A stretch of DNA of 64,000 bases, from positions 930,001 to 994,000 of the forward strand of contig NZ_CP107899.1 in NCBI RefSeq assembly GCF_036013915.1, written 5' to 3'. The notes beneath the pieces were generated by a model. That model ran no database searches. It was not told the origin of the DNA and saw only the letters and a program-made list of their open reading frames with translations. The first letter of the stretch is position 1. Each line of letters starts with the position of its first letter. Shown piece after piece: positions 1 to 64,000 of this stretch. Source of the stretch: Streptomyces sp. NBC_00464 (GTDB taxonomy: Bacteria > Actinomycetota > Actinomycetes > Streptomycetales > Streptomycetaceae). The translations under genes and the position numbers were made by a program.

Positions 1-30
1 ATCCAGGAACTGTGTGCGCCTCGGGACTGC

Positions 31-441
31 TCAGTCGTTGGCGACGCCGTTGCCGGACAGGATCGGGATGCCGGACAGGATGTGCGACAGGGCCTCGTCA
101 CCCTTGGCCTGGGTGGAGTTCTCGGTGCACTGCTGGTTCTGCGGCGAGGACAGGACGTTGATGTCCTGGACCGAGATCGGGATGGCCCCGAGCAGCGAAC
201 CGACGTTGGCCTTGGCCGGCAGGGCGATGCAGGGCTTGTTGAGCGAGCCCTGGATGAGCGCGAACTGCGGGCTCCAGTCGCCGTGGGTGGCGGAGTTGCC
301 GTAGGACTGCACGGCACCGTTGCCGTTGACCGACGTGGTGCCCTCTTCGTTGCCGATCGCCATGGCCTGCGGGGCGATCGCGGCCGAGACGCCGACGATC
401 GAAGCAGCGACGGCTGCCGAGGCCATAATCTTCTTGATCAT
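31..441 (-). CDS. Rodlin (RdlA/RdlB family surface protein)
   Basis: A 136-residue secreted protein of the rodlin family, which together with chaplins forms the rodlet layer on aerial hyphae and spores. A signal peptide (MIKK start, hydrophobic stretch, likely cut after AMA near residue 28) precedes a mature part with the family segments TTSVNGNGA, SLNKPCIALPAKANVG and SSPQNQQCTENSTQAKGDE. It aligns closely over its full length with the second rodlin at 1885-2286. The ATG start follows AGAAGGG at a good distance. The two rodlins and two chaplins resemble the chaplin/rodlin locus of S. coelicolor, but I cannot tell RdlA from RdlB. Confidence 0.93.
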   Translation of the reverse strand: MIKKIMASAAVAASIVGVSAAIAPQAMAIGNEEGTTSVNGNGAVQSYGNSATHGDWSPQFALIQGSLNKPCIALPAKANVGSLLGAIPISVQDINVLSSPQNQQCTENSTQAKGDEALSHILSGIPILSGNGVAND

Positions 442-628
442 GAAATAGCCCTTCTGGGGTTTTCCGTTGCCCGCCTGTCCGGAGCGACCTGATCAACTCG
501 CGGTGGCGGAAATGGTTGTGGCGCTTCACTCGAACGGTGATTTCGCATCCGTACGCTTACGGAATGCGCGGCACCGGAGAAATGCGCGTGCCTCGGAGAG
601 AGGCGGGAACCGCCGTCGTGGGGACGGG

Positions 629-919
629 TCAGCCACCGATCGGGAGGCCGCCCATGAGCGGGGCGGCGCCCTTGGCCGCACCGGTGGCCTGGCCGGCGAC
701 CTTGGTGACCGTGCCGTCCTTCTGCAGCGACTCGGCGGCGCCGCCGACGGTGTCGACGACCGGGTCGACGGCCTGCGGGGCCGCGGCCACCACCTGGTTG
801 ACACCGCCGTCGAGGCTGAAACTGGGGGCCGTGGCGTTGGTAACGGCGAAGGCGGGAGCAGCCGTTCCGAGAGCGACCACGGAACCGGCAACGAACGCAG
901 CTGTCTTCGCGTACTTCAC
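629..919 (-). CDS. Small secreted protein with chaplin-like signal peptide
   Basis: A predicted exported protein of 96 residues. The GTG start at 919 is preferred over the ATG at 946 because AGAAGGGA lies about 10 bases upstream of it and the signal peptide then starts MKYAKTAAF. That signal peptide (to about APAFA) is nearly the same as that of the short chaplin at 1364-1597 (MKYTKIAAV to APAFA). The mature part is rich in Ala, Val and Gly, has no Cys and has no chaplin motif. I do not recognise its family. Its position between a rodlin and a chaplin suggests a role at the cell surface, which is inference. Confidence 0.75.
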   Translation of the reverse strand: MKYAKTAAFVAGSVVALGTAAPAFAVTNATAPSFSLDGGVNQVVAAAPQAVDPVVDTVGGAAESLQKDGTVTKVAGQATGAAKGAAPLMGGLPIGG

Positions 920-1363
920 TTTTCGGGTTCCCTTCTGCAGCGGCATCCGTTTCGGTCGCGTCCCCGCGCCGCACCAGCCTTCTTTAGCTGTGACTTCTAC
1001 CGCTTTCTCCCTGGGTAACGATCAGATTGCGGCCGGGCAACTGGGCCGTTCCCCTTTTCTCGGAACCACTTCATCCGCAACTTCGGAAGATTGCATGACT
1101 AATCACTGATTCGGGTACGGGGCAGGACACCGGGCACGATTCGGTGGTGCACTGTCGGTACTCCGTCCCGCGCGCCCACCCCGGATGTCCGCCCCCAGCC
1201 GCCGGCGCACCGCGCCCCGGGCCGGCGGAACGCCTTCGGATGTCCCGCCGCATCGAGGAGGGCTGTGAACTCCCGGGACGGAACGCAGAAAAGAGGAAAG
1301 CCCCGGATCGCATGGAATGCGATCCGGGGCAGACCGGTACCGAACGGATTCGGCAAGCGCGAA
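920..1363. other. Intergenic region, 444 bases
   Basis: It holds the upstream region of the small secreted protein (right after 919) and, near its other end, the terminator of the short chaplin at 1289-1330. Open frames here are on both strands and have the composition of chance high-GC frames. I see no further gene. Confidence 0.6.
1289..1330 (-). terminator. Rho-independent-type terminator of the short chaplin gene
   Basis: A perfect 14-bp inverted repeat (arms 1300-1313 and 1317-1330, 3-base loop), 34 bases past the chaplin stop. On the minus strand the stem is followed by a T-rich tract (complement of 1289-1299). Confidence 0.8.
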
Positions 1364-1597
1364 TCAGAAGTTGCCGCAGAAGTTGCCGAAGGCCGGGTTC
1401 AGCAGCCCGACGACGTTCACGGTGTTGCCGCAGACGTTCACCGGAATGTGGACCGGAACCTGAACGACGTTGCCGGACAGCACGCCCGGGGAGTGCACGG
1501 CCGCACCCTCGGCGCCGGAGTCGGCGAAAGCGGGGGCAGCGGCGCCCATCGCCATGAGGGTTCCGGCGGCGACGGCGGCAATCTTGGTGTACTTCAC
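1364..1597 (-). CDS. Short chaplin
   Basis: A 77-residue secreted chaplin, an amyloid-forming hydrophobic protein that lowers surface tension and coats aerial structures. The GTG start at 1597 follows AGGAAAGG. A longer frame runs to 1741 but adds a non-secretory leader. The signal peptide ends near APAFA (about residue 25). The mature part is one chaplin domain with SPGVLSGN, PVHIPVNVCGNTVNVVG and NPAFGNFCG. Cys56 and Cys74 are the conserved pair, so it is not of the Cys-less ChpE type. It has its own terminator (1289-1330). ChpD/F/G/H-type identity cannot be settled from sequence alone. Confidence 0.95.
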   Translation of the reverse strand: MKYTKIAAVAAGTLMAMGAAAPAFADSGAEGAAVHSPGVLSGNVVQVPVHIPVNVCGNTVNVVGLLNPAFGNFCGNF

Positions 1598-1828
1598 TTT
1601 CAACCCTTTCCTCGACGGAGTCCGGAGCGGCCACGACTTTCGTGCCGCACGAGCGAGGTCCTGATCACTCGTAACTCCGCCGCTGTAATTCGTAACGATT
1701 TCGGACGGTAGGCGAAACTCTCCGTCAGGAAGATTCTTCAAAATCCGCCCGAATGACGCAGTTTCCGGTGACGTGCCGTCACCACGCGGTCATCCGAATT
1801 CCTCCGGGCGCCCCGCGAAGGACAGCAG

Positions 1829-1872
1829 CAGGCCCGGACCGCCGGACGGGAAACGCCGACGGCCCGGGCCTG
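1829..1872 (-). terminator. Probable terminator of the second rodlin gene
   Basis: Inverted repeat with outer arms CAGGCCCGG (1829-1837) and CCGGGCCTG (1864-1872), plus partial pairing inside the loop. It lies 12 bases past the rodlin stop at 1885. Confidence 0.6.
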
Positions 1873-1884
1873 TTGACAGCTGGA

Positions 1885-2286
1885 TCAGCTGTTGCCGGCG
1901 CCGTTCCCGGAGAGGACCGGGATGCCGGACAGGATGTGCGACAGCGGCTCGTCACCCTTGGCCTGGGTGGAGTTCTCGGTGCACTGCTGGTTCTGCGGGG
2001 AGGACAGGACGTTGACGTCCTGGACCGCGATCGGGATGAGACCGATCAGCGAACCGACGTTGGCCTTGGCCGGCAGGCCGATGCAGGGCTTGTTCAGCGA
2101 GCCCTGGACCAGGCCGAACTGCGGGCTGCCGTCGCCGTGCGTCTCGGCGTTGCCGAACGACTGCGAAGCGCCGTTGCCGTTGACCGAGGTCGTGCCGCCG
2201 GCGTCGCCGATGGCCATCGCCTGCGTCGCGCCGAGACCGAGGATGGAGGCGGCAACGGCACCCGTAGCCAGGACCTTCTTGATCAC
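1885..2286 (-). CDS. Rodlin (RdlA/RdlB family surface protein)
   Basis: A 133-residue rodlin, paralogue of the gene at 31-441 with which it shares most of its mature sequence (TTSVNGNGA, GSLNKPCIGLPAKANVGSL, VLSSPQNQQCTENSTQ). The start is GTG at 2286, encoding the MIKKVLATG signal peptide and preceded by GAGAAGGG. The frame to 2364 is an upstream extension without support. Likely signal cleavage is after AMA near residue 25. It is divergent from the long chaplin, with a shared 362-base control region. Confidence 0.93.
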   Translation of the reverse strand: MIKKVLATGAVAASILGLGATQAMAIGDAGGTTSVNGNGASQSFGNAETHGDGSPQFGLVQGSLNKPCIGLPAKANVGSLIGLIPIAVQDVNVLSSPQNQQCTENSTQAKGDEPLSHILSGIPVLSGNGAGNS

Positions 2287-2648
2287 GATGAACCCTTCTC
2301 GTACTGGACGCCCCGTACCGGAGCGCACTGACCAACTGGCTTCCGGGCGTTTGGTTATCTCCATTCACCCGAATGCCGGGGCCGCACGGACATCCGTACG
2401 AAGGGGACCGGGCGGCGCGCAACAGAATCGCTGGGCGAACGCACATGCGTAACCCGTCCGGGTTGTCACAGGATTCTCACTGGTTCCACGTTTCCCTCAC
2501 GCTTTTGCGTCGTTATGGGTGTCGTCAAGCTCGCCCGGCGGGACGCCCACCCCAGCAGAACTGGCAGGCCCGACGGTTGCTGCACCGCCTGATGAATGAA
2601 TTGCGGGTCAACACCGCCCGCGCGAAATGTCCTAGGAAAGGGCAACCC
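2287..2648. promoter_or_regulatory. Divergent control region, rodlin / long chaplin
   Basis: A 362-base non-coding region between the minus-strand rodlin and the plus-strand long chaplin. It must hold both promoters. It ends with AGGAAAGGG, the ribosome binding site of the long chaplin. No clear sigma-factor hexamers could be assigned by eye. Confidence 0.5.
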
Positions 2649-3539
2649 ATGCGAAAAACCTTGAGTAAAAGTGTGCTCGTCATGGCGGCGGCGTCAGGCA
2701 TCCTGACCGCCTCCGGCGGCTACGCATTCGCCGACGCCTCCGCCGACGGCGCCGCGATCGGTTCGCCCGGTGTGGGTTCCGGCAACGCCGTCCAGGTGCC
2801 CGTGCACATCCCGGTCAACCTGTGCGGGAACACGGTCAACGTGATCGGTGCGCTGAACCCCGCGTTCGGCAACGAGTGCGAGAACGAGTCGGGTGGCGCC
2901 GAAGCCGGCGACGCACAGGGCGCGGACGCCGACGGTGTCGCCGCCAACTCCCCCGGCGTGCTGTCGGGGAACCTGATCCAGGCGCCGGTCGACGTCCCGG
3001 TCAATGTCTGCGGCAACACGGTCAACGTGGTGGGTGCGCTGAACCCCGCGTTCGGCAACGAGTGCGAGAACGAGTCGGGCGGTGTCGACACCCCGAAGCC
3101 CCCGCACCCCCACAAGCCCCCGAAGCCGCACAAGCCGCCGACGCACCACCACGACCACGGTCACGACTGCGCCTGCGAGCCCGGCCACCACCACAACCCG
3201 CCGAAGCCTCCGAAGCCGCCGAAGCCGCACAAGCCGCCGACGCACCACCACGACCACAACTGCCCTCCCAGCCACCACCACAACCCGCCGCACCACAACC
3301 CGCCCACGCACAACCCCCCGACCCACAACCCGCCCACGCACAACCCGCCGACCCACACCTGGCACCCGCACAACCCGCCGACCCACACCTGGCACCACAC
3401 GCCGCCCAAGCACCACAAGCCGCCGCAGATGGCGCACACCGGTGCCAACGACAACCTGGGCATCGCGGGTGGCGCCAGCGCCGCGCTGGTGCTCGGTGGC
3501 GGCCTGCTGATGCGCCGCAGCCGCGCCGCGCAGAAGTGA
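2649..3539 (+). CDS. Long chaplin, sortase-anchored, two chaplin domains and His/Pro-rich spacer
   Basis: A 296-residue cell-wall-anchored chaplin (ChpA/B/C class). ATG 2649 follows AGGAAAGGG; the longer frame from 2373 is not supported. Order: signal peptide 1-28, chaplin domain about 33-80 and a second at 92-143 (each with PVxVPVNxCGNTVNVxGALNP and the second Cys in NEC), a spacer at about 149-259 made of PPK, PPTH and NPPTH units with His clusters and three Cys, a sortase-like motif MAHTG (261-265), a hydrophobic helix 270-287, and a basic tail RRSRAAQK. The class usually has LAxTG; here Met replaces Leu. A strong terminator follows at 3558-3598. Confidence 0.95.
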   Translation: MRKTLSKSVLVMAAASGILTASGGYAFADASADGAAIGSPGVGSGNAVQVPVHIPVNLCGNTVNVIGALNPAFGNECENESGGAEAGDAQGADADGVAANSPGVLSGNLIQAPVDVPVNVCGNTVNVVGALNPAFGNECENESGGVDTPKPPHPHKPPKPHKPPTHHHDHGHDCACEPGHHHNPPKPPKPPKPHKPPTHHHDHNCPPSHHHNPPHHNPPTHNPPTHNPPTHNPPTHTWHPHNPPTHTWHHTPPKHHKPPQMAHTGANDNLGIAGGASAALVLGGGLLMRRSRAAQK

Positions 3540-3557
3540 CGTAGCCCCGCACACGAA

Positions 3558-3598
3558 AAGGTCCGGCCGGACAGCCTGATGCTGTCCGGCCGGACCTT
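3558..3598. terminator. Bidirectional terminator between long chaplin and nanA
   Basis: Perfect 18-bp stem (3558-3575 with 3581-3598, 5-base loop) with an A-run on one side and T-rich on the other. It sits between two convergent genes, so it can serve both. Confidence 0.85.
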
Positions 3599-3627
3599 CT
3601 CGCGTCCGGGTGTCGTTCCCGCGGCCG

Positions 3628-4559
3628 TCAGGCCGGGGAGAGTCCCGCGCGGTCGAGGCACTCGGCGATCGTCGCCGTCTCCGCGGCGTCCAGACGGCGC
3701 ATCGGCGGGCTCATCACGTTGGTCGTGATGATCCCGCGCAGCATCAGCGCGGTCTTGAACGCGCCGAGTCCGGCCGCCGTCGCGGACGCGGTGCCGGGAC
3801 GGGCGGCGCGGATGATGTCGAAGAGCGCGACCAGGCGGTCCTGTTCGGCCTTCGCCGCCGCCCAGTCGCCGCGGACCGCGGCTTGGTGGAGGCGTACGTA
3901 CCCGTGCGGGTCGACGTTGCCGAGACCCGGGACCGATCCGTCGGCGCCGCCGAGCATCATCGCGTCGACGACCAGCTCATGACCGGTGAGGACGGAGAAG
4001 TCCGGCAGTTCGCGGGCGCCGATGACAAGCCGGCGGAACGAGCCGTCGTCGCCGCTGGAGTCCTTCACCCCGGCCAGCACCCCGTCGGCCGCCAGCGGCA
4101 GCAGCAGTTCCGGGTCCAGCTTGCTGTGTACGCAGACCGGCACGTCGTACGCCAGGAGCGGCAGTTCGACGGCGGCGGCGACGTCCCTGAAGTGCCGGTC
4201 GATCTCCAGGTCGTGGGTGCGGGTGTAGAAGGGCGCGGTGACGACGACCGCGTCCGCGCCGAGGGCGGCGGCGCGCTGCGCACGCTCGATCGCCCGGTTG
4301 GTCGTGGTCTCGATCGCGCCGACGAGGACCGGCACCTGGCCGGCGGCCGCCGAGGTGATGACCTCGATGACCTCGTCCTGCTGTCCGGGCGTCAGATAGG
4401 CGGTCTCGCCGGAGCTGCCGAGGGCGAAGAGCCCGCTGACACCGCCGTCGAGGAGATGCCCCACGACCCGCTCCAGGGAGGGGCGGTCGAGCTCGCCGTC
4501 CGCGGTGAGCGGGGTGACGACGGGCGGGATCACTCCCGAATAGCGGGGGGTTCGGGCGG

Positions 4560-4563
<4 letters not shown>
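3628..4563 (-). CDS. nanA: N-acetylneuraminate lyase-like (DHDPS/NAL family) aldolase
   Basis: A 311-residue class I aldolase expected to split sialic acid into ManNAc and pyruvate. Family marks: LGSSGE (49-53 region), PFYTR, Tyr139 in AYDVP, and Schiff-base Lys167 in GVKDSSGD. The ATG at 4563 overlaps the stop of the upstream transporter ATPase (ATGA) and is preceded by AAGGAG, so it is the last gene of the ABC operon. The DHDPS family also contains dihydrodipicolinate synthase and sugar-acid aldolases. The sialate call rests on the neighbours (sialidase, nanK, nanE, nanT). A second copy lies at 17394-18353, about half identical by eye. Confidence 0.75.
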
Positions 4564-5563
<1,000 letters not shown>

Positions 5564-5567
<4 letters not shown>

Positions 5568-7537
5568 AGGGCGCTCCCTTCCAGCTTCTTCGCGGCTGCC
5601 TCGGCCGGGTGGTGGCAGGCGAAGCCGTGGTCCTTGGTGGCGCCGCGCCCGGTGAGTGCGGGGGTGGTGGTCCGGCAGAGGTCACTCGCCGCGCCGCAGC
5701 GGCCGGCGAAGCGGCATCCCGCGCCGAAGCCCTGGGGTGCGGGGACGACGCCGCGGATCTGGTGGAGCCGCTCGGCGCCGGCCTCCAGGGAGACGACGGA
5801 ACCGAGGAGACCGCGGCTGTAGTGGTGGGCGGGGTCGGTGAGGACCGACCGGGTGTCGCCGACCTCGGCGAGCCGTCCCGCGTACATGACCGCGACCCGG
5901 TGGGAGAGGTCGCCGACCAGGGCGAGGTCGTGCGAGACCAGCACCATGGCGAAGCCGAGCTCGTCGCGGAGCCTGATGAGGAGTTCGACGACCTGGGCCT
6001 GGACGGTGACGTCGAGGGCGGTGGTCGGCTCGTCCGCGATCAGGAGGCGGGGGCTGCGGGACAGGGCCATGGCGATGAGTACGCGCTGGCGCTGGCCGCC
6101 GGAGAGCTCGTGCGGGTAGCTGCGCAGGGTGCGCTCGGGCGAGAGGCCGACGAGCTCCAGAAGTTCGGCGGGGGTCTTCGTGCCGCCGCGCGAGGTCAGC
6201 TGCTTGAGCTGGGTGCCGACGAGCACGGAGGTGTTGAGCGAGGAGAGCGCGTCCTGGTAGACCATCGCGATCTCGGGGCCCATCAGGGCGCGGCGTTCCT
6301 TGGGCGGGAGCTTCAGCAGGTCCCGGCCGCGGTACATGATCTCGCCGCTGACCTCGGCGTTGCGGGCGAGGAGCCCCATGACGGCGAGGCTGGTGATGGA
6401 TTTGCCGCAGCCGGACTCGCCGACCAGGCCGAGGGTCTCGCCCTCGTGGACGGTGAAGTTCAGCTTGTCGACGACGGGGATCTCGCCGTAGCGGTCCGGG
6501 AAGCGGATCGCCAGATCGCGTACGACGAGGAGTTCCTCGGCGTCCGCGCTCACCGGTGTGACGGTGGGTTCGGTGGCGTTGATGTGCTCCGCGAGCTTGG
6601 TGAGGGCCGCGTCGATGTCGACGGTGGCGGCCGCCTCGACGGGGTCCGGTGCGGTGGTCGCGGTGGGGTCGGTGGCGGCTCGGGCGCTCTTGGGCGCCGC
6701 GGAGGCGTCGGTGAGGCCTTCGGAGAGGATGTTGAGCGCGAGGACCGTGATCAGGAGGGCCAGGCCGGGGAAGAAGGTGGCCCACCAGCCGCCGGCCAGG
6801 AGGATCTGCCGGCCGTAGGCGAGGACGCTGCCCCAGCTGGGGTCGGGGTCCTGCACACCGGCGCCGATGAAGGAGAGGCTCGCCTCGAAGATGATGGCCT
6901 CGGCGACCATGACCGTAGCGAAGACCATGACCGGGGCCATGCAGTTGACCGCGACGTGCTTGAGCACGATGTAGCCGCGCCGGGCACCGATGACCTTCTC
7001 CGCGGCGACGTAGTCCTCGCCGTACTGGGAGAGGACGTTGGCGCGGACCACCCTGGCCAGTGACGGGGTGTACACGAAGGCGATGGTGAAGATGATCACC
7101 GGGATGCTGGTGCCGAACACGGCGACGAGGACGGCCGCGAGCGCGATCGGCGGGAACGACATGACGACGTCGAGGGTGCGCATGACGGACTCGTCGCCCA
7201 GCTTGCGCGAGGTGGCGGCGAGCGAGCCGAGCAGGGCGCCGGCGACCAGGGCGCAGGCGGTCGAGCCGAGGCCGATGATCAGCGAGTAGCGCGAGCCGTG
7301 CAGGACGCGGGCGAACACGTCGCGTCCCGCCCGGTCGGTGCCGAACCAGTGCTCGCCGCTCGGGGCCTGGACGGGGTTGCCCGTGGCCAGGGGGTCCTGG
7401 GTGAGCAGGGGGGCGAGTACGGCCCCGAGGATGACGACGATCAGGACGCCGAGAGCGACGCGGGAGGTTACCGGGAGGGCGCGGAAGGCGACGCCCGGTC
7501 GGGAGAGCTTCTTGGCCAGACGGCCCGTGGCGAACAT
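5564..7537 (-). CDS. Fused ABC permease-ATPase (DppC-DppD type)
   Basis: A 657-residue fusion of two subunits usually made separately. Residues 1-275 are a DppC/OppC-type permease: N-terminal helix, FGTDRAGRDVFAR, several membrane segments and the EAA loop (about 180-198). Residues 276-333 are an Ala/Pro/Thr-rich linker. Residues 335-650 are a DppD/OppD-type ATPase with Walker A GESGCGKS at 373-380, LSGGQRQR, ADEPTTALD and LVSHD. The reading frame is continuous with no sign of a sequencing error. The stop overlaps the next ATPase gene; the permease gene ends 1 base before its ATG. Confidence 0.9.
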
Positions 7538-7538
7538 G

Positions 7539-8489
7539 TCACACCGTCCTGATGCGCGGATTGACCAGCAGGTAGAGCAGGTCGACGATGACGTTGACCA
7601 CCAGGAAGGCGATGGCGATGGTCAGTACGGTGCCCTGGACCAGGGCGATGTCGCCTCCGGTGACACCTTCGAGGATGAGCTTGCCCATGCCGGGCAGGTC
7701 GAAGATCGCTTCGATGACGACGGCGCCGCTGAGCAGGTAGCCGACCTTGACTCCGAGCACGGTGAGCGGGGTGACGAGCGCGTTGCGCAGCACCGAGCGG
7801 ACGACCAGGAAGACCGGCAGGCCGTTGCCCTGCGCGGTACGCACGTAGTCCCGGTCGAGCTCGGTGACCATCGAGGTGCGGATGAGCCGGGCGAGCGAGG
7901 CGGCGACGGGCACCGCCAGGGACACGGCGGGCAGGATCATCGTTCTGAGCCACCCGCCGAACGAGTCGGCGATGTTGGTGTATCCGCCGGTCGGGAAGAT
8001 CTGGGAGTTCAGCGCGAACTGCTGGATGAGCAGGACGCCGAGCCAGAAGGACGGCACGGCGACCCCGGCCATGGACAGGATCCGGAAGAGCTGGTCGGGC
8101 CAGCGGTCGCGGTACATCGCGCCCAGAACGCCGCCGATGACGGCGAGGACGACGGCGATGACGAGCCCGAGGATGGTGAGCTGGAGGGTGAGGGGGAAGG
8201 CGGCGGTGATCCGGTCGATCACGGGCTGGCTCGGCGGCACGGTCGACCCGAGGTCGAAGTGGATCAGCTGGCCGAGGAAGTGGAAGTAGCGCACAGGCAG
8301 CGGGTCGTTGAGCCCGTTGGCCTCGGCGAAGGCCTCCCGGGCCTCAGGGGTGACGCTCTCCCCGAGCGCGTTGTAGGCCGGGTCGACCGGCGAGAACTGC
8401 AGCACCACGAAGACGAGCAACGCGATACCGAGGATCATCACCGGCATCATCGCGACGCGGCGCAGCGCGAGCCGGAGAAAAGCAACCAT
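7539..8489 (-). CDS. Oligopeptide-type ABC permease (DppB/OppB-like)
   Basis: A 316-residue membrane permease with the DppB-type layout: N-terminal helix, an extracytoplasmic region (about 30-95), then five more helices. It contains the family stretch RLIRTSMVTELDRDYVRTAQ with the EAA loop. It pairs with the permease half of the fused gene. It starts after an intergenic hairpin downstream of the binding-protein gene and runs directly into the fusion gene. Confidence 0.92.
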   Translation of the reverse strand: MVAFLRLALRRVAMMPVMILGIALLVFVVLQFSPVDPAYNALGESVTPEAREAFAEANGLNDPLPVRYFHFLGQLIHFDLGSTVPPSQPVIDRITAAFPLTLQLTILGLVIAVVLAVIGGVLGAMYRDRWPDQLFRILSMAGVAVPSFWLGVLLIQQFALNSQIFPTGGYTNIADSFGGWLRTMILPAVSLAVPVAASLARLIRTSMVTELDRDYVRTAQGNGLPVFLVVRSVLRNALVTPLTVLGVKVGYLLSGAVVIEAIFDLPGMGKLILEGVTGGDIALVQGTVLTIAIAFLVVNVIVDLLYLLVNPRIRTV

Positions 8490-8518
8490 CGTCGGGTTCC
8501 TTGCGGTTGGGCGGTCAT

Positions 8519-8557
8519 CCGGTCCAGGACACCGGGGGGTTCGGTGTTCCGGACCGG
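8519..8557 (-). terminator. Intra-operon hairpin between binding-protein and permease genes
   Basis: A near-perfect 16-bp inverted repeat (8519-8534 with 8542-8557, 7-base loop) in the 219-base gap after the binding-protein gene. Such hairpins often protect the abundant binding-protein mRNA and reduce read-through to the membrane genes. No T-run follows. Confidence 0.6.
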
Positions 8558-8708
8558 GATATCGGGCGCGGCGGCGGGCGGCGCCGGTCTGTGGCTCGCT
8601 TCCGGATCAGCCGGGTCGGCCCGGACTGATCCGGACGCGAGCGCCGGGGGCCGGGGCCGTACGGCGGCCTGTGCGGGGGCTGCCGTACGGCCCGGCGGGA
8701 GTCGCCGG

Positions 8709-10304
8709 TCAGGCGGGGCTGACGTCCAGGAAGGACAGGCCGGTGGTCGGCAGCGGCTTGAAGCCGGTCAGTCCCTTCTCGTTCCAGGCGGTGGGCAGCT
8801 TGCGGTGGAGGATCGGGTAGAGCGGCACCTCGTCGGCGACGAGGTCGGTGACCTGGCCCCACAGCTGCTTGCGGGTCGCCTCGTCGCCGGCCTGGGCGGC
8901 CTTGTCGAGGAGCTGCTTGACCTGCTTGTACTCGGCGGTCTTGGACCAGCCGTAGCGGTTCTCCGGCCAGAAGCCGTAGTAGAACCAGCGCAGCAGCAGG
9001 TCCGCGTCGTTGCCGAAGACCGAGGGGTCGCCGGGTGCGACGAGGACCTCGAAGTCACCGCTGTCGACCTTGGCGTACTGGGCCGCGGACTGGGCGATGC
9101 CCAGGGTGGCCTCGATGCCGGCCGCGGCCCAGCTCTCCTTGATCAGCGGGGCGATGTCCTTGACCCAGCCGGTGTCGGTGGTCAGGACGGTGAACTTGAG
9201 GTTCTTCACGCCGGCTTCGGCGAGCAGCTTCTTCGCCTTGGCCACGTCGTGCGTGTAGACGGTGGCGGCCTTGTGGTAGTCGGGGTGCGTGGCGGGGACG
9301 TAGCCCGTGGCGGCCGACGCGTTCCCGACCATGGCGGTCTTGATGATCTTCTCGGTGTCCAGCGCGTAGAACAGGGCCTGGCGGACCCGCTTGTCGGCGA
9401 ACCGCTTGTCGGCGGTGTTGAACATCAGGAAGAGCAGACCGAAGGACTGCACCGACTCGGTCTTCGCCGTGCCGGAGAGCCCCTTCACGTCGATGTACGG
9501 GACGTCCTCGATGGCCTGGACGCGGCCGGACTGCATGGCGCTGACGCGGGCCGACTGGTCCGAGATCAGGCGCCAGACCATCTTCTTGGCCTTGGCGGGG
9601 TGCGCGCCGTTGTACTTGTCGAACTTCTCGAAGACGATCTTGTCCTCGCGGGTCGCCGAGATGAACTTGTACGGCCCCGAGCCGACGGGCTTGGCGTCGA
9701 AACCCTTGACGTCCGCCTCGACGATCTTCTTCGGCACGATCCGGGCCACGGCGATGCGGGACGGGAAGAGCGCGAAGGGGTACTTGAGCTTGAACTCGAC
9801 CGTGCCGGCGTCGACGGCCTTGACGGTGTCGATGAAGGGCACGAACTGCGCCATCAGCGAGGCGTTCTTCGGGTCCAGGATGCGCTCGAAGCTGAACACG
9901 ACGTCGTCGGCGGTGACGGCCGATCCGTCGTGGAAGGTCGCGCCCTTGCGCAGCGTGGCGCGGTAGGTGGTGGCGTTGATCTTCTTCGGCATCTCGGTGG
10001 CGAGTGCGGGCCGTGCCACGAGTGTTGCCGGATCGAGATCCACCAGCCCCTCGAAGATGTGCATATTGGCGGCGTAGGGGGTCGCGCCCGAGGTGATCAT
10101 CGGGTCGAAGCCGGTCGACAGCGGGTAGGACAGACCGGCCTCGATGAGGTCGCTGCCGCCGTCCTTGCCCGTCGAGCCGTTGGCGGTCGAGGACGGACCG
10201 CCGCACGCGGAAAGGCCTGCTGTGACGGCGGCTGCGGCACCGACGATGCCGGTGTAACGCAGGAAGGTGCGGCGCTCGACACCGGCTGCTCTCAGCTCGG
10301 GCAC
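8709..10304 (-). CDS. ABC transporter substrate-binding lipoprotein (family 5)
   Basis: A 531-residue extracytoplasmic solute-binding protein of the oligopeptide/nickel family (SBP_bac_5). The N-terminus has RRTFLR, a Tat-like motif, a hydrophobic stretch, and the lipobox LSAC with Cys34 as the lipid anchor. The body has the usual [17 protein letters not shown] and [15 protein letters not shown] segments. The start is GTG at 10304 after TGGAGGA. It is the first gene of the minus-strand operon binding protein - permease - fusion - ATPase - nanA. An operator-like palindrome lies upstream at 10389-10411. The ligand is inferred to be sialic acid or a sialoside. Confidence 0.9.
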
Positions 10305-10388
10305 GGGTCCTCCAGGGACTTGAGGTGGGGCGTCAGGGGTAAAACCGGGGGGTCTGGCGCAGGTTCACGGGGACCGCGGAACCTGAAG

Positions 10389-10411
10389 CATCAGACGTCA
10401 GATGTCTGATG
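10389..10411. promoter_or_regulatory. Putative GntR operator, site 1
   Basis: A palindrome with perfect 8-base arms CATCAGAC (10389-10396) and GTCTGATG (10404-10411). On the minus strand it contains the core ACATCTGACGTC, also present at 11288-11299 and, with one change, at 17316-17327. It lies between the divergent transporter operon and the gntR gene. Confidence 0.7.
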
Positions 10412-10413
10412 CC

Positions 10414-10441
10414 TTGATAGCGTGGGAACGTAGCTTGACAA
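10414..10441 (-). promoter_or_regulatory. Candidate promoter of the ABC transporter operon
   Basis: TTGTCA (10441-10436), a 16-base spacer and TATCAA (10419-10414) on the minus strand, directly followed by operator site 1. Assigned by eye. Confidence 0.4.
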
Positions 10442-10473
10442 TCGAGAGGGGTCAAGAGGTGGGGAGTTCACAT

Positions 10474-11193
10474 ATGTCCGGAACGAGGCCCGGCCGGCAG
10501 CTGCTCCGGCAGGAAGTCGTCGACGGCATCAAGCGGTACATCCTCGAAGAAAGGCTTCGTCCCGGGGACCCGCTGCCCACCGAGCCCGCCCTGTGCGAGG
10601 CCCTCGGCGCCAGCCGCTCCAGCGTCCGCGAAGCCGTCAAGATCCTGAACGCCCTGGACATCGTGGAGGTCCGTCACGGGCACGGCACCTACGTCGGCCG
10701 GCTGAGCCTGTCCGCACTGGTGGAGAGCCTCACCTTCCGCGGGCTGCTCTCGCCCGACGACGACTTCCAGGTGATGTCCGACCTGGTCGACGTGCGCGAG
10801 CTCTTCGAGCGCGGACGGGCCGACCGGATCGTCTCGCTGCTCACCCCGGAGCAGCTGGACACCCTGGACGGCCTGGTGGCCACCATGCGCGCGACCGGGG
10901 CCCAGGACGGGAACGGCTTCGTCGCGGCCGACCGCGCCTTCCACGCCCTGCTCGTCGCCCCGCTCGGCAACGATCTGATCGGGCAGCTCTCGATGGCGTT
11001 CTGGGATGTGTACGCGATCGTCGCGCCGCACCTGGACGGCTTCACGCACTCCGACGAGACGGAGACGATCGCCGCCCACCAGAACATCGTGGACGCCGCC
11101 AGGGCCGGCGACATCACCGGGTTCATCAAGGCGCTCGGCGAGCACTACGCCCCCGTACGGCGCCGGATCTCCGAGGCCCGCGCCCGGCGCTGA
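10474..11193 (+). CDS. GntR-family (FadR subfamily) transcriptional regulator
   Basis: A 239-residue regulator: winged-helix DNA-binding domain at about 10-75 (RPGDPLPTEPALCEALGASR, then SVREAVKIL and GHGTYVG), then an FCD ligand domain from about 95 to 230 with the His/Asp residues of a metal-binding effector pocket. ATG 10474 follows GAGGTGGGG; the upstream frame from 10402 would overlap the operator. It is divergent from the ABC operon and directly upstream of the esterase-sialidase genes, so it probably controls both in response to sialic acid or a derivative (a NanR-like role, inferred). The second GntR at 16532-17242 is a paralogue. Confidence 0.88.
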   Translation: MSGTRPGRQLLRQEVVDGIKRYILEERLRPGDPLPTEPALCEALGASRSSVREAVKILNALDIVEVRHGHGTYVGRLSLSALVESLTFRGLLSPDDDFQVMSDLVDVRELFERGRADRIVSLLTPEQLDTLDGLVATMRATGAQDGNGFVAADRAFHALLVAPLGNDLIGQLSMAFWDVYAIVAPHLDGFTHSDETETIAAHQNIVDAARAGDITGFIKALGEHYAPVRRRISEARARR

Positions 11194-11242
11194 ACCGCTC
11201 GCCCGAGCAACCCGGAGCCGGCGGAGCGGGCCGGGCGGACCC

Positions 11243-11310
11243 TTGACGACCCACGTGATGGGTGCCTAGGGTCCGTTTGCCGATAGGACATCTGACGTCA
11301 TCCGTCTGAT
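11243..11310 (+). promoter_or_regulatory. Promoter and GntR operator site 2, esterase-sialidase operon
   Basis: TTGACG (11243-11248), 18-base spacer, TAGGGT (11267-11272), then 10 bases and ATAGGACATCTGACGTC (11283-11299), followed by CCGTCTGATG (11302-11311). The 17-base element matches site 3 at 17311-17327 in 16 of 17 positions and has the same 10-base distance from the -10 hexamer. Confidence 0.65.
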
Positions 11311-11368
11311 GCCCAGTGCGTCACCTCGCACATGGCACTTCCCGCTGCGCCCCCAGGAGGGCACCTCC

Positions 11369-12370
11369 ATGCCGTTCACGGACCTCTCGCTCGCGGACTG
11401 CCGCGACTACCGGCCGACACTTCCCGCTCCGGCGGACTTCGACGCCTTCTGGTCGCGGACCCTGGACGAGGCCCGGTCCTGCGCGGCGGACAAGCCCGTG
11501 TTCGCTCCGGTGGAGACCGGGCTCACCCAGGTCCGTACGTACGACGTGACGGTTCCCGGCTTCGCCGGACAACCGGTGCGCGGCTGGCTGCGGATGCCGG
11601 CCGGGGCGGACCGGCCGCTCGGCTGCGTCGTGGAGTTCCTGGGGTACGGCCGCGGCCGGGGGCTGGCGCACGAGAACCTGCTGTGGGCGTCGGCCGGTTA
11701 CGCGCATCTGCTGATGGACACCCGCGGCCAGGGCTGGTCGGCCGCGGGCGGCGACACCGCCGATCCGGACGGCGGCACGGCCGGCGTCGTACCCGGCTTC
11801 CTCACCCGGGGCATCGAGAGCCCCGAAACGTACTACTACCGGCGGCTGTTCACCGACGCGGTGCGCTGCATCGACGCGGTGCGCGCCCGGCCCGAGATCG
11901 ATCCGGAGCGGATCGTGGTGACCGGGGTGAGCCAGGGCGGTGGGATCGCGCTGGCCGTCTCGGGGCTGGTGCCCGGACTGGCGGGCGTGATGCCGGATGT
12001 GCCGTTCCTCTGCAACTTCCGTCGCGGGGCGGAGATCTCGGGCCGCCCCCCGTTCACCGAGATCGCCGAGTACCTCAAGCTCCACCGCGACCGGACCGAG
12101 TCCGTCTTCTCCACACTGTCGTACTTCGACGCCGCACTGCTCGCCACCCGGGCCACGGCCCCCGCACTGTTCTCCATCGCGATGATGGACGACATCTGCC
12201 CGCCCTCCACCTGCTTCACCGCCTACAACGGCTACGCCGGGCCCAAGGACGTGCGGATCTACGCGTTCAACGGGCACGAGGGCGGCGCGGAGTACCAGCA
12301 GCGGGAACAACTTGCCTGGGTGCGCTCCCTGTTCGCAGGCCTGCCGTCGGGGCAGGCCGGCCACTCCTGA
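11369..12370 (+). CDS. CE7-family acetyl esterase (acetyl xylan esterase / cephalosporin C deacetylase)
   Basis: A 333-residue alpha/beta hydrolase with no signal peptide, so cytoplasmic. It has all CE7 hallmarks: DTRGQG (RGQ motif, 117-122), GVSQGG with nucleophile Ser188, an acid region MDDICPPSTC, and the C-terminal GHEGG His. CE7 enzymes remove O-acetyl groups from small sugars. ATG 11369 follows AGGAGG. It starts the operon that ends with the sialidase, so it may deacetylate imported O-acetylated sialic acid; that substrate is inferred from context only. Confidence 0.85.
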   Translation: MPFTDLSLADCRDYRPTLPAPADFDAFWSRTLDEARSCAADKPVFAPVETGLTQVRTYDVTVPGFAGQPVRGWLRMPAGADRPLGCVVEFLGYGRGRGLAHENLLWASAGYAHLLMDTRGQGWSAAGGDTADPDGGTAGVVPGFLTRGIESPETYYYRRLFTDAVRCIDAVRARPEIDPERIVVTGVSQGGGIALAVSGLVPGLAGVMPDVPFLCNFRRGAEISGRPPFTEIAEYLKLHRDRTESVFSTLSYFDAALLATRATAPALFSIAMMDDICPPSTCFTAYNGYAGPKDVRIYAFNGHEGGAEYQQREQLAWVRSLFAGLPSGQAGHS

Positions 12371-12385
12371 CCGGAGGCACCTTCC

Positions 12386-13684
12386 GTGCGCAGACGATCC
12401 ATGCTTTTCGCCGCCGGCGCGGCAGCCCTGAGCACCCAGCTCGGCGGCCGCGCCTTCGCCGCCACCTCGGGCAGCGGTCCGATCCTGGACCACGACACGC
12501 CCGTGGACCTGGACGGCAGCGAGTACGTCGACCTGTCGAACCGGGCCGGCGTACTCGCCCCGCTCACCACGGGAACCATCGTCGTCACCTTCCGCACCAC
12601 CAGCCACAACGAGGCGATGACGCTGATCAGCGCCTCGGACCCCACCGCCCCCTCCTCCAACATCACGCTCAATCTGAGCGGCGGCGCCCTTCAGTTCTCC
12701 GTACGCGAGAAGGGCGCGGTGCTCATTAATGTCATGACCAGGACACGTTACGACGACGGGCTGCGCCATACCGTCGCCGTCACGGTCGACGCCTCGGGCA
12801 CCAGACTGCACGCCGGCGGGCGCGTGGTCTTCGAGACGGCCCAGCACTCCTTCTTCGCGAACGTCTCCAAGCCGACCGCTCTCGCGCTGGGGCGCAACAC
12901 CGACAGCGACCACCCCGGCGGCGAGTGGTTCTGCACCGGCACCATCGAGCGGGCCGCCGTCTGGGACCGGGTGCTGAGCGAGACCGAACTGGTCACACAG
13001 AGCCCCCGCCCCGATCTCGCGGACCTGGGCCGGATCTCCACGGTCCTCAACAGCAACACCCCGGCCACCTGGGTCGTCACCGGTGACAGCATCACGCACG
13101 GCGCGCTGCACACCAACGGCTGGCGCAGCTACCCGGAGCACTGGATGGAGCGGGTCCGCTGGGAGCTGGACAAGCCGAAGAACCGCGATTTCATGGTCGA
13201 TTCCGGGGTGAGCGGCGCGACCAGCGCCGAACTCGTCGCACAGTTCGGCCAGCGGGTCACCGCCTTCTCGCCCCAGGTCGTCTCGATCATGATCGGGACG
13301 AACGACATCGCGACGTCCGGCCTCGGCCTCGACGCCTACCGGGCCAACCTCGTCTCGCTCGTGGGCTCGGTCCGCGCCCTGCCCGGCTCACCGGTGCCGG
13401 TCCTGCAGTCGCCCAACCCGGTCGATCCGGCGAAGTGGCCGGGCCGGGTGAACCTGTCGCAGTACGCGCAGGTCATGGGCGAGGTCGCGGCGCAGCAGAA
13501 GGTCGTCTTCGTCGACCACTACAACGACTGGCTGACCGGCAACGGCGGCCAGGTCCCCTTGTCCCTGCTCAGCGACGGGCTCCACCCCAATGAGCGGGGC
13601 CACCACCGCATCGTCCTGAAAATGATCAAGGACCTGCGGATCTTCGAGGCGAGCAGCGCGGTCTGCTCACTGAGCATCCCGTAG
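12386..13684 (+). CDS. Secreted SGNH/GDSL esterase with N-terminal LamG-like domain
   Basis: A 432-residue exported protein. A Tat-like N-terminus (MRRRSMLFAA, cleavage near AFA at about 25) leads to a concanavalin/LamG-like jelly-roll domain (about 35-215), then an SGNH hydrolase domain with block I GDSIT (Ser235), block II Gly in SGVSGATS, GTND (Asn306) and the DGLH dyad Asp397/His400. The GTG start follows CGGAGG, 15 bases after the CE7 gene. SGNH enzymes include sialate O-acetylesterases. Placed just before the sialidase, it may strip acetyl groups from sialoglycans outside the cell; this role is inferred. Confidence 0.85.
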   Translation: MRRRSMLFAAGAAALSTQLGGRAFAATSGSGPILDHDTPVDLDGSEYVDLSNRAGVLAPLTTGTIVVTFRTTSHNEAMTLISASDPTAPSSNITLNLSGGALQFSVREKGAVLINVMTRTRYDDGLRHTVAVTVDASGTRLHAGGRVVFETAQHSFFANVSKPTALALGRNTDSDHPGGEWFCTGTIERAAVWDRVLSETELVTQSPRPDLADLGRISTVLNSNTPATWVVTGDSITHGALHTNGWRSYPEHWMERVRWELDKPKNRDFMVDSGVSGATSAELVAQFGQRVTAFSPQVVSIMIGTNDIATSGLGLDAYRANLVSLVGSVRALPGSPVPVLQSPNPVDPAKWPGRVNLSQYAQVMGEVAAQQKVVFVDHYNDWLTGNGGQVPLSLLSDGLHPNERGHHRIVLKMIKDLRIFEASSAVCSLSIP

Positions 13685-13749
13685 TCCGGCGCCTTCCTCC
13701 GTCTCCCCCCTTCGAGAAGCCCCACCCCTTCCGAGAAGAGAGATCGTCC

Positions 13750-15186
13750 ATGAAGAGAACTGCCCCTGTCGCCCTGCTCGGTGCCGCCCTGCTGGTGGCC
13801 ACCACGACGGGCACCGCGCAGGCCGCGTCACCCGCCCCCGGCACGCTCACCTCCCAGGACCTGACCAACGTCGGAGTGGGGTCCCCCTTCTACCGCATCC
13901 CGGCCCTGACCACCTCGGTCAAGGGCACCGTGCTGGCGGCGTACGACGCCCGGCCCACGCTCGGCGACCTGCCGTCCAACATCGGTGTAGTGCTGCGCCG
14001 CAGCACCGACGGCGGTACGACCTGGCAGGCACAGCAGGTGGTCCGCAAGGACGCCGCACCCCAGGGTTACGGTGACCCGAGCCTGCTCGTCGACCGGACG
14101 ACCGGCCGGATCTTCGTGTTCTACGCGGCCGGGGTGAACCAGGGCTTCTTCGGTTCGGCCACCGGCAACGACGAGTCCGACCCGAACGTCCTTCAGGCCG
14201 ACTACAGCTACTCCGACGACGACGGGGTGACCTGGACCCACCGCCGGATCACCAAGCAGATCAAGAACCCCGCCTGGGGCGGGATGTTCGCCGCGTCCGG
14301 CGAGGGCATCCAGGTGCGCAACGGGGCCTACAAGGGCCGGCTGATCCAGCAGTACGCCATCCGCAACAACGGGGCCAACTACGCGGTCAGCGCCTACAGC
14401 GACGACCACGGCGCGACCTGGAAGATGGGCACCCCGGTCGGCCCCGGCGGCGACGAGAACAAGACCGTCGAGCTGAACGACGGCACCATCATGCTCAACA
14501 ACCGCTCGGCGCCGTACCGGACGATCGCGTACTCCACGGACGGCGGTGTCACCTACACCCCGTTCGTCCAGGACACCGAGCTCCCGGACCCGGCGAACAA
14601 CGGCTCCATCATGCGCTACGCCCCCGACGCCGCGGCTTCGGACCCGCAGTCGTCCTGGCTGCTGTTCAGCAACACCGAGGCCACGTCGCGGAAGAACCTC
14701 ACGGTCAAGATGTCCTGCGACAACGGGAAGACCTGGCCGATCAAGAAGGTGGTCGACGCGGGCGCCGCGGCCTACTCGACCATGACCCGGCTGCCGGGCG
14801 GCCGGGTCGGGCTGCTGTACGAGCGCGGCAGCGTCGACCACATCACGTATGACTCGTTCGACCTGAAGTGGCTCGGCGGCACCTGCGCCGACATCACGAT
14901 CACCCCGCCGGCCACGCTCAAGGCGGGCACGAGCGCCGAGGTGACGGTCCGGGTCGTCAACCGGATGGACGTCACCCGCAGTGCGGGCACCGTCGATCTG
15001 ACCGTGCCGAGCGGCTGGACGGCCAAGCAGACCGCGTTCCCCGCGACGAGGCCCGGTGAGGGCGCCAACGTCAAGGTCCCGGTCACGATCCCGGCGGGCG
15101 CCTCGGGGAACGCCACGCTGACCGCGACCTTCCGGTCCGACGGGAAGCAGGCATCGGGCAGCGCGACGGTGACCGTCACGCCGTAG
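13750..15186 (+). CDS. nanH: Secreted exo-alpha-sialidase (GH33)
   Basis: A 478-residue secreted sialidase that would release terminal sialic acid from glycoconjugates. The signal peptide ends near AQA (residue 25). The catalytic propeller starts with the YRIP motif (Arg49 of the carboxylate-binding triad) and has five Asp boxes, S-x-D-x-G-x-x-W/Y, at about 85, 155, 217, 262 and 322. The Tyr/Glu region AYS...LLYERG (about 341-359) fits the nucleophile pair. Residues 381-478 form an NEW3-like beta domain, as in Micromonospora-type sialidases. A hairpin terminator follows. It is the third gene of the operon from the promoter at 11243. Confidence 0.92.
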   Translation: MKRTAPVALLGAALLVATTTGTAQAASPAPGTLTSQDLTNVGVGSPFYRIPALTTSVKGTVLAAYDARPTLGDLPSNIGVVLRRSTDGGTTWQAQQVVRKDAAPQGYGDPSLLVDRTTGRIFVFYAAGVNQGFFGSATGNDESDPNVLQADYSYSDDDGVTWTHRRITKQIKNPAWGGMFAASGEGIQVRNGAYKGRLIQQYAIRNNGANYAVSAYSDDHGATWKMGTPVGPGGDENKTVELNDGTIMLNNRSAPYRTIAYSTDGGVTYTPFVQDTELPDPANNGSIMRYAPDAAASDPQSSWLLFSNTEATSRKNLTVKMSCDNGKTWPIKKVVDAGAAAYSTMTRLPGGRVGLLYERGSVDHITYDSFDLKWLGGTCADITITPPATLKAGTSAEVTVRVVNRMDVTRSAGTVDLTVPSGWTAKQTAFPATRPGEGANVKVPVTIPAGASGNATLTATFRSDGKQASGSATVTVTP

Positions 15187-15200
15187 CCCGGACGAAGGCC

Positions 15201-15234
15201 CTGCGTCCAGCCGCCACGGGGCGGTTGGACGCAG
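15201..15234 (+). terminator. Terminator after the sialidase gene
   Basis: Inverted repeat with 15-base arms (15201-15215 and 15220-15234, one G-T pair, 4-base loop), 15 bases after the sialidase stop. Confidence 0.75.
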
Positions 15235-15285
15235 GTTGCCGCCACGCCGTTCAATGGGCGCCACACAAAGTGACCGGAGAGGGCG

Positions 15286-16473
15286 GTGGCGGACGTGGCG
15301 GGAGCCGGATTACGCATCGGGGTGGTCGGCGGGAGCGTCGCCGGCTGCGCGATGGCGATCGCCGGGACCAGGGCCGGGACCGAGGTCACGGTGTACGAAC
15401 GCAGCGACGGGGCCCTGGAGGACCGGGGGTTCGGCATCGTCGTCCCGCCGCCGCTCCACGCGGAGCTGGTCGCGGCCGGCTATCTGGACGCCGGTATGCC
15501 GACGGCCCCGGTGCCCTCGCGGGTCTGGCTGACCCGGGAGCGAGGGCGGCGTCAGGCGCGTGAACTGGCCCGGCAGGAAGCGTCGGTGACGCCGTGTCAC
15601 TGGGGACTGCTGTGGCGCACACTGCGGGCGAACGCCGAGGGGGTGACGTATCACCGCGGTCGCCCCGTCACCGAGGTGCTGCGCCGACCGTCGGGCGGCG
15701 CCGTGATCCGTACGGCGGATTCCGAGGAGCGGTACGACATCGTCGTCGGGGCGGACGGGCCGCGGTCCGTCACCCGGGCGGCCGTCGCCCCGGAGGTGCG
15801 GCCGGTTCCGGCGGGGTACGTGGTGTGGCGCGGCACCCTCCCGCTCGACGCGCTCGCCGGACACCCGCACCAGCTGGAACTGTTGCGAACCGCCTGGATC
15901 ACGCTGGGATTCGGGGGCGGGCACGGTGTGTTCTACCTGATCCCGGGCACCCTCGACGGGTCCCGGCTGCTGGCCTACGCCATCTACGGTCCCCCTCCCT
16001 CGCCGTCGTGGACCGCCGGGCGCGAGGAGTACGTGCGGCGCGTCGCCGAGGAGCACTTCCCGGCGGACTGGGCCGAGATCGTCGGCCGGGGTGCGCACAC
16101 CTCGCTCGCCTGCCACGACGTCGCCGACTTCCATGTGCCCCGGGTCGCGGAGCCGCCGTTCCTGCTGGCGGGCGACGCGGCGAGCATCACCCGGCCGCAC
16201 ACCGCGAGCGGCGCGACCAAGGCGCTGCAGGACGCGCTCTGCCTGGAGCGCGCCCTGAGGGCGTCGTCGTCCGCGGCCGAGGCGCTGTACCGGTACGCCG
16301 ACGAGCGGTCGGGCGAGGGGGCCCGGCTGGTCGCCCTGGGCCGCAGACTGGGACACGCCATGGTCGAACGGACCCCGGACTGGGCGGCGATGGGGGCCGC
16401 GGAGGTGGCGGACTGGAGCCGGGCCACGCTGGACGGCGCCGGGAGTTATCTGTACGGGGTGCCGGAGGGGTGA
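15286..16473 (+). CDS. FAD-dependent monooxygenase
   Basis: A 395-residue flavoprotein of the aromatic-hydroxylase class. N-terminal dinucleotide fold GVVGGSVAGC (about 13-22) with YERS at the end of the second strand, the DG motif VVGADGPRS (NAD(P)H and FAD contact), and the GD motif LLAGDAASITRPHTASGA. It most resembles 2,6-dihydroxypyridine 3-monooxygenase-type enzymes; the substrate cannot be read from sequence. The start is GTG after GGAGAGG. It lies between a terminator and the convergent second gntR gene and has no obvious role in sialic acid use. Confidence 0.8.
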   Translation: MADVAGAGLRIGVVGGSVAGCAMAIAGTRAGTEVTVYERSDGALEDRGFGIVVPPPLHAELVAAGYLDAGMPTAPVPSRVWLTRERGRRQARELARQEASVTPCHWGLLWRTLRANAEGVTYHRGRPVTEVLRRPSGGAVIRTADSEERYDIVVGADGPRSVTRAAVAPEVRPVPAGYVVWRGTLPLDALAGHPHQLELLRTAWITLGFGGGHGVFYLIPGTLDGSRLLAYAIYGPPPSPSWTAGREEYVRRVAEEHFPADWAEIVGRGAHTSLACHDVADFHVPRVAEPPFLLAGDAASITRPHTASGATKALQDALCLERALRASSSAAEALYRYADERSGEGARLVALGRRLGHAMVERTPDWAAMGAAEVADWSRATLDGAGSYLYGVPEG

Positions 16474-16531
16474 GAAGCGGCTGGACGGCCTGCTCCGTTC
16501 CCGCCCGGCGACAGCCTGGACGGCCGCCTCT

Positions 16532-17242
16532 TCAGAGCGCTTGCGTGCTCGATCCTTCCAGGGCCAGCCTCGCGCGGATGCCGTCGAAGTGCGTACGCAT
16601 CGCCCGCACCGCGCGCAGGCCGTCGGCCGCCGCCACCGCCTCGACGATCTCGCGGTGCTGGGAGCAGGTGACCGACGGGTCCTGGTGGCCGTCGTCGAGG
16701 TCCTCGCGCACCCGGTCCATGGCCGCCCAGAACGCGTCGAGCACCTCGCTGAGCAGGTGGTTGTCCAGCGAGGCGTAGAGCGCGAGATGGAAGGCCCGGT
16801 CCGTGGAGCGTGCCACCCGGCCGCCGGTGACGGCCTCTTCCTCCATCTTCGCGACCAGGGCGCGCAGCACCTCGATGTCCTCGTCCGGGACGCCGGCCGC
16901 GACGGTCCCGACGAGCCCCGCCTCCAGAGCCTCCCGCACCTTCATCAGCTCTGCGAGCCCCGGCTCGCCCTGGCGGTGGCGGACGGCCGCGCGGAAGGCG
17001 AGGCCCTCGGCGAACGGTGACAGGGAGAGCGAGCCCACGAAGGTGCCGTAACCCCGGCGGATCTCCACGACGTTGACCGCCTGGAGCGACTTGAGGGCCT
17101 CGCGCACCGACACCCGGCCGGCTCCGAAGAGCTCCATCAGCTCGGCCTCGGTGGGCAGTGCGTCTCCCGGTGCGAGCCGTCGCTCCAGAATCAGTTCCTT
17201 GATCCAGCGCTCGATGTCCTGAGCCATGGTGGGCCGCGCCAC
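16532..17242 (-). CDS. GntR-family (FadR subfamily) transcriptional regulator
   Basis: A 236-residue regulator with a winged-helix domain (about 5-70: LAPGDALPTEAELMELFGAG, SVREALKSL, GYGTFVG) and an FCD domain (about 90-225, with His-containing metal pocket). The GTG at 17242 follows GGGAGG; an internal ATG at 17227 is weaker. It is divergent from the nanA-nanK-nanE-nanT operon, with operator site 3 between them. It is similar in layout to the regulator at 10474-11193, so either or both may be the sialate-responsive repressor. Confidence 0.87.
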   Translation of the reverse strand: MARPTMAQDIERWIKELILERRLAPGDALPTEAELMELFGAGRVSVREALKSLQAVNVVEIRRGYGTFVGSLSLSPFAEGLAFRAAVRHRQGEPGLAELMKVREALEAGLVGTVAAGVPDEDIEVLRALVAKMEEEAVTGGRVARSTDRAFHLALYASLDNHLLSEVLDAFWAAMDRVREDLDDGHQDPSVTCSQHREIVEAVAAADGLRAVRAMRTHFDGIRARLALEGSSTQAL

Positions 17243-17269
17243 AACATCCTCCCGAGGTGCCGTTGCCCC

Positions 17270-17336
17270 TTGACCGTTCGCAGGAGCATCTGTTTAAGGT
17301 GAAGCCAGACATAGGACATCTTACGTCTCACGTCTC
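17270..17336 (+). promoter_or_regulatory. Promoter and GntR operator site 3, nanAKET operon
   Basis: TTGACC (17270-17275), 19-base spacer, TAAGGT (17295-17300), then 10 bases and ATAGGACATCTTACGTC (17311-17327). Two direct copies of ACGTCTC follow at 17323-17329 and 17330-17336. The layout is the same as at 11243-11310. Confidence 0.65.
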
Positions 17337-17393
17337 GATCCGGGTAGCCGCTCAGGCCACGGATCGGTGTCCCGATCAGCTGGAGCCTTCACC

Positions 17394-18353
17394 ATGTCTC
17401 TGACCGCACCCTTGCACGGCGTCGTCCCGCCGGTCTGCACCCCGCTCGACTCCCGCGGGGAGGTCGACACCACGTCCCTCGTACGGCTCGTCGAGCACCT
17501 CATCGCCGGGGGCGTGCACGGGCTCTTCGCGCTCGGGTCCACCAGCGAGGTGGCCTACCTCACCGACGAACAGCGCGCCACGGTCCTGGAGACCGTCGTC
17601 AACACGACCGACGGCCGCGTCCCGGTCCTCGCCGGGGTCATCGACACCACCACGGCCCGCGTCGTCGAGCACGCCAGGTCGGCCGCCGCACTGGGCGCCG
17701 ACGCCCTGGTCGCGACCGCGCCGTTCTACACCCGCACCCACGCCAAGGAGATCGCCGGACACTTCCGCCGGCTGCGCGCCGAGGTGGACCTGCCGCTGTT
17801 CGCCTACGACATCCCGGTCGCCGTGCACAGCAAGCTGTCCTCCGCGCTGGTCCGCGAGCTCGCCGAGGACGGCACCCTGGCCGGGCTCAAGGACAGCAGC
17901 GGCGACGAGGGCGGGCTGCGCCGGCTCATCGTCGAGCTCGGCGGCCGCGAGGGCCGCGCCAACGGCCCGATCCCGGGCTTCAGCATCCTCACCGGCTCCG
18001 AGCTGACCGTCGACGCGGCCCTGCTCGCCGGCGCCGACGGCGTCGTCCCCGGCATCGGCAACGTGGACCCGGCCGGTTACGTACGGCTCTACGCGGCCGC
18101 GCGGGCCGGGGACTGGACGCTGGCCGCGAAGGAGCAGGAGCGGCTGATCGAGCTGTTCGCCATGGTCGACGTCGGCCCCGAGGCGGACATGGGCCGCAGC
18201 TCCTCGGCACTCGGCTCGTTCAAGTCGGCGCTCCAGCTGCTCGGCATCATCGAGTGCGGCGACACCGCGTTCCCGCAGATCCAGCTGTCCGCCGAATCCG
18301 TCGCGCTCGTCTCCGGACGGCTGCGCGACGCCGGTCTGCCGCCGGTCCGATGA
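17394..18353 (+). CDS. nanA: N-acetylneuraminate lyase-like (DHDPS/NAL family) aldolase
   Basis: A 319-residue class I aldolase, first gene of a four-gene sialate catabolic operon. Marks: GSTSE (49-52 region), PFYTR, Tyr138 in AYDIP, Schiff-base Lys166 in GLKDSSGD. In most family members the loop reads G-S/T-T/S-G-E; here Ser replaces that Gly. ATG 17394 follows GGAG. The stop overlaps the nanK start (ATGA). It is a diverged paralogue of the lyase at 3628-4563, so the cell may have one lyase tuned to each import route or substrate form. Confidence 0.82.
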   Translation: MSLTAPLHGVVPPVCTPLDSRGEVDTTSLVRLVEHLIAGGVHGLFALGSTSEVAYLTDEQRATVLETVVNTTDGRVPVLAGVIDTTTARVVEHARSAAALGADALVATAPFYTRTHAKEIAGHFRRLRAEVDLPLFAYDIPVAVHSKLSSALVRELAEDGTLAGLKDSSGDEGGLRRLIVELGGREGRANGPIPGFSILTGSELTVDAALLAGADGVVPGIGNVDPAGYVRLYAAARAGDWTLAAKEQERLIELFAMVDVGPEADMGRSSSALGSFKSALQLLGIIECGDTAFPQIQLSAESVALVSGRLRDAGLPPVR

Positions 18354-19315
18354 CCACCTCGGCACAGCCGGCACCGGCCGGGGGGTCCGTCGTCGGCCTC
18401 GACCTCGGCGGCACGAAGATCGCCGCCGCGCTCCTCGGGGCGGACGGCACGGTCCTGGCCCGGCACAGCCGGCCCACCCCGGCCCAGGAGGGCGCCGCGG
18501 CGGTGCTCGACGCACTCGCCGCGGCCGCCGCCGAGGTCGACCCCGGCCACAGCGCCGCGGTGCTCGGCATCGCGGCAGCCGGGGTCATCGACCCCCGTAC
18601 CGGCATGGTCACCAGCGCCACCGACTCGCTGCGCGGCTGGGCGGGCACCCCGCTGGGCGTCGGCCTCGCCAACCGCACCGGATACGCGGTGGCCTGCGAC
18701 AACGACGTGCGCGCGACCGCCGGACCGGAGCTCGCCGCACTGAACGCGGAAACCGAGGGCCACGGCTCGCTGCTCTTCGCCGCCATCGGCACCGGAGTCG
18801 GCGGCGCCATCGCCGTCGACGGGCGGATGCTGCACGGCGCGGCCGGTATCGCCGGTCACCTCGGCCACCTACCCAGCCCCGAGGCTGCCGGACTGCCCTG
18901 CACCTGCGGGGCCACCGGCCACCTGGAGGTCATCGCCTCCGGACCCGGAATCGCCGCCCACTACGAACGGCTGACCGGCGCCCCCGTCGACCGCCTCGAA
19001 ACCGTCGCCGCGCGGGCCGCGCAGGGCGACGCCCACGCCGTCACCGCCATCACCACCGGCGCGGCCGCGGCCGGCCACGTCCTCGGCGGGCTCGCCAACG
19101 CGTTCGGCCCCGACCGGGTCGTCGTCGGCGGCGGGGTCCCACGGATCGGCCCGCTGTACGAGGACGCCCTGCGGGCCGCCTTCGCCGGGGAGCTGATGGG
19201 GCCGCTGCGCAGGCTCGTCCCGCAGGATCCGCTGCTCGGCCACGACGCGGCCGTGCTCGGCGCGGCCGCCCTCACCACCACCCTTCCCCTCCACCACCCG
19301 GGAGCTCTCCGATGA
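18350..19315 (+). CDS. nanK: ROK-family kinase, probable N-acetylmannosamine kinase
   Basis: A 321-residue sugar kinase that would phosphorylate ManNAc to ManNAc-6-phosphate. ATP loop VVGLDLGGTKI (about 14-24), catalytic Asp in ACDNDVRA, and the ROK segment GAAGIAGHLGHL. The zinc motif of the family (CxCGxxGC) is CTCGATGH here, with His in place of the third Cys. ATG 18350 overlaps the nanA stop, and its own stop overlaps nanE, so the three enzymes are translationally coupled. The ManNAc specificity comes from context. Confidence 0.85.
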   Translation: MTTSAQPAPAGGSVVGLDLGGTKIAAALLGADGTVLARHSRPTPAQEGAAAVLDALAAAAAEVDPGHSAAVLGIAAAGVIDPRTGMVTSATDSLRGWAGTPLGVGLANRTGYAVACDNDVRATAGPELAALNAETEGHGSLLFAAIGTGVGGAIAVDGRMLHGAAGIAGHLGHLPSPEAAGLPCTCGATGHLEVIASGPGIAAHYERLTGAPVDRLETVAARAAQGDAHAVTAITTGAAAAGHVLGGLANAFGPDRVVVGGGVPRIGPLYEDALRAAFAGELMGPLRRLVPQDPLLGHDAAVLGAAALTTTLPLHHPGALR

Positions 19316-19992
19316 CCGCGCAGGAACTGGCCACCACCCTCCAGGGCAAGCTGATCGTGTCCTGTCAGGCGCCCCCCGGCGACCCGATGCGGGAGACGTC
19401 CACCCTGGTACGGCTCGCGCTGTCGGCGGTCGCCGGTGGCGGCGCCGCGATCCGCGCCAACGATCCGGAGGTCGTCGGCGCGATCACCGCCGTCGTCGAC
19501 CTGCCGGTCATCGGCCTGTGGAAGGACGGCGACACCGGGGTCTTCATCACCCCGACCGTCCGGCACGCCCTCGCGGTGGCCGGGGCGGGCGCCGCCGTCG
19601 TCGCCGCGGACGCCACCGACCGGCCGCGCCCCGACGGCTCGACGTTCGCCGAACTCGTCGAGGCGGTCCACGCGGCCGGCGCCCTCGTCATGGCCGACGT
19701 CTCCACCCTCGCCGAGGGCGTCACCGCGGCCGGACTGGGGGCCGACTTCGTCTCCACGACCCTGTCCGGCTATGTCCCCGGCACCCCGAAGCAGACGGGA
19801 CCCGATCTCGATCTGGTCGCGGCGCTCTCCGCCGCGATCGACGTCCCGGTGGTCGCCGAAGGCCGTATCAACACGCCCGAGGAAGCGGCCGAGGCCCTGG
19901 CGCGCGGCGCGCACAGCGTCGTCGTCGGCACCGCCATCACCGCTCCCACGGCTCTGACCGCCCGCTTCGTGGCAGGCATCACCCGGCCCTGA
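19312..19992 (+). CDS. nanE: N-acetylmannosamine-6-phosphate 2-epimerase
   Basis: A 226-residue TIM-barrel enzyme of the NanE family, converting ManNAc-6-phosphate to GlcNAc-6-phosphate. Family segments: LIVSCQAPPGDPM, IRANDPEVV, LPVIGLWK, MADVSTLAEG, STTLSGY and VVAEGRINTPEEA. The length is normal. It overlaps nanK by ATGA. The product would enter amino-sugar catabolism through NagA and NagB, whose genes are not in this window. Confidence 0.94.
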   Translation: MTAQELATTLQGKLIVSCQAPPGDPMRETSTLVRLALSAVAGGGAAIRANDPEVVGAITAVVDLPVIGLWKDGDTGVFITPTVRHALAVAGAGAAVVAADATDRPRPDGSTFAELVEAVHAAGALVMADVSTLAEGVTAAGLGADFVSTTLSGYVPGTPKQTGPDLDLVAALSAAIDVPVVAEGRINTPEEAAEALARGAHSVVVGTAITAPTALTARFVAGITRP

Positions 19993-20056
19993 TCTGTCCC
20001 CACACGCGGGACGGCTGTTCAAATGACCGGGCACCGTCCCGCCCCCTGGAGTCACC

Positions 20057-21520
20057 GTGCAGACCTCGACACCCCCCACGCTCCCCTGGTACCGCCAGGT
20101 CAGCCGCACCCAGTGGAAGTCGTTCTTCGCCGCCTGGATCGGCTACGTACTCGACGGCTTCGACTTCGTGCTGATCACCCTCGTACTGACCGAGATCAGT
20201 GACGAGTTCGGCCTGAGCACGGTCCAGGCGGCCAGCCTGATCTCCGGTGCGTTCATCACGCGCTGGCTGGGCGGCGCCGTGCTCGGCGCCATCGGCGACC
20301 GCTACGGCCGCAAACTCTCCATGGTGCTCAGCATCCTGCTGTACTCGGTGGGCACCTTCGCGTGCGGGTTCGCATGGAACTACACCAGTCTGTTCGCCGC
20401 CCGGCTGGCCATCGGCATGGGCATGGCCGGTGAGTACAGCGCCAGTTCCACGTACGTCATGGAGAGCTGGCCCGCCGCTCTGCGCAACCGGGCCAGCGGC
20501 TTCCTGATCTCGGGCTTCTCGGTCGGCTCGGTGCTCGCCGCCCAGGTCTACAACTGGGTGGTGCCCTCGCTCGGCTGGCGCTGGATGTTCTATCTGGGCC
20601 TCGTCCCGATCGCCATCGCGCTGTGGATGCGGCGCGCGCTGCCGGAGGCGGAGGAGTGGACGGAGTCCGTGGCGGAGAAGGAGGCCAAACCCAACCCGTT
20701 CCGGCCGCTGTTCCTCACCCCTGCCCGCGCCACCGTCAACACGGTCCTCGTCGTCGTCGCCACGGTCTCGCTGTTCCTCGTCTTCACGCCGGGCGGAGCC
20801 GGCATGGTGCCGGCGCTCTCCGTGATCGCCGGTCTCACGCTCGCCGCGTTCGCCGTACAGCTGGGCGGGAAGCGCAGCTGGGTGCTGTACCTGTCGATGA
20901 TCGTGACGCTGTTCTTCGCGTTCCTGTACTCATGGCCCATCCAGGCCCTGCTGCCCACGTACCTGAAGACGGAGCTGGGCTACACCACGGACCAGGTCAC
21001 CGACGTGCTGTACTTCGCGGGCTTCGGCACCATGGTGGGCTGCTGGGTCGCGGGCTTCCTCGGCGACTGGATCGGCACCAAGAAGGCGTACGCGCTGACG
21101 CTGCTGGCCTCGCTCGCCTTCGTCTACCCGGTCTTCGCGGTACGAGACAACCTGATGCTGCTCGGCATCCTGCTCTTCCTCCTCCAGGCGACGAGCTTCG
21201 GCATCTCCGGGCTGCTCCCCCGCTACATCGGCGGACACTTCCCGACCGCGAGCCGGGGTGCGGCGCTCGGCTTCACCTACAACGTGGGCGCCCTCGGCGG
21301 TGCGGTCGCCCCGGTGCTCGGGGCCCATCTCGCCTCCGGGATGGACCTGGGGCAGGCGCTGGCGGTACTGACGTTCGCGGGCACCGTGATCGTGGTGCTG
21401 CTGGTCGGCTTCGACGTCCCCGCGCGGCTGAACCGGCTGACGGACCCGGACGCCGAGCGCGACCACCTGGCGGTGGCGCCGGCGCCGACCGCCGGCGAGC
21501 GCGTGCGGGCGGACCGGTAG
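20057..21520 (+). CDS. nanT: MFS sialic acid transporter (NanT-type sialate:H+ symporter)
   Basis: A 487-residue major-facilitator protein with about 12 or more membrane segments. It follows the E. coli NanT sequence as I recall it, including LPWYR, WIGYVLDGFDFVLITLVLTE near the N-terminus, GDRYGRK, GMGMAGEYSASSTYV, NRASGFLISGFSVGSV, FAFLYSWPIQALLPTYLKTE and GFTYNVGALGGA. This is well beyond general MFS similarity. The GTG start at 20057 is preceded by CTGGAG. It is last in nanA-nanK-nanE-nanT and ends at a terminator hairpin. It is the second uptake route for sialate besides the ABC system. Confidence 0.93.
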   Translation: MQTSTPPTLPWYRQVSRTQWKSFFAAWIGYVLDGFDFVLITLVLTEISDEFGLSTVQAASLISGAFITRWLGGAVLGAIGDRYGRKLSMVLSILLYSVGTFACGFAWNYTSLFAARLAIGMGMAGEYSASSTYVMESWPAALRNRASGFLISGFSVGSVLAAQVYNWVVPSLGWRWMFYLGLVPIAIALWMRRALPEAEEWTESVAEKEAKPNPFRPLFLTPARATVNTVLVVVATVSLFLVFTPGGAGMVPALSVIAGLTLAAFAVQLGGKRSWVLYLSMIVTLFFAFLYSWPIQALLPTYLKTELGYTTDQVTDVLYFAGFGTMVGCWVAGFLGDWIGTKKAYALTLLASLAFVYPVFAVRDNLMLLGILLFLLQATSFGISGLLPRYIGGHFPTASRGAALGFTYNVGALGGAVAPVLGAHLASGMDLGQALAVLTFAGTVIVVLLVGFDVPARLNRLTDPDAERDHLAVAPAPTAGERVRADR

Positions 21521-21569
21521 CAACGCCCTCACCTGCGAGGCCGCTGGTCCTCGCCGGTGAGGGCGTTGC
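21520..21569 (+). terminator. Terminator after nanT
   Basis: Inverted repeat GCAACGCCCTCACC (21520-21533) with GGTGAGGGCGTTGC (21556-21569); the intervening bases also pair in part (TGCGAGG with CCTCGC). Confidence 0.8.
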
Positions 21570-21678
21570 AGGTTGGTGGGCGGAGCTCAGGAGAGCAGGC
21601 CGGCCGGGAGCTCCTGCTTCCCGTGCTCATCGGCTCCCCGGAGATGTCACGTGCTGACCCGGTCCTGAGCCGGCGGCC

Positions 21679-22404
21679 TCACACCTCGCCGAGGAATCCG
21701 GGATCGTTGGGCCCCGCCTGCCTGGCGAAATCAGCTGCCACGCCGAGGACCTCACGCATCGGCACCGCCCGCCGGCTCGTGGCCGCGAGATCCGCATGGG
21801 CCTCCTCGGTCCACAGGAACGGAAAGACGGTGATTCCCTGCGAGAGGGCCAGTGCCCTGGCCTCCTCCTGCCAGCCGGGCCAGCGCAACCCGTCGTAGAA
21901 CGTCTCCAGACGGTCCGACAGCAGCCAGGAGACCCACACGGAATGGCCCATCTCCAGCGCCTCCCACGCGAGCGTGTCGGGAGCGAAGTAGGTCATCTGG
22001 CCCGGTGCCCCGGGCCGGCCGGAAGCCTCGGGATCATGGCCGTTCAGTGCGAAGACCCCGCCTACGGCGTCGTGGCCCACAACAAGACCGGCCGCGGGGT
22101 TCCAAGCGGGGTCGAAGGCCGCAGGAAAGCCGTTGACCTGGCCCAGGCTGGGCAGCCCCCCGTCCACGGCCGAACCTCCGCCGAAGACCCGCACCCATCC
22201 GTCGTCCAGGAGCAGCCCGCCGGTGTTCAGCACGAGAGCACCCAGCATCGACCGCGCGGTGACCTGCATCTGCAAGAGGCTCCGACGCCCCTCGTCGAAG
22301 TCGGCGGGAAGCACCCGCACGGGGACGGAACATGCGGCGACCATCTCCTGAAGGCAAGGCCAGGCCGGGTCGTCCGTCTCGGTCAACTCGTCGATCTCTC
22401 GCAT
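21679..22404 (-). CDS. DUF2625 family protein
   Basis: A 241-residue cytoplasmic protein that matches the DUF2625 family as I recall it: RxIDELxxTDDPAWPCLQE near the start, VRVLPAD, QVTARSMLGALVLNTGGLLLDDGWVRVFGGGS in the centre, and DTLAWEALEMGHSxWV. The function of the family is unknown. The ATG at 22404 is chosen because the family similarity starts there; no good ribosome binding site is visible, and the frame extends upstream to 22578 without recognisable protein. It stands alone between nanT and the thiolase gene. Confidence 0.8.
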   Translation of the reverse strand: MREIDELTETDDPAWPCLQEMVAACSVPVRVLPADFDEGRRSLLQMQVTARSMLGALVLNTGGLLLDDGWVRVFGGGSAVDGGLPSLGQVNGFPAAFDPAWNPAAGLVVGHDAVGGVFALNGHDPEASGRPGAPGQMTYFAPDTLAWEALEMGHSVWVSWLLSDRLETFYDGLRWPGWQEEARALALSQGITVFPFLWTEEAHADLAATSRRAVPMREVLGVAADFARQAGPNDPGFLGEV

Positions 22405-22523
22405 CCGAAGATGATCGCACCAGCCCGGCCGGCCTCGGCGGCCAGGCCGAACCCGAGGGCCTCCACGCTGCTTCACGGAGGATTTCGAGCCCGGCGCGCG
22501 GTGGTCCGCAATGCCGCCGGGTC

Positions 22524-23750
22524 TCAGACCGCGATGCGCTCGAAGACCGCGGCGAGGCCCTGGCCGCCGCCGATGCACATGGTCTCCAGGCCGTAGCGGG
22601 CCTCGCGGCGGTGCAGTTCCCTGGTGAGGGTGGCGAGGATGCGGGCGCCGGTGGCGCCGACGGGATGGCCGAGGGAGACTCCGGAGCCGTTCACGTTGAT
22701 CCGCTCCTCGTGGTCCTTCTCGCCGAGGCCCAGTTCACGGGTGCAGGCCAGCACCTGGGCGGCGAAGGCCTCGTTGAGCTCGATCAGGTCGAGGTCGGCG
22801 AGGGTGAGCCCGGCGCGGGCGAGCGCGGTGCGGGTGGCGGGGACGGGGCCGATGCCCATGGTGGCGGCGGGCACGCCCGCGCGGGCGAAGGAGACCAGCC
22901 GGACCAGCGGGGTGAGGCCGAGGCGTTCGGCGGTGGCGGCACTGGTCACCAGGCAGGCGGCGGCCGCGTCGTTCTGGCCGCTGGCGTTGCCGGCGGTGAC
23001 CGTGGCATCGGGGTCGGACTTGCCCAGGATCGGGCGGAGCGCGGCGAGCTGTTCGGCAGTGGTGTCGGGGCGGGGGTGCTCGTCGGCGGTGACCACCGTC
23101 TCGCCCTTGCGGGTCTTCACGGTGACGGGGACGGTCTCCGCCTCGTACCGGCCCTCGGCCATGGCCCGCCCGGCGCGCTGCTGCGAGCGCAGGGCGAGGG
23201 CGTCCTGGTCGGCGCGGCTGATGCCGTACTCGCGGCGGAGGTTCTCCGCGGTCTCGATCATGCCGCCGGGGACAGGGTGGTTGACGCCGCCTGCGGTGAC
23301 CCGGCCGCGGGCCAGCGAGTCGTGGAGCTGGAGGCCGGGGCCCTTGATGCCCCAGCGGCCGTCGTGCGTGTAGTAGGGGGCGGCGCTCATCACGTCGACG
23401 CCGCCGGCGATCACCACCTCGCTGAACCCGGCCCTGATCTGCATCGCCGCGTCGAGGACGGCCTGGAGCCCGGAGCCGCAGCGGCGGTCGGTCTGGAGTC
23501 CGGTGACGGACTGCGGGAGCCCGGCGTCCAGGGCGGCGACCCGGCCGATGGCGGGGGCGTCGGAGGACGGGTAGGCGTGCCCGAGGATCACCTCGTCGAC
23601 CCGGTCCGGGTCGATCCCCGTACGGGCGACGACCTCGGCGATGACGCGGGCGGCGAGCGCGGCCGGCGTCTGCCCGGCGAACGCTCCGCCGAAGCGGCCG
23701 ATGGGGGTGCGCAGCGGTTCGCAGATCACGACATCGTTCAGGTCGGGCAC
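22524..23750 (-). CDS. Thiolase (beta-ketoadipyl-CoA / acetyl-CoA acyltransferase)
   Basis: A 408-residue thiolase with nucleophilic Cys91 in DRRCGSGLQAV, the catalytic His in GHPVGATGAR and the second Cys in CIGGGQG. The NEAFAAQ motif is also present. The start is GTG 23750 after GGAAAGG; the frame to 23786 adds a non-family leader. The N-terminus (ICEPLRTPIGRFGG) is of the PcaF/PaaJ 3-oxoadipyl-CoA thiolase type. With the CoA-transferase and 3-hydroxyacyl-CoA dehydrogenase nearby, it would cut 3-oxoadipyl-CoA (or a similar beta-ketoacyl-CoA) to acetyl-CoA and succinyl-CoA. Confidence 0.9.
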   Translation of the reverse strand: MPDLNDVVICEPLRTPIGRFGGAFAGQTPAALAARVIAEVVARTGIDPDRVDEVILGHAYPSSDAPAIGRVAALDAGLPQSVTGLQTDRRCGSGLQAVLDAAMQIRAGFSEVVIAGGVDVMSAAPYYTHDGRWGIKGPGLQLHDSLARGRVTAGGVNHPVPGGMIETAENLRREYGISRADQDALALRSQQRAGRAMAEGRYEAETVPVTVKTRKGETVVTADEHPRPDTTAEQLAALRPILGKSDPDATVTAGNASGQNDAAAACLVTSAATAERLGLTPLVRLVSFARAGVPAATMGIGPVPATRTALARAGLTLADLDLIELNEAFAAQVLACTRELGLGEKDHEERINVNGSGVSLGHPVGATGARILATLTRELHRREARYGLETMCIGGGQGLAAVFERIAV

Positions 23751-23877
23751 AGCGGGGCCTTTCCGGGAGAGGACGGAAGGAGACAAGGGTGTGTCCTGAC
23801 CCTCGCACCCGACGACTGAGTCGGTCCAATATCCAGTTCACCCTGGTTCAAGACGCAGCGCGTCTCAATGGTGGGGG

Positions 23878-24768
23878 CTACGGGGTGGGCAGCGCGTCCT
23901 CCGCGACGGCGAGCACCGCGCGCAGTGCGGCCGAGGGGTTGTCGGCCCGCCAGGCCAGCGCTGCCTGGCGCCGGATCGGCGGGCCGGCGAGGGGCCGGTA
24001 GACGAGGCCTGTCTGCTGGATGTGCTGGACGGAGGTGACGGTCAGGGTGACCCCGACGCCCGCCGCGACCAGCGCCAGGATCGTGTACGAGTCGGGGGCC
24101 TCCTGCACCACCCGCGGATTGAAGCCGGCGGCCTCGCAGGCCCCGACCATCGCGTCGCGCACGGTGGAGCCGGTGTTCGCGGGGAACGAGACGAACGGCT
24201 CCCCGGCCAGCACCTCCAGCGGAACGCTGTCCCGGGCGGCGAGCGGGTGGTCAGAGGGCAGCGCGCAGACCAGCTCCTCCTCGTCGATCACCCGGAAGGT
24301 CACGCCCGGCTGCGTCACCGGAAGTCGTACGAAGCCCAGGTCGAGCGAGCCGTCCGCGACCCGGGCCAGCGCGACGTTGGCGTAGGTCTGGCCGGTCATC
24401 ACGAGTTCGATCGCGGGATGGGCGGCGCGCACCGCCCGGGTCAGCCGGGGCAGCGTCTCGTGGCTGGAGGCTCCCGCGAATCCGATGCTGACCCGCCCGT
24501 ACTCCCCGCGGCCGGCCGCCTTCGCGGCCCGTACCGCCGTGTCCAGGTCGTCGAGTACGGTTCGCACCGGCTGGAGGAACGACTCCCCCGCGCTGGTGAG
24601 CCGTACGGAGCGGGTGTTGCGCTCGAAGAGCTGGACGCCCAGCTCCTTCTCCAGCCGACGGATCTGCTGACTCAGCGGCGGCTGAGCCATCTGCAGCCGC
24701 TTGGCGGCCCGGCCGAAATGCAGCTCCTCGGCCACGGCCAGGAACGCGGACAGATGACGCAGCTCCAC
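23878..24768 (-). CDS. LysR-family transcriptional regulator
   Basis: A 296-residue regulator: N-terminal helix-turn-helix ELRHLSAFLAVAEELHFGRAAKRL...QPPLSQQIRRLEKELGVQLF (about 2-50), then a periplasmic-binding-protein-like effector domain. The start is GTG 24768, after GGAAGGGG; the longer frame to 24996 overlaps the divergent gene and is rejected. It is divergent from the CoA-transferase genes and next to the thiolase, the usual place for a regulator of an aromatic or dicarboxylate catabolic set. The 130-base gap has an unusually AT-rich stretch (24790-24850) where its operator probably lies. Confidence 0.9.
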   Translation of the reverse strand: MELRHLSAFLAVAEELHFGRAAKRLQMAQPPLSQQIRRLEKELGVQLFERNTRSVRLTSAGESFLQPVRTVLDDLDTAVRAAKAAGRGEYGRVSIGFAGASSHETLPRLTRAVRAAHPAIELVMTGQTYANVALARVADGSLDLGFVRLPVTQPGVTFRVIDEEELVCALPSDHPLAARDSVPLEVLAGEPFVSFPANTGSTVRDAMVGACEAAGFNPRVVQEAPDSYTILALVAAGVGVTLTVTSVQHIQQTGLVYRPLAGPPIRRQAALAWRADNPSAALRAVLAVAEDALPTP

Positions 24769-24898
24769 GCCCGCCCCTTCCTCGGCACACCCATTGATTG
24801 GAATGACGTCTTGATCCGAGCTTAATTCGGTATTGGACAGCGAACAATCGCAGCTGGCACCGTGGGGCGACGCGCGTCCGCCCACGCAGAGGAGCACG

Positions 24899-25846
24899 GT
24901 GGCCACGACGGACCGGAAAGACAAGACGATGTCGATGAAGGCGGCGATCGCCGCCTTCGTCCACGACGGCGCCACCGTCTGCCTCGAAGGCTTCACCCAT
25001 CTCGTCCCGACCTCCGCGGGTCACGAGATCATCCGCCAGGGCCGCCGTGACCTCACCGTCGTGCGGATGACCGCGGACATCGTGGTGGACCAGATGATCG
25101 CCGCGGGCTGTGTGACGCGGCTGGTGTCCTCGTTCGTGGGCAACTCGTCGGCCGGTTCGCTCGGTGAGCTCCGCCGACGGGTGGAGAGCGCGGACCCGGC
25201 GCCCCTGGCCTTCGAGGAGTACAGCCACTACGGGATGATCTGCCGCTATCTCGCCGGTTCGCAGCGGCTGCCGTTCTACCCGCTGCGCTCCTACGGCGGC
25301 AGCGATCTGCCGTCGGTCAACAGCGATCTGCGCAAGGTCACTTCGCCCTATCCCGGTCCGGACGGCGAACCCGAGCAGATCTACGTCGTGCCGCCCGTCA
25401 ACCCGGACGTGACGATCATCCACGCGCAGCGCGCCGACCGCAGCGGCAACACCCAGATCTGGGGGCTGACCGGCATCCAGGCCGAGGCGGTGTACGCGGC
25501 GGACAAGGCGGTCGTCGTCGTGGAGGAGATCGTCGACGACGAGGTCATCCGCTCCGACCCCAACCGCACGCTCGTCCCCGCGCACGCGGTCGACGCGGTC
25601 GTCTGCTGCCCGCGCGGGGCGCATCCCTCGTTCGCGCAGGGCTACTACGACCGGGACAACGCCTTCTACCGGGCCTGGTCGCACATCAGCAAGGACCCGC
25701 AGCGGCTGCAGGACTGGCTGGACGAGTGGGTGCGCGGGACCGCGGACCATGCGGAGTACGTCGACAGGCTCGGCGAGGAGTTCTGGGCGGGGCTCGCGGT
25801 GGGCGAGGCACTGAGCGAGCCGGTGAACTACGGGCGGCGGCTGTGA
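24899..25846 (+). CDS. CoA-transferase subunit A (CatI / GctA-type)
   Basis: A 315-residue family I CoA-transferase alpha subunit. It has the short N-terminal AAIAAFVHDGATVCLEGF-type segment of 3-oxoadipate/glutaconate CoA-transferases, a conserved STNP-like NPDVTIIHAQRADRSGNTQIWG, and AADKAVVVVEEIVDD. The start is GTG 24899 after GAGGAG; an in-frame ATG at 24929 is possible. It is followed by the B subunit. Candidate substrate: 3-oxoadipate with succinyl-CoA as donor. The steroid-ring hydrolase pair IpdAB belongs to the same superfamily and is the main alternative. Confidence 0.85.
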   Translation: MATTDRKDKTMSMKAAIAAFVHDGATVCLEGFTHLVPTSAGHEIIRQGRRDLTVVRMTADIVVDQMIAAGCVTRLVSSFVGNSSAGSLGELRRRVESADPAPLAFEEYSHYGMICRYLAGSQRLPFYPLRSYGGSDLPSVNSDLRKVTSPYPGPDGEPEQIYVVPPVNPDVTIIHAQRADRSGNTQIWGLTGIQAEAVYAADKAVVVVEEIVDDEVIRSDPNRTLVPAHAVDAVVCCPRGAHPSFAQGYYDRDNAFYRAWSHISKDPQRLQDWLDEWVRGTADHAEYVDRLGEEFWAGLAVGEALSEPVNYGRRL

Positions 25847-25893
25847 GCGGCTCGGGGGGAACCACCGCCACGGGACACGAGAAGGAACGGGCC

Positions 25894-26670
25894 ATGACCG
25901 CCACCGCACCTGACACCGTCACCGCATCCGAACTGCTCTCCGTCGTGGCCTCGCGCGAACTGGCCGCGCGCCGCACCGTGTTCGCCGGGATCGGCCTGCC
26001 GACCCTCGCCACCGAGCTGGCCCATCTGACGGTCGCCCCGGACATCGAGGTGGTGTACGAGTCCGGAGTGTGCGGCGCCCACCCCTCGACGCTGCCGGAG
26101 ACCATCGCCGACGCGGTGCTGATCACGGGGGCGGAGGCGGTGATCTCGATGCCCATGCTCTTCGGCTGTGTGCTCCAGGGCGGCCATATCGACGTGGGCT
26201 TCCTGGGCGCCGCGCAGATCGACCGCTGGGGCAACCTCAACACGTCGGTGATCGGCGGCTGGGACAGCCCGTCGGTCCGGCTGCCGGGCTCGGGCGGCGG
26301 CGTCGAGGTGATGGCCAACTCCCGCGAGGTCTTCGTGGTGATGCGCCGTCACCACCCGCGCTCCTTCCCGGCGGAGCTCGACTTCTGCACCACCCCGGGC
26401 CCGGACCGTGCGCTCGCCGAGGGCATCCGACCGCTGGGCGCCGGTGTCACCCGGGTCATCACGGAGCTGGGCATCATGGCCCGCTCGGGCGTGGGCGAGG
26501 AGCTGCGGCTGGTCGCCGTCCAGCCGGGAGTCACCGTGGAGCAGGTCAGGGCCTCGACCGGCTGGGATCTGCGGGTCGCCGACACGGTCGACGAGGTGCC
26601 GCCCCCGACCGGGGAGGAACTGCGGCTGCTGCGCGAGGATGTCGACCCGGGCCGCGTGTACCTTCGCTGA
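25894..26670 (+). CDS. CoA-transferase subunit B (CatJ / GctB-type)
   Basis: A 258-residue beta subunit. Glu56 in VYESGVCG is at the place of the catalytic Glu of family I transferases. Its presence favours a true CoA-transferase over an IpdB-type enzyme, which as I recall lacks it. ATG 25894 follows GAAGGA; a GTG at 25843 overlapping the A-subunit stop is an alternative start. It sits in order A-B-dehydrogenase, all on one strand with short gaps. Confidence 0.85.
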   Translation: MTATAPDTVTASELLSVVASRELAARRTVFAGIGLPTLATELAHLTVAPDIEVVYESGVCGAHPSTLPETIADAVLITGAEAVISMPMLFGCVLQGGHIDVGFLGAAQIDRWGNLNTSVIGGWDSPSVRLPGSGGGVEVMANSREVFVVMRRHHPRSFPAELDFCTTPGPDRALAEGIRPLGAGVTRVITELGIMARSGVGEELRLVAVQPGVTVEQVRASTGWDLRVADTVDEVPPPTGEELRLLREDVDPGRVYLR

Positions 26671-26730
26671 GCCGCTGAGCCGCTCCGCCCGTTGCCCGAC
26701 ACCCGCCCCATCGAGAGGACCAGGACCACC

Positions 26731-28299
26731 ATGCGTATCAGGATCGTCGGCGCCGGAGCCATGGGCCGCGGCATCGCCCAGTGGGCGGCCACGGCCGGAC
26801 ACACCGTCGAGCTGGGCGATGTGCGGCCGGAGGCGGTGACGGAGGCGGCCGGCTTCGTACGGTCCATGCTGGAGCGGGCCGTGCAGAAGGGCCGGATGTC
26901 CGCCGAGGACGCGGCCGCCGCCGTGGACCGCGTGATCCCGCTGGACGACCCGTGGGCCGAGGGATCGGACGTCGAGCTGGCCATCGAGGCCGTGCGGGAG
27001 GACCTGGCCACCAAGACGGAGGTCTTCGGCAGGCTGGAGCGGGCGCTGCCCGCCTCCGCCGTCCTCGCGACCAACACCTCCTCGCTGTCGGTGACCCGGA
27101 TCGCCGCCGAGCTGAAGGACCCGACGCGGCTGGCCGGACTGCACTTCTTCAACCCCGTCCCGCTGATGCGGATCGTCGAGGTCGTACCCGGCGCCGCCAC
27201 GCGCCCGGAGATCCCGCCGCTGCTGACCGCCCTCGTGGAGAGCTGCGGGCACCGCGCGGTCACCGTCGCCGACACGCCGGGCTTCCTCGTCAACCACGCC
27301 GGACGCGGACTGGCGACGGAGGCGCTCGCCCTGCTGGAGGAGACGGTCACCGACCCGGCGGGCATCGACCGCATCGCACGGGACGTCCTGGGCCTGCGAA
27401 TGGGACCGTTCGAGCTGATGGACCTCACCGGACTCGATGTGACCGCAGCCGTCATCGACTCCATCTGGGAGGGCTTCCGCCACGAGGACCGGCTCCGCCC
27501 CTCGTATCTGACCCCGAACCGCGTGACGGCCGGGCTGCACGGGCGCAAGACCGGACGCGGCTGGTTCCCGTACGGCCCCGAGGCAGCCGCGCCCGCGCCG
27601 GAGGCGCCGGTCACCGGCGACCCGGACCGGCCGGTGCACGTCGTCGCCGCGTCCCCGGCCGGGGACGCGGAAGCCACCGCGCTCCGGGCGGCGCTGACGG
27701 CGGCGGGAGCCACGGTCGAGTCCGGTGCGCAGCCGTCCGCCGGGGCGCTGGTGCTGGTTTTGGTCTGGGGTGGCACGGTCGCCTCGGCCGTGGCCGCGCA
27801 CGGGCTGCCCCCGGGGCGCACCTTCGGCGTGGACCCGCTGGCTGCGACCGGTCGCCGCCGGGTGCTGGCCGTGACCCCGGCCGCGGAGCCGGTGGCGGCG
27901 CGGGACGCCCGTGCGGTGCTGGCGCGGGCCTCGGAGGGCGGCGAGCCGTTCGCGGTGTCGGTGGTACGGGACACGGCGGGCTCGGTCGCACAGCGGCTGC
28001 TCGCGTCGATCGTGTCGGTCTCGGCGTCGATCGCGGAACGGGCGCTGGCGACCCCGGCCGACATCGATCTGGCGGTGACCACCGGTCTCGGCTATCCCGT
28101 GGGCCCGCTGGCCTGGGGCGACCGGATCGGCGCGGCCCGGATGCTGGAGCTGCACCGGGCGCTGCACGCGACGACGGGCGACCCGCGCCACCGCCCGACG
28201 CGCTGGGTCACCGAGCGCGCGGCACTGGGGCTGGCCCTGACGGACCCGGGCACGTCGCCGGCGGACTGCGTGGACGGTGATGAGGGCGGCACGGTGTGA
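26731..28299 (+). CDS. 3-hydroxyacyl-CoA dehydrogenase (PaaH-like, tandem C-terminal domains)
   Basis: A 522-residue dehydrogenase. NAD-binding fold with IVGAGAMGRGIAQ (about 4-16), the catalytic segment LHFFNPVPLMRIVEVV (His of HFFNP) and DTPGFLVNHAGR, a first 3HCDH C-terminal domain (about 190-285), a Pro/Ala-rich linker, and a second one (about 400-510, LGYPVGPLAWGDRIG). This two-tail layout is that of PaaH-type 3-hydroxyadipyl-CoA dehydrogenases rather than short FadB2 forms. It would supply 3-oxoadipyl-CoA to the thiolase. ATG 26731 is chosen because the nucleotide fold starts there. Confidence 0.87.
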   Translation: MRIRIVGAGAMGRGIAQWAATAGHTVELGDVRPEAVTEAAGFVRSMLERAVQKGRMSAEDAAAAVDRVIPLDDPWAEGSDVELAIEAVREDLATKTEVFGRLERALPASAVLATNTSSLSVTRIAAELKDPTRLAGLHFFNPVPLMRIVEVVPGAATRPEIPPLLTALVESCGHRAVTVADTPGFLVNHAGRGLATEALALLEETVTDPAGIDRIARDVLGLRMGPFELMDLTGLDVTAAVIDSIWEGFRHEDRLRPSYLTPNRVTAGLHGRKTGRGWFPYGPEAAAPAPEAPVTGDPDRPVHVVAASPAGDAEATALRAALTAAGATVESGAQPSAGALVLVLVWGGTVASAVAAHGLPPGRTFGVDPLAATGRRRVLAVTPAAEPVAARDARAVLARASEGGEPFAVSVVRDTAGSVAQRLLASIVSVSASIAERALATPADIDLAVTTGLGYPVGPLAWGDRIGAARMLELHRALHATTGDPRHRPTRWVTERAALGLALTDPGTSPADCVDGDEGGTV

Positions 28300-28366
28300 G
28301 CGGGGCCGGGTGACATGACCGATTCGTTCAAGACGGCGGGCCGGCTCCCGGCCTACCGTCTTGACC

Positions 28367-28768
28367 ATGACTCCACGACTCGACGCGATCGCCATCACCA
28401 CCGCGGATCTGGCCGCATCGCTCGCCTTCTACCGCCGGCTCGGCCTCGACATCCCCGCCGACGCGGAATCCGCCCCTCATGTCGAAGTGACGCTCCCGGG
28501 CGGGCAGCGCCTGCTGTGGGACACCGAGGACGTCGTCCGCTCCTTCGACCCGGAGTGGGCCGGGACGAACGGCGGGGAGCGGCTCGGGCTCGCCTTCCTC
28601 TGCGACAGCCCGGCCGAGGTCGACTCCGTCTACGACGACCTGACCGGTGCCGGATACCGGGGCCATCTGAAGCCGTGGGACGCGGTGTGGGGGCAGCGGT
28701 ACGCGGTGGTCCTCGACCCGGACGGCTGTGCGGTGTCGCTGTTCGCCGGAGCCGACGGGGCTGCCTAG
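28367..28768 (+). CDS. Glyoxalase/bleomycin-resistance-fold protein
   Basis: A 133-residue protein of the vicinal-oxygen-chelate fold: [24 protein letters not shown], then [17 protein letters not shown], and the second half ending [16 protein letters not shown]. No substrate can be assigned. There is no ribosome binding site at ATG 28367, so the mRNA may be leaderless (an in-frame TTG at 28361 is the alternative). Its stop codon and that of the convergent araC-type gene overlap inside CTAG. Confidence 0.82.
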
Positions 28769-29460
28769 GCGGCGAAGTACTCGGTCAGGGTGGTGCCGCC
28801 CAGTTCGCGCATCTCCCGAGCGAGGTGCGCCTGGTCGGCGCAGCCCGCCACCAGCGCGGCCTCGGCGTAGGGCGTCCCTGCCCGTACGAGCGCCAGCGCC
28901 CGTTGCAGCCGCAGTACCCGGGCGAGCGTCTTGGGGCCGTATCCGAAGGCGGCCAGTGAGCGGCGGTGCAGCTGGCGGGCGCCGAGGCCGGCCGCCTGTG
29001 CCGTCTGCGCGACGGTGCGGCCGCCGGCCAGCTGAGCGGCGACGGACCGCATCGCCGCGTCCGGCGGCGCGGTGTCCGCTGCCCGGCGCACGGCGATGTC
29101 CTCCAGCGCGGCGGCCGGATCGGCGGCCCCGGCGACCCGCTCGGTGAGTTCCCGGACCAGGGCCGCCGGCCACAGGTCGGCCAGGCCGACGCGGCGGTCC
29201 CGCAGTTCGTGCGCCGGTACGCCCAGCAGGGCGGGCGCCGTGCCGGGGGCGAAGCGGATGCCCGCGTAGCTGCCGCCGCCCGAGCCGGACGGGGCTTCCG
29301 CACGGGTGTCCGGGCCCGCGACGAGCAGCCGGCCGCCGATCCAGAGCAGGTCCATGCAGCCGTCGGGCAGCACCGGATGGACCGATCCCTGCGGCACGGT
29401 CAGGGTCCAGACCTTCGCACCGTCCACCCGCGACGCGCGCTCTTCGTACCTGTCGCCCAT
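28765..29460 (-). CDS. AraC-family transcriptional regulator
   Basis: A 231-residue regulator. An N-terminal DUF6597-like sensor half ([36 protein letters not shown]) leads to a C-terminal AraC helix-turn-helix pair (about 140-228: [59 protein letters not shown]). The ATG at 29460 is where family similarity begins. It is convergent with and overlaps the glyoxalase-fold gene, a pairing that suggests a functional link. Confidence 0.87.
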
Positions 29461-29521
29461 GCCACCAGTCTCGTCGACCGACGGAGAACCGGCGGCAGGG
29501 GAACCCGCCCGGCGGCTGTCC

Positions 29522-30688
29522 TCACTCCCCGTGCGGCTGGGGCTTGTCCGTTTCCTTCTCACGGCTCGGCTGCAGCCGGGACTTCACGTCGTCCGGCGGC
29601 AGGAACCGCGACCACCGCTCCGGGAACTCGGACGGCATGTAGGGGCTGTCGCCGTCCTCCCCGTCGTCGTCGAGGCCGTCGTCCCGGCTCTCGGCCTGGG
29701 TGCGGGCCACGAACTCGGCCGCCTGGACCGCGCGCACCCGGTCGTTGGCGGCACGGGCCGCCGCCGTCGCCACCGACGGCCACACCCGGTCGATGGCCGC
29801 GTTGACCGCGGCGCCCACCAGCACCGCGAACGCGGAGATGCCGATCCACAGCAGTACCGCGATCGGGGCGGCCAGCGATCCGTAGATCGTGGGCCCCTCG
29901 ACCGTACTCGTGAGGTAGATCCGCAGCAGGAAGCTGCCCAGCACCCACATGGCCAGTGCCATCAGGGCGCCCGGCATGTCCTCGATCCACGGTGAGCGGA
30001 CGGGGACGGACACGTGGTAGAGCGTGGTCAGGAAGGCGATGGACAGCAGTATTACCAGCGGCCAGTACAGGACGCTTATGACCTCGGTGCCCCAGGGGAT
30101 GAACTCCACGACCCGGTCGGGGCCGACCACCAGCAGCGGCAGCACGGCCGCGCCCAGCAGCAGCGCCACCACGTACAGCAGGAAGGCGAGCATCCGGGTC
30201 TTGACGATGCCGCGCTGGCCGTCGAGCCCGTACATCACGGTGATGGTCTCGATGAAGACGTTGACCGCGCGTGAACCGGACCAGAGCGCGATCGCGAAGC
30301 CGATCGAGATGACGTCGGGCCGGGCCCCTGTGGTGACGTCCGCCAGAAGCGGTTTGGCGAAGTCGTTGACGCCGCGCTCGGAGAGCACCGTATGCGCCGC
30401 ATCAAGGATGTTGCGCTCGATGGAGGCGACCGTGGTGGTGCTGGTCCACTCGTCGACGTAACCGAGCAGGCCGATCAGTCCGAGGAGCAGCGGGGGCAGG
30501 GACAGCAGGGTGAAGAACGCCGCCTCGGCGGCGAGTCCCAGAATGCGGTACTCCATGCACGAGTTGACGGTGTCCTTGAGCAATTGCCAGGCCAGTTGAC
30601 GCTTGGACACGTTGCGGTAGAGCACTCTGGCCCGGTGGAGCCGGCCCGGTGGCCGCTCGGGTGTTTCATTTGCTGCCTGCACGTCCAT
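29522..30688 (-). CDS. YihY/BrkB-family inner-membrane protein
   Basis: A 388-residue membrane protein with about six helices between residues 45 and 310 ([25 protein letters not shown], then several more). It carries family features such as [13 protein letters not shown] and the [27 protein letters not shown] segment. The C-terminal 75 residues are hydrophilic and acidic. The family was once called ribonuclease BN but is now regarded as transporter-like or of unknown function. Its ATG is only 11 bases from the divergent acyl-CoA dehydrogenase ATG. Confidence 0.88.
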
Positions 30689-30699
30689 ACCGTAGCGGC

Positions 30700-32337
30700 A
30701 TGGCAGCCACCACCCACACAGTGTCCAACCAGTCCCCTCCCCTCCTCGGCTACGACGTCTTCGGCGCGGACCGGGTGCTCACCGAAGCCGTGGAGCGGCA
30801 CCTCCCGTCGGAGCTGCTCGACGATGCGCGGGCCGGGCTGACCGAGCTCGGCCGGTCCGCCGGTTCCGCCCAGGCCGCGGAGTGGGGGGCGCAGGCCAAC
30901 GAGAATCCGCCGAGGCTGCGGACCCATGACCGCTACGGGCACCGCATCGACGAGGTGGAGTTCCATCCGGCCTGGCACCGGCTGCTCGGCCATGCGGTCA
31001 CCGCCGGTCTGACCGACGCCTGGGACCGGCCGGGCGGGCATGTGCGCCGGGCAGCCGGCTTCCTGGTGTGGACGCAGGCCGAGGCGGGCCACGGCTGCCC
31101 GCTCTCGATGACGCACGCGGCGGTGCCCGCGCTGCGGACCGATCCGGCCGTGGCGGCGGAGTGGGAGCCGCTGCTGACCTCGCACGTGTACGAGGAGGAG
31201 CTGCGGCCGGCCGCGCAGAAGGCCGGGGCGCTCCTGGGGATGGGCATGACGGAGAAGCAGGGCGGCACGGACGTGCGGTCCAACACGACGCGTGCCGAGC
31301 CCCTGGCCGGGGAGGGGGAGTATCTGCTCACCGGGCACAAGTGGTTCTGCTCGGCGCCGATGTCCGACGGGTTCCTGGTGCTGGCGCAGGCCCCCGGCGG
31401 GCTGACGTGTTTCCTGCTGCCCCGGGTGCTGCCGGACGGCGCCCGCAACACGTTCGCGATCCAGCGGCTCAAGGACAAGCTGGGCAACCGGTCCAACGCC
31501 TCGGCCGAGGTCGAGTTCGACGGTACGTGGGTGCGCAGGATCGGTGAGGAGGGGCGCGGGGTGCCCACCATCATCGACATGGTGGCGGCGACCCGGCTGG
31601 ACTGCGTCACCGGCTCGGCGGCGCTGATGCGGCAGGCGGTGGCTCAGGCGGTCCACCACACCACGTACCGCAGCGCGTTCGGCGGGGTGCTGGTCGACAA
31701 GCCGCTGATGCGCAATGTGCTGGCCGATCTGGCACTGGAGTCGGAGGCGGCGACGGTGCTGGCGATGCGGCTGGCCGCCGCGTACGACGCCGGGACCGAG
31801 AGCGAGTCGGCGTTCCTGCGCATCGCGGTGCCCACGGCTAAGTACTGGGTGACGAAAAGGTGCACCCCGCTGGTCACCGAGGCGCTCGAATGCCTCGGCG
31901 GCAACGGCTACGTGGAGGAGTCGGGGATGCCCCGGCTGCTGCGCGAGGCGCCGCTCAACTCGATCTGGGAGGGCTCGGGGAACGTACAGGCGCTGGATGT
32001 GCTGCGCGCCCTGCAGCGCGAGCCGCTGGCGCTGAACGCGTTCCTCCAGGAGGTCGGACGGGCGCGGGGCGCGGACCACCGGCTGGACAGGGCGATCAAG
32101 GACCTGCTGACCGAGCTGGCCGATCTTCAGGGGATCGAGGCACGGGCCCGTCGGCTCGTGGAGCGGATGGCGCTGGTGCTTCAGGGTTCGCTGCTGGTGC
32201 GCTGGGCTCCGCCGGAGGTCGCCGACGCCTTCTGCGCGTCACGCCTGGGCGGGGACTGGGGTTCGGCCTTCGGAACGCTGCCGCACACCCTGGACCTGGC
32301 GTCGGTCGTGGAACGGGCCCGGCCCGTGGAGCGTTGA
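30700..32337 (+). CDS. AidB-like acyl-CoA dehydrogenase
   Basis: A 545-residue flavoprotein of the acyl-CoA dehydrogenase superfamily, long form as in AidB. Segments include MTEKQGGTDVRSNTT, GHKWFCSAPMSDGFLVLAQA, IDMVAATRLDCVTGSAA, ECLGGNGYVEESGMPRLLREAPLNSIWEGSGNVQALDVLR. AidB of E. coli is part of the response to alkylation damage; the role in Streptomyces is uncertain. There is no ribosome binding site, and TACCGT at 30688-30693 lies six bases before the ATG, so a leaderless mRNA is likely. The downstream GAF regulator may control it. Confidence 0.88.
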   Translation: MAATTHTVSNQSPPLLGYDVFGADRVLTEAVERHLPSELLDDARAGLTELGRSAGSAQAAEWGAQANENPPRLRTHDRYGHRIDEVEFHPAWHRLLGHAVTAGLTDAWDRPGGHVRRAAGFLVWTQAEAGHGCPLSMTHAAVPALRTDPAVAAEWEPLLTSHVYEEELRPAAQKAGALLGMGMTEKQGGTDVRSNTTRAEPLAGEGEYLLTGHKWFCSAPMSDGFLVLAQAPGGLTCFLLPRVLPDGARNTFAIQRLKDKLGNRSNASAEVEFDGTWVRRIGEEGRGVPTIIDMVAATRLDCVTGSAALMRQAVAQAVHHTTYRSAFGGVLVDKPLMRNVLADLALESEAATVLAMRLAAAYDAGTESESAFLRIAVPTAKYWVTKRCTPLVTEALECLGGNGYVEESGMPRLLREAPLNSIWEGSGNVQALDVLRALQREPLALNAFLQEVGRARGADHRLDRAIKDLLTELADLQGIEARARRLVERMALVLQGSLLVRWAPPEVADAFCASRLGGDWGSAFGTLPHTLDLASVVERARPVER

Positions 32338-32490
32338 CCGGGCCAGCGCCCGGGCAGCAACAGGGGGTGGTGCTGCGCCGACACGGCACCACCCCCCATG
32401 CTGTACACACCGGACTTCGGGGCCGAAACCCTGCCGTTCGGTGTTCCGTCACTCTTGTACGGTCGGGGGGTCGTCGCCAGAGTTGCAGAG

Positions 32491-32500
32491 GGTTGCAACC
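32491..32500. promoter_or_regulatory. Palindrome GGTTGCAACC upstream of the GAF regulator
   Basis: A perfect 10-bp palindrome flanked by further GTTGC copies (32482-32486 and 32511-32515) in the 258-base gap before the regulator gene. Possibly an operator for autoregulation. Confidence 0.3.
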
Positions 32501-32595
32501 ATTGTGTGGAGTTGCGGTGCCGGAGCCTCCGCAGCGGGAGGATGGTCCCGCGGCCCCCTGACCAGGGCCCGGCACAGCCAAGAGGGGAAACCGGC

Positions 32596-33876
32596 ATGGA
32601 GACAAGCCCTGTCGATGTGATGCGGCTCGCTGCCCAGGAGTCCGGCCGGGCCAACCGCCTGGTCCACCGGGCCCGCGAGGCGCGGATGGCGGGCGACCGG
32701 ATGCCCACCGTGCCGCGGGCAGAGATCGGGGCCTCGTGGGACCGGGTGCTGCGCAGCGGGATCGATCCTGAACAGACGACCCACAGCGTCCTGCTGGAGC
32801 TGGACGAGGTCGAACACCGGCGCCGGAGTTCCACACTGGGCGAGGTGATGCCGCTGCTCAGCGACGGCCTGGTGAGCATCGCGGACGCCTCGCAGCAGAT
32901 CATGGTGGTCACCGATGTGGAGGGCCGGGTGCTCTGGCGCCAGGGCAACACGGGGGTGCTGCGCCTGGCGGACAACATCTGCCTCGCCGAGGGCGCCGCC
33001 TGGTCGGAGGCGATCACGGGAACCAACGCGATCGGCACCGCGCTCGCCTCGCGCGCCCCTGTGCAGGTCCACTCCGCGGAGCACTTCGTCCGCAGTCTGC
33101 ACGGGTGGACGTGCGCGGCGGCACCGGTGCGCGATCCTCGGGACGGCCGGCTGATGGGGATCGTCGACATCAGCGGTCCGGCGAGTACCTTCCATCCGAC
33201 GACGCTCGCCCTCGTCGGTTCGGTGGCCCGGCTGGCCGAGAGCGAGATCAGGACCCAGCATCTGCAGTCGATCGACCGGCTGCGCTCGGTGGCGGCGCCG
33301 ATGCTGTGCCGGCTGGGGGGCCGGGCTCTTGCGGTGGACAGCAACGGCTGGCTGGCGGCGGTCACCGGGATGCCTCCGGTGGACCGGCTGCCGCTGCCGA
33401 AGTCCTTGCAGCCGGGCCGGGTGTGGCTGCCCTCGCTCGGGATGTGCCGGGTGGAGCCGCTGCCGGGCGGCTGGCTGGTGCAGGTGGCGGACGGGGCGAT
33501 GGACAGCCCGCCGCGCCGGGTCGTGCTGGATCTGAGCCTGGCGCGCAGTCTCGCGGTGAATGTGGTGAGCCCGGTGGGCACGTGGACGCAGCGGCTCTCC
33601 CCGCGCCACGCCGAGCTGCTGTATGCGCTGGCGCTGCACCCGGAGGGGCGTACGGCGTCCGAGCTGGCGGAGGACCTCTTCGGCGACCCGACCAGGACGG
33701 TGACGGTCCGGGCCGAGATATCGCGGCTGAGGCGCCATCTCGCGGAGGTGCTGGCGCACCGCCCGTACCGCTTCGGCGAGGGGGTCGAGGTGGAGGTGAT
33801 CCGTCCGGAGCACCCGTGCGATCTGTTGCCGCGGTCGAAGGCGCCGGTGGTGGTGGCGGCGCGCAGCGCCTCCTGA
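32596..33876 (+). CDS. GAF-domain transcriptional regulator (AcoR-like, without sigma-54 domain)
   Basis: A 426-residue regulator. The N-terminal region (ASWDRVLRSGIDP) and GAF sensor domain (about 95-225: IMVVTDVEGRVLWRQGN, GAAWSEAITGTNAIGTAL, EHFVRSLHGWTCAAAPVRDP, GIVDISG) are of the AcoR type. The sigma-54 AAA domain is absent, as expected in an organism without sigma-54. A C-terminal helix-turn-helix (RTASELAEDLFGDPTRTVTVRAEISRLRRHL) remains. ATG 32596 follows AGAGGGGAAA. Its stop lies inside a tandem repeat. Such regulators often control alcohol/aldehyde oxidation genes; the target here is not known. Confidence 0.85.
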   Translation: METSPVDVMRLAAQESGRANRLVHRAREARMAGDRMPTVPRAEIGASWDRVLRSGIDPEQTTHSVLLELDEVEHRRRSSTLGEVMPLLSDGLVSIADASQQIMVVTDVEGRVLWRQGNTGVLRLADNICLAEGAAWSEAITGTNAIGTALASRAPVQVHSAEHFVRSLHGWTCAAAPVRDPRDGRLMGIVDISGPASTFHPTTLALVGSVARLAESEIRTQHLQSIDRLRSVAAPMLCRLGGRALAVDSNGWLAAVTGMPPVDRLPLPKSLQPGRVWLPSLGMCRVEPLPGGWLVQVADGAMDSPPRRVVLDLSLARSLAVNVVSPVGTWTQRLSPRHAELLYALALHPEGRTASELAEDLFGDPTRTVTVRAEISRLRRHLAEVLAHRPYRFGEGVEVEVIRPEHPCDLLPRSKAPVVVAARSAS

Positions 33877-33940
33877 CGCTGTTCCCGCGACGCCTCCTGA
33901 ACGCTGTTCCCGCAGCGCCTCCTGAACGCTGTTCCCGCAG
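33867..33940. repeat. Three tandem 25-bp repeats over the end of the GAF regulator gene
   Basis: Units at 33867-33890 (24 bases, one deletion), 33891-33915 and 33916-33940. Each reads CGCCTCCTGA(A)CGCTGTTC then CCGCAG or CCGCGA. The first unit contains the stop codon of the regulator; the other two are copies downstream of it, each repeating the TGA context. Confidence 0.9.
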
Positions 33941-34006
33941 GTCCGGGGGGCCTGCTCCCGGGTACCGGCTTGGGTCGGGGCGGCGGGGCATGGTTTTCTG
34001 GCAGTC

Positions 34007-34615
34007 ATGAGCAACCCCGAGCGTCCATCCGATCCTGCCCTCGCCCAGGTGACCATCTGGTCCCTGGAGCAGACCTCCCCCGACGACCTGCGGCCCTCGG
34101 CCGTGCCCGAGGCGGACGTACGGATCGTCCGGTCCGAGGTGCCCCTGCCCGAGTTCAGCCGATTCCTCTATACGGCGGTCGGCGGCGACATCCAGTGGAC
34201 GGACCGGCTGTCGCTGACGTACGCGCAGTGGCAGGAAGTGCTGGACCGGCCGGGCGCGGAGACCTGGGTGGCGTACGCCGACGGCACGCCGGCCGGATAC
34301 GTGGAGCTGGACCCGCAGGACGACGGCGCGGTCGAGATCATGTACTTCGGCCTCCTCCCGGCCTTCCGGGGACGCCGGATCGGCGGTCATCTGCTCTCGT
34401 ACGGGGTCGCGCGCGCCTGGGACCTGGCGGAGCGGTGGCCGGAGCGGCCCGCGACCAAGCGGGTGTGGGTGCACACCTGCTCCAAGGACGGGCCGCATGC
34501 CATGGCCAACTACCAGCGCCGCGGCTTCCGGTTGTTCGACACCCGGACGGAACGGGAGCCCGAGGTCGCCACCCCGGGCCCGTGGCCGGAATCCGGCCGG
34601 ACGGTGCTTCCGTAG
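34007..34615 (+). CDS. GNAT-family N-acetyltransferase
   Basis: A 202-residue acetyltransferase. The GNAT core is at about 85-180: GYVELDPQDDGAVEIMYFGLLPAFRGRRIGGHLL (acetyl-CoA loop R/QxxGxG/A as RGRRIG), then VWVHTCSKDGPHAMANYQRRGFRLFDT. The substrate is not predictable. It has no ribosome binding site, so leaderless translation from ATG 34007 is likely. A hairpin at 34663-34690 follows and separates it from the sulfur operon. Confidence 0.87.
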   Translation: MSNPERPSDPALAQVTIWSLEQTSPDDLRPSAVPEADVRIVRSEVPLPEFSRFLYTAVGGDIQWTDRLSLTYAQWQEVLDRPGAETWVAYADGTPAGYVELDPQDDGAVEIMYFGLLPAFRGRRIGGHLLSYGVARAWDLAERWPERPATKRVWVHTCSKDGPHAMANYQRRGFRLFDTRTEREPEVATPGPWPESGRTVLP

Positions 34616-34662
34616 CAAACCCGGCAAGAAATGCACATGGTTGTCCGGTTTTCCGGCCGACA

Positions 34663-34690
34663 GGCGCCCGTCACACACGTGACGGGCGCC
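34663..34690 (+). terminator. Hairpin after the GNAT gene
   Basis: Perfect 12-bp stem GGCGCCCGTCAC (34663-34674) and GTGACGGGCGCC (34679-34690), 4-base loop, about 50 bases after the GNAT stop. Confidence 0.7.
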
Positions 34691-34774
34691 ACATTGTCTC
34701 ACCTGTCGGGACAGTCTCGTCCACATCATGGATAGTGGTGGACTGCTCCGAGATCCGCGTGACACGCTTCCGTC

Positions 34775-34858
34775 ATGCCTGGAACTGGAATTGCCTTGGT
34801 GAGTCGACGCCACGTCGACCTCGGCCGCATGTCCAGCGCCATCTGTCCGGCGAGCTGA
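34775..34858 (+). CDS. Putative cysteine-responsive leader peptide
   Basis: A 27-residue ORF beginning MPGTGIALVSRRHVDLGRM and ending with SSAICPAS. Similar small ORFs, with SRRHVDLxR and a Cys near the end, are known to me as putative leader peptides upstream of sulfur-assimilation genes in actinomycetes. It lies 115 bases before the sulfite reductase start. The mechanism would be attenuation: ribosome stalling at the Cys codon (position 24) when Cys-tRNA is scarce changes the downstream RNA. Cysteine-responsive leader ORFs have been shown in mycobacteria; applying this here is inference. Confidence 0.75.
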   Translation: MPGTGIALVSRRHVDLGRMSSAICPAS

Positions 34859-34973
34859 GATTCCCAGCACCGCCGCGATCGACCTTTCCTCTGCACATCC
34901 TGCGCACCGCCGCGCCCAGACGCGAGTGTGCAGTTCAGAGCCGCCCTCCTGCAGTCCCGAAGGACGTACTGTC

Positions 34974-36671
34974 ATGGCCGCTACCCCGGAACAGCCCGCG
35001 CCCGCCGCGCCTCGCCGCAAGGCAGGCCGCCACCGTGGCGAAGGCCAGTGGGCCCTGGGGCACTTCACCCCGCTCAACGGCAATGAGCAGTTCAAGAAGG
35101 ATGACGACAGTCTCAACGTGCGGACACGCATTGAGACGATCTACTCCAAGCGCGGATTCGACTCGATCGACCCCAACGACCTTCGCGGACGCATGCGCTG
35201 GTGGGGGCTGTACACCCAGCGCAAGCCCGGCATCGACGGCGGCAAGACCGCCGTGCTGGAGCCGGAGGAGCTGGACGACCGCTACTTCATGCTGCGGGTC
35301 CGGATCGACGGCGGCCGGCTGACCGCGGCACAGCTGCGGGCGATCGGTGAGGTCTCCCAGGACTACGCGCGGGGCACCGCCGATGTCACCGACCGGCAGA
35401 ACATCCAGCTGCACTGGATCCGCATCGAGGACGTCCCGGCCATCTGGGAGAAGCTGGAGGCCGTCGGCCTGTCCACGACGGAGGCCTGCGGCGACTGCCC
35501 CCGCGTGATCATCGGCTCCCCGGTGGCGGGGATCGCCGCCGACGAGATCATCGACGGGACCCCGGCGGTCGACGAGATCCACGACCGCTACATCGGCAGC
35601 AAGGAGTTCTCCAACCTGCCGCGCAAGTTCAAGACCGCGATCTCCGGCTCGCCCGTGCAGGACGTGGTCCACGAGATCAACGACATCGCCTTCGTCGGCG
35701 TCGTCCACCCCGAACACGGCCCCGGCTTCGACCTCTGGGTCGGCGGCGGCCTCTCGACCAACCCGCGGCTCGCCGAACGCCTCGGCGCCTGGGTGCCGTT
35801 GCACGAGGTCTCCGACGTCTGGGCCGGTGTGGTCGGGATCTTCCGGGACTACGGCTACCGGCGGCTGCGCACCCGCGCCCGGCTGAAGTTCCTGATGGCC
35901 GACTGGGGCCCCGTCAAGTTCCGTCAGGTGCTGGAGGACGAGTACCTGAAGCGTCCCCTGCTCGACGGCCCCGCGCCCGAGCAGCCCAGCAGCCGCTGGC
36001 GCGACCACGTGGGCGTCCACGAGCAGCAGGACGGCCGCCTCTACGTCGGCTTCGCGCCCCGCGTCGGCCGGGTCGACGGCCCCACCCTCACCAAGATCGC
36101 CGATCTGGCGGCCGCGCACGGATCGGACCGGCTGCGCACCACCGTCGAGCAGAAGATGCTGATCCTGGACGTGGAGCCGGATCAGGTCGACTCCCTGGTG
36201 GCCGGCCTCGAAAAGCTCGGCTTCCAGGTGAAGCCGTCCCCCTTCCGCCGCGGCACGATGGCCTGCACCGGCATCGAGTACTGCAAGCTGGCGATCGTCG
36301 AGACCAAGGCGCGGGGCGCCTCGCTCATCGACGAACTGGAGCGCCGCATGCCGGAGTTCGACGAGCCGCTCACCATCAACATCAACGGCTGCCCCAACGC
36401 CTGCGCCCGCATCCAGACCGCCGACATCGGCCTCAAGGGCCAGCTCATGCTGGACGGCGAGGGCAACCAGGTGGAGGGCTACCAGGTGCACCTGGGCGGC
36501 GCGCTCGGCCTGGAGGCCGGCTTCGGGCGCAAGGTCCGTGGCCTGAAGGTCACTTCGGCCGAACTGCCCGACTACGTCGAGCGGGTCCTCGGGAACTTCC
36601 AGAAGGAGCGCGAGGACGACGAGCGCTTCGCGACCTGGGCGGCCAGGGCCAGTGCGGAGTCGCTGTCATGA
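34974..36671 (+). CDS. sirA: Ferredoxin-dependent assimilatory sulfite reductase
   Basis: A 565-residue siroheme/[4Fe-4S] enzyme reducing sulfite to sulfide. Cluster ligands are CTGIEYC (Cys431, Cys437) and CPNAC (Cys473, Cys477), the C-x5-C and C-x3-C pattern. Siroheme contacts include ADVTDRQNIQLHW and the R/K-rich RFKTAISG. Nitrite reductases of the same family share these features; the call as sulfite reductase rests on the cysHCDN operon. ATG 34974 follows GAAGGA. Its stop overlaps the zinc-ribbon gene (ATGA). Confidence 0.92.
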   Translation: MAATPEQPAPAAPRRKAGRHRGEGQWALGHFTPLNGNEQFKKDDDSLNVRTRIETIYSKRGFDSIDPNDLRGRMRWWGLYTQRKPGIDGGKTAVLEPEELDDRYFMLRVRIDGGRLTAAQLRAIGEVSQDYARGTADVTDRQNIQLHWIRIEDVPAIWEKLEAVGLSTTEACGDCPRVIIGSPVAGIAADEIIDGTPAVDEIHDRYIGSKEFSNLPRKFKTAISGSPVQDVVHEINDIAFVGVVHPEHGPGFDLWVGGGLSTNPRLAERLGAWVPLHEVSDVWAGVVGIFRDYGYRRLRTRARLKFLMADWGPVKFRQVLEDEYLKRPLLDGPAPEQPSSRWRDHVGVHEQQDGRLYVGFAPRVGRVDGPTLTKIADLAAAHGSDRLRTTVEQKMLILDVEPDQVDSLVAGLEKLGFQVKPSPFRRGTMACTGIEYCKLAIVETKARGASLIDELERRMPEFDEPLTININGCPNACARIQTADIGLKGQLMLDGEGNQVEGYQVHLGGALGLEAGFGRKVRGLKVTSAELPDYVERVLGNFQKEREDDERFATWAARASAESLS

Positions 36672-36847
36672 GCGAGCGCGCCGCGCCGTTCCACTGCCCC
36701 TACTGCGGCGACGAGGACCTGCGCCCGCACGAGGCAGGGCACGGAGCCTGGGAATGCGCCTCGTGCAACCGGGCGTTCCAGCTGAAGTTCCTGGGCCTGC
36801 TGGCCCGGGGACTGGAGCGCAACAACGGTGAAGGGGACGGGATATGA
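36668..36847 (+). CDS. Small zinc-ribbon protein in the sulfur operon
   Basis: A 59-residue protein with two CxxC pairs, CPYC at 10-13 and CASC at 30-33, which should bind one zinc or an iron centre. It begins MSERAAPFHCPYCG and ends GLERNNGEGDGI. ATG overlaps the sulfite reductase stop, and its stop TGA (36845-36847) overlaps the cysH ATG at 36844, so it is coupled on both sides. A gene of this kind recurs between sulfite reductase and cysH in actinomycetes as far as I recall. Function unknown; a redox or assembly aid for the reductases is a guess. Confidence 0.88.
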   Translation: MSERAAPFHCPYCGDEDLRPHEAGHGAWECASCNRAFQLKFLGLLARGLERNNGEGDGI

Positions 36848-37560
36848 CGGACACTCTGCAAGCAGAGAAGCTCTCCGCCGCCGAGCTCAGGGATCTCGCC
36901 GAGCGCGCGGGCCGGGACCTGGAGGACGCCTCCGCACTGGAGATCCTCCAGTGGGCCGCCCGCACCTTCGGCAAGCGGTTCTGCGTCACGTCGTCGATGG
37001 AGGACGCGGTCGTCGCGCACCTTGCCTCCCGGGCCCTGCCCGGGGTGGACGTGGTCTTCCTCGACACGGGTTACCACTTCCCCGAGACGATCGGCACCCG
37101 TGACGCGGTGGAGGCGGTGATGGACGTCAACGTCATCACGCTGACGCCGCGGCAGACCGTGGCGGAGCAGGACGCCGAGTACGGGCCGAAGCTGCACGAC
37201 CGCGACCCGGACCTGTGCTGCAAGCTGCGCAAGGTCACGCCCCTCCAGGAGGGACTGACCTCGTACGCGGCCTGGGCGACGGGGCTGCGCCGCGACGAGT
37301 CCGCCACCCGGGCGAACACCCCGGTGGTCGGCTGGGACGAGAAGCGGCAGAAGGTCAAGGTCTCGCCGATCGCGCGCTGGACCCAGGACGACGTCGACGC
37401 GTACGTCGCCGAGCACGGGGTCCTCACCAACCCGCTGCTGATGGACGGTTACGCCTCCGTGGGCTGCGCCCCCTGCACCCGCCGGGTGCTGGAGGGCGAG
37501 GACGCACGGTCCGGACGCTGGGCCGGGCGCGGCAAGACCGAATGCGGACTGCACGACTGA
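36844..37560 (+). CDS. cysH: Adenylylsulfate (APS) reductase, CysH family
   Basis: A 238-residue reductase turning activated sulfate into sulfite. It has the CC pair in DPDLCCKLRK and the CxxC in GCAPCTRR, which together bind a [4Fe-4S] cluster and mark the APS-using type. The catalytic Cys is in the C-terminal ECGLH. PP-loop-like SSMEDAVV and LDTGYHFPET are present. It overlaps the zinc-ribbon gene at the start, and its TGA overlaps an upstream in-frame start of cysC (TGATG). Confidence 0.94.
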   Translation: MTDTLQAEKLSAAELRDLAERAGRDLEDASALEILQWAARTFGKRFCVTSSMEDAVVAHLASRALPGVDVVFLDTGYHFPETIGTRDAVEAVMDVNVITLTPRQTVAEQDAEYGPKLHDRDPDLCCKLRKVTPLQEGLTSYAAWATGLRRDESATRANTPVVGWDEKRQKVKVSPIARWTQDDVDAYVAEHGVLTNPLLMDGYASVGCAPCTRRVLEGEDARSGRWAGRGKTECGLHD

Positions 37561-37583
37561 TGACGACTGATCAGGAGACTTCG

Positions 37584-38129
37584 ATGAGCGTGACGGAGAC
37601 GGGAGCCACCGTCTGGCTGACCGGTCTGCCGAGCGCCGGCAAGACCACCATCGCGTACGAACTCGCCGGGCGGCTGCGCGGCGAGGGCCACCGGGTGGAG
37701 GTGCTCGACGGTGACGAGATCCGCGAGTTCCTCTCGGCGGGCCTCGGCTTCACCCGCGAGGACCGGCACACCAACGTCCAGCGGATCGGCTTCGTCGCCG
37801 AACTGCTGGCGGCCAACGGCGTGAAGGTGCTGGTCCCGGTCATCGCCCCGTACGCGGACAGCCGTGACGCGGTCCGCAAGCGGCACCAGGCCGAGGGCAC
37901 CGCGTATCTGGAGGTGCATGTCGCCACTCCGGTCGAGGTGTGCTCGGTACGCGACGTGAAGGGGCTGTACGCCAAGCAGGCGGCGGGTGAGATCAGCGGG
38001 CTGACCGGGGTGGACGACCCCTACGAGGCGCCCGAGTCGCCCGATCTGCGGATCGAGTCGCACCAGCAGACCGTGCAGGAGTCCGCGGCGGAGCTGTACG
38101 CGCTGCTGAGCGAGAGGGGTGCAGCGTGA
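37584..38129 (+). CDS. cysC: Adenylylsulfate kinase
   Basis: A 181-residue APS kinase: P-loop GLPSAGKTT (about 14-22), DGDEIREFLSAGLGFTREDRHTNVQRI, and the lid segment DVKGLYAKQAAGEISGLTGVDDPYEAPESPDL. ATG 37584 follows CAGGAG; an ATG at 37560 overlapping the cysH stop would add eight residues. It makes PAPS, although the neighbouring CysH looks like an APS reductase, so PAPS may serve sulfotransferases. Confidence 0.93.
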   Translation: MSVTETGATVWLTGLPSAGKTTIAYELAGRLRGEGHRVEVLDGDEIREFLSAGLGFTREDRHTNVQRIGFVAELLAANGVKVLVPVIAPYADSRDAVRKRHQAEGTAYLEVHVATPVEVCSVRDVKGLYAKQAAGEISGLTGVDDPYEAPESPDLRIESHQQTVQESAAELYALLSERGAA

Positions 38130-39061
38130 CGACCGTCGCGACTGTGTCGGAAGGCACCGACAATCCGTACGCACTCAGCCACCTGGATTCCCTGGAGTCC
38201 GAGGCGGTGCACATCTTCCGCGAGGTGGCGGGAGAGTTCGAGCGGCCGGTGATCCTGTTCTCCGGCGGCAAGGACTCCATCCTGATGCTGCATCTGGCGC
38301 TCAAGGCGTTCGCGCCCGCGCCGGTACCGTTCACGCTGCTGCACGTGGACACCGGGCACAACTTCCCCGAGGTCCTGGAGTACCGCGACCGCACGGTCGC
38401 CGAGCACGGGCTGCGCCTGCACGTCGCATCCGTGCAGGAGTACATCGACGCCGGGAAGCTCCGCGAGCGTCCCGACGGCACCCGCAACCCGCTGCAGACC
38501 GTGCCGCTGACCGAGGCGATCCAGCAGCACCGCTTCGACGCCGTGTTCGGCGGAGGCCGCCGCGACGAGGAGAAGGCACGCGCCAAGGAGCGGGTCTTCT
38601 CGCTGCGCGACGAGTTCTCCCAGTGGGACCCGCGCCGTCAGCGCCCCGAGCTGTGGCAGCTGTACAACGGCCGGCACGCCGCGGGTGAGCACGTCCGGGT
38701 CTTCCCGATCTCCAACTGGACCGAGCTCGACGTATGGCAGTACATCGAGCGCGAGGGCATAGAGCTCCCCCAGATCTACTTCGCCCATGAGCGCGAGGTC
38801 TTCAACCGTTCCGGCATGTGGCTGACCGCGGGCGACTGGGGCGGCCCCAAGGAACACGAAACGGTCGAGACACGCCAGGTGCGGTACCGCACGGTCGGCG
38901 ACATGTCCTGCACCGGCGCCGTCGACTCCGACGCCACCACGCTGGACGCCGTGATCACCGAGATCGCCGCCTCCCGGCTCACCGAGCGGGGCGCGACCCG
39001 CGCCGACGACAAGATGTCCGAGGCCGCGATGGAAGACCGTAAGCGCGAGGGGTACTTCTAA
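38126..39061 (+). CDS. cysD: Sulfate adenylyltransferase subunit 2
   Basis: A 311-residue N-type ATP pyrophosphatase, the catalytic subunit that makes APS from sulfate and ATP. PP-loop FSGGKDS, HVDTGHNFPEVLEYRD, GGGRRDEEKARAKER, and FPISNWTELDVWQYI. The start is GTG 38126, overlapping the cysC stop (GTGA). It works with the GTPase CysN directly downstream. Confidence 0.96.
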   Translation: MTTVATVSEGTDNPYALSHLDSLESEAVHIFREVAGEFERPVILFSGGKDSILMLHLALKAFAPAPVPFTLLHVDTGHNFPEVLEYRDRTVAEHGLRLHVASVQEYIDAGKLRERPDGTRNPLQTVPLTEAIQQHRFDAVFGGGRRDEEKARAKERVFSLRDEFSQWDPRRQRPELWQLYNGRHAAGEHVRVFPISNWTELDVWQYIEREGIELPQIYFAHEREVFNRSGMWLTAGDWGGPKEHETVETRQVRYRTVGDMSCTGAVDSDATTLDAVITEIAASRLTERGATRADDKMSEAAMEDRKREGYF

Positions 39062-39062
39062 A

Positions 39063-40406
39063 ATGACCACACCTACCCAGTTGGCAGAGCAGTTGTCGAC
39101 CACCACCCTGCTGCGGTTCGCCACCGCGGGGTCCGTCGACGACGGCAAGTCCACCCTCGTCGGACGGCTGCTGCACGACTCCAAGTCGGTCCTCACCGAC
39201 CAGCTGGAGGCCGTCGAGGACGCGTCCCGCAAGCGCGGCCAGGAGGCGCCGGACCTGGCGCTGCTGACCGACGGGCTGCGGGCGGAGCGCGAGCAGGGCA
39301 TCACCATCGATGTCGCCTACCGCTACTTCGCCACCACCCGTCGCCGGTTCATCCTCGCCGACACCCCGGGCCATGTGCAGTACACCCGCAACATGGTGAC
39401 GGGCGCCTCCACGGCCGAGCTCGCCGTGGTCCTGGTCGACGCCCGCAACGGCGTCGTCGAGCAGACCCGCCGGCACGCCGCCGTCGCCGCCCTGCTGCGC
39501 GTCCCGCACGTGGTGCTGGCCGTGAACAAGATGGACCTGGTCGAGTACGCGGAGCCGGTGTTCGCCGCCATCGCCGAGGAGTTCACCGCCTACGCGGCCT
39601 CCCTCGGCGTCCCGGAGATCACCGCGATCCCGATCTCCGCCCTGGCCGGCGACAACGTCGTGGAACCCTCCGCGAACATGGACTGGTACGGCGGCCCGAC
39701 CGTCCTGGAACACCTGGAGACGGTCCCGGTCAGCCATGACCTCACCGCCTGCCACGCCCGGTTCCCCGTCCAGTACGTGATCCGGCCGCAGACCGCCGAA
39801 CTCCCCGACTACCGGGGCTACGCGGGCCAGATCGCCGCCGGTGTGTTCCGCGTCGGCGAACCCGTCACCGTGCTGCCCTCCGGCCGTACGTCGACGATCG
39901 CCGGAATCGATCTGCTCGGCGACAGCGTGGACATCGCCTGGGCCCCCCAGTCGGTCACCCTGCGCCTGACCGACGACATCGACGTCTCGCGCGGCGACCT
40001 GATCGCCCCGGTGAACGACTCCCCCGCCGTCACCCAGGACGTCGAGGCGACCGTCTGCCACGTCGCGGACCGGCCGCTCGCCGTGGGCCAGCGGGTGCTG
40101 ATCAAGCACACCACCCGCACGGTCAAGGCGATCGTCAAGGACATCCCCTCCCGGCTGACCCTGGACGACCTCTCCCAGCACCCGGCCCCCGGACAGCTCG
40201 TCGCCAACGAGATCGGCCGGGTCGTCGTCCGCACCGCCGAGCCCCTCGCGCTCGACGCGTACGCCGACTCGCGCCGCACCGGTTCCTTCCTGCTGATCGA
40301 CCCGGCCGACGGCACCACCCTCTCGGCGGGCATGGCGGGCGCCTCCTTCGCCGCCGTCCCGCAGACCGGGACTCCGGTGGACGACGACGCCGAGTGGGAC
40401 TTCTGA
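39063..40406 (+). CDS. cysN: Sulfate adenylyltransferase subunit 1 (GTPase)
   Basis: A 447-residue EF-Tu-like GTPase driving the CysD reaction. G1 GSVDDGKST (23-31), effector GITIDVAYRYF, G3 DTPGH, G4 NKMD, then two beta-barrel domains. It has no CysC domain fused at its C-terminus, in keeping with the separate cysC gene. It starts 1 base after the cysD stop. Confidence 0.96.
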   Translation: MTTPTQLAEQLSTTTLLRFATAGSVDDGKSTLVGRLLHDSKSVLTDQLEAVEDASRKRGQEAPDLALLTDGLRAEREQGITIDVAYRYFATTRRRFILADTPGHVQYTRNMVTGASTAELAVVLVDARNGVVEQTRRHAAVAALLRVPHVVLAVNKMDLVEYAEPVFAAIAEEFTAYAASLGVPEITAIPISALAGDNVVEPSANMDWYGGPTVLEHLETVPVSHDLTACHARFPVQYVIRPQTAELPDYRGYAGQIAAGVFRVGEPVTVLPSGRTSTIAGIDLLGDSVDIAWAPQSVTLRLTDDIDVSRGDLIAPVNDSPAVTQDVEATVCHVADRPLAVGQRVLIKHTTRTVKAIVKDIPSRLTLDDLSQHPAPGQLVANEIGRVVVRTAEPLALDAYADSRRTGSFLLIDPADGTTLSAGMAGASFAAVPQTGTPVDDDAEWDF

Positions 40407-40649
40407 TGAGTCGCGACGTCTTCTCGACCTTCGCGAAGGAGGGCGGCCGTGTCGGCAGCGGCGCCCTCGGCAGCGGCCAGGGCGGGGTTGCGCGATGTGC
40501 GCGTTGACGTACGCGCACTGCCTGCGCGCCCGGCAGCACCAACCGCACCGCCTGTACCGCCAGTTCAGACGAAGACCTGCCGACCTCCCGGCCGCGTCCC
40601 CGGACTTCCGAGGGACGTGAGCACCGGGCCTCCGAGAGGAAGACCTCCC
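40407..40649 (+). other. Gap between cysN and ssuA with two tiny ORFs
   Basis: A 243-base region. A 33-codon ORF (40406-40507) starts at an ATG overlapping the cysN stop (TGATG). A second one of 41 codons starts at 40495 with MCALTYAHCLR, two Cys in its first nine residues. Neither is recognised. The second could be a Cys leader for the transporter genes, but its composition is also that of chance coding. GAGAGGAAG near 40635 is the ssuA ribosome binding site. Confidence 0.3.
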
Positions 40650-41765
40650 GTGTCTGCCCCCCGTACCACGCTTCGCCGCAGCCTCGCCGCTGCCGCCGCC
40701 CTGCCGCTGCTCGCCGTGGCGCTCACCGCCTGCGGCTACGGCTCCGACGCGAAGGACGACGACGCCAAGAAGGCGAACGTCGCCGCCGACGGAAAGAAGC
40801 TCTCCGCCGACACCGTGCGGATCGGGTACTTCCCGAACCTCACCCACGCCACCGCGCTCGTGGGCGACCAGGAGGGTCTGTTCCAGAAGGAGCTCGGCGG
40901 CACCCAGCTCAAGACCTCGACGTTCAACGCGGGTCCGTCCGAGATCGAGGCGCTGAACGCCGAGTCGATCGACATCGGCTTCATCGGCCCCTCGCCGTCG
41001 ATCAACGGCTACACCAAGTCCAGTGGCAAGAACCTGCGGATCATCGGCGGTTCGGCCTCCGGCGGCGTGAAGCTCGTCGTCAACCCGAAGAAGATCAAGA
41101 CCCTGGACGACCTCAAGGGCAAGAAGATCGCCACCCCGCAGCTCGGCAACACCCAGGACGTGGCCTTCCTCAACTGGATCTCCGAGAAGGGCTGGAAGGT
41201 CGACGCCCAGAGCGGCAAGGGTGACGTCTCCGTCGTCCGTACGGACAACAAGGTGACTCCGGACGCCTACAAGTCCGGCTCCATCGACGGCGCCTGGGTC
41301 CCCGAGCCGACCGCCTCCAAGCTGGTCGCCGAGGGCGCCAAGGAGCTGCTGGACGAGTCGACGCTGTGGCCCGACAACAAGTTCGTGATCACGAACATCA
41401 TCGTGTCGCAGAAGTTCCTCAAGGAGCACCCGGACGTCGTCGCCGCCGTGCTGCGCGGTTCGGTGAACACGAACGCGTGGATCAACGCCAACCCCGACAA
41501 GGCGAAGGCCTCCGCCAACGCCGCGCTGAAGAAGCTCACCGGCAAGGAGCTGCCGGCCGAGGTCATCGACCCGGCCTGGAAGTCGATCCAGATCACCGAC
41601 GACCCGCTGGCCGCAACCCTCGACGCGCAGGCCGAGCACGCGGTGAAGGCCGGCCTGCTGGAGGAGACCGACCTCAAGGGCATCTACGACCTGAAGCCGC
41701 TGAACAAGGTCCTCAAGGCCGCGGGCAAGCCCGAGGTCGCCGACGCCGGTCTCGGCGTCAAGTAA
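40650..41765 (+). CDS. ssuA: Sulfonate/sulfate-ester ABC transporter binding lipoprotein (SsuA-like)
   Basis: A 371-residue binding protein of the SsuA/TauA/NrtA family. A lipobox LTAC with Cys28 anchors it. The mature part has VRIGYFPNLTHATALVGDQEGLFQKELG, the phosphate-like loop STFNAGPSEIEALNAESIDIGFIGPSPSING, and LKGKKIATPQLGNTQDVAFLNWI. The start is GTG 40650 after GAGAGGAAG. In this operon a sulfonate or sulfate ester is the probable ligand. Confidence 0.88.
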   Translation: MSAPRTTLRRSLAAAAALPLLAVALTACGYGSDAKDDDAKKANVAADGKKLSADTVRIGYFPNLTHATALVGDQEGLFQKELGGTQLKTSTFNAGPSEIEALNAESIDIGFIGPSPSINGYTKSSGKNLRIIGGSASGGVKLVVNPKKIKTLDDLKGKKIATPQLGNTQDVAFLNWISEKGWKVDAQSGKGDVSVVRTDNKVTPDAYKSGSIDGAWVPEPTASKLVAEGAKELLDESTLWPDNKFVITNIIVSQKFLKEHPDVVAAVLRGSVNTNAWINANPDKAKASANAALKKLTGKELPAEVIDPAWKSIQITDDPLAATLDAQAEHAVKAGLLEETDLKGIYDLKPLNKVLKAAGKPEVADAGLGVK

Positions 41766-41798
41766 CCAGCCGCTCGAAGATCCCAGGAGGTGACGACC

Positions 41799-42587
41799 AT
41801 GGCGAACACCCTCACCAAGGCCGAGGACCGTGTCTCGGTCGGGCACGCCGCTCGTATCGCACATGTCTCGAAGTCCTTCGCAGGACCCACGGGAGCACAG
41901 CTGGTCCTGGACGACATCACGCTCGATGTCGCCCCGGGCGAGTTCGTCACCCTCCTGGGAGCCTCCGGGTGCGGAAAGTCGACGCTGCTCAACCTGGTGG
42001 CCGGACTCGACCGCCCGACCGGGGGGACCATCGAGACCCCCGGCGGGCGGCCGGCCCTGATGTTCCAGGAGCACGCCCTGTTCCCGTGGCTGACCGCGGG
42101 CAAGAACATCGAACTGGCGCTGCGGCTGCGCGGCGTACCGAAGTCCGAACGCCGTACCGAGGCGGAGCGCCTGCTGGAGCTGGTGCGCCTGAACGGGGCG
42201 TACGGCAAGCGCGTGCACGAGCTCTCGGGCGGCATGCGGCAGCGGGTGGCGATGGCCCGCGCACTCGCCCAGGACAGTCAACTGCTGCTGATGGACGAGC
42301 CGTTCGCCGCGCTCGACGCCATCACCCGGGATGTGCTGCACGACGAGCTGACCCGGATCTGGCGCGAGACGAACGTCTCGGTCCTCTTCGTCACACACAA
42401 CGTGCGCGAGGCGGTGCGTCTCGCCGAGCGCGTCGTGCTGCTCTCGTCCCGCCCCGGCCGGATCGCCCGCGAGTGGACGGTCGACATCGAGCAGCCGCGC
42501 CGTATCGAGGACACCGCGGTGGCGGAACTGTCCGTCGAGATCACCGAACAACTGCGTGGGGAGATCCGCCGTCATGGCCAGCACTGA
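41799..42587 (+). CDS. ssuB: Sulfonate-type ABC transporter ATPase (SsuB-like)
   Basis: A 262-residue ATPase of the nitrate/sulfonate/taurine class. Walker A GASGCGKST (54-62), Q-loop LMFQEHALFPWLT, signature LSGGMRQR, Walker B LLMDEPFAALD, switch VTHN. ATG 41799 follows AGGAGG; an in-frame GTG at 41790 is a less likely start. Its end overlaps the permease by 14 bases. Confidence 0.92.
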   Translation: MANTLTKAEDRVSVGHAARIAHVSKSFAGPTGAQLVLDDITLDVAPGEFVTLLGASGCGKSTLLNLVAGLDRPTGGTIETPGGRPALMFQEHALFPWLTAGKNIELALRLRGVPKSERRTEAERLLELVRLNGAYGKRVHELSGGMRQRVAMARALAQDSQLLLMDEPFAALDAITRDVLHDELTRIWRETNVSVLFVTHNVREAVRLAERVVLLSSRPGRIAREWTVDIEQPRRIEDTAVAELSVEITEQLRGEIRRHGQH

Positions 42588-43497
42588 TATCAAGTCGGAC
42601 GCACCGGGGTCCGGCGGGATCGGGCCCGACGCGGTGAAGCAGGACGACCTGGCCGGTCTGGAGGCCGGACTGGACGCGCTGGACGCCGTGCAGGTGCACC
42701 GGACCCCGGTGCGCGAGGTGCTGCTGCGCAAGGTCCTGCCGCCGCTGCTGGCGGTGGCGCTGGTCGTCGTCGTCTGGCAGCTGCTCGTCTGGGCCGAGGT
42801 GACCGAGGCCTACAAGCTGCCCTCGCCCTCCGCGGTCTGGGACAGCGTCGGCGACATGTGGCGGCAGGGGACCCTGCTGGAGGTGGTGTGGACCAGCGTC
42901 TCGCGCGGTCTGCTCGGCTTCCTGCTCTCGGTCGCCATCGGCACGCCGCTCGGACTGCTGGTGGCCCGGGTGAGGTTCGTCCGTGCCGCGATCGGCCCGA
43001 TCCTGTCCGGGCTGCAGTCCCTGCCGTCCGTGGCCTGGGTGGCACCGGCCGTGATCTGGCTCGGCCTGAACGACTCGATGATGTACGCGGTCATCCTGCT
43101 GGGCGCGGTGCCGTCGATCGCCAACGGCCTGGTGTCCGGTGTCGACCAGGTGCCGCCGCTCTTCCTCCGGGCGGGCCGGACCCTGGGCGCGACCGGGCTG
43201 CGGGGCACGTGGTTCATCGTCATGCCGGCCGCCCTGCCGGGCTACCTGGCCGGTCTGAAGCAGGGCTGGGCCTTCTCCTGGCGCTCGCTGATGGCCGCCG
43301 AGATCATCGCCTCGTCGCCAGACCTCGGTCTGGGACTGGGGCAGTTGCTGGAGAACGGCCGCAACAACGCGGACATGCCGGGGATCTTCCTCGCCATCAT
43401 CCTGATCCTGTTCGTCGGCATCGCGATCGACCTGCTCATCTTCAGTCCGCTGGAGCGGTGGGTGCTGCGCAGCCGCGGCCTCCTCGTCAAGAACTGA
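42574..43497 (+). CDS. ssuC: Sulfonate-type ABC transporter permease (SsuC-like)
   Basis: A 307-residue permease with about six helices (LLAVALVVVVWQLLVWAEV near residue 60 onward) after a 50-residue cytoplasmic N-terminus. It has the SsuC/TauC-type signature segments LPSPSAVWDSV, GLLGFLLSVAIGTPLGLLVAR, and the EAA loop LRAGRTLGATGLRGTWFIVMPAALPGYLAGL. ATG lies inside the end of ssuB, so the two are coupled. Confidence 0.92.
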   Translation: MASTDIKSDAPGSGGIGPDAVKQDDLAGLEAGLDALDAVQVHRTPVREVLLRKVLPPLLAVALVVVVWQLLVWAEVTEAYKLPSPSAVWDSVGDMWRQGTLLEVVWTSVSRGLLGFLLSVAIGTPLGLLVARVRFVRAAIGPILSGLQSLPSVAWVAPAVIWLGLNDSMMYAVILLGAVPSIANGLVSGVDQVPPLFLRAGRTLGATGLRGTWFIVMPAALPGYLAGLKQGWAFSWRSLMAAEIIASSPDLGLGLGQLLENGRNNADMPGIFLAIILILFVGIAIDLLIFSPLERWVLRSRGLLVKN

Positions 43498-43506
43498 GCC
43501 TGTGGC

Positions 43507-44277
43507 ATGACATCTCCGGTCCTCCTCGTCATCGCCCACGGCAGCCGCGATCCGCGGCACGCGGCGACCGTGCACGCGCTCACCGCGCGGGTACGGGCGC
43601 TGCGGCCGGGGCTGCGGGTGGAGACCGGGTTCCTGGACTTCAACGCACCGTCGGTGCCGCGGGTCCTGGAGCGGCTGGACGCGCAGGGTGCGGGTGAGGT
43701 GGTGGCGCTTCCGCTGCTGCTCACCCGCGCCTTCCACGCCAAGTCCGACATCCCGGCGGTCCTGCGGGAGGCACGCGCCCGGCTGCCGCGGCTGCGGGTG
43801 CGGCAGGCCGAGGTGCTCGGCCCTTCGCCGCTGCTCAACTCCGCTCTTGAGCGGCGGCTGTACGAAGCCGGGGTCCGCCCCGGTGACCGAAGCTCGACCG
43901 GGCTCGTCCTGGCCTCGGCGGGCTCCACAGACCCGGAGGCGATCGCAGTGATCGCTGAAATCGCGCGGGAGCTGCGGCACACCGGTTGGTGTTCCGTGCG
44001 GCCTGCGTTCGCCTCCGCTGTTACCGCCGGGGGCATCCCCCGTACCGAGGACGCGGTACGGGCCCTGCGGGCCGACGGTGTGCGCCGGGTGGCGGTCGCC
44101 CCGTACGTGATCGCGCCCGGCCGCCTTCCGGACCGCATAGCGGCGGGGGCGGCCGAGGCCGGGGCGGATGTGCTGGCCGGTGTGCTGGGTCCGTCGCCGG
44201 AGCTGGCGCGGCTGCTGCTGGCCCGGTACGACGAGGCCCGCGTCCGGGCGGCCCGGACCGCCCGGGTCAGCGCGTAG
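43507..44277 (+). CDS. Sirohydrochlorin ferrochelatase-like (CbiX/SirB)
   Basis: A 256-residue chelatase with two CbiX repeats. The metal-binding His are in IAHGSRD (His11) and AFHAKSD (His77); the second repeat (about 130-245) keeps the fold (LVLASAGSTDPEA, VAVAPYVIAPGRLPDRI) but not the same His pair. It inserts iron (or cobalt) into sirohydrochlorin. It is the last gene of the sulfur operon, where it would make siroheme for the sulfite reductase at its start. Confidence 0.9.
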   Translation: MTSPVLLVIAHGSRDPRHAATVHALTARVRALRPGLRVETGFLDFNAPSVPRVLERLDAQGAGEVVALPLLLTRAFHAKSDIPAVLREARARLPRLRVRQAEVLGPSPLLNSALERRLYEAGVRPGDRSSTGLVLASAGSTDPEAIAVIAEIARELRHTGWCSVRPAFASAVTAGGIPRTEDAVRALRADGVRRVAVAPYVIAPGRLPDRIAAGAAEAGADVLAGVLGPSPELARLLLARYDEARVRAARTARVSA

Positions 44278-44287
44278 GGTCTTTCGC

Positions 44288-44920
44288 TCAGCCCATGTCC
44301 AGGCTGCCCGTGCGGGTCCGCTTGAGCTCGAAGAAGTCCTCGTGGCCGGCGAGCACCCGGAAGCTGTCGAACAGCCGCGCCGCCTCCTCGCCGCGCGGCA
44401 CCGCCCGCAGCACCGGGCCGAACCAGACGGTCCCGTCGACGTGGAGGGTGGGCGTGCCCACGTATCCGTCCGCCTCCGGGTCCTCGCCGGCGTCGTGGCT
44501 GCGGCGCACCGCCTCGTCGTAGGCCGGGTCGTGCGCGGCCTCGGCCAGTTCTGCGGGGAGGCCGAGTTCGGTGAGGGACTGGGCGATCACCTCGTCGAAG
44601 TCCTCGTTCTTCTGCTGGTGGATCCGGGTCCCGTAGGCCGTGTACAGGTCACGCAGCACACCCTCGCCGCGCAGTCCGGCCGCGGCGGCTGCGACGCGGA
44701 CCGGGCCGATCGACTTGTCGACGAGGGCGCGATACCAGTCGGGGAGTTCGTTGCCCGTGTTGTGCAGGTAGAGGCTCATCACGTGGAAGCGGAGCTCGAT
44801 GTCGCGCTGCTGCTCCACCTCCAGCATCCAGCGGGAGGTGATCCAGGCGAACGGACATGCCGGGTCGAAGTAGAAGTCGACGACGGCCCTGCCCGTGCCC
44901 GGGGTGTGGTGAGAGGTCAT
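44288..44920 (-). CDS. DsbA-family / mycothiol-dependent nitroreductase-like protein
   Basis: A 210-residue thioredoxin-fold protein of the DsbA/FrnE group, most like actinobacterial Rv2466c-type proteins ([19 protein letters not shown], then [16 protein letters not shown]). Rv2466c has a CxxC; here it is CPFA, so Cys22 stands alone. A one-Cys mechanism with mycothiol is a fair guess. The stop is 11 bases from the stop of the convergent chelatase gene. Confidence 0.82.
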
Positions 44921-44989
44921 GCGAGGAGCCTAGCCAGCCGGTGGCTCATTCCCGCGGGCCATTCGACACCCGCGGGACTGGGCCATTTC

Positions 44990-45574
44990 CTAGGCGGCGG
45001 TCCACTGCGGATCGCGGCCGCTCAGGGCCAGGGCGCGGGTGAAGTCGTCGGCCCCCGCATCGACGGTGACCTCGTCGGCGAAGCCTTCGTACTGGCGGTA
45101 GAGCGCCGCGGTCTTCTCGACGATCCCCAGGACGTGTGCGGCCGCCGCGTCGGAGAGCCGGAACTCCTGGCCGGTGGCGCGGGCCACGTCCCAGCCGTGC
45201 AGGGCCGTCTCCTCGATGAGCATCGCGGCGGTGTCCGCGGCCGGGGTGGCCGAGTCACCGGTGCCGATCTCTCCCTCCCAGACGGCGGGGTCCGACCAGG
45301 CGGCGACCGCACGGTCCAGCTGGGCCGCGTACTGCTCGGCCCAGTCGGCGTCCGCCGTGAAGTCCCGGGTGGTGAGTTCCTCGGGAATCTCCGTGCGCAG
45401 GGCGCGGTGCTCCATTCCGTGCGAGGTGTAGAGCACCCAGTGGTTGACGAGGCCTCGGACATCCCAGCCGGCACAGGGAGTCACGGGGACGTCGAGCTGT
45501 TCGGGGCGGATGCCGCGGGCCACACGGGCGGCTTCGGCGGCGCATTCGGTCATATGGGTGTGCTCGGTCTTCAT
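44990..45574 (-). CDS. TIGR03086/DinB-like metal-binding protein
   Basis: A 194-residue four-helix protein of the mycothiol-dependent maleylpyruvate isomerase/DinB-like group: TPCAGWDVRGLVNHW (metal-ligand His), and MLIEETALHGWDVARATGQ (second His motif). The TIGR03086 subfamily has no set function. ATG 45574 is chosen over 45598; no clear ribosome binding site is present. It is divergent from the aldo/keto reductase. Confidence 0.82.
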   Translation of the reverse strand: MKTEHTHMTECAAEAARVARGIRPEQLDVPVTPCAGWDVRGLVNHWVLYTSHGMEHRALRTEIPEELTTRDFTADADWAEQYAAQLDRAVAAWSDPAVWEGEIGTGDSATPAADTAAMLIEETALHGWDVARATGQEFRLSDAAAAHVLGIVEKTAALYRQYEGFADEVTVDAGADDFTRALALSGRDPQWTAA

Positions 45575-45662
45575 GCGCGTCAGCTTAGAAAGGATCACCG
45601 CGCCCGGTCTTGAAGAAACGCGACAGGAACCGGTCGGAGGGGCGCCGGTCTACTGTTTCTTC

Positions 45663-46532
45663 GTGACCTCCTCGTTCCCTTCCCCCGACGATTCGTTCCT
45701 TCTTGGCGGGGAGCTGCCCGTGCGCCGTCTCGGCTACGGCACCGCGCAGCTGACCGGCCCCGGCTACTGGGGCCCGCGCGGCGAGCGCCGGGACGCGCTG
45801 GCGGTGCTGCGGTCGGCGGTCGAGCAGGGGGTCACGCTGATCGACACCGCCGACAACTACGGCCCCGGTGTGGCCGAGGAACTGGTGGCCGATGCGCTGC
45901 ACCCGTACCGCGACGACCTCGTGATCGCGACGAAGGGCGGGGTCGTACGGACCGGCGACGACGCCTGGCACATCGCGGGGCGGCCCGAGGAGCTGCGTGC
46001 GATGTGCGAGGCCAGTCTGCGCAGGCTGCGGACCGACCGGATCGACCTGTACCAGCTGCACCGGCTGGACCCGCAGGTGCCGATGGCGGATCAGCTGGGG
46101 GCTCTGGATGCGCTGCGGCAGGAAGGTAAGATCCGGTACATCGGTCTGGACACCCTCACCGCCGACCAGCTGGAGCAGGCGCTCTCCCTGACCGGGATCG
46201 CCTCGGTGCAGAACCGCTTCAATCTCCTCGACCGCGCGTCGGACGCGGTGCTGAAGGTGTGCGAGGCCCATGACCTGGCGTTCCTCCCCTGGTTCCCGCT
46301 GGCCAACGGAGCACTGACCGGCGACTCGGCCGCCGCGCTCGACAAGGTCGCGGAGGGCCACGGTGCCACCCGTGGGCAGATCGCTCTCGCCTGGCTGCTG
46401 CACCGCTCCCCCGTGCTGTGCCCGACCCCGGGCACCGGTTCACCCGTGCATCTTTCGGAGAACCTGGGGGCGCGGGAGATCCGGCTGACGACCGAGGACA
46501 TGAGCCGCCTGGAGGCGCTCGCATCCGCATGA
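45663..46532 (+). CDS. Aldo/keto reductase
   Basis: A 289-residue NADPH oxidoreductase with the AKR barrel: RRLGYGTAQLTG, LIDTADNYGPG (Asp and Tyr of the tetrad), VIATKGG (Lys), YQLHRLDP (His), GLDTLTADQLEQAL, and the cofactor end CPTPGTGSPVHLSENL. The start is GTG 45663. TACTGT (45651-45656) lies six bases before it and there is no ribosome binding site, so the mRNA is probably leaderless. Substrate unknown. Confidence 0.88.
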   Translation: MTSSFPSPDDSFLLGGELPVRRLGYGTAQLTGPGYWGPRGERRDALAVLRSAVEQGVTLIDTADNYGPGVAEELVADALHPYRDDLVIATKGGVVRTGDDAWHIAGRPEELRAMCEASLRRLRTDRIDLYQLHRLDPQVPMADQLGALDALRQEGKIRYIGLDTLTADQLEQALSLTGIASVQNRFNLLDRASDAVLKVCEAHDLAFLPWFPLANGALTGDSAAALDKVAEGHGATRGQIALAWLLHRSPVLCPTPGTGSPVHLSENLGAREIRLTTEDMSRLEALASA

Positions 46533-46546
46533 AGGAGTACCCGCAC

Positions 46547-47386
46547 ATGACCACGCCCGCAGCCGCCGCCGTCCAGCCCGCCCCGACCGCCCCCGTGCCG
46601 GTGATCCGGGCCGACCGGGTCTCTCTCGTACGGGACGGGAACGTCCTGCTCGACTCGGTCTCGCTGACCGTGCGGAGCGGGGAGCACTGGGCCCTGCTCG
46701 GTGCCAACGGTGCGGGAAAGAGCACCCTGCTCGGGCTGCTCGGCGCGGTCACCCACCCGACCCGGGGCACGGTGGAGGTGCTGGGACGCACGCTGGGCCG
46801 GGTCGATCTGCGGGAGCTGCGGACCCTGCTGGGGCATGTCGATCCGCGTCATCCTCTGCGTTCCCCTCTGACGGTGAACCAGGTGGTGCTGACCGGCCTG
46901 ACCAACTCGGTCGAGCCGTTGCCGCGCTGGTCGCCGGTGGCCGAGCAGCGGGAGCGGGCCGAGCGACTGCTGAAGATGCTGGGGATGGGGAGCAGGACGC
47001 AGTCGCGCTGGCCGGCACTCTCGCAGGGTGAGCGCGGTCGCACGCTCATCGCCCGTGCGCTGATGCCGCAGCCCCGGCTGCTGCTGCTCGACGAGCCGGC
47101 CACCGGGCTGGATCTGGCGGCCCGGGAGCAGTTGCTGGAGAGTCTGGACGCGTTGCGCGAGGAGCATCCGGAGCTGGCGACGGTGCTGGTCACACACCAT
47201 CTGGAGGAGCTGCCCGCCTCGACCACGCATGCGATGCTGCTGCGCGGCGGACGGTGTATGGCCCGGGGGCCGGCCGACCATGTGCTGACCACCGATCAGG
47301 TCAGTGACTGCTTCGGCCATCCGGTACGGATCACCCGCGCGGACGGACGATGGACGGCGCGGGCCCAGCGGGCGGCCCGCCGCTGA
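46547..47386 (+). CDS. ABC transporter ATP-binding protein
   Basis: A 279-residue ATPase: Walker A GANGAGKST, LSQGERGR signature (variant of LSGGQ), Walker B LLLDEPATGLD, and VTHHLEELP. It resembles stand-alone YlmA/ModF-like ATPases linked to iron or molybdate rather than import with an adjacent permease; no permease is near. ATG 46547 is preceded by AAGGAG; an ATG at 46529 overlapping the reductase stop (ATGA) lies just upstream. Confidence 0.85.
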   Translation: MTTPAAAAVQPAPTAPVPVIRADRVSLVRDGNVLLDSVSLTVRSGEHWALLGANGAGKSTLLGLLGAVTHPTRGTVEVLGRTLGRVDLRELRTLLGHVDPRHPLRSPLTVNQVVLTGLTNSVEPLPRWSPVAEQRERAERLLKMLGMGSRTQSRWPALSQGERGRTLIARALMPQPRLLLLDEPATGLDLAAREQLLESLDALREEHPELATVLVTHHLEELPASTTHAMLLRGGRCMARGPADHVLTTDQVSDCFGHPVRITRADGRWTARAQRAARR

Positions 47387-47390
47387 CCTC

Positions 47391-47774
47391 TCACCCCTCG
47401 GTGGCCGCCGCGGCGACGAAGGGGGTGGCCTGGTGGTAGTAGAGGAGCCAGCCCTCCTCGGTGAGCCGCCACAGCGAACTGCGGTGGGCCCATTTCCCCT
47501 TGGCCTCGGTGTCGAAGGTGACGTGGACGAGCTCGTCGGCGAGCTGGACGCCGCGCATCCGTGAGGCGGTGAGCTGTCCGGGCCGTGGGGCCTCGTCGGA
47601 GATCAGCGAGGTGATGACCATCGCGCGGTCCCAGTGACGGCCTGTGGTGTCCACCTCGTGGAATTCGGGGTGCAGGACCTGGACGAGGAGTTCGGTGGAG
47701 GCCCGGACCACTGGGTCCAGGAGGCGGAGTTCGCCCTCGACCGCTGCGGCCACGCCGGGTGGCGGCTCGCTCAT
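47391..47774 (-). CDS. SnoaL-like / DUF4440 family protein
   Basis: A 127-residue protein with the cone-shaped NTF2-like fold pattern of DUF4440: ELRLLDPVVRASTELLVQVLHPEFHEVDTTGRHWDRAMVI, then strands LVHVTFDTEAKGKWAHRSSLWRLTEEGWLLYYHQATP. Often a small enzyme or ligand binder; substrate unknown. Convergent with the ABC ATPase gene, 4 bases apart. Confidence 0.82.
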   Translation of the reverse strand: MSEPPPGVAAAVEGELRLLDPVVRASTELLVQVLHPEFHEVDTTGRHWDRAMVITSLISDEAPRPGQLTASRMRGVQLADELVHVTFDTEAKGKWAHRSSLWRLTEEGWLLYYHQATPFVAAAATEG

Positions 47775-47890
47775 GCGCCACCTCCGGCCGTCCGCGCGGG
47801 TCCGGTGGGCAGTGCGCGGTGCCCGGCCGTGGTGAGCCTCCGGTGGCCGCTCCCGCTCGTGCCGGGCAGCGGCGCCGCGTACATCATCAT
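47771..47890 (-). CDS. Possible 39-residue ORF upstream of the SnoaL-like gene
   Basis: Starts with three ATG codons (47890-47882), with TATGGT six bases before, like a leaderless start. Its stop overlaps the ATG of the downstream gene (ATGA). The product (MMMYAAPLPGTSGSG at the start, Arg/Thr/Gly rich) has no known motif. It may instead be just the 5' leader. Confidence 0.3.
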   Translation of the reverse strand: MMMYAAPLPGTSGSGHRRLTTAGHRALPTGPARTAGGGA

Positions 47891-47982
47891 GGGCACACCA
47901 TAGGACGATCTGCCCGAGCCGTACGGCCGCCGCGCCCCGTGGGGGAGAGCGCGGCGGCCGCCGGGTCAGCGGGTGCCCGCGT

Positions 47983-49185
<1,203 letters not shown>

Positions 49186-49455
49186 GAAGAGGGATCTCCT
49201 CGTCATTCTTTGTGGGGGGATTGGCCCTCGGCCGGAAGATCTCCGGGGGTTGGTTCGAAACCCTTACCGATTGACGCGCGCAGATCAAGACCCCCCTTGC
49301 GCCTGCAACGTCCCTGACAAGATTTCGTCACAGGATGCCGACCGGTGGTCCCCAACTCGGGCACAACTCCGCCCCTTCACAGCGGTCGACCCACCGGACA
49401 CAGCGCTCTGCCCCGACCGTGACACCGCATCACGGACGGGGCGGAGGCGGGTGGT

Positions 49456-50502
49456 TCAGCGTCGGGTGACCCGTACCCCTGTCACACCCATCAGCCCGGC
49501 GAGGGGAACGCGGGAGGCCGTCTGCGCGGGATCCACCGTCAGACCGCCGCCGCGCACCATGTCGAGCAGCATCTCCGCGAGCGGCATCACCATGTGACGC
49601 CCCCAGCAGCGCTCGGACTCATGGCCGAAGGGCAGGTAGCCGGGCTGACCGTCCGGGTCGAGACGGTCCCAGCGCTCGGGCCGGAACGCGTCGGGATCCT
49701 CCCAGAGCACGGGGTCCCGGTGGCTCAGCAACGGCAGGAGCAGGACGTCGTCGCCTGCGCCGATCCGGGGGTCGAGCGCGGGGTATTCCGGGGACGCCCT
49801 TCGCAGAATGTTCCAAGAGGGCGGCAGCAGCCGCATGGCCTCGTAGAGGATGTTCCGGTTCGAGGTCGCGTCGTCGAACGGTGATCCGAGCCAGAGCGCG
49901 CTCGCGACAAGTGTCGATACGGTGAAGCAGACCGGGGCCGCGGCTCTGCGGTACAGGCCCATCGCATAGCGGCGGTCGCCGTACCCCTTGGCCTCGGCGG
50001 TCAGGCCCGCGATGGCGGAGACGGGTGCACCGGGGCGCAGCCTGCCGGGCAGGGCCGCTCCGGCGACGATGACCGACCAGGTGAGTTTGGGCGTCAGTTC
50101 CAGAATGCGGTCCATGAGGATGCGCAGCCGGTAGGGGTCGCCCCCGAGCAGCAGATCACGCAGGTACACATGGCCCACATGCGGCCATTCACCCCGGAGG
50201 TCGGCGTCCCCGGGAACGGGCTTCTTCAGGGCCGTCCGCACGTCGCGGCCGATGGCCTGCATGACGGTGGCAGCCTCGGCACGGGGAATGGACCGCCCGT
50301 GAAGGGGCTTGAAGGTGGGGCGCTCATCCTCGGTGGCCGGCCGGGCGGCGAGGATGCGGTCGGTCAGGCCGGCCCCGGCGACGCCGACGGTGCCGGGGTC
50401 CAGCCGGAAGATCTCCTCGCCCCGGTGGTCCGTCAGGAGCGCCTGGAGTCTCGGCGCGAAGACGACGTCCCGGGCACGGCTGCCGGTACCGGATATCTGC
50501 AT
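49456..50502 (-). CDS. Short cytochrome P450, probable RiPP-crosslinking enzyme (tryptorubin/atropopeptide type)
   Basis: A 348-residue P450, about 50 shorter than usual. Present: ExxR as EAMR (221-224), FRPERW (273-278) and the haem loop PFGHESERCWGRH with Cys299. Atypical: in the usual FGxGxHxCxG, the second Gly and the His are both Glu (295, 297), and no AGxDT-type I-helix motif stands before the K helix. ATG 50502 follows TTGGAG. It is directly downstream of the precursor gene at 50616-50696. By analogy with tryptorubin it would form carbon-carbon and carbon-nitrogen links between the aromatic side chains of the core. No other tailoring gene is next to it. Confidence 0.85.
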   Translation of the reverse strand: MQISGTGSRARDVVFAPRLQALLTDHRGEEIFRLDPGTVGVAGAGLTDRILAARPATEDERPTFKPLHGRSIPRAEAATVMQAIGRDVRTALKKPVPGDADLRGEWPHVGHVYLRDLLLGGDPYRLRILMDRILELTPKLTWSVIVAGAALPGRLRPGAPVSAIAGLTAEAKGYGDRRYAMGLYRRAAAPVCFTVSTLVASALWLGSPFDDATSNRNILYEAMRLLPPSWNILRRASPEYPALDPRIGAGDDVLLLPLLSHRDPVLWEDPDAFRPERWDRLDPDGQPGYLPFGHESERCWGRHMVMPLAEMLLDMVRGGGLTVDPAQTASRVPLAGLMGVTGVRVTRR

Positions 50503-50526
50503 CGTGGTCTCCAAGAAGCGAGAGGC

Positions 50527-50568
50527 GCCCGTGCCCGGCGGGCCGGTGAGGCCACGCCGGGCACGGGC
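50527..50568 (-). terminator. Hairpin between RiPP precursor and P450 gene
   Basis: Perfect 14-bp stem, GCCCGTGCCCGGCG (50527-50540) with CGCCGGGCACGGGC (50555-50568), 14-base loop, in the 113-base gap. It may protect or partly end the precursor mRNA so that precursor exceeds enzyme. Confidence 0.7.
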
Positions 50569-50615
50569 CCGGCCGACGGACCGCGTCCGCCGGCCGGCTG
50601 GACTCGAGCGCCGGT

Positions 50616-50696
50616 TTAGTACCAGTGGTACCAGGCGTACGCCTTCAGGCTCTTCTCCGGCGTCATCTTGTCCTTCAGCAGAAAAAGGAACTTCAT
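50616..50696 (-). CDS. RiPP precursor peptide, tryptorubin-like, core AWYHWY
   Basis: A 26-residue peptide. Leader: MKFLFLLKDKMTPEKSLKAY (1-20). Proposed core: AWYHWY (21-26, C-terminal). Tryptorubin A is a P450-crosslinked hexapeptide from AWYIWY, so only the fourth core residue differs (His for Ile). ATG 50696 follows GGAGG at a good distance, which supports real translation of this tiny gene. A P450 gene follows on the same strand. The removal of the leader would need a peptidase from elsewhere. Function of related compounds is not established. Confidence 0.9.
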   Translation of the reverse strand: MKFLFLLKDKMTPEKSLKAYAWYHWY

Positions 50697-50813
50697 AACA
50701 GCACCTCCATCTTTGACTTTGAATTTACTTTTCCGGGGCACAACTCGGCCGCTATTGCGATACGGACTTCCCGCCTCGGCAGAAACTCCGTACCGCCGCT
50801 CACCGCCAACAGG

Positions 50814-50843
50814 AGTACAGCCCAGAGCAATTGCCGTTGTCAA
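50814..50843 (-). promoter_or_regulatory. Candidate promoter of the RiPP locus
   Basis: TTGACA (50843-50838), 18-base spacer, TGTACT (50819-50814) on the minus strand, giving a leader of about 110 bases before the precursor ATG. Confidence 0.45.
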
Positions 50844-51116
50844 TGATCTACCTTTCGATAAAAAGCGGCAACGCGTTCCGTTTCAGTCACCACCCATCAT
50901 CCCGAAGAGAAACGGTGCGTTTCCCCGGCCTTACCTGTTTGCGCACGTCCCGACAAGAGCATGAAGAAGCAGATTCAAGCCGATGAGTGTCTGAATCGCC
51001 GTCGTTCAGGAACACCTTGCACCGACTCCGTGCAGGCACCCGACAGCCGGATCACCAGCGTTTCGGCGCCGGAAAGAGACGTACCGGTCGGTAATTCCTA
51101 TCGGTACCGTCCGAAT
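50844..51116. other. Non-coding region upstream of the RiPP locus
   Basis: About 270 bases with clearly lower GC than the rest of the window, together with 50697-50843 a 420-base gap. No gene seen. It holds the region downstream of the sugar-binding-protein gene and may mark the border of an acquired segment. Confidence 0.5.
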
Positions 51117-52409
51117 TCATCGCTGATAGCGGGCCAGGACCCGGTTGCCGTCCTCCATCAGACGCTTCCTCAGCTCGTCCGCGTCGATCGCACCGCTGTA
51201 GTACTCCTGGAGCGCGGGTGTGGCGACCTTGTCCTTCCACTCGGGGTAACCGCGCACGGACTGGGCCGGCGCGGAGCGCAGCGCGGTCGCGAGGGCGGCG
51301 CCGGTCGCCCAGCCCCGCTCGGCGGTGTGCAGCGAGGGATCGGCCAGGGCGGCCGTACCGGTCGGCAGCATCCAGTCGCCCTTGGCCAGACGCACCATGT
51401 TGGCGGGCCGCAGCAGGAAGTCGATGAACGCCACCGCCTCCTTCTTGTGCGGGCTGTCCTCGGCGACCGACAGGGTCTGCGGGCTCACGCCCTGGGCCAG
51501 GCCCTCGCTGCCGGCCGGGGCGGGCAACACGGTCCACTCGAAGCCCTTCGGGGCCTGTTCGACGACCTGTTGGCGGTAGGAGAAGCCGAGCGGCACCATG
51601 GCGTACTTCCCGCCGAAGAGGCCGGGCAGCGTGTCGCCGCCGCCCATGCCGAGCGCGGTGCGGGCGGCGCTGTGGTCGGTGTTGACCTGGTCGTGGATGG
51701 TGCCGGGGACGACCTGGTCGCCCTCGCCCATCGCGAGGGTGACCTTTCCGTCGGCGCCGCGGTGGAACAGTTCGCCGCCCGCCGAGAGGCCGAGGTTGAG
51801 GGTGACGGAGACCGGCTCCTTGAGCGGCCAGGCGATCCCGTAACGGCCCTTCCCCGTCAGCTTCTTGGTGACCTGACGGAACTCCGGCCAGCTCCAGGGC
51901 CTCTCCGCGGTCGGGATACGGACCCCGGAGGCCTTGAGGATCTTGGTGTTGGCGATCAGGACCCGCGGCTCCTGAAGGAAGGGCACCCCGTAGACACCGC
52001 CGTCGAAGGTGGCGGTCTGCCAGCTCTGCGGCGGGATGTCGGCGGTCAGCCGGTCGGGGAGGAGGGTGCGGAGATCGGCGAGATAGCCGCCGTAGGCGAA
52101 GTCCGCGAGGTCGTCGGAGGCGTCGTGGATGACATCCGGCGCCTCGTCTCCCTCGAAGGAGGTGAGCAGCTGGTCGTGGACGCTGTCCCAGCTGCCCTGG
52201 ACGTACTGGACCTCGACGTCGGGATGGCTCGCGTTCCACTCCTTCACCAGCTGCTTGTTGATGTCGACGGACTCCTTCTGCCAGGCAAGCGACTGGAAGC
52301 GGATCCTGATCTTCCCGTCCGCCCGGCCGTCACCGCCCCCGCCGCATCCGGTGAGCAGCAGGGCGAGCGCGGTGGCCGCCGCGGCTGCCGTACGTACGAG
52401 CGCGCGCAT
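51117..52409 (-). CDS. CUT1 sugar ABC transporter substrate-binding lipoprotein
   Basis: A 430-residue binding protein of family 1 (maltose/oligosaccharide type). The lipobox LLTGC puts Cys22 as the anchor. Typical segments: IRIRFQSLAWQKESVDINKQLVKEWNASHPDVEV, FEGDEAPDVIHDASDDLADFA, GGVYGVPFLQEPRVLIANTKIL, KYAMVPLGF and KKEAVAFIDFLL. The ATG at 52409 shares a base with the stop of the permease gene. It is last in its operon, whereas binding-protein genes usually come first. Sugar ligand unknown. Confidence 0.92.
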   Translation of the reverse strand: MRALVRTAAAAATALALLLTGCGGGGDGRADGKIRIRFQSLAWQKESVDINKQLVKEWNASHPDVEVQYVQGSWDSVHDQLLTSFEGDEAPDVIHDASDDLADFAYGGYLADLRTLLPDRLTADIPPQSWQTATFDGGVYGVPFLQEPRVLIANTKILKASGVRIPTAERPWSWPEFRQVTKKLTGKGRYGIAWPLKEPVSVTLNLGLSAGGELFHRGADGKVTLAMGEGDQVVPGTIHDQVNTDHSAARTALGMGGGDTLPGLFGGKYAMVPLGFSYRQQVVEQAPKGFEWTVLPAPAGSEGLAQGVSPQTLSVAEDSPHKKEAVAFIDFLLRPANMVRLAKGDWMLPTGTAALADPSLHTAERGWATGAALATALRSAPAQSVRGYPEWKDKVATPALQEYYSGAIDADELRKRLMEDGNRVLARYQR

Positions 52410-53248
52410 CAGCTCTTCACCGCCCCGGCCAGCATGCCGCCCGTGATCCGCCGCTGGATGACGGCGAAGAGGACGAGCGAGGGAAGTGTGGCGAGGAACG
52501 CGGCGGCTGCGAGCGGTCCGAGATCGCTCGCGCCCTCCGCGCCCAGGAAGTGGGTCAGTACGACGGGCAGCGTCTGCTTCTCCGGTGTCTTGAGCAGGAC
52601 GAGCGCGAAGAAGAACTCGTTCCACGCGGTGATGAACGCGAAGAGTGCGGTGGCGACGATCCCGGGGGCGAGCAGCGGGGCGGTGACCGAGACCAGTATC
52701 CGCAGCCGGTCGGCCCCGTCGACCGCCGCCGCCTCCTCCAGTTCGGGCGGGACGGCCCGTACGTAGCCGACCAGCATCCACAGCGCGAAGGGCAGCGACC
52801 AGACGACGTACACCATGATCAGTCCCCACAGGCTGTTGATCAGATGCAGATACTTCAGGACCAGGAAGAGCGGAATGATCAGCAGGACGAACGGGAACGC
52901 CTGGCTGACCACGACCCAGCCGGTGGCGGCCGTGGAGAGCCGGGAGCGGTGGCGGGCCATCACATAGGCCATCGGGGTCGCGATGACGACGGCGATGACG
53001 CCTGCGGAGAGCGCGGCGATCAGTGAGTTGCCGGCAGCCCGCAGCAGCGGCTGCTCGTCGAAGGCCTGCCGGAAGTTGTCCAGCGTCGGGTTCTCGGGGA
53101 TCCAGGTGGGGTGCAGGGAGCCGAGTTCGGGTGCGGGTTTGAAGGCGGTGGAGATCAGCCACAGGAACGGGAAGGCCAGGAAGACCAGATAGCAGAGCAG
53201 CGCGGCGTACTGTCCGGCGCGCGCCGGCCTGCTGGTACGCAGACTCAT
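52409..53248 (-). CDS. CUT1 sugar ABC transporter permease (MalG-like)
   Basis: A 279-residue permease with six helices, the EAA loop PPELEEAAAVDGADRLRILVSVTAPLLAPGI, and the C-terminal GGMLAGAVKS of the MalG group. ATG 53248 overlaps the stop of the other permease (ATGA). Confidence 0.93.
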   Translation of the reverse strand: MSLRTSRPARAGQYAALLCYLVFLAFPFLWLISTAFKPAPELGSLHPTWIPENPTLDNFRQAFDEQPLLRAAGNSLIAALSAGVIAVVIATPMAYVMARHRSRLSTAATGWVVVSQAFPFVLLIIPLFLVLKYLHLINSLWGLIMVYVVWSLPFALWMLVGYVRAVPPELEEAAAVDGADRLRILVSVTAPLLAPGIVATALFAFITAWNEFFFALVLLKTPEKQTLPVVLTHFLGAEGASDLGPLAAAAFLATLPSLVLFAVIQRRITGGMLAGAVKS

Positions 53249-54195
53249 CGGTCCTCGCCTCCCCTGAGCCGTCCGGCGAGGTACACGGCGAGGATCACGG
53301 AGATCACCGCGACCATCACACAGCCCATCGCCGCGGCGTAGCCGAACTGTCCGTACCGGAAAGCCTCTTCGTAGGCGAAGAGCATCGGAAGCCGGGTGCG
53401 GCCGCCGGGTCCGCCGTTGGTCAGCACGTAGACCAGGGCGAAGGAGTTGAAGTTCCAGATGAAGTTGAGCGCGGTGATGGAGAGGGCGACGGGTCTGAGC
53501 GCGGGCCAGGTGACGGTACGGAACCGGCGCCAGGCACCGGCGCCGTCCAGGGCGGCCGCCTCGTGGAGTTCGTGCGGGGTGTTCTGCAGTCCGGCCAGCA
53601 GGGCGACCGTGGTCTGCGGCATGCCGGCCCAGATGCCGACGACGATCACGGCGGGCAGGGCGGTGGCGAGGCCGGTCAGCCAGTCCCGGCCGTCGCCGAG
53701 GCCGAGGTCGCGGATGGTCTCGTTGAGGATTCCGGCGTCCGGGTTGTAGACGAGGCGCCACATGATGCCGACGACGACCTCGGGCATCGCCCACGGAATG
53801 ATCGCCAGGGCGCGGGCCAGCCAGCGCATCCGCAGGTTCTCGTTGAGCAGCAGGGCGAGGCCCAGGGCGAGCACGAACTGCGGGACGGTGACGCCGACGG
53901 CCCAGAACAGGCCGATCCGGAACGACTCCCAGAACAGTCCGTCGTGGAGCAGGTCCTGGAAGTTCAGTACGCCGACCCACTGGGTGGACCGGGTGCGGCC
54001 CGACTGGGAGTCGGTGAAGGCCAGCGCGATGCCGTAGAGCAGCGGCCCGACGCTCAGGACCAGGATCGGAATCAGGGCGGGCAGCACCAGGAACCAGGTT
54101 CCCGCGTTCCGGTTGATCTGCCCGGACTGCTTGCCGCGCGGACTGCCCGGCGGGCCGTGCCGTCCGGACTGCACGGTTGCATTAGCCAATGTCAT
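53245..54195 (-). CDS. CUT1 sugar ABC transporter permease (MalF-like)
   Basis: A 316-residue permease: N-terminal helix FLVLPALIPILVLSVGPLLYGI, five more helices, EAA loop PHELHEAAALDGAGAWRRFRTVTWPALRPV, and NFNSFALVYVLTNGGPGGRT. ATG 54195 follows AAGGGGG. It is first in the operon MalF-like, MalG-like, binding protein. No ATPase is encoded; in Streptomyces such systems commonly use the shared ATPase MsiK. Confidence 0.93.
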   Translation of the reverse strand: MTLANATVQSGRHGPPGSPRGKQSGQINRNAGTWFLVLPALIPILVLSVGPLLYGIALAFTDSQSGRTRSTQWVGVLNFQDLLHDGLFWESFRIGLFWAVGVTVPQFVLALGLALLLNENLRMRWLARALAIIPWAMPEVVVGIMWRLVYNPDAGILNETIRDLGLGDGRDWLTGLATALPAVIVVGIWAGMPQTTVALLAGLQNTPHELHEAAALDGAGAWRRFRTVTWPALRPVALSITALNFIWNFNSFALVYVLTNGGPGGRTRLPMLFAYEEAFRYGQFGYAAAMGCVMVAVISVILAVYLAGRLRGGEDR

Positions 54196-54320
54196 AAATG
54201 CGCCCCCTTGCGTCATTCGACCGGCTTTATACCGTTCTGGCCGCTCAGGTGGCCTCCGCCATCGTGCTGACGGACCGTCGGTTCGTCAAGACAACCTGCA
54301 CAGATGCGAAAATCGGATCC

Positions 54321-55187
54321 ATGAACGAGATGCGAGCGCGCGAGGTGCTGACCGCCGCCGGACTGCCCGGCGGAGCGGAGCTGATCGCGCTGGGCGAGAA
54401 CGCGGTGTTCGCCGTGGGCGACCTGGTCGTCAAGATCGGCCGGGACGCCGTGCAGAGTCCCGAGCTGCGGGAGCGGGCCGAACGCGAGGTGGCCGTGGCG
54501 CAGTGGCTCGCCGCGTCCGGTGTCCCCGCCGTGCGGGCCGCCGAGCCCGGGGCACGGCTGGTCGAGGGCCACCCGGTGACGCTGTGGCAACGACTGCCGG
54601 ACGCGGTGCGGCCCGCCGAGCCGCGGGATCTGGCGCCGCTGCTCACCGCGGTGCACGCGCTGCCCGCCCCGGAGGGCCTCGCCCTGCCCCGCCGGGAGCT
54701 GCTGGGCGGTGTCGAGCGGTGGCTGCGGCTGGCCGGCGAGGCGATCGACCCGGCCGACGCCGCGTATCTGCGCGAGCGTCGCGACGGATTCGCGGCGGCG
54801 GCGGCCGGTCTGGTCCCCCACCTTCCCCCGGGCCCGATCCACGGCGACGCGCTCGCACGCAACGTCCATGTCGGTCCGGACGGACCGGTCCTGGTGGACC
54901 TGGAGACCTTCTCCACGGATCTGCGCGAGCACGACCTGGTGGTGCTCGCCCTGTCCCGCGACCGGTACGGGCTGGCGGCCGAGGCCTATGACGCCTTCAC
55001 CTCGGCGTACGGCTGGGACGTGCGCGAGTGGGACGGCTGCGCGGTGCTGCGCGGGGCGCGGGAGACAGCGAGCTGCGCATGGGTCGCGCAGCACGCCCCG
55101 GTCAACCCGAAGGCACTGGCCGAGTTCCGCCGCCGGGTGGCGTCCCTGCGGGACGGGGACACGGGAGTGCGGTGGTACCCCTTCTGA
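54321..55187 (+). CDS. Aminoglycoside phosphotransferase-fold protein
   Basis: A 288-residue kinase-fold (APH) protein: ALGENAVFAVGDLVVKIGRD (nucleotide loop and Lys), catalytic loop IHGDALARNVHV and metal loop LVDLETF. Such genes are common in actinomycetes and mostly have unknown small-molecule substrates; antibiotic resistance should not be assumed. It is divergent from the sugar transporter and convergent with the exonuclease gene. Confidence 0.85.
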   Translation: MNEMRAREVLTAAGLPGGAELIALGENAVFAVGDLVVKIGRDAVQSPELRERAEREVAVAQWLAASGVPAVRAAEPGARLVEGHPVTLWQRLPDAVRPAEPRDLAPLLTAVHALPAPEGLALPRRELLGGVERWLRLAGEAIDPADAAYLRERRDGFAAAAAGLVPHLPPGPIHGDALARNVHVGPDGPVLVDLETFSTDLREHDLVVLALSRDRYGLAAEAYDAFTSAYGWDVREWDGCAVLRGARETASCAWVAQHAPVNPKALAEFRRRVASLRDGDTGVRWYPF

Positions 55188-55198
55188 CCGTGCCGCCC

Positions 55199-55945
55199 TT
55201 AGCCGCCGGACGGACTCGACCGCACCTCGAGCACCGGCTCCCGCACCGGCCAGCGGCTGTCGATGACCGCGTCCGCCGTGCCCTTGCGGCGCAGGAACTG
55301 CTGGAAGTCGGCGGCCCACTCCGCATACCAGGTGATCTGGCGCTCGTGCAGCTCCGGCGCGGACAGTGCGGCCACCGAGCCGTGCCGGGCGGCTATCGCG
55401 TACGCCACCCGCACCGCCGCCAGCGCGTCCGCCCCCGCGTCGTGCGCTCCCCCGTGGACCACGCCGTACTCGACGCAGACCGCTTCGAGGTTGCGCTTGC
55501 CCTTGCGGTAGCGGTCGACGGCCCGGTCGATCGTGTACGGGTCGATCACCGGCCCGATCCCCGCGCCGTCGAGCCGGTCACTCAGCGAGGGCAGGCCGTG
55601 GCGGTGCAACTCGGCCGTGAGCAGCGTCAGGTCGAAAGCCGCGTTGTACGCGACCACCGGGACGCCGCGTCGCCAGTACCCGGTCAGGGTGTCGGCGATC
55701 TCGTCGGCCACCTCGCGCACCGGCCGGCCCTCCGCCGCCGCCCGCTCGCTGCTGATGCCGTGGATCGCGGACGCCTGCGCCGGGATCCGGATCCCCGGAT
55801 CGGCCAGCCAGGCGCGCCGGCTCACCGGATCGCCGTCGCTGCCGTCGACACGCACGACCGCGGCCGTCACGATCCGGGCCTCCAGCGGCTCCGTGCCCGT
55901 CGTCTCCAGGTCGAATCCGACCAGCGCCTGCCGGTGCCAGCTCAT
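55199..55945 (-). CDS. DnaQ-like 3'-5' exonuclease
   Basis: A 248-residue DEDDh exonuclease: FDLETTG (Asp12, Glu14), NAAFDLTLL (second-site Asp), and HDAGADALA (His and Asp). It is the size of stand-alone proofreading/repair exonucleases, not a full polymerase epsilon subunit. ATG 55945 follows AAGGAGG. Confidence 0.9.
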   Translation of the reverse strand: MSWHRQALVGFDLETTGTEPLEARIVTAAVVRVDGSDGDPVSRRAWLADPGIRIPAQASAIHGISSERAAAEGRPVREVADEIADTLTGYWRRGVPVVAYNAAFDLTLLTAELHRHGLPSLSDRLDGAGIGPVIDPYTIDRAVDRYRKGKRNLEAVCVEYGVVHGGAHDAGADALAAVRVAYAIAARHGSVAALSAPELHERQITWYAEWAADFQQFLRRKGTADAVIDSRWPVREPVLEVRSSPSGG

Positions 55946-56025
55946 CCCGTACCTCCTTCGTGGTGCTCCCCCAGATGACGACCACCCTCGCACGGGGCAC
56001 TGACAACGCCCCGGAACGGGTCCCT

Positions 56026-57258
56026 TCAGGAGACCGGCCGGGAGTCCGTCCACACGGATTCGAACTCCTCGCGGTACGTCTCGAACAGCCCGTGCTCGCT
56101 GTCCTGGCCGGCCCGGACCACCGCCCGTCCGCCGCCCCGCAGGACCAGCACCGGAGCCTCCATGCCGCGCGCCCGGCGCAGATAGGTCTGGACGACCCCC
56201 ACGGCGTTGGCGCCGTCGCCGTCCACCAGGTAGGCCGTGAAGCGCGGCGTCTCGTCGAAGACATGGATCTCGAAGGCGCCCGGATCGCGGAGCTTGGAGC
56301 GGACCCGGCGCATGTGGAGGATGTTCATCTCCACCGAGCGGCTCAGCTCGCCCTTCTTGAGGCCGAGCTCCCGTTCCCGGCGCTTGACCGCGCTGCTGGC
56401 CGGGTTGATGAAGAGCAGCCGGACCCGGCAGCCCGACTCGGCGAGCCGGATCAGCCGGCGCCCGGAGAAGTTCTGCACCAGCAGATTGAGCCCTATCCCG
56501 ATCGCGTCCAGCCGCCGCGAACCGCCGAAGAGGTCCTCGGCGGGCAGCTGGCGCTGGAGCCGCACCCGGTCGGGGTGGACGGAGACCACGTCCGCGTAAC
56601 GGTCGCCGACGAGCTCCTCCACGGCGTCGACCGGGAGCCGGTCGGCGGACGGGACGGCCGCGCCGCTGCCGAGGATCTCCAGCAGCCGGGCGGAGGCCCG
56701 CTCGGCCTGGGCCAGCACCGCCTCGTTGAGGGCGCGGTTGCGGGAGACCACGTTGCGGGCGACCTCCAGCTCGTCCAGCGCCAGCTCGACGTCGCGGCGG
56801 TCGTCGAAGTAGGGCTCGAAGCAGGGCCAGTGCTGGACCATCAGCTCACGCAGCTGCGGCAGCGTGAGGAAACTCAGGACGTTGTCGTCGGCCGGGTCGA
56901 GCAGATAGCCCTTGCGGCGGGAGACCTCGCGCACCGCGACGGCCCGCTGCACCCACTCCTGGCCGGCGGGTCCCGCCGCGGCCACCACCCAGTCCTCGCC
57001 GTGGACCGGTTCGTAGATGGGCCGGAGCACCGCCGAGACGACGGCGCGCAGCCGCTGCTCCACGAGATTCAGCCAGATATAGGCGCGCCCGGCCCGCTGG
57101 GCACGGGTACGCACCTCGCCCCAGGCGTCCGCGCCCCAGTCCAGCTCCGCACCGATCTCCAGGGGCTGCGCCAGCGAGACCGCCCCGGGCGGGACGTCGG
57201 CCAGATCCCCCTCGTGACCCGTGTCACCTGGGGGCAGCTCGAACCCTCCCGAGCTCAC
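56026..57258 (-). CDS. SAV2148-type HEPN-domain protein
   Basis: A 410-residue protein that I recall as a conserved streptomycete family annotated with an N-terminal HEPN domain (helical, about 40-200: YIWLNLVEQRLRAVVSAV, LPQLRELMVQHWPCFEPYFDDRRDVELALDELEVARNVVSRNRALNEAVL). The C-terminal half has strands such as GCRVRLLFINP and FEIHVFDETPRFTAYLVDGD, like a phospholipase-D or receiver-type fold. I see no classical RxxxxH ribonuclease motif. Start chosen at GTG 57258 (after GGAAGG); GTG 57276 and TTG 57294 are alternatives. Confidence 0.72.
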   Translation of the reverse strand: MSSGGFELPPGDTGHEGDLADVPPGAVSLAQPLEIGAELDWGADAWGEVRTRAQRAGRAYIWLNLVEQRLRAVVSAVLRPIYEPVHGEDWVVAAAGPAGQEWVQRAVAVREVSRRKGYLLDPADDNVLSFLTLPQLRELMVQHWPCFEPYFDDRRDVELALDELEVARNVVSRNRALNEAVLAQAERASARLLEILGSGAAVPSADRLPVDAVEELVGDRYADVVSVHPDRVRLQRQLPAEDLFGGSRRLDAIGIGLNLLVQNFSGRRLIRLAESGCRVRLLFINPASSAVKRRERELGLKKGELSRSVEMNILHMRRVRSKLRDPGAFEIHVFDETPRFTAYLVDGDGANAVGVVQTYLRRARGMEAPVLVLRGGGRAVVRAGQDSEHGLFETYREEFESVWTDSRPVS

Positions 57259-57635
57259 CCGCGCACCGCCTTCCACTCCCCCACCAACGATCAAGGAAGG
57301 GTACTCCGGGAGCGGGAGCCGGTGCAGCCGGATGCGCAGGCTGCTTTCCCAACTCCCCTACCGCGCAAGCTTGTTCCGTACGGCAAGATCTGCCGGAGTG
57401 AGCGGATTCATAGGGATTAAACACCCCATTCCGAGCCCCGTTCCGGACAGCGGTCCGGACGGGGCCACCGGTTTCCGGTTCCGGGCGACACGGAGGGGCC
57501 CGATGTTGACCGGACCGGGCGACGCCGCCCCTCAATAGCCGGGCGGTCCTAGGTAAGGGCCGCTCTTTCGGGGAAGATCTGCCAGGGAGCCCGCAATCCC
57601 CAGGCAACCGCATCAGAAGGGGAAGAGTCGAATCT
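57259..57635. promoter_or_regulatory. Divergent control region, HEPN gene / glgX
   Basis: 377 bases without a gene. It holds a short AT-rich patch (57405-57425) and a hairpin (57435-57448 with 57453-57465) of unknown role. GGGGAAGAG near 57618 may be the glgX ribosome binding site. Specific promoters could not be assigned. Confidence 0.45.
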
Positions 57636-59804
57636 ATGCAGGTCTGGCCGGGACAGGCGTACCCCCTCGGTGCCACGTACGACGGCGCCGGGACCAACTT
57701 CGCGGTCTTCTCGGAGGCTGCCCACCGAATCGAGTTGTGCCTGCTGCACGACGACGGTTCCGAGACGGCGGTGGAGCTGAGAGAGACCGACGCGTTCGTC
57801 CGCCACGCGTATCTGCCCGGGGTGATGCCCGGTCAGCGGTACGGATTCCGGGTGCACGGGCCGTACGAACCACAGCGGGGTGCCCGCTGCAACTCCGCCA
57901 AGCTGCTCCTCGATCCGTACGCACGGGCGGTCGCCGGGCAGATCCAGTGGGGCGAGGCCGTGTACGGCTATCCGTTCGGCCGGCCCGACGCGCGCAACGA
58001 CCTCGACTCGGCGCCGCACACGATGTCCTCGGTCGTGGTCAACCCGTACTTCGACTGGGGCGACGACCGGCGGCCCCGTACGGACTACCACCGCACGGTG
58101 ATCTACGAGGCCCATGTGAAGGGCCTGACGATGCTCCATCCGGGGCTGCCGAAGGAGTTGCGCGGTACGTACGCGGGGCTGGCCCATCCGGAGGTCATCG
58201 CGCATCTGACGGAGCTCGGCGTCACCGCGATCGAGTTAATGCCGGTGCACCAGTTCGTCCAGGACCACCGGCTGGCGGACGCGGGGCTCGCCAACTACTG
58301 GGGTTACAACACCATCGGCTTCTTCGCCCCGCACAACTCCTACGCCTCCTGGGGTGACCGGGGCGAGCAGGTGCTGGAGTTCAAGCAGGCCGTGCGCGCC
58401 CTGCACCAGGCCGGCATCGAGGTGATCCTCGACGTGGTCTACAACCACACGGCGGAGGGCAACCACCTGGGCCCGACGCTCTCCTTCCGGGGCCTGGACA
58501 ACGCCTCGTACTACCGGCTCGCCGACGACCAGCGCTACTACATGGACACCACGGGGACCGGGAACTCCCTGCTGATGCGCTCCCCGCACGTGCTCCAGCT
58601 GATCATGGACTCGCTGCGCTACTGGGTGACCGAGATGCACGTGGACGGCTTCCGCTTCGATCTGGCGGCCACCCTGGCCCGGCAGTTCCACGAGGTGGAC
58701 CGGCTGTCGTCGTTCTTCGACCTGGTGCAGCAGGACCCGGTGGTCAGCCAGGTGAAGCTGATCGCCGAGCCGTGGGACGTGGGCGAGGGCGGCTACCAGG
58801 TGGGCAACTTCCCTCCGCTGTGGACGGAGTGGAACGGCAAGTACCGCGACACGGTGCGGGACCTGTGGCGCGGCGAGCCCCGGACCCTGGCCGAGTTCGC
58901 CGGCCGGCTGACGGGCTCCTCCGACCTGTACCAGGACGACGGACGGCGGCCGCTCGCCTCGATCAACTTCACCACCTGCCACGACGGATTCACCCTGCAC
59001 GACCTGGTCTCGTACAACGACAAGCACAACGAGGCCAACGGTGAGGGCAACCGGGACGGCGAGAGCCACAACCGGTCCTGGAACTGCGGTGTGGAGGGCG
59101 AGACGGACCGGCCCGAGGTACTGAACCTGCGCGAGCGGCAGATGCGGAACTTCATCGCCACGCTGATGCTGTCCCAGGGCGTGCCGATGCTGAGCCACGG
59201 CGACGAGTTCGGCCGGACGCAGCGGGGCAACAACAACGGCTACTGCCAGGACAGCGAACTGTCATGGGTGCACTGGCCCGACCCGGCCGGGACGGCGGGC
59301 GACGACGACGCGGAGGGCGACGGGCAGGACGGCGGTGACGGGCTCGGCAGCAGCCTGCTGGAGTTCACCCGGGCGATGGTGTGGCTGCGCCGCGACCATC
59401 CGGTCTTCCGGCGCCGGCGGTTCTTCCACGGGCGTCCCGTGGAGGGCACGCACGACGAACTCTCGGACATCGCCTGGTTCACGCCCGAGGGTGCGGAGAT
59501 GACCCAGCGGGACTGGCAGGCGGCGCACGCCAAGGCGCTGACGGTCTTCCTGAACGGGCACGCCATCTCGGAGCCCGGCCCGCGCGGGGAGCGGATCTCC
59601 GACGACTCGTTCCTGCTGATGTTCAACGCGAGCGCCGAGACGCTGGAATTCGCCGTTCCGGTCAATCACGGCCGCCAGTGGCTGGCCGTGGTCGACACGG
59701 CCCGCCCGGACGGGGTGCTGACCGGGGCCGGGCCGAAGGTGGCGGCGGGCGATCGGGTGACGCTGGTGGGGCGGAGCATGGTGGTGCTTCAGCGGCCTGC
59801 ATGA
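57636..59804 (+). CDS. glgX: Glycogen debranching enzyme GlgX
   Basis: A 722-residue GH13 isoamylase-type enzyme that removes alpha-1,6 branches from glycogen-derived dextrins. N-terminal CBM48 (GATYDGAGTNFAVFSEAAHRIELCLL), then the barrel with IEVILDVVYNHTAEG, DGFRFDLAATLAR (nucleophile Asp), VKLIAEPWDVGEGGYQVGNFP (acid/base Glu) and MLSHGDEFGRTQRGNNNGYCQD. Length is typical. It is followed 66 bases later by treY, a common pair in alpha-glucan to trehalose conversion. Confidence 0.95.
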   Translation: MQVWPGQAYPLGATYDGAGTNFAVFSEAAHRIELCLLHDDGSETAVELRETDAFVRHAYLPGVMPGQRYGFRVHGPYEPQRGARCNSAKLLLDPYARAVAGQIQWGEAVYGYPFGRPDARNDLDSAPHTMSSVVVNPYFDWGDDRRPRTDYHRTVIYEAHVKGLTMLHPGLPKELRGTYAGLAHPEVIAHLTELGVTAIELMPVHQFVQDHRLADAGLANYWGYNTIGFFAPHNSYASWGDRGEQVLEFKQAVRALHQAGIEVILDVVYNHTAEGNHLGPTLSFRGLDNASYYRLADDQRYYMDTTGTGNSLLMRSPHVLQLIMDSLRYWVTEMHVDGFRFDLAATLARQFHEVDRLSSFFDLVQQDPVVSQVKLIAEPWDVGEGGYQVGNFPPLWTEWNGKYRDTVRDLWRGEPRTLAEFAGRLTGSSDLYQDDGRRPLASINFTTCHDGFTLHDLVSYNDKHNEANGEGNRDGESHNRSWNCGVEGETDRPEVLNLRERQMRNFIATLMLSQGVPMLSHGDEFGRTQRGNNNGYCQDSELSWVHWPDPAGTAGDDDAEGDGQDGGDGLGSSLLEFTRAMVWLRRDHPVFRRRRFFHGRPVEGTHDELSDIAWFTPEGAEMTQRDWQAAHAKALTVFLNGHAISEPGPRGERISDDSFLLMFNASAETLEFAVPVNHGRQWLAVVDTARPDGVLTGAGPKVAAGDRVTLVGRSMVVLQRPA

Positions 59805-59832
59805 GACCGACCGGTCACTCGTCCGTGCCCGG

Positions 59833-59863
59833 GTGACACAGACGGCCCGGATCTGGGTACGAA
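59833..59863 (+). promoter_or_regulatory. Candidate leaderless promoter of treY
   Basis: GTGACA (59833-59838), 19-base spacer, TACGAA (59858-59863), seven bases before the treY ATG. No ribosome binding site is present. Confidence 0.4.
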
Positions 59864-59870
59864 CGTTCCC

Positions 59871-62246
59871 ATGACGCCTTCCGCCACGTACCGGCTCCAG
59901 CTCCAGCCGGAGTTCCCGTTCTCGGCCGCCGAGGACGCCGTGCCGTATCTCGCCTCGCTCGGCGTCTCCCATCTGCACCTGTCCCCGGTGCTCGAGGCCG
60001 TGCCCGGCTCACGGCACGGCTACGACGTCGTCGACCACAGCCGGGTGCGCGCCGAGCTGGGCGGCGAGGAGGGGCTGCGCCGGCTGGCCCGCACCGCCCG
60101 CGAGCACGGGCTCGGCCTCGTCCTGGACATCGTGCCGAACCACATGGCCGCCGACCCCCGGCACAACCACGCGCTGCGCGAGGTCCTGCGCGAGGGGCCG
60201 GACTCCCCCTACGCCCACTGGTTCGACATCGACTGGGCCGCGGGCGACGGCCGGATCCTGCTGCCCGTCCTCGCCGGACGGCTCGGCGAGGAGATGGACC
60301 GGCTGCGGGTCGACGGGGACGTGCTGCGCTACGGCGAGCAGGAGTTCCCGCTGCGGGCCGGCACCGCCCGCCTCGATCTGCCGGAGCTGCTGGACGCCCA
60401 GCACTACCGGCTCGGCTGGTGGCGGCTGGCCCGCACCGAGCTGAACTACCGGCGGTTCTTCACCATCTCGGAGCTGATCGGGGTGCGGGTGGAGGACCCC
60501 GAGGTGTTCGCCGCCTCCCACGCCAAGATCCTGGAGCTGGTACGGGACGGGGTCGTGGACGGTCTGCGGATCGACCACCCGGACGGGCTCGCCGATCCGG
60601 CCGGCTATCTGGAGCGGCTGTCCGTGGAGAGCGGCGGGGTGTGGACGGTGGTGGAGAAGATTCTCACCGGCCCCGAGCCGCTGCCGGCGGGCTGGGCCGT
60701 CGCCGGGACGACGGGGTACGACGCGTTGCACCGGATCGACGGCCTCTTCGTCGACCCGGTGGGCGCGGCCGAGCTGCTCGACGGCTACCGGGAGTACGCC
60801 GCCCCGGCCGGCGACCGGGGCGGCTACTGGACGGCGACCGTGCGCCGGGCCGCGTACCGGGTCGTCACCCATGAGCTGGCCGCGGAGACGGAGCTGCTGA
60901 CCCGGCTCGCGTCGCGCATCTGCGCCGAGGACCCCGCGCTGCGCGACCACGCCCCCTGGGCGCTGCAGACCGCCGTGCGCGAGCTGCTGGTCCGGGTCCC
61001 GGTCTACCGCCCGTACGTGACGGCGGGCGGCCCCTGCACCGAGACGGCCGAGGCGACTCTCGACGCGGTCGCGGTGAGCGACGCGAAGGCCGGGTTCGCG
61101 GTACGGGAGGAGGCCTCGGCCGTCGACGTGGTGCGCGAGCTGGCCCTGGGGCGGCTCGGCGGGGGCGCCGACCGGGCGGCGTTCTGCGCACGGTTCGCCC
61201 AGACCGCGTCGGCGCTGCGGGCCAAGGCGGTCGAGGACACGGCGTACTACCGGTACGTGCCACTGATCTCGGCGAACGAGGTGGGCGGTGATCCAGGGAG
61301 GCCGGCGGTGGCACCGGAGGAGTTCCACGCCTTCTGTGCGCGGCTCGCACGCGACTGGCCCGCCACCGGAACGGCGCTGACGACGCATGACACCAAGCGC
61401 AGCGCCGACGTGCGGGCGGGCATCGCGGTGCTGTCGCAGTGCCCCGGTCGGTGGAGCGAGCTGGTCGCCGAGCTGACGCGGACGGCTCCCGCCGCCCCTG
61501 ATCCGCAGCTCGCCTGGCAGGCGTGGCAGACCGCGATCGGCTGTGTGGGGTTCCCGCCCGGGGAGCGGGCCGGACGGCTGGAGCCGGCGCTACTGAAGGC
61601 GGTGCGCGAGTCGGGGCTGTTCACGAGCTGGACCGAACCCGATCCGGTGTACGAGCGGGTGGCAACGGACTTCGTGGCCGCCGGTCCGGACGCCGCCACC
61701 GGTCCGGTGCGGGCGCTCCTGGAACGCTTCGCGGGGACGCTGGCCCCGCACGTGCGGGCCAATGCGCTGGGCTCGGCTCTGGTGCACCTGACGATGCCGG
61801 GGGTGCCGGATCTGTACCAGGGCACGGAGCGGGAGTATCTGGCGCTGGTCGACCCGGACAACCGGCGGCCGTTCACGCGACCCGCCGACGGCGCGCCCGC
61901 CGACGAGAAGGGTGCGCTCACGGAGGTGGCGCTGCGGCTGCGCCGGGAGCGGCCCGAGGTGTTCGGCGAGTCGGGTACGTACGCCCCGCTGACCGCCTCC
62001 GGCCCGGCGGCGGCGCACTGCCTGGCCTTCTGCCGTTCCGGCGAGGTGGTCACCGCGGTGACCCGGCTGCCACTGCGGCTGGCGGAGTCGGGCGGCTGGC
62101 GCCGGACGGAGCTGGCGCTGCCGGACGACGGGGTGTGGCGCGATCTGCTGACGCCGGGCCGGAGGTTCTCGGGCGGCACGGTCGCGGTGGCGGAGCTGTT
62201 CGCCGAGCGGCCGGTCGCGCTGCTCAGCAGGAGCGGTCGCGTCTAG
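59871..62246 (+). CDS. treY: Malto-oligosyltrehalose synthase
   Basis: A 791-residue GH13 enzyme turning the reducing end of malto-oligosaccharides into a trehalosyl end. N-terminus TYRLQLQPEFPFSAAEDAVPYLASLGVSHLHLSPVLEAVPGSRHGYDVVD, then LVLDIVPNHMAADPRHN, FFTISELIGVRVEDPEVF, VDGLRIDHPDGLADP (nucleophile Asp), and the C-terminal MPGVPDLYQGTEREYLALVDPDNRRPF. The partner trehalohydrolase treZ is not in the window. Confidence 0.95.
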   Translation: MTPSATYRLQLQPEFPFSAAEDAVPYLASLGVSHLHLSPVLEAVPGSRHGYDVVDHSRVRAELGGEEGLRRLARTAREHGLGLVLDIVPNHMAADPRHNHALREVLREGPDSPYAHWFDIDWAAGDGRILLPVLAGRLGEEMDRLRVDGDVLRYGEQEFPLRAGTARLDLPELLDAQHYRLGWWRLARTELNYRRFFTISELIGVRVEDPEVFAASHAKILELVRDGVVDGLRIDHPDGLADPAGYLERLSVESGGVWTVVEKILTGPEPLPAGWAVAGTTGYDALHRIDGLFVDPVGAAELLDGYREYAAPAGDRGGYWTATVRRAAYRVVTHELAAETELLTRLASRICAEDPALRDHAPWALQTAVRELLVRVPVYRPYVTAGGPCTETAEATLDAVAVSDAKAGFAVREEASAVDVVRELALGRLGGGADRAAFCARFAQTASALRAKAVEDTAYYRYVPLISANEVGGDPGRPAVAPEEFHAFCARLARDWPATGTALTTHDTKRSADVRAGIAVLSQCPGRWSELVAELTRTAPAAPDPQLAWQAWQTAIGCVGFPPGERAGRLEPALLKAVRESGLFTSWTEPDPVYERVATDFVAAGPDAATGPVRALLERFAGTLAPHVRANALGSALVHLTMPGVPDLYQGTEREYLALVDPDNRRPFTRPADGAPADEKGALTEVALRLRRERPEVFGESGTYAPLTASGPAAAHCLAFCRSGEVVTAVTRLPLRLAESGGWRRTELALPDDGVWRDLLTPGRRFSGGTVAVAELFAERPVALLSRSGRV

Positions 62247-62366
62247 GGCCTCTCGTCCGGATCAGGCCGGATCGGGGAGCGGGGTCCGGTGCGTGCCGCT
62301 GCAAGGCGGAGGAGGAGGTCACTGCGGAGCATGGGCGACCGTCAACAACGCTGCAGGGCCATACGC

Positions 62367-63116
62367 CTACGGCCTTTCGGCCGTCCGGTAGACGGAGACA
62401 TGGGAGCGCGACTCCGCGGTGAATTCCTCGCCCGTCCAGTCGGCATGCCTGGACTCCAGCGTCATCCCGGCCAGCTCGGCCATCAGGTCGAGTTCGGCCG
62501 GCCAGATGTACCGGTGCGGGCTGCGAAACAGCCGGGCCTCGCGGCCGCCCTCGGCGTCGAACCCGAAGTGGTGCGAGACGACCTGCTGGCGCAGGACGTC
62601 GTAGGTGTCGAGCCCGACATAGCCCGGCGCCGACCCGAAGACCACGGCCTGCTGACCCGGCGGCAGCTTGCGAAGCTCGGGGACCCACAGCTCGATGACG
62701 AACCGCCCGCCCGGCGCGAGGTGGCGTGCGGCGTTCCGGAAACAGGCGACCTGTTCGGCCTGCGTGAGCAGGACCGAGATGCCGTTGTAGACGAGGTAGA
62801 CGAGCTGGAACTCGCCCGGCACTCGCGCGGTGACCATGTCGCCGACGACGACGGGCATGGCCGCCTCGTCCGCCTTGTTACGGAGTTCATCGACCATCGG
62901 CTTCGACAGCTCGATGCCGCTGACCGGGACTCCGCGCTCCGCGAGCGGCACTGCCACCCGTCCGGTCCCGATGGCGAACTCCAGGGCCCGCCCGCCCGCG
63001 GCGAGCTCCACCAGGCGGTCCACCGTCGGCTCCAGCACCTCCGAGGCGAACATGCCGGTTCCAGGGGTGTCATAGCTCTGGGCGGCCTGGTCGTCCCAAA
63101 TCTCGTTCTGCAGCAT
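62367..63116 (-). CDS. Class I SAM-dependent methyltransferase
   Basis: A 249-residue methyltransferase with motif I ALEFAIGTGRVAVPLAERG, acidic end of strand 2 GIELSKPMVDEL, MPVVVGDMVTARV, and LAPGGRFVIELWVPEL. The substrate is unknown. ATG 63116 fits the family start though no strong ribosome binding site is visible. Confidence 0.87.
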   Translation of the reverse strand: MLQNEIWDDQAAQSYDTPGTGMFASEVLEPTVDRLVELAAGGRALEFAIGTGRVAVPLAERGVPVSGIELSKPMVDELRNKADEAAMPVVVGDMVTARVPGEFQLVYLVYNGISVLLTQAEQVACFRNAARHLAPGGRFVIELWVPELRKLPPGQQAVVFGSAPGYVGLDTYDVLRQQVVSHHFGFDAEGGREARLFRSPHRYIWPAELDLMAELAGMTLESRHADWTGEEFTAESRSHVSVYRTAERP

Positions 63117-63229
63117 GAGGAGCGATGATTGACCACCGTCCGTGGGACGTCAACGCAATTTCGCCACAGCCGGGATGAGCGTGCGCCACCGGGGCCCGGC
63201 GTTCCGGCCGGACCGTTCGCCGGGAGTTC

Positions 63230-64000
63230 CTACGGCCGGACGAGAAGGGACCGCGGGCCCCGTGTGAGCAGGCCGGTGGCGGCCGGGCGGAATCCCTGCG
63301 CCCAGCGCAGGGTGGGCATCGCGTCGAGCAGGGCGCGCAGGCCCTGTTCGGCTTCCAGCCGGCCGAGCAGCACGGCGGGGCAGTCCGCGGGGCCGGGCGT
63401 GCCGCGGTCCTGGTCGCGGCGGAAGGGGTCGAAGACATCCGGTGCGGCGAACCGTTCCGGGTCACGGCCCGCCGAGCCGATCAGGCAGGCGACGGGCGCG
63501 CGGGCGGGCAGGGTGCCGCCGCTGAGGGTGACCTCGGCGACGGTGCGGCGCAGCACGATCTGGACGGGCGGGTCGCGGCGCAGCGTCTCGGTCCAGGCCC
63601 GGCCGGTGAGCGCGGGTTCGATGCGCAGGGCGGCCAGCAGGTCGGGGTCGTCCAGCAGATTGGCGAGGAGCGAGGCGAGAGCGGTCTCCCGCAGTCCGGT
63701 GTGCCGGGTGCAGGGGGCGGCGTCGGAGGCCGGGCCGGAGTCCGGGCCGGCTCCGGAGGGCAGCCAGCGGCAGAACTCCTCGACGAGATCGGCCTGCGGG
63801 CGTCCGGCGATGCGCCGGGCCAGGACGTAGGCGGTCCGCTCGACGCGCTCCGCGAGATGCCCGGGTACGGTGCCGGCCGCCACCGCGTACCGGTCGCGGG
63901 GCAGGCAGCGGGCGTTGCCGTGGCAGAGCCCGAGCGGGGCGGGCCCTCCGCGAGGCGCTCCGTCGTGCGGGAAGCCCGCGAACCTCGGATCGGTGAGGGC
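63230..64000 (-). CDS. Cytochrome P450-like protein, partial (cut by window end)
   Basis: The frame is open from 64000 to the stop at 63230, at least 256 residues; the N-terminus lies outside the window. The visible part begins ALTDPRFAGFPHDG, like the B-helix region of actinobacterial P450s, and has ETLRRDPP (ExxR) and PERFAAPDVFDPFR. The haem region is degenerate: the usual FGxGxHxC is replaced by GPADCPAVLLGRLEAEQGL, keeping a Cys but not the Phe/Gly/His pattern. It may be a P450 homologue with altered haem binding. An internal ATG-like start at 63883 is not needed. Confidence 0.7.
   Translation of the reverse strand, partial: ALTDPRFAGFPHDGAPRGGPAPLGLCHGNARCLPRDRYAVAAGTVPGHLAERVERTAYVLARRIAGRPQADLVEEFCRWLPSGAGPDSGPASDAAPCTRHTGLRETALASLLANLLDDPDLLAALRIEPALTGRAWTETLRRDPPVQIVLRRTVAEVTLSGGTLPARAPVACLIGSAGRDPERFAAPDVFDPFRRDQDRGTPGPADCPAVLLGRLEAEQGLRALLDAMPTLRWAQGFRPAATGLLTRGPRSLLVRP

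Follow-up and report, generated by a model that had tools for sequence, protein, structure and literature searches.

Do a 26-codon reading frame ending in AWYHWY and the lone cytochrome P450 gene that follows it make up a tryptorubin-type locus, and if so, what becomes of the histidine that takes the place of isoleucine at position 4 of the core? These questions are raised by a locus of Streptomyces sp. NBC_00464, found in a stretch of 64,000 nucleotides that was analysed as a whole and is called the window in the following. A preliminary description had proposed a minimal tryptorubin-like locus with a new core and, possibly, a new cross-link through His. We conclude that this is very probably a minimal tryptorubin-type (atropopeptide) RiPP locus with a bicyclic product, in which the side chain of His4 would be left uncross-linked.

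Gene structure of the locus

The precursor gene runs from an ATG to a TAA stop codon and codes for the 26-residue peptide MKFLFLLKDKMTPEKSLKAYAWYHWY with AWYHWY at its C-terminus (Table 1). It is preceded by a strong ribosome binding site, and GGAGGTG is likewise present ahead of the precursor in syntenic relatives. The P450 gene lies on the same strand at a distance of 113 nt. Its start was placed at the ATG at 50502; an alternative longer start is a TTG at 50514. At E 1e-10, no second copy of the P450 was found in the 8.96-Mb genome, the single hit being that of the locus itself. Both genes had been described correctly from the sequence, and the same holds for the left end of the proposed locus span (49456..50843), which is the end of the P450 gene. 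The right end, however, does not stand: at position 50843 a longer frame of 75 aa opens mechanically with its first TTG, which is an unlikely gene start.

According to Pfam, the upstream neighbours belong to an ABC transporter, for which they encode a solute-binding protein and two permeases. A subtilase (S8) gene (47983-49206 on the minus strand, PF00082) is found directly downstream of the P450 gene. This protease was considered as a part of the cluster and rejected: it adjoins the P450 in the window's own lineage and is without a match in five loci of a second lineage (L111-L115, E 1e-15). At the same threshold the other window neighbours were also unmatched in these five loci, save the ABC ATPase, with a 36-37% match in two of them.

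Table 1. Position of genes, ribosome binding sites and hairpins of the locus within the window.
Feature	Position	Strand	Description
Atropopeptide-type cytochrome P450, 348 aa	49456..50502	(-)	PF00067, 3.6e-12; ExxR at 221-224; heme Cys299 in FGHESERCWG
P450 Shine-Dalgarno GGAGA	50508..50512	(-)	read from sequence
Second intergenic hairpin	50527..50568	(-)	14 + 4 bp; counterpart kept, covarying in relatives
First intergenic hairpin	50569..50597	(-)	13 bp stem, 3-nt loop; absent from some relatives
Precursor gene	50616..50696	(-)	leader MKFLFLLKDKMTPEKSLKAY, KSLK at residues 15-18, core AWYHWY, stop TAA; NF038372
Precursor Shine-Dalgarno GGAGG	50704..50708	(-)	7 nt upstream of ATG

Assignment to the tryptorubin family

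When compared to known precursors, the peptide matches the NCBIfam model NF038372 (tryptorubin family RiPP precursor) over residues 1-26 with 59.5 bits, the curated cut-off being 33 bits (E 2.7e-16, or 3.7e-14 at whole-genome scale). None of 14 control genomes was matched by this model. It matched 46 of 392 genomes in a draw from the genus (41 above the cut-off) and 31 of 391 in a draw from the order (30 above the cut-off), two draws which overlap. A sub-lineage with a PSLK leader (L054, L055, L056, L058) has AWY[FI]WY cores and family P450s and scores 20-26 bits; as this is below the cut-off, NF038372 probably misses true members.

Three features define the atropopeptides (PMC11450843): a P450 of the class, the leader motif KSLK and a Trp as the second core residue. 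The precursor carries the leader motif (...TPEKSLKAY-AWYHWY) and has Trp at the second position of its core. The P450 shows full-length homology to P450s adjoining tryptorubin-type precursors, and its class was judged through these precursor-adjacent homologues rather than through the reference enzymes TrpB, ScaB, SvaB and LauB1. In a search for P450 relatives, in which the best 8000 candidates were scored, 460 matches were obtained; the 120 listed are 92 to 69% identical with 97-100% query coverage, and their hosts include Streptomyces, Kitasatospora, Embleya, Collimonas and Xanthomonas. When sequences of solved structures were searched, the best stretches began around residue 207-221, and only the C-terminal heme half of various P450s was matched (among the best 60 of 163 and the best 60 of 199 matches).

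The P450 is a regular companion of the precursor. It is present in 78 of 80 loci that had been reached by the precursor model, the peptide or a pattern; this total comprises the window and 79 fetched loci, with copies counted. The two loci without it are a chance pattern match (L039) and a weak model match with 22.3 bits (L057). In a P450 tree of 69 rows (quick method, SH-aLRT only), the window P450 groups inside the peptide-modifying family, and the nearest row is L012 (92%). As the rows were picked for a precursor next door, the pairing with a precursor is by construction in this tree. Not included were L001, which is the same as the window, L034 and L041, where the P450 is cut by the locus end, identical copies, and L039 and L057, where no P450 was found. 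Nearly all of the 69 rows have the heme loop sequence FGHx[SND]ERCWGRH (P450 residues 292-303), in which positions 297/298 are occupied by Glu/Arg; the usual P450 heme motif has Arg at 297. Glu295 in this loop occurs in the window P450 alone among the 69 rows.

The precursor frame is kept in related species. The same 26-residue peptide is encoded in L015, L036 and L063; three sense codons differ and every change is synonymous. Because the codons have changed while the peptide was kept, we consider the frame to be under selection.

Judged by its sequence, the locus belongs to the known tryptorubin (atropopeptide) family, in agreement with the preliminary description. Two of the grounds on which that description would have fallen, a P450 outside the peptide-modifying clade and a precursor frame lost in related strains, were checked, and neither applies. 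A new kind of RiPP was also considered and rejected, as the family models and the P450 tree place the locus in a known family. It shares with tryptorubin A and other atropopeptides the 26-aa precursor, the KSLK leader, the AWYxWY core and one adjoining TrpB-type P450, and it differs from tryptorubin A in having His for Ile at position 4. A comparison can also be made with the biarylitides (P450Blt; Tyr-x-His), which are likewise aromatic RiPPs cross-linked by a P450 that can use His. In the biarylitides, however, His is a bond partner and the precursor is a pentapeptide (PMC13417212), whereas the window precursor has 26 residues including a leader. Since antiSMASH 8 includes a new atropopeptide detection rule (PMC12230676), routine genome mining looks for loci of this family.

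The AWYHWY core in other genomes

The core had been called new, and AWYHWY was indeed in none of the 8 papers listed by a full-text search (of 10 with at least one of five terms); the string WYHWY turned up in six unrelated papers. Figures and supplements are beyond the reach of such a search, and it is possible that the core has been catalogued there. As a sequence, however, AWYHWY is not new. It is a recurrent natural variant in public genomes: besides the window, 11 Streptomyces genomes were found to have this core next to the same P450, and they represent three P450/leader lineages.

A pattern scan for SLK-x3-WYHWY in a collection of 84,980 species resulted in 9 loci, 8 of which have AWYHWY beside a P450 (Streptomyces spp. 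WAC 01529, G44, sk2.1, RPT161, ADI95-17, A0642, S. huiliensis and S. silaceus). The ninth, in Mucilaginibacter, is without a P450 and was taken as chance. Three further AWYHWY loci (L044, L063, L066) came from the genome draws, which were unselected for His and led to 67 distinct places; 66 were fetched and 65 cores were read, leaving out L057 (no core read) and G656 (weak match). AWYIWY is the most frequent core (21 cases), followed by AWYLWY (16), AWYFWY (11), AWYGWI (8) and AWYHWY (7 including the window), with one case each of SWYIWY and AWYIWF.

Two variants differ beyond a single core residue. In Streptomyces sp. RPT161 (L037, around 1376-1408), an AWYHWY core follows a short, different leader in which RSFK replaces KSLK. 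This motif is outside the leader motif list published in PMC11450843. The P450 is 67% identical, and we regard it as a further lineage bearing this core. A P450 clade of eight loci (L006, L027, L030, L047, L049, L051, L075, L079) is associated with a 25-residue precursor with the core AWYGWI, so that core positions 4 and 6 both differ.

Exchange of residue 4 of the core

No other position of the core is exchanged as freely as position 4. On the 69-row tree it is occupied by I, L, F, H or G, with a total of 17 changes. Five of these involve His, and 4 of the 11 His rows came in through the His pattern scan. Such exchanges also occur at one and the same chromosomal position. Six other loci share the gene order of the window (ABC transporter, precursor, P450, S8 protease), with L041 counted as syntenic and its downstream side lying outside the locus. 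Among these seven, including the window, five have His and two have Leu (L012/L107 and L011/L108). The precursors of L041 and L012 are one sense codon apart, CAC versus CTC, and their P450s are 93.1% identical.

An enzyme specialised for His was considered and rejected, as three near-sister contrasts (His versus Leu, Ile and Ile) revealed no residue of the P450 that goes consistently with His. Among 348 P450 positions, a single one differs in all three. This is position 99, where Asp belongs to the His side in two contrasts and to the non-His side in the remaining one.

The published products point in the same direction. In varsorubins B1 and B2a, scabrirubin and laurentirubin B, the bond partners are Trp2, Tyr3, Trp5 and a backbone amide N; laurentirubin B uses Tyr6 as well (PMC11450843). 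As these four products are described there, the side chain of residue 4 has no partner, though the residue lies inside the ring system. ScaB, an early-diverging and promiscuous member of the same family, takes His at the equivalent place. With ScaA carrying His (I25H) it yields a cyclic tetrapeptide, as judged by extracted-ion mass, with the position of the bond not located in the text; for its products including the one from a WPHWY core, MS/MS puts the bond at residues 1 and 4, i.e. Trp-Trp (PMC12352619). The exchange of residue 4 reflects tolerance across enzymes and is not proof that each enzyme leaves His alone.

Predicted product and alternative readings

By analogy to the published relatives, the leader would dock the 26-residue precursor on the P450 through the KSLK region. 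The P450 would then cross-link the core aromatics by a C-N bond between Trp2 and Tyr3 and a C-C bond between Trp2 and Trp5, and a pyrroloindoline would be closed at Trp5. The leader, and perhaps Ala1 too, would then be cut off by a host protease. The expected outcome is bicyclic AWYHWY or WYHWY with the side chain of His4 uncross-linked within the macrocycle. Most likely, His4 would thus be a spectator and the product AWYHWY minus 4 H, with m/z 921.368. The calculated [M+H]+ values are 925.399 for linear AWYHWY and 923.384 at minus 2 H; for WYHWY they are 850.331 at minus 4 H and 848.315 at minus 6 H. The initial rule of minus 2 H per cross-link is not quite right for atropopeptides: varsorubin B1 has three bonds including the pyrroloindoline with a loss of 4 H (PMC11450843), and it is for this reason that we expect the ion at minus 4 H and not at minus 6 H.

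A simpler product would have one bond, between Trp2 and Trp5, and would be trimmed to a tetra- or pentapeptide in the style of scabrirubin (minus 2 H). We consider this unlikely. Scabrirubin and varsorubin B2a are precedents for a single bond, and P450 phylogeny has been judged a poor guide to product structure; however, the bicyclic form is given by most characterised members (PMC11450843), and the window core retains A-W-Y-x-W-Y as in tryptorubin A. ScaB, in contrast, is early-diverging and forms one Trp-Trp C-N bond, and its product is trimmed to WFIW (PMC11450843).

Still less probable is the new cross-link that had been suggested for His4, in which the imidazole would be bound to Tyr6 (His-x-Tyr) or to Trp2 or Tyr3 as a fourth bond, at minus 6 H. 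Related P450s do use His: SroB joins C7 of Trp to N-tau of the His at i+3 and SgrB links two His (PMC11002830), and engineered P450Blt links His-x-Tyr (PMC12352619), an arrangement that has its equivalent in H4-W5-Y6 of the window core. However, the residue at i+3 from Trp2 is Trp5 and not His4. Furthermore, Leu alternates with His at the same syntenic locus, the three P450 contrasts give no site that follows His, and ScaB cyclises the His-containing cores as described above. If the His4 lineage did add an imidazole bond, which we doubt strongly, it would most plausibly be His4-Tyr6, and the product would be a tricyclic atropopeptide bridged through His, with m/z 919.352 in the case of the hexapeptide; a literature search for a His-bridged atropopeptide product found none. 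A relic or a chance small ORF next to an unrelated P450, for which no supporting point was found, can be dismissed almost completely in view of the curated family match, the conserved P450 pairing and the purely synonymous change between orthologues.

The preferred reading remains the bicyclic product with His4 as a spectator.

Hairpins between precursor and P450 gene

The 113-nt intergenic region folds with -80.4 kcal/mol (z -5.2, 200 shuffles) and contains two hairpins (Table 1). There is no T run after the second one, and a consensus scan for promoters and T-tailed terminators found none. Strong folds are widespread in related loci. Among 68 distinct family intergenic regions (L002-L079 plus the window), 66 have a best 60-nt fold below -30 kcal/mol, the two exceptions being the 49-nt gaps of L004 and L023. 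We compared the family to 55 same-strand gaps of like length, taken from the window's genome only and based on crude gene calls; in addition, the family rows are not independent. A helix of at least 11 pairs occurs in 56 of 68 family gaps and in 21 of 55 control gaps, a best fold below -35 in 56 and 17, and a z below -3 in 36 and 14, respectively. As hairpins are also common in the window's genome, the excess in the family is one of degree.

In an alignment of 20 loci, a stem of 11 pairs has pairing in 205 of its 220 cells, and two Watson-Crick types occur at 5 of the 11 pairs. Covariation was counted on 14 of these loci, leaving out L063, which has the same hairpin as L015, and L002, L026, L054, L056 and L037, which are from other lineages or hard to align. 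For the second hairpin, 90.5% of the pair cells are kept in the 14 loci, compared to 31-45% after a slide by 1-3 columns. Changes on both sides are seen in 14 cells, where the shuffles give 5.7 on average (a count as high was reached in 1 of 500), and in 4 pairs, where the shuffles give 2.3 (35 of 500). Further pair types show no excess (9 versus 9.6 in the shuffles).

The hairpin may be a partial transcription block or an mRNA stabiliser that holds the precursor above the enzyme, and it probably lowers P450 synthesis relative to that of the precursor. A word search of the main texts of two atropopeptide papers, PMC11450843 among them, found no mention of an intergenic hairpin. The single paper found to combine atropopeptides with the word hairpin is a review of leader proteases, and a wider literature search on hairpins between RiPP genes brought up nothing of use. 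In the sva cluster, a ribosome binding site added before the P450 gene increased the yield 100-fold (PMC11450843).

Implications for the atropopeptide family

Close P450s at one chromosomal locus, with precursors that are one codon apart (His or Leu at position 4), form a natural series. Such His/Leu pairs bear on the question of whether atropopeptides can be freely designed at position 4. The intergenic hairpin, in turn, may matter for yield, as can be compared with the sva cluster. A His within the rigid macrocycle could act as a metal or acid-base handle.
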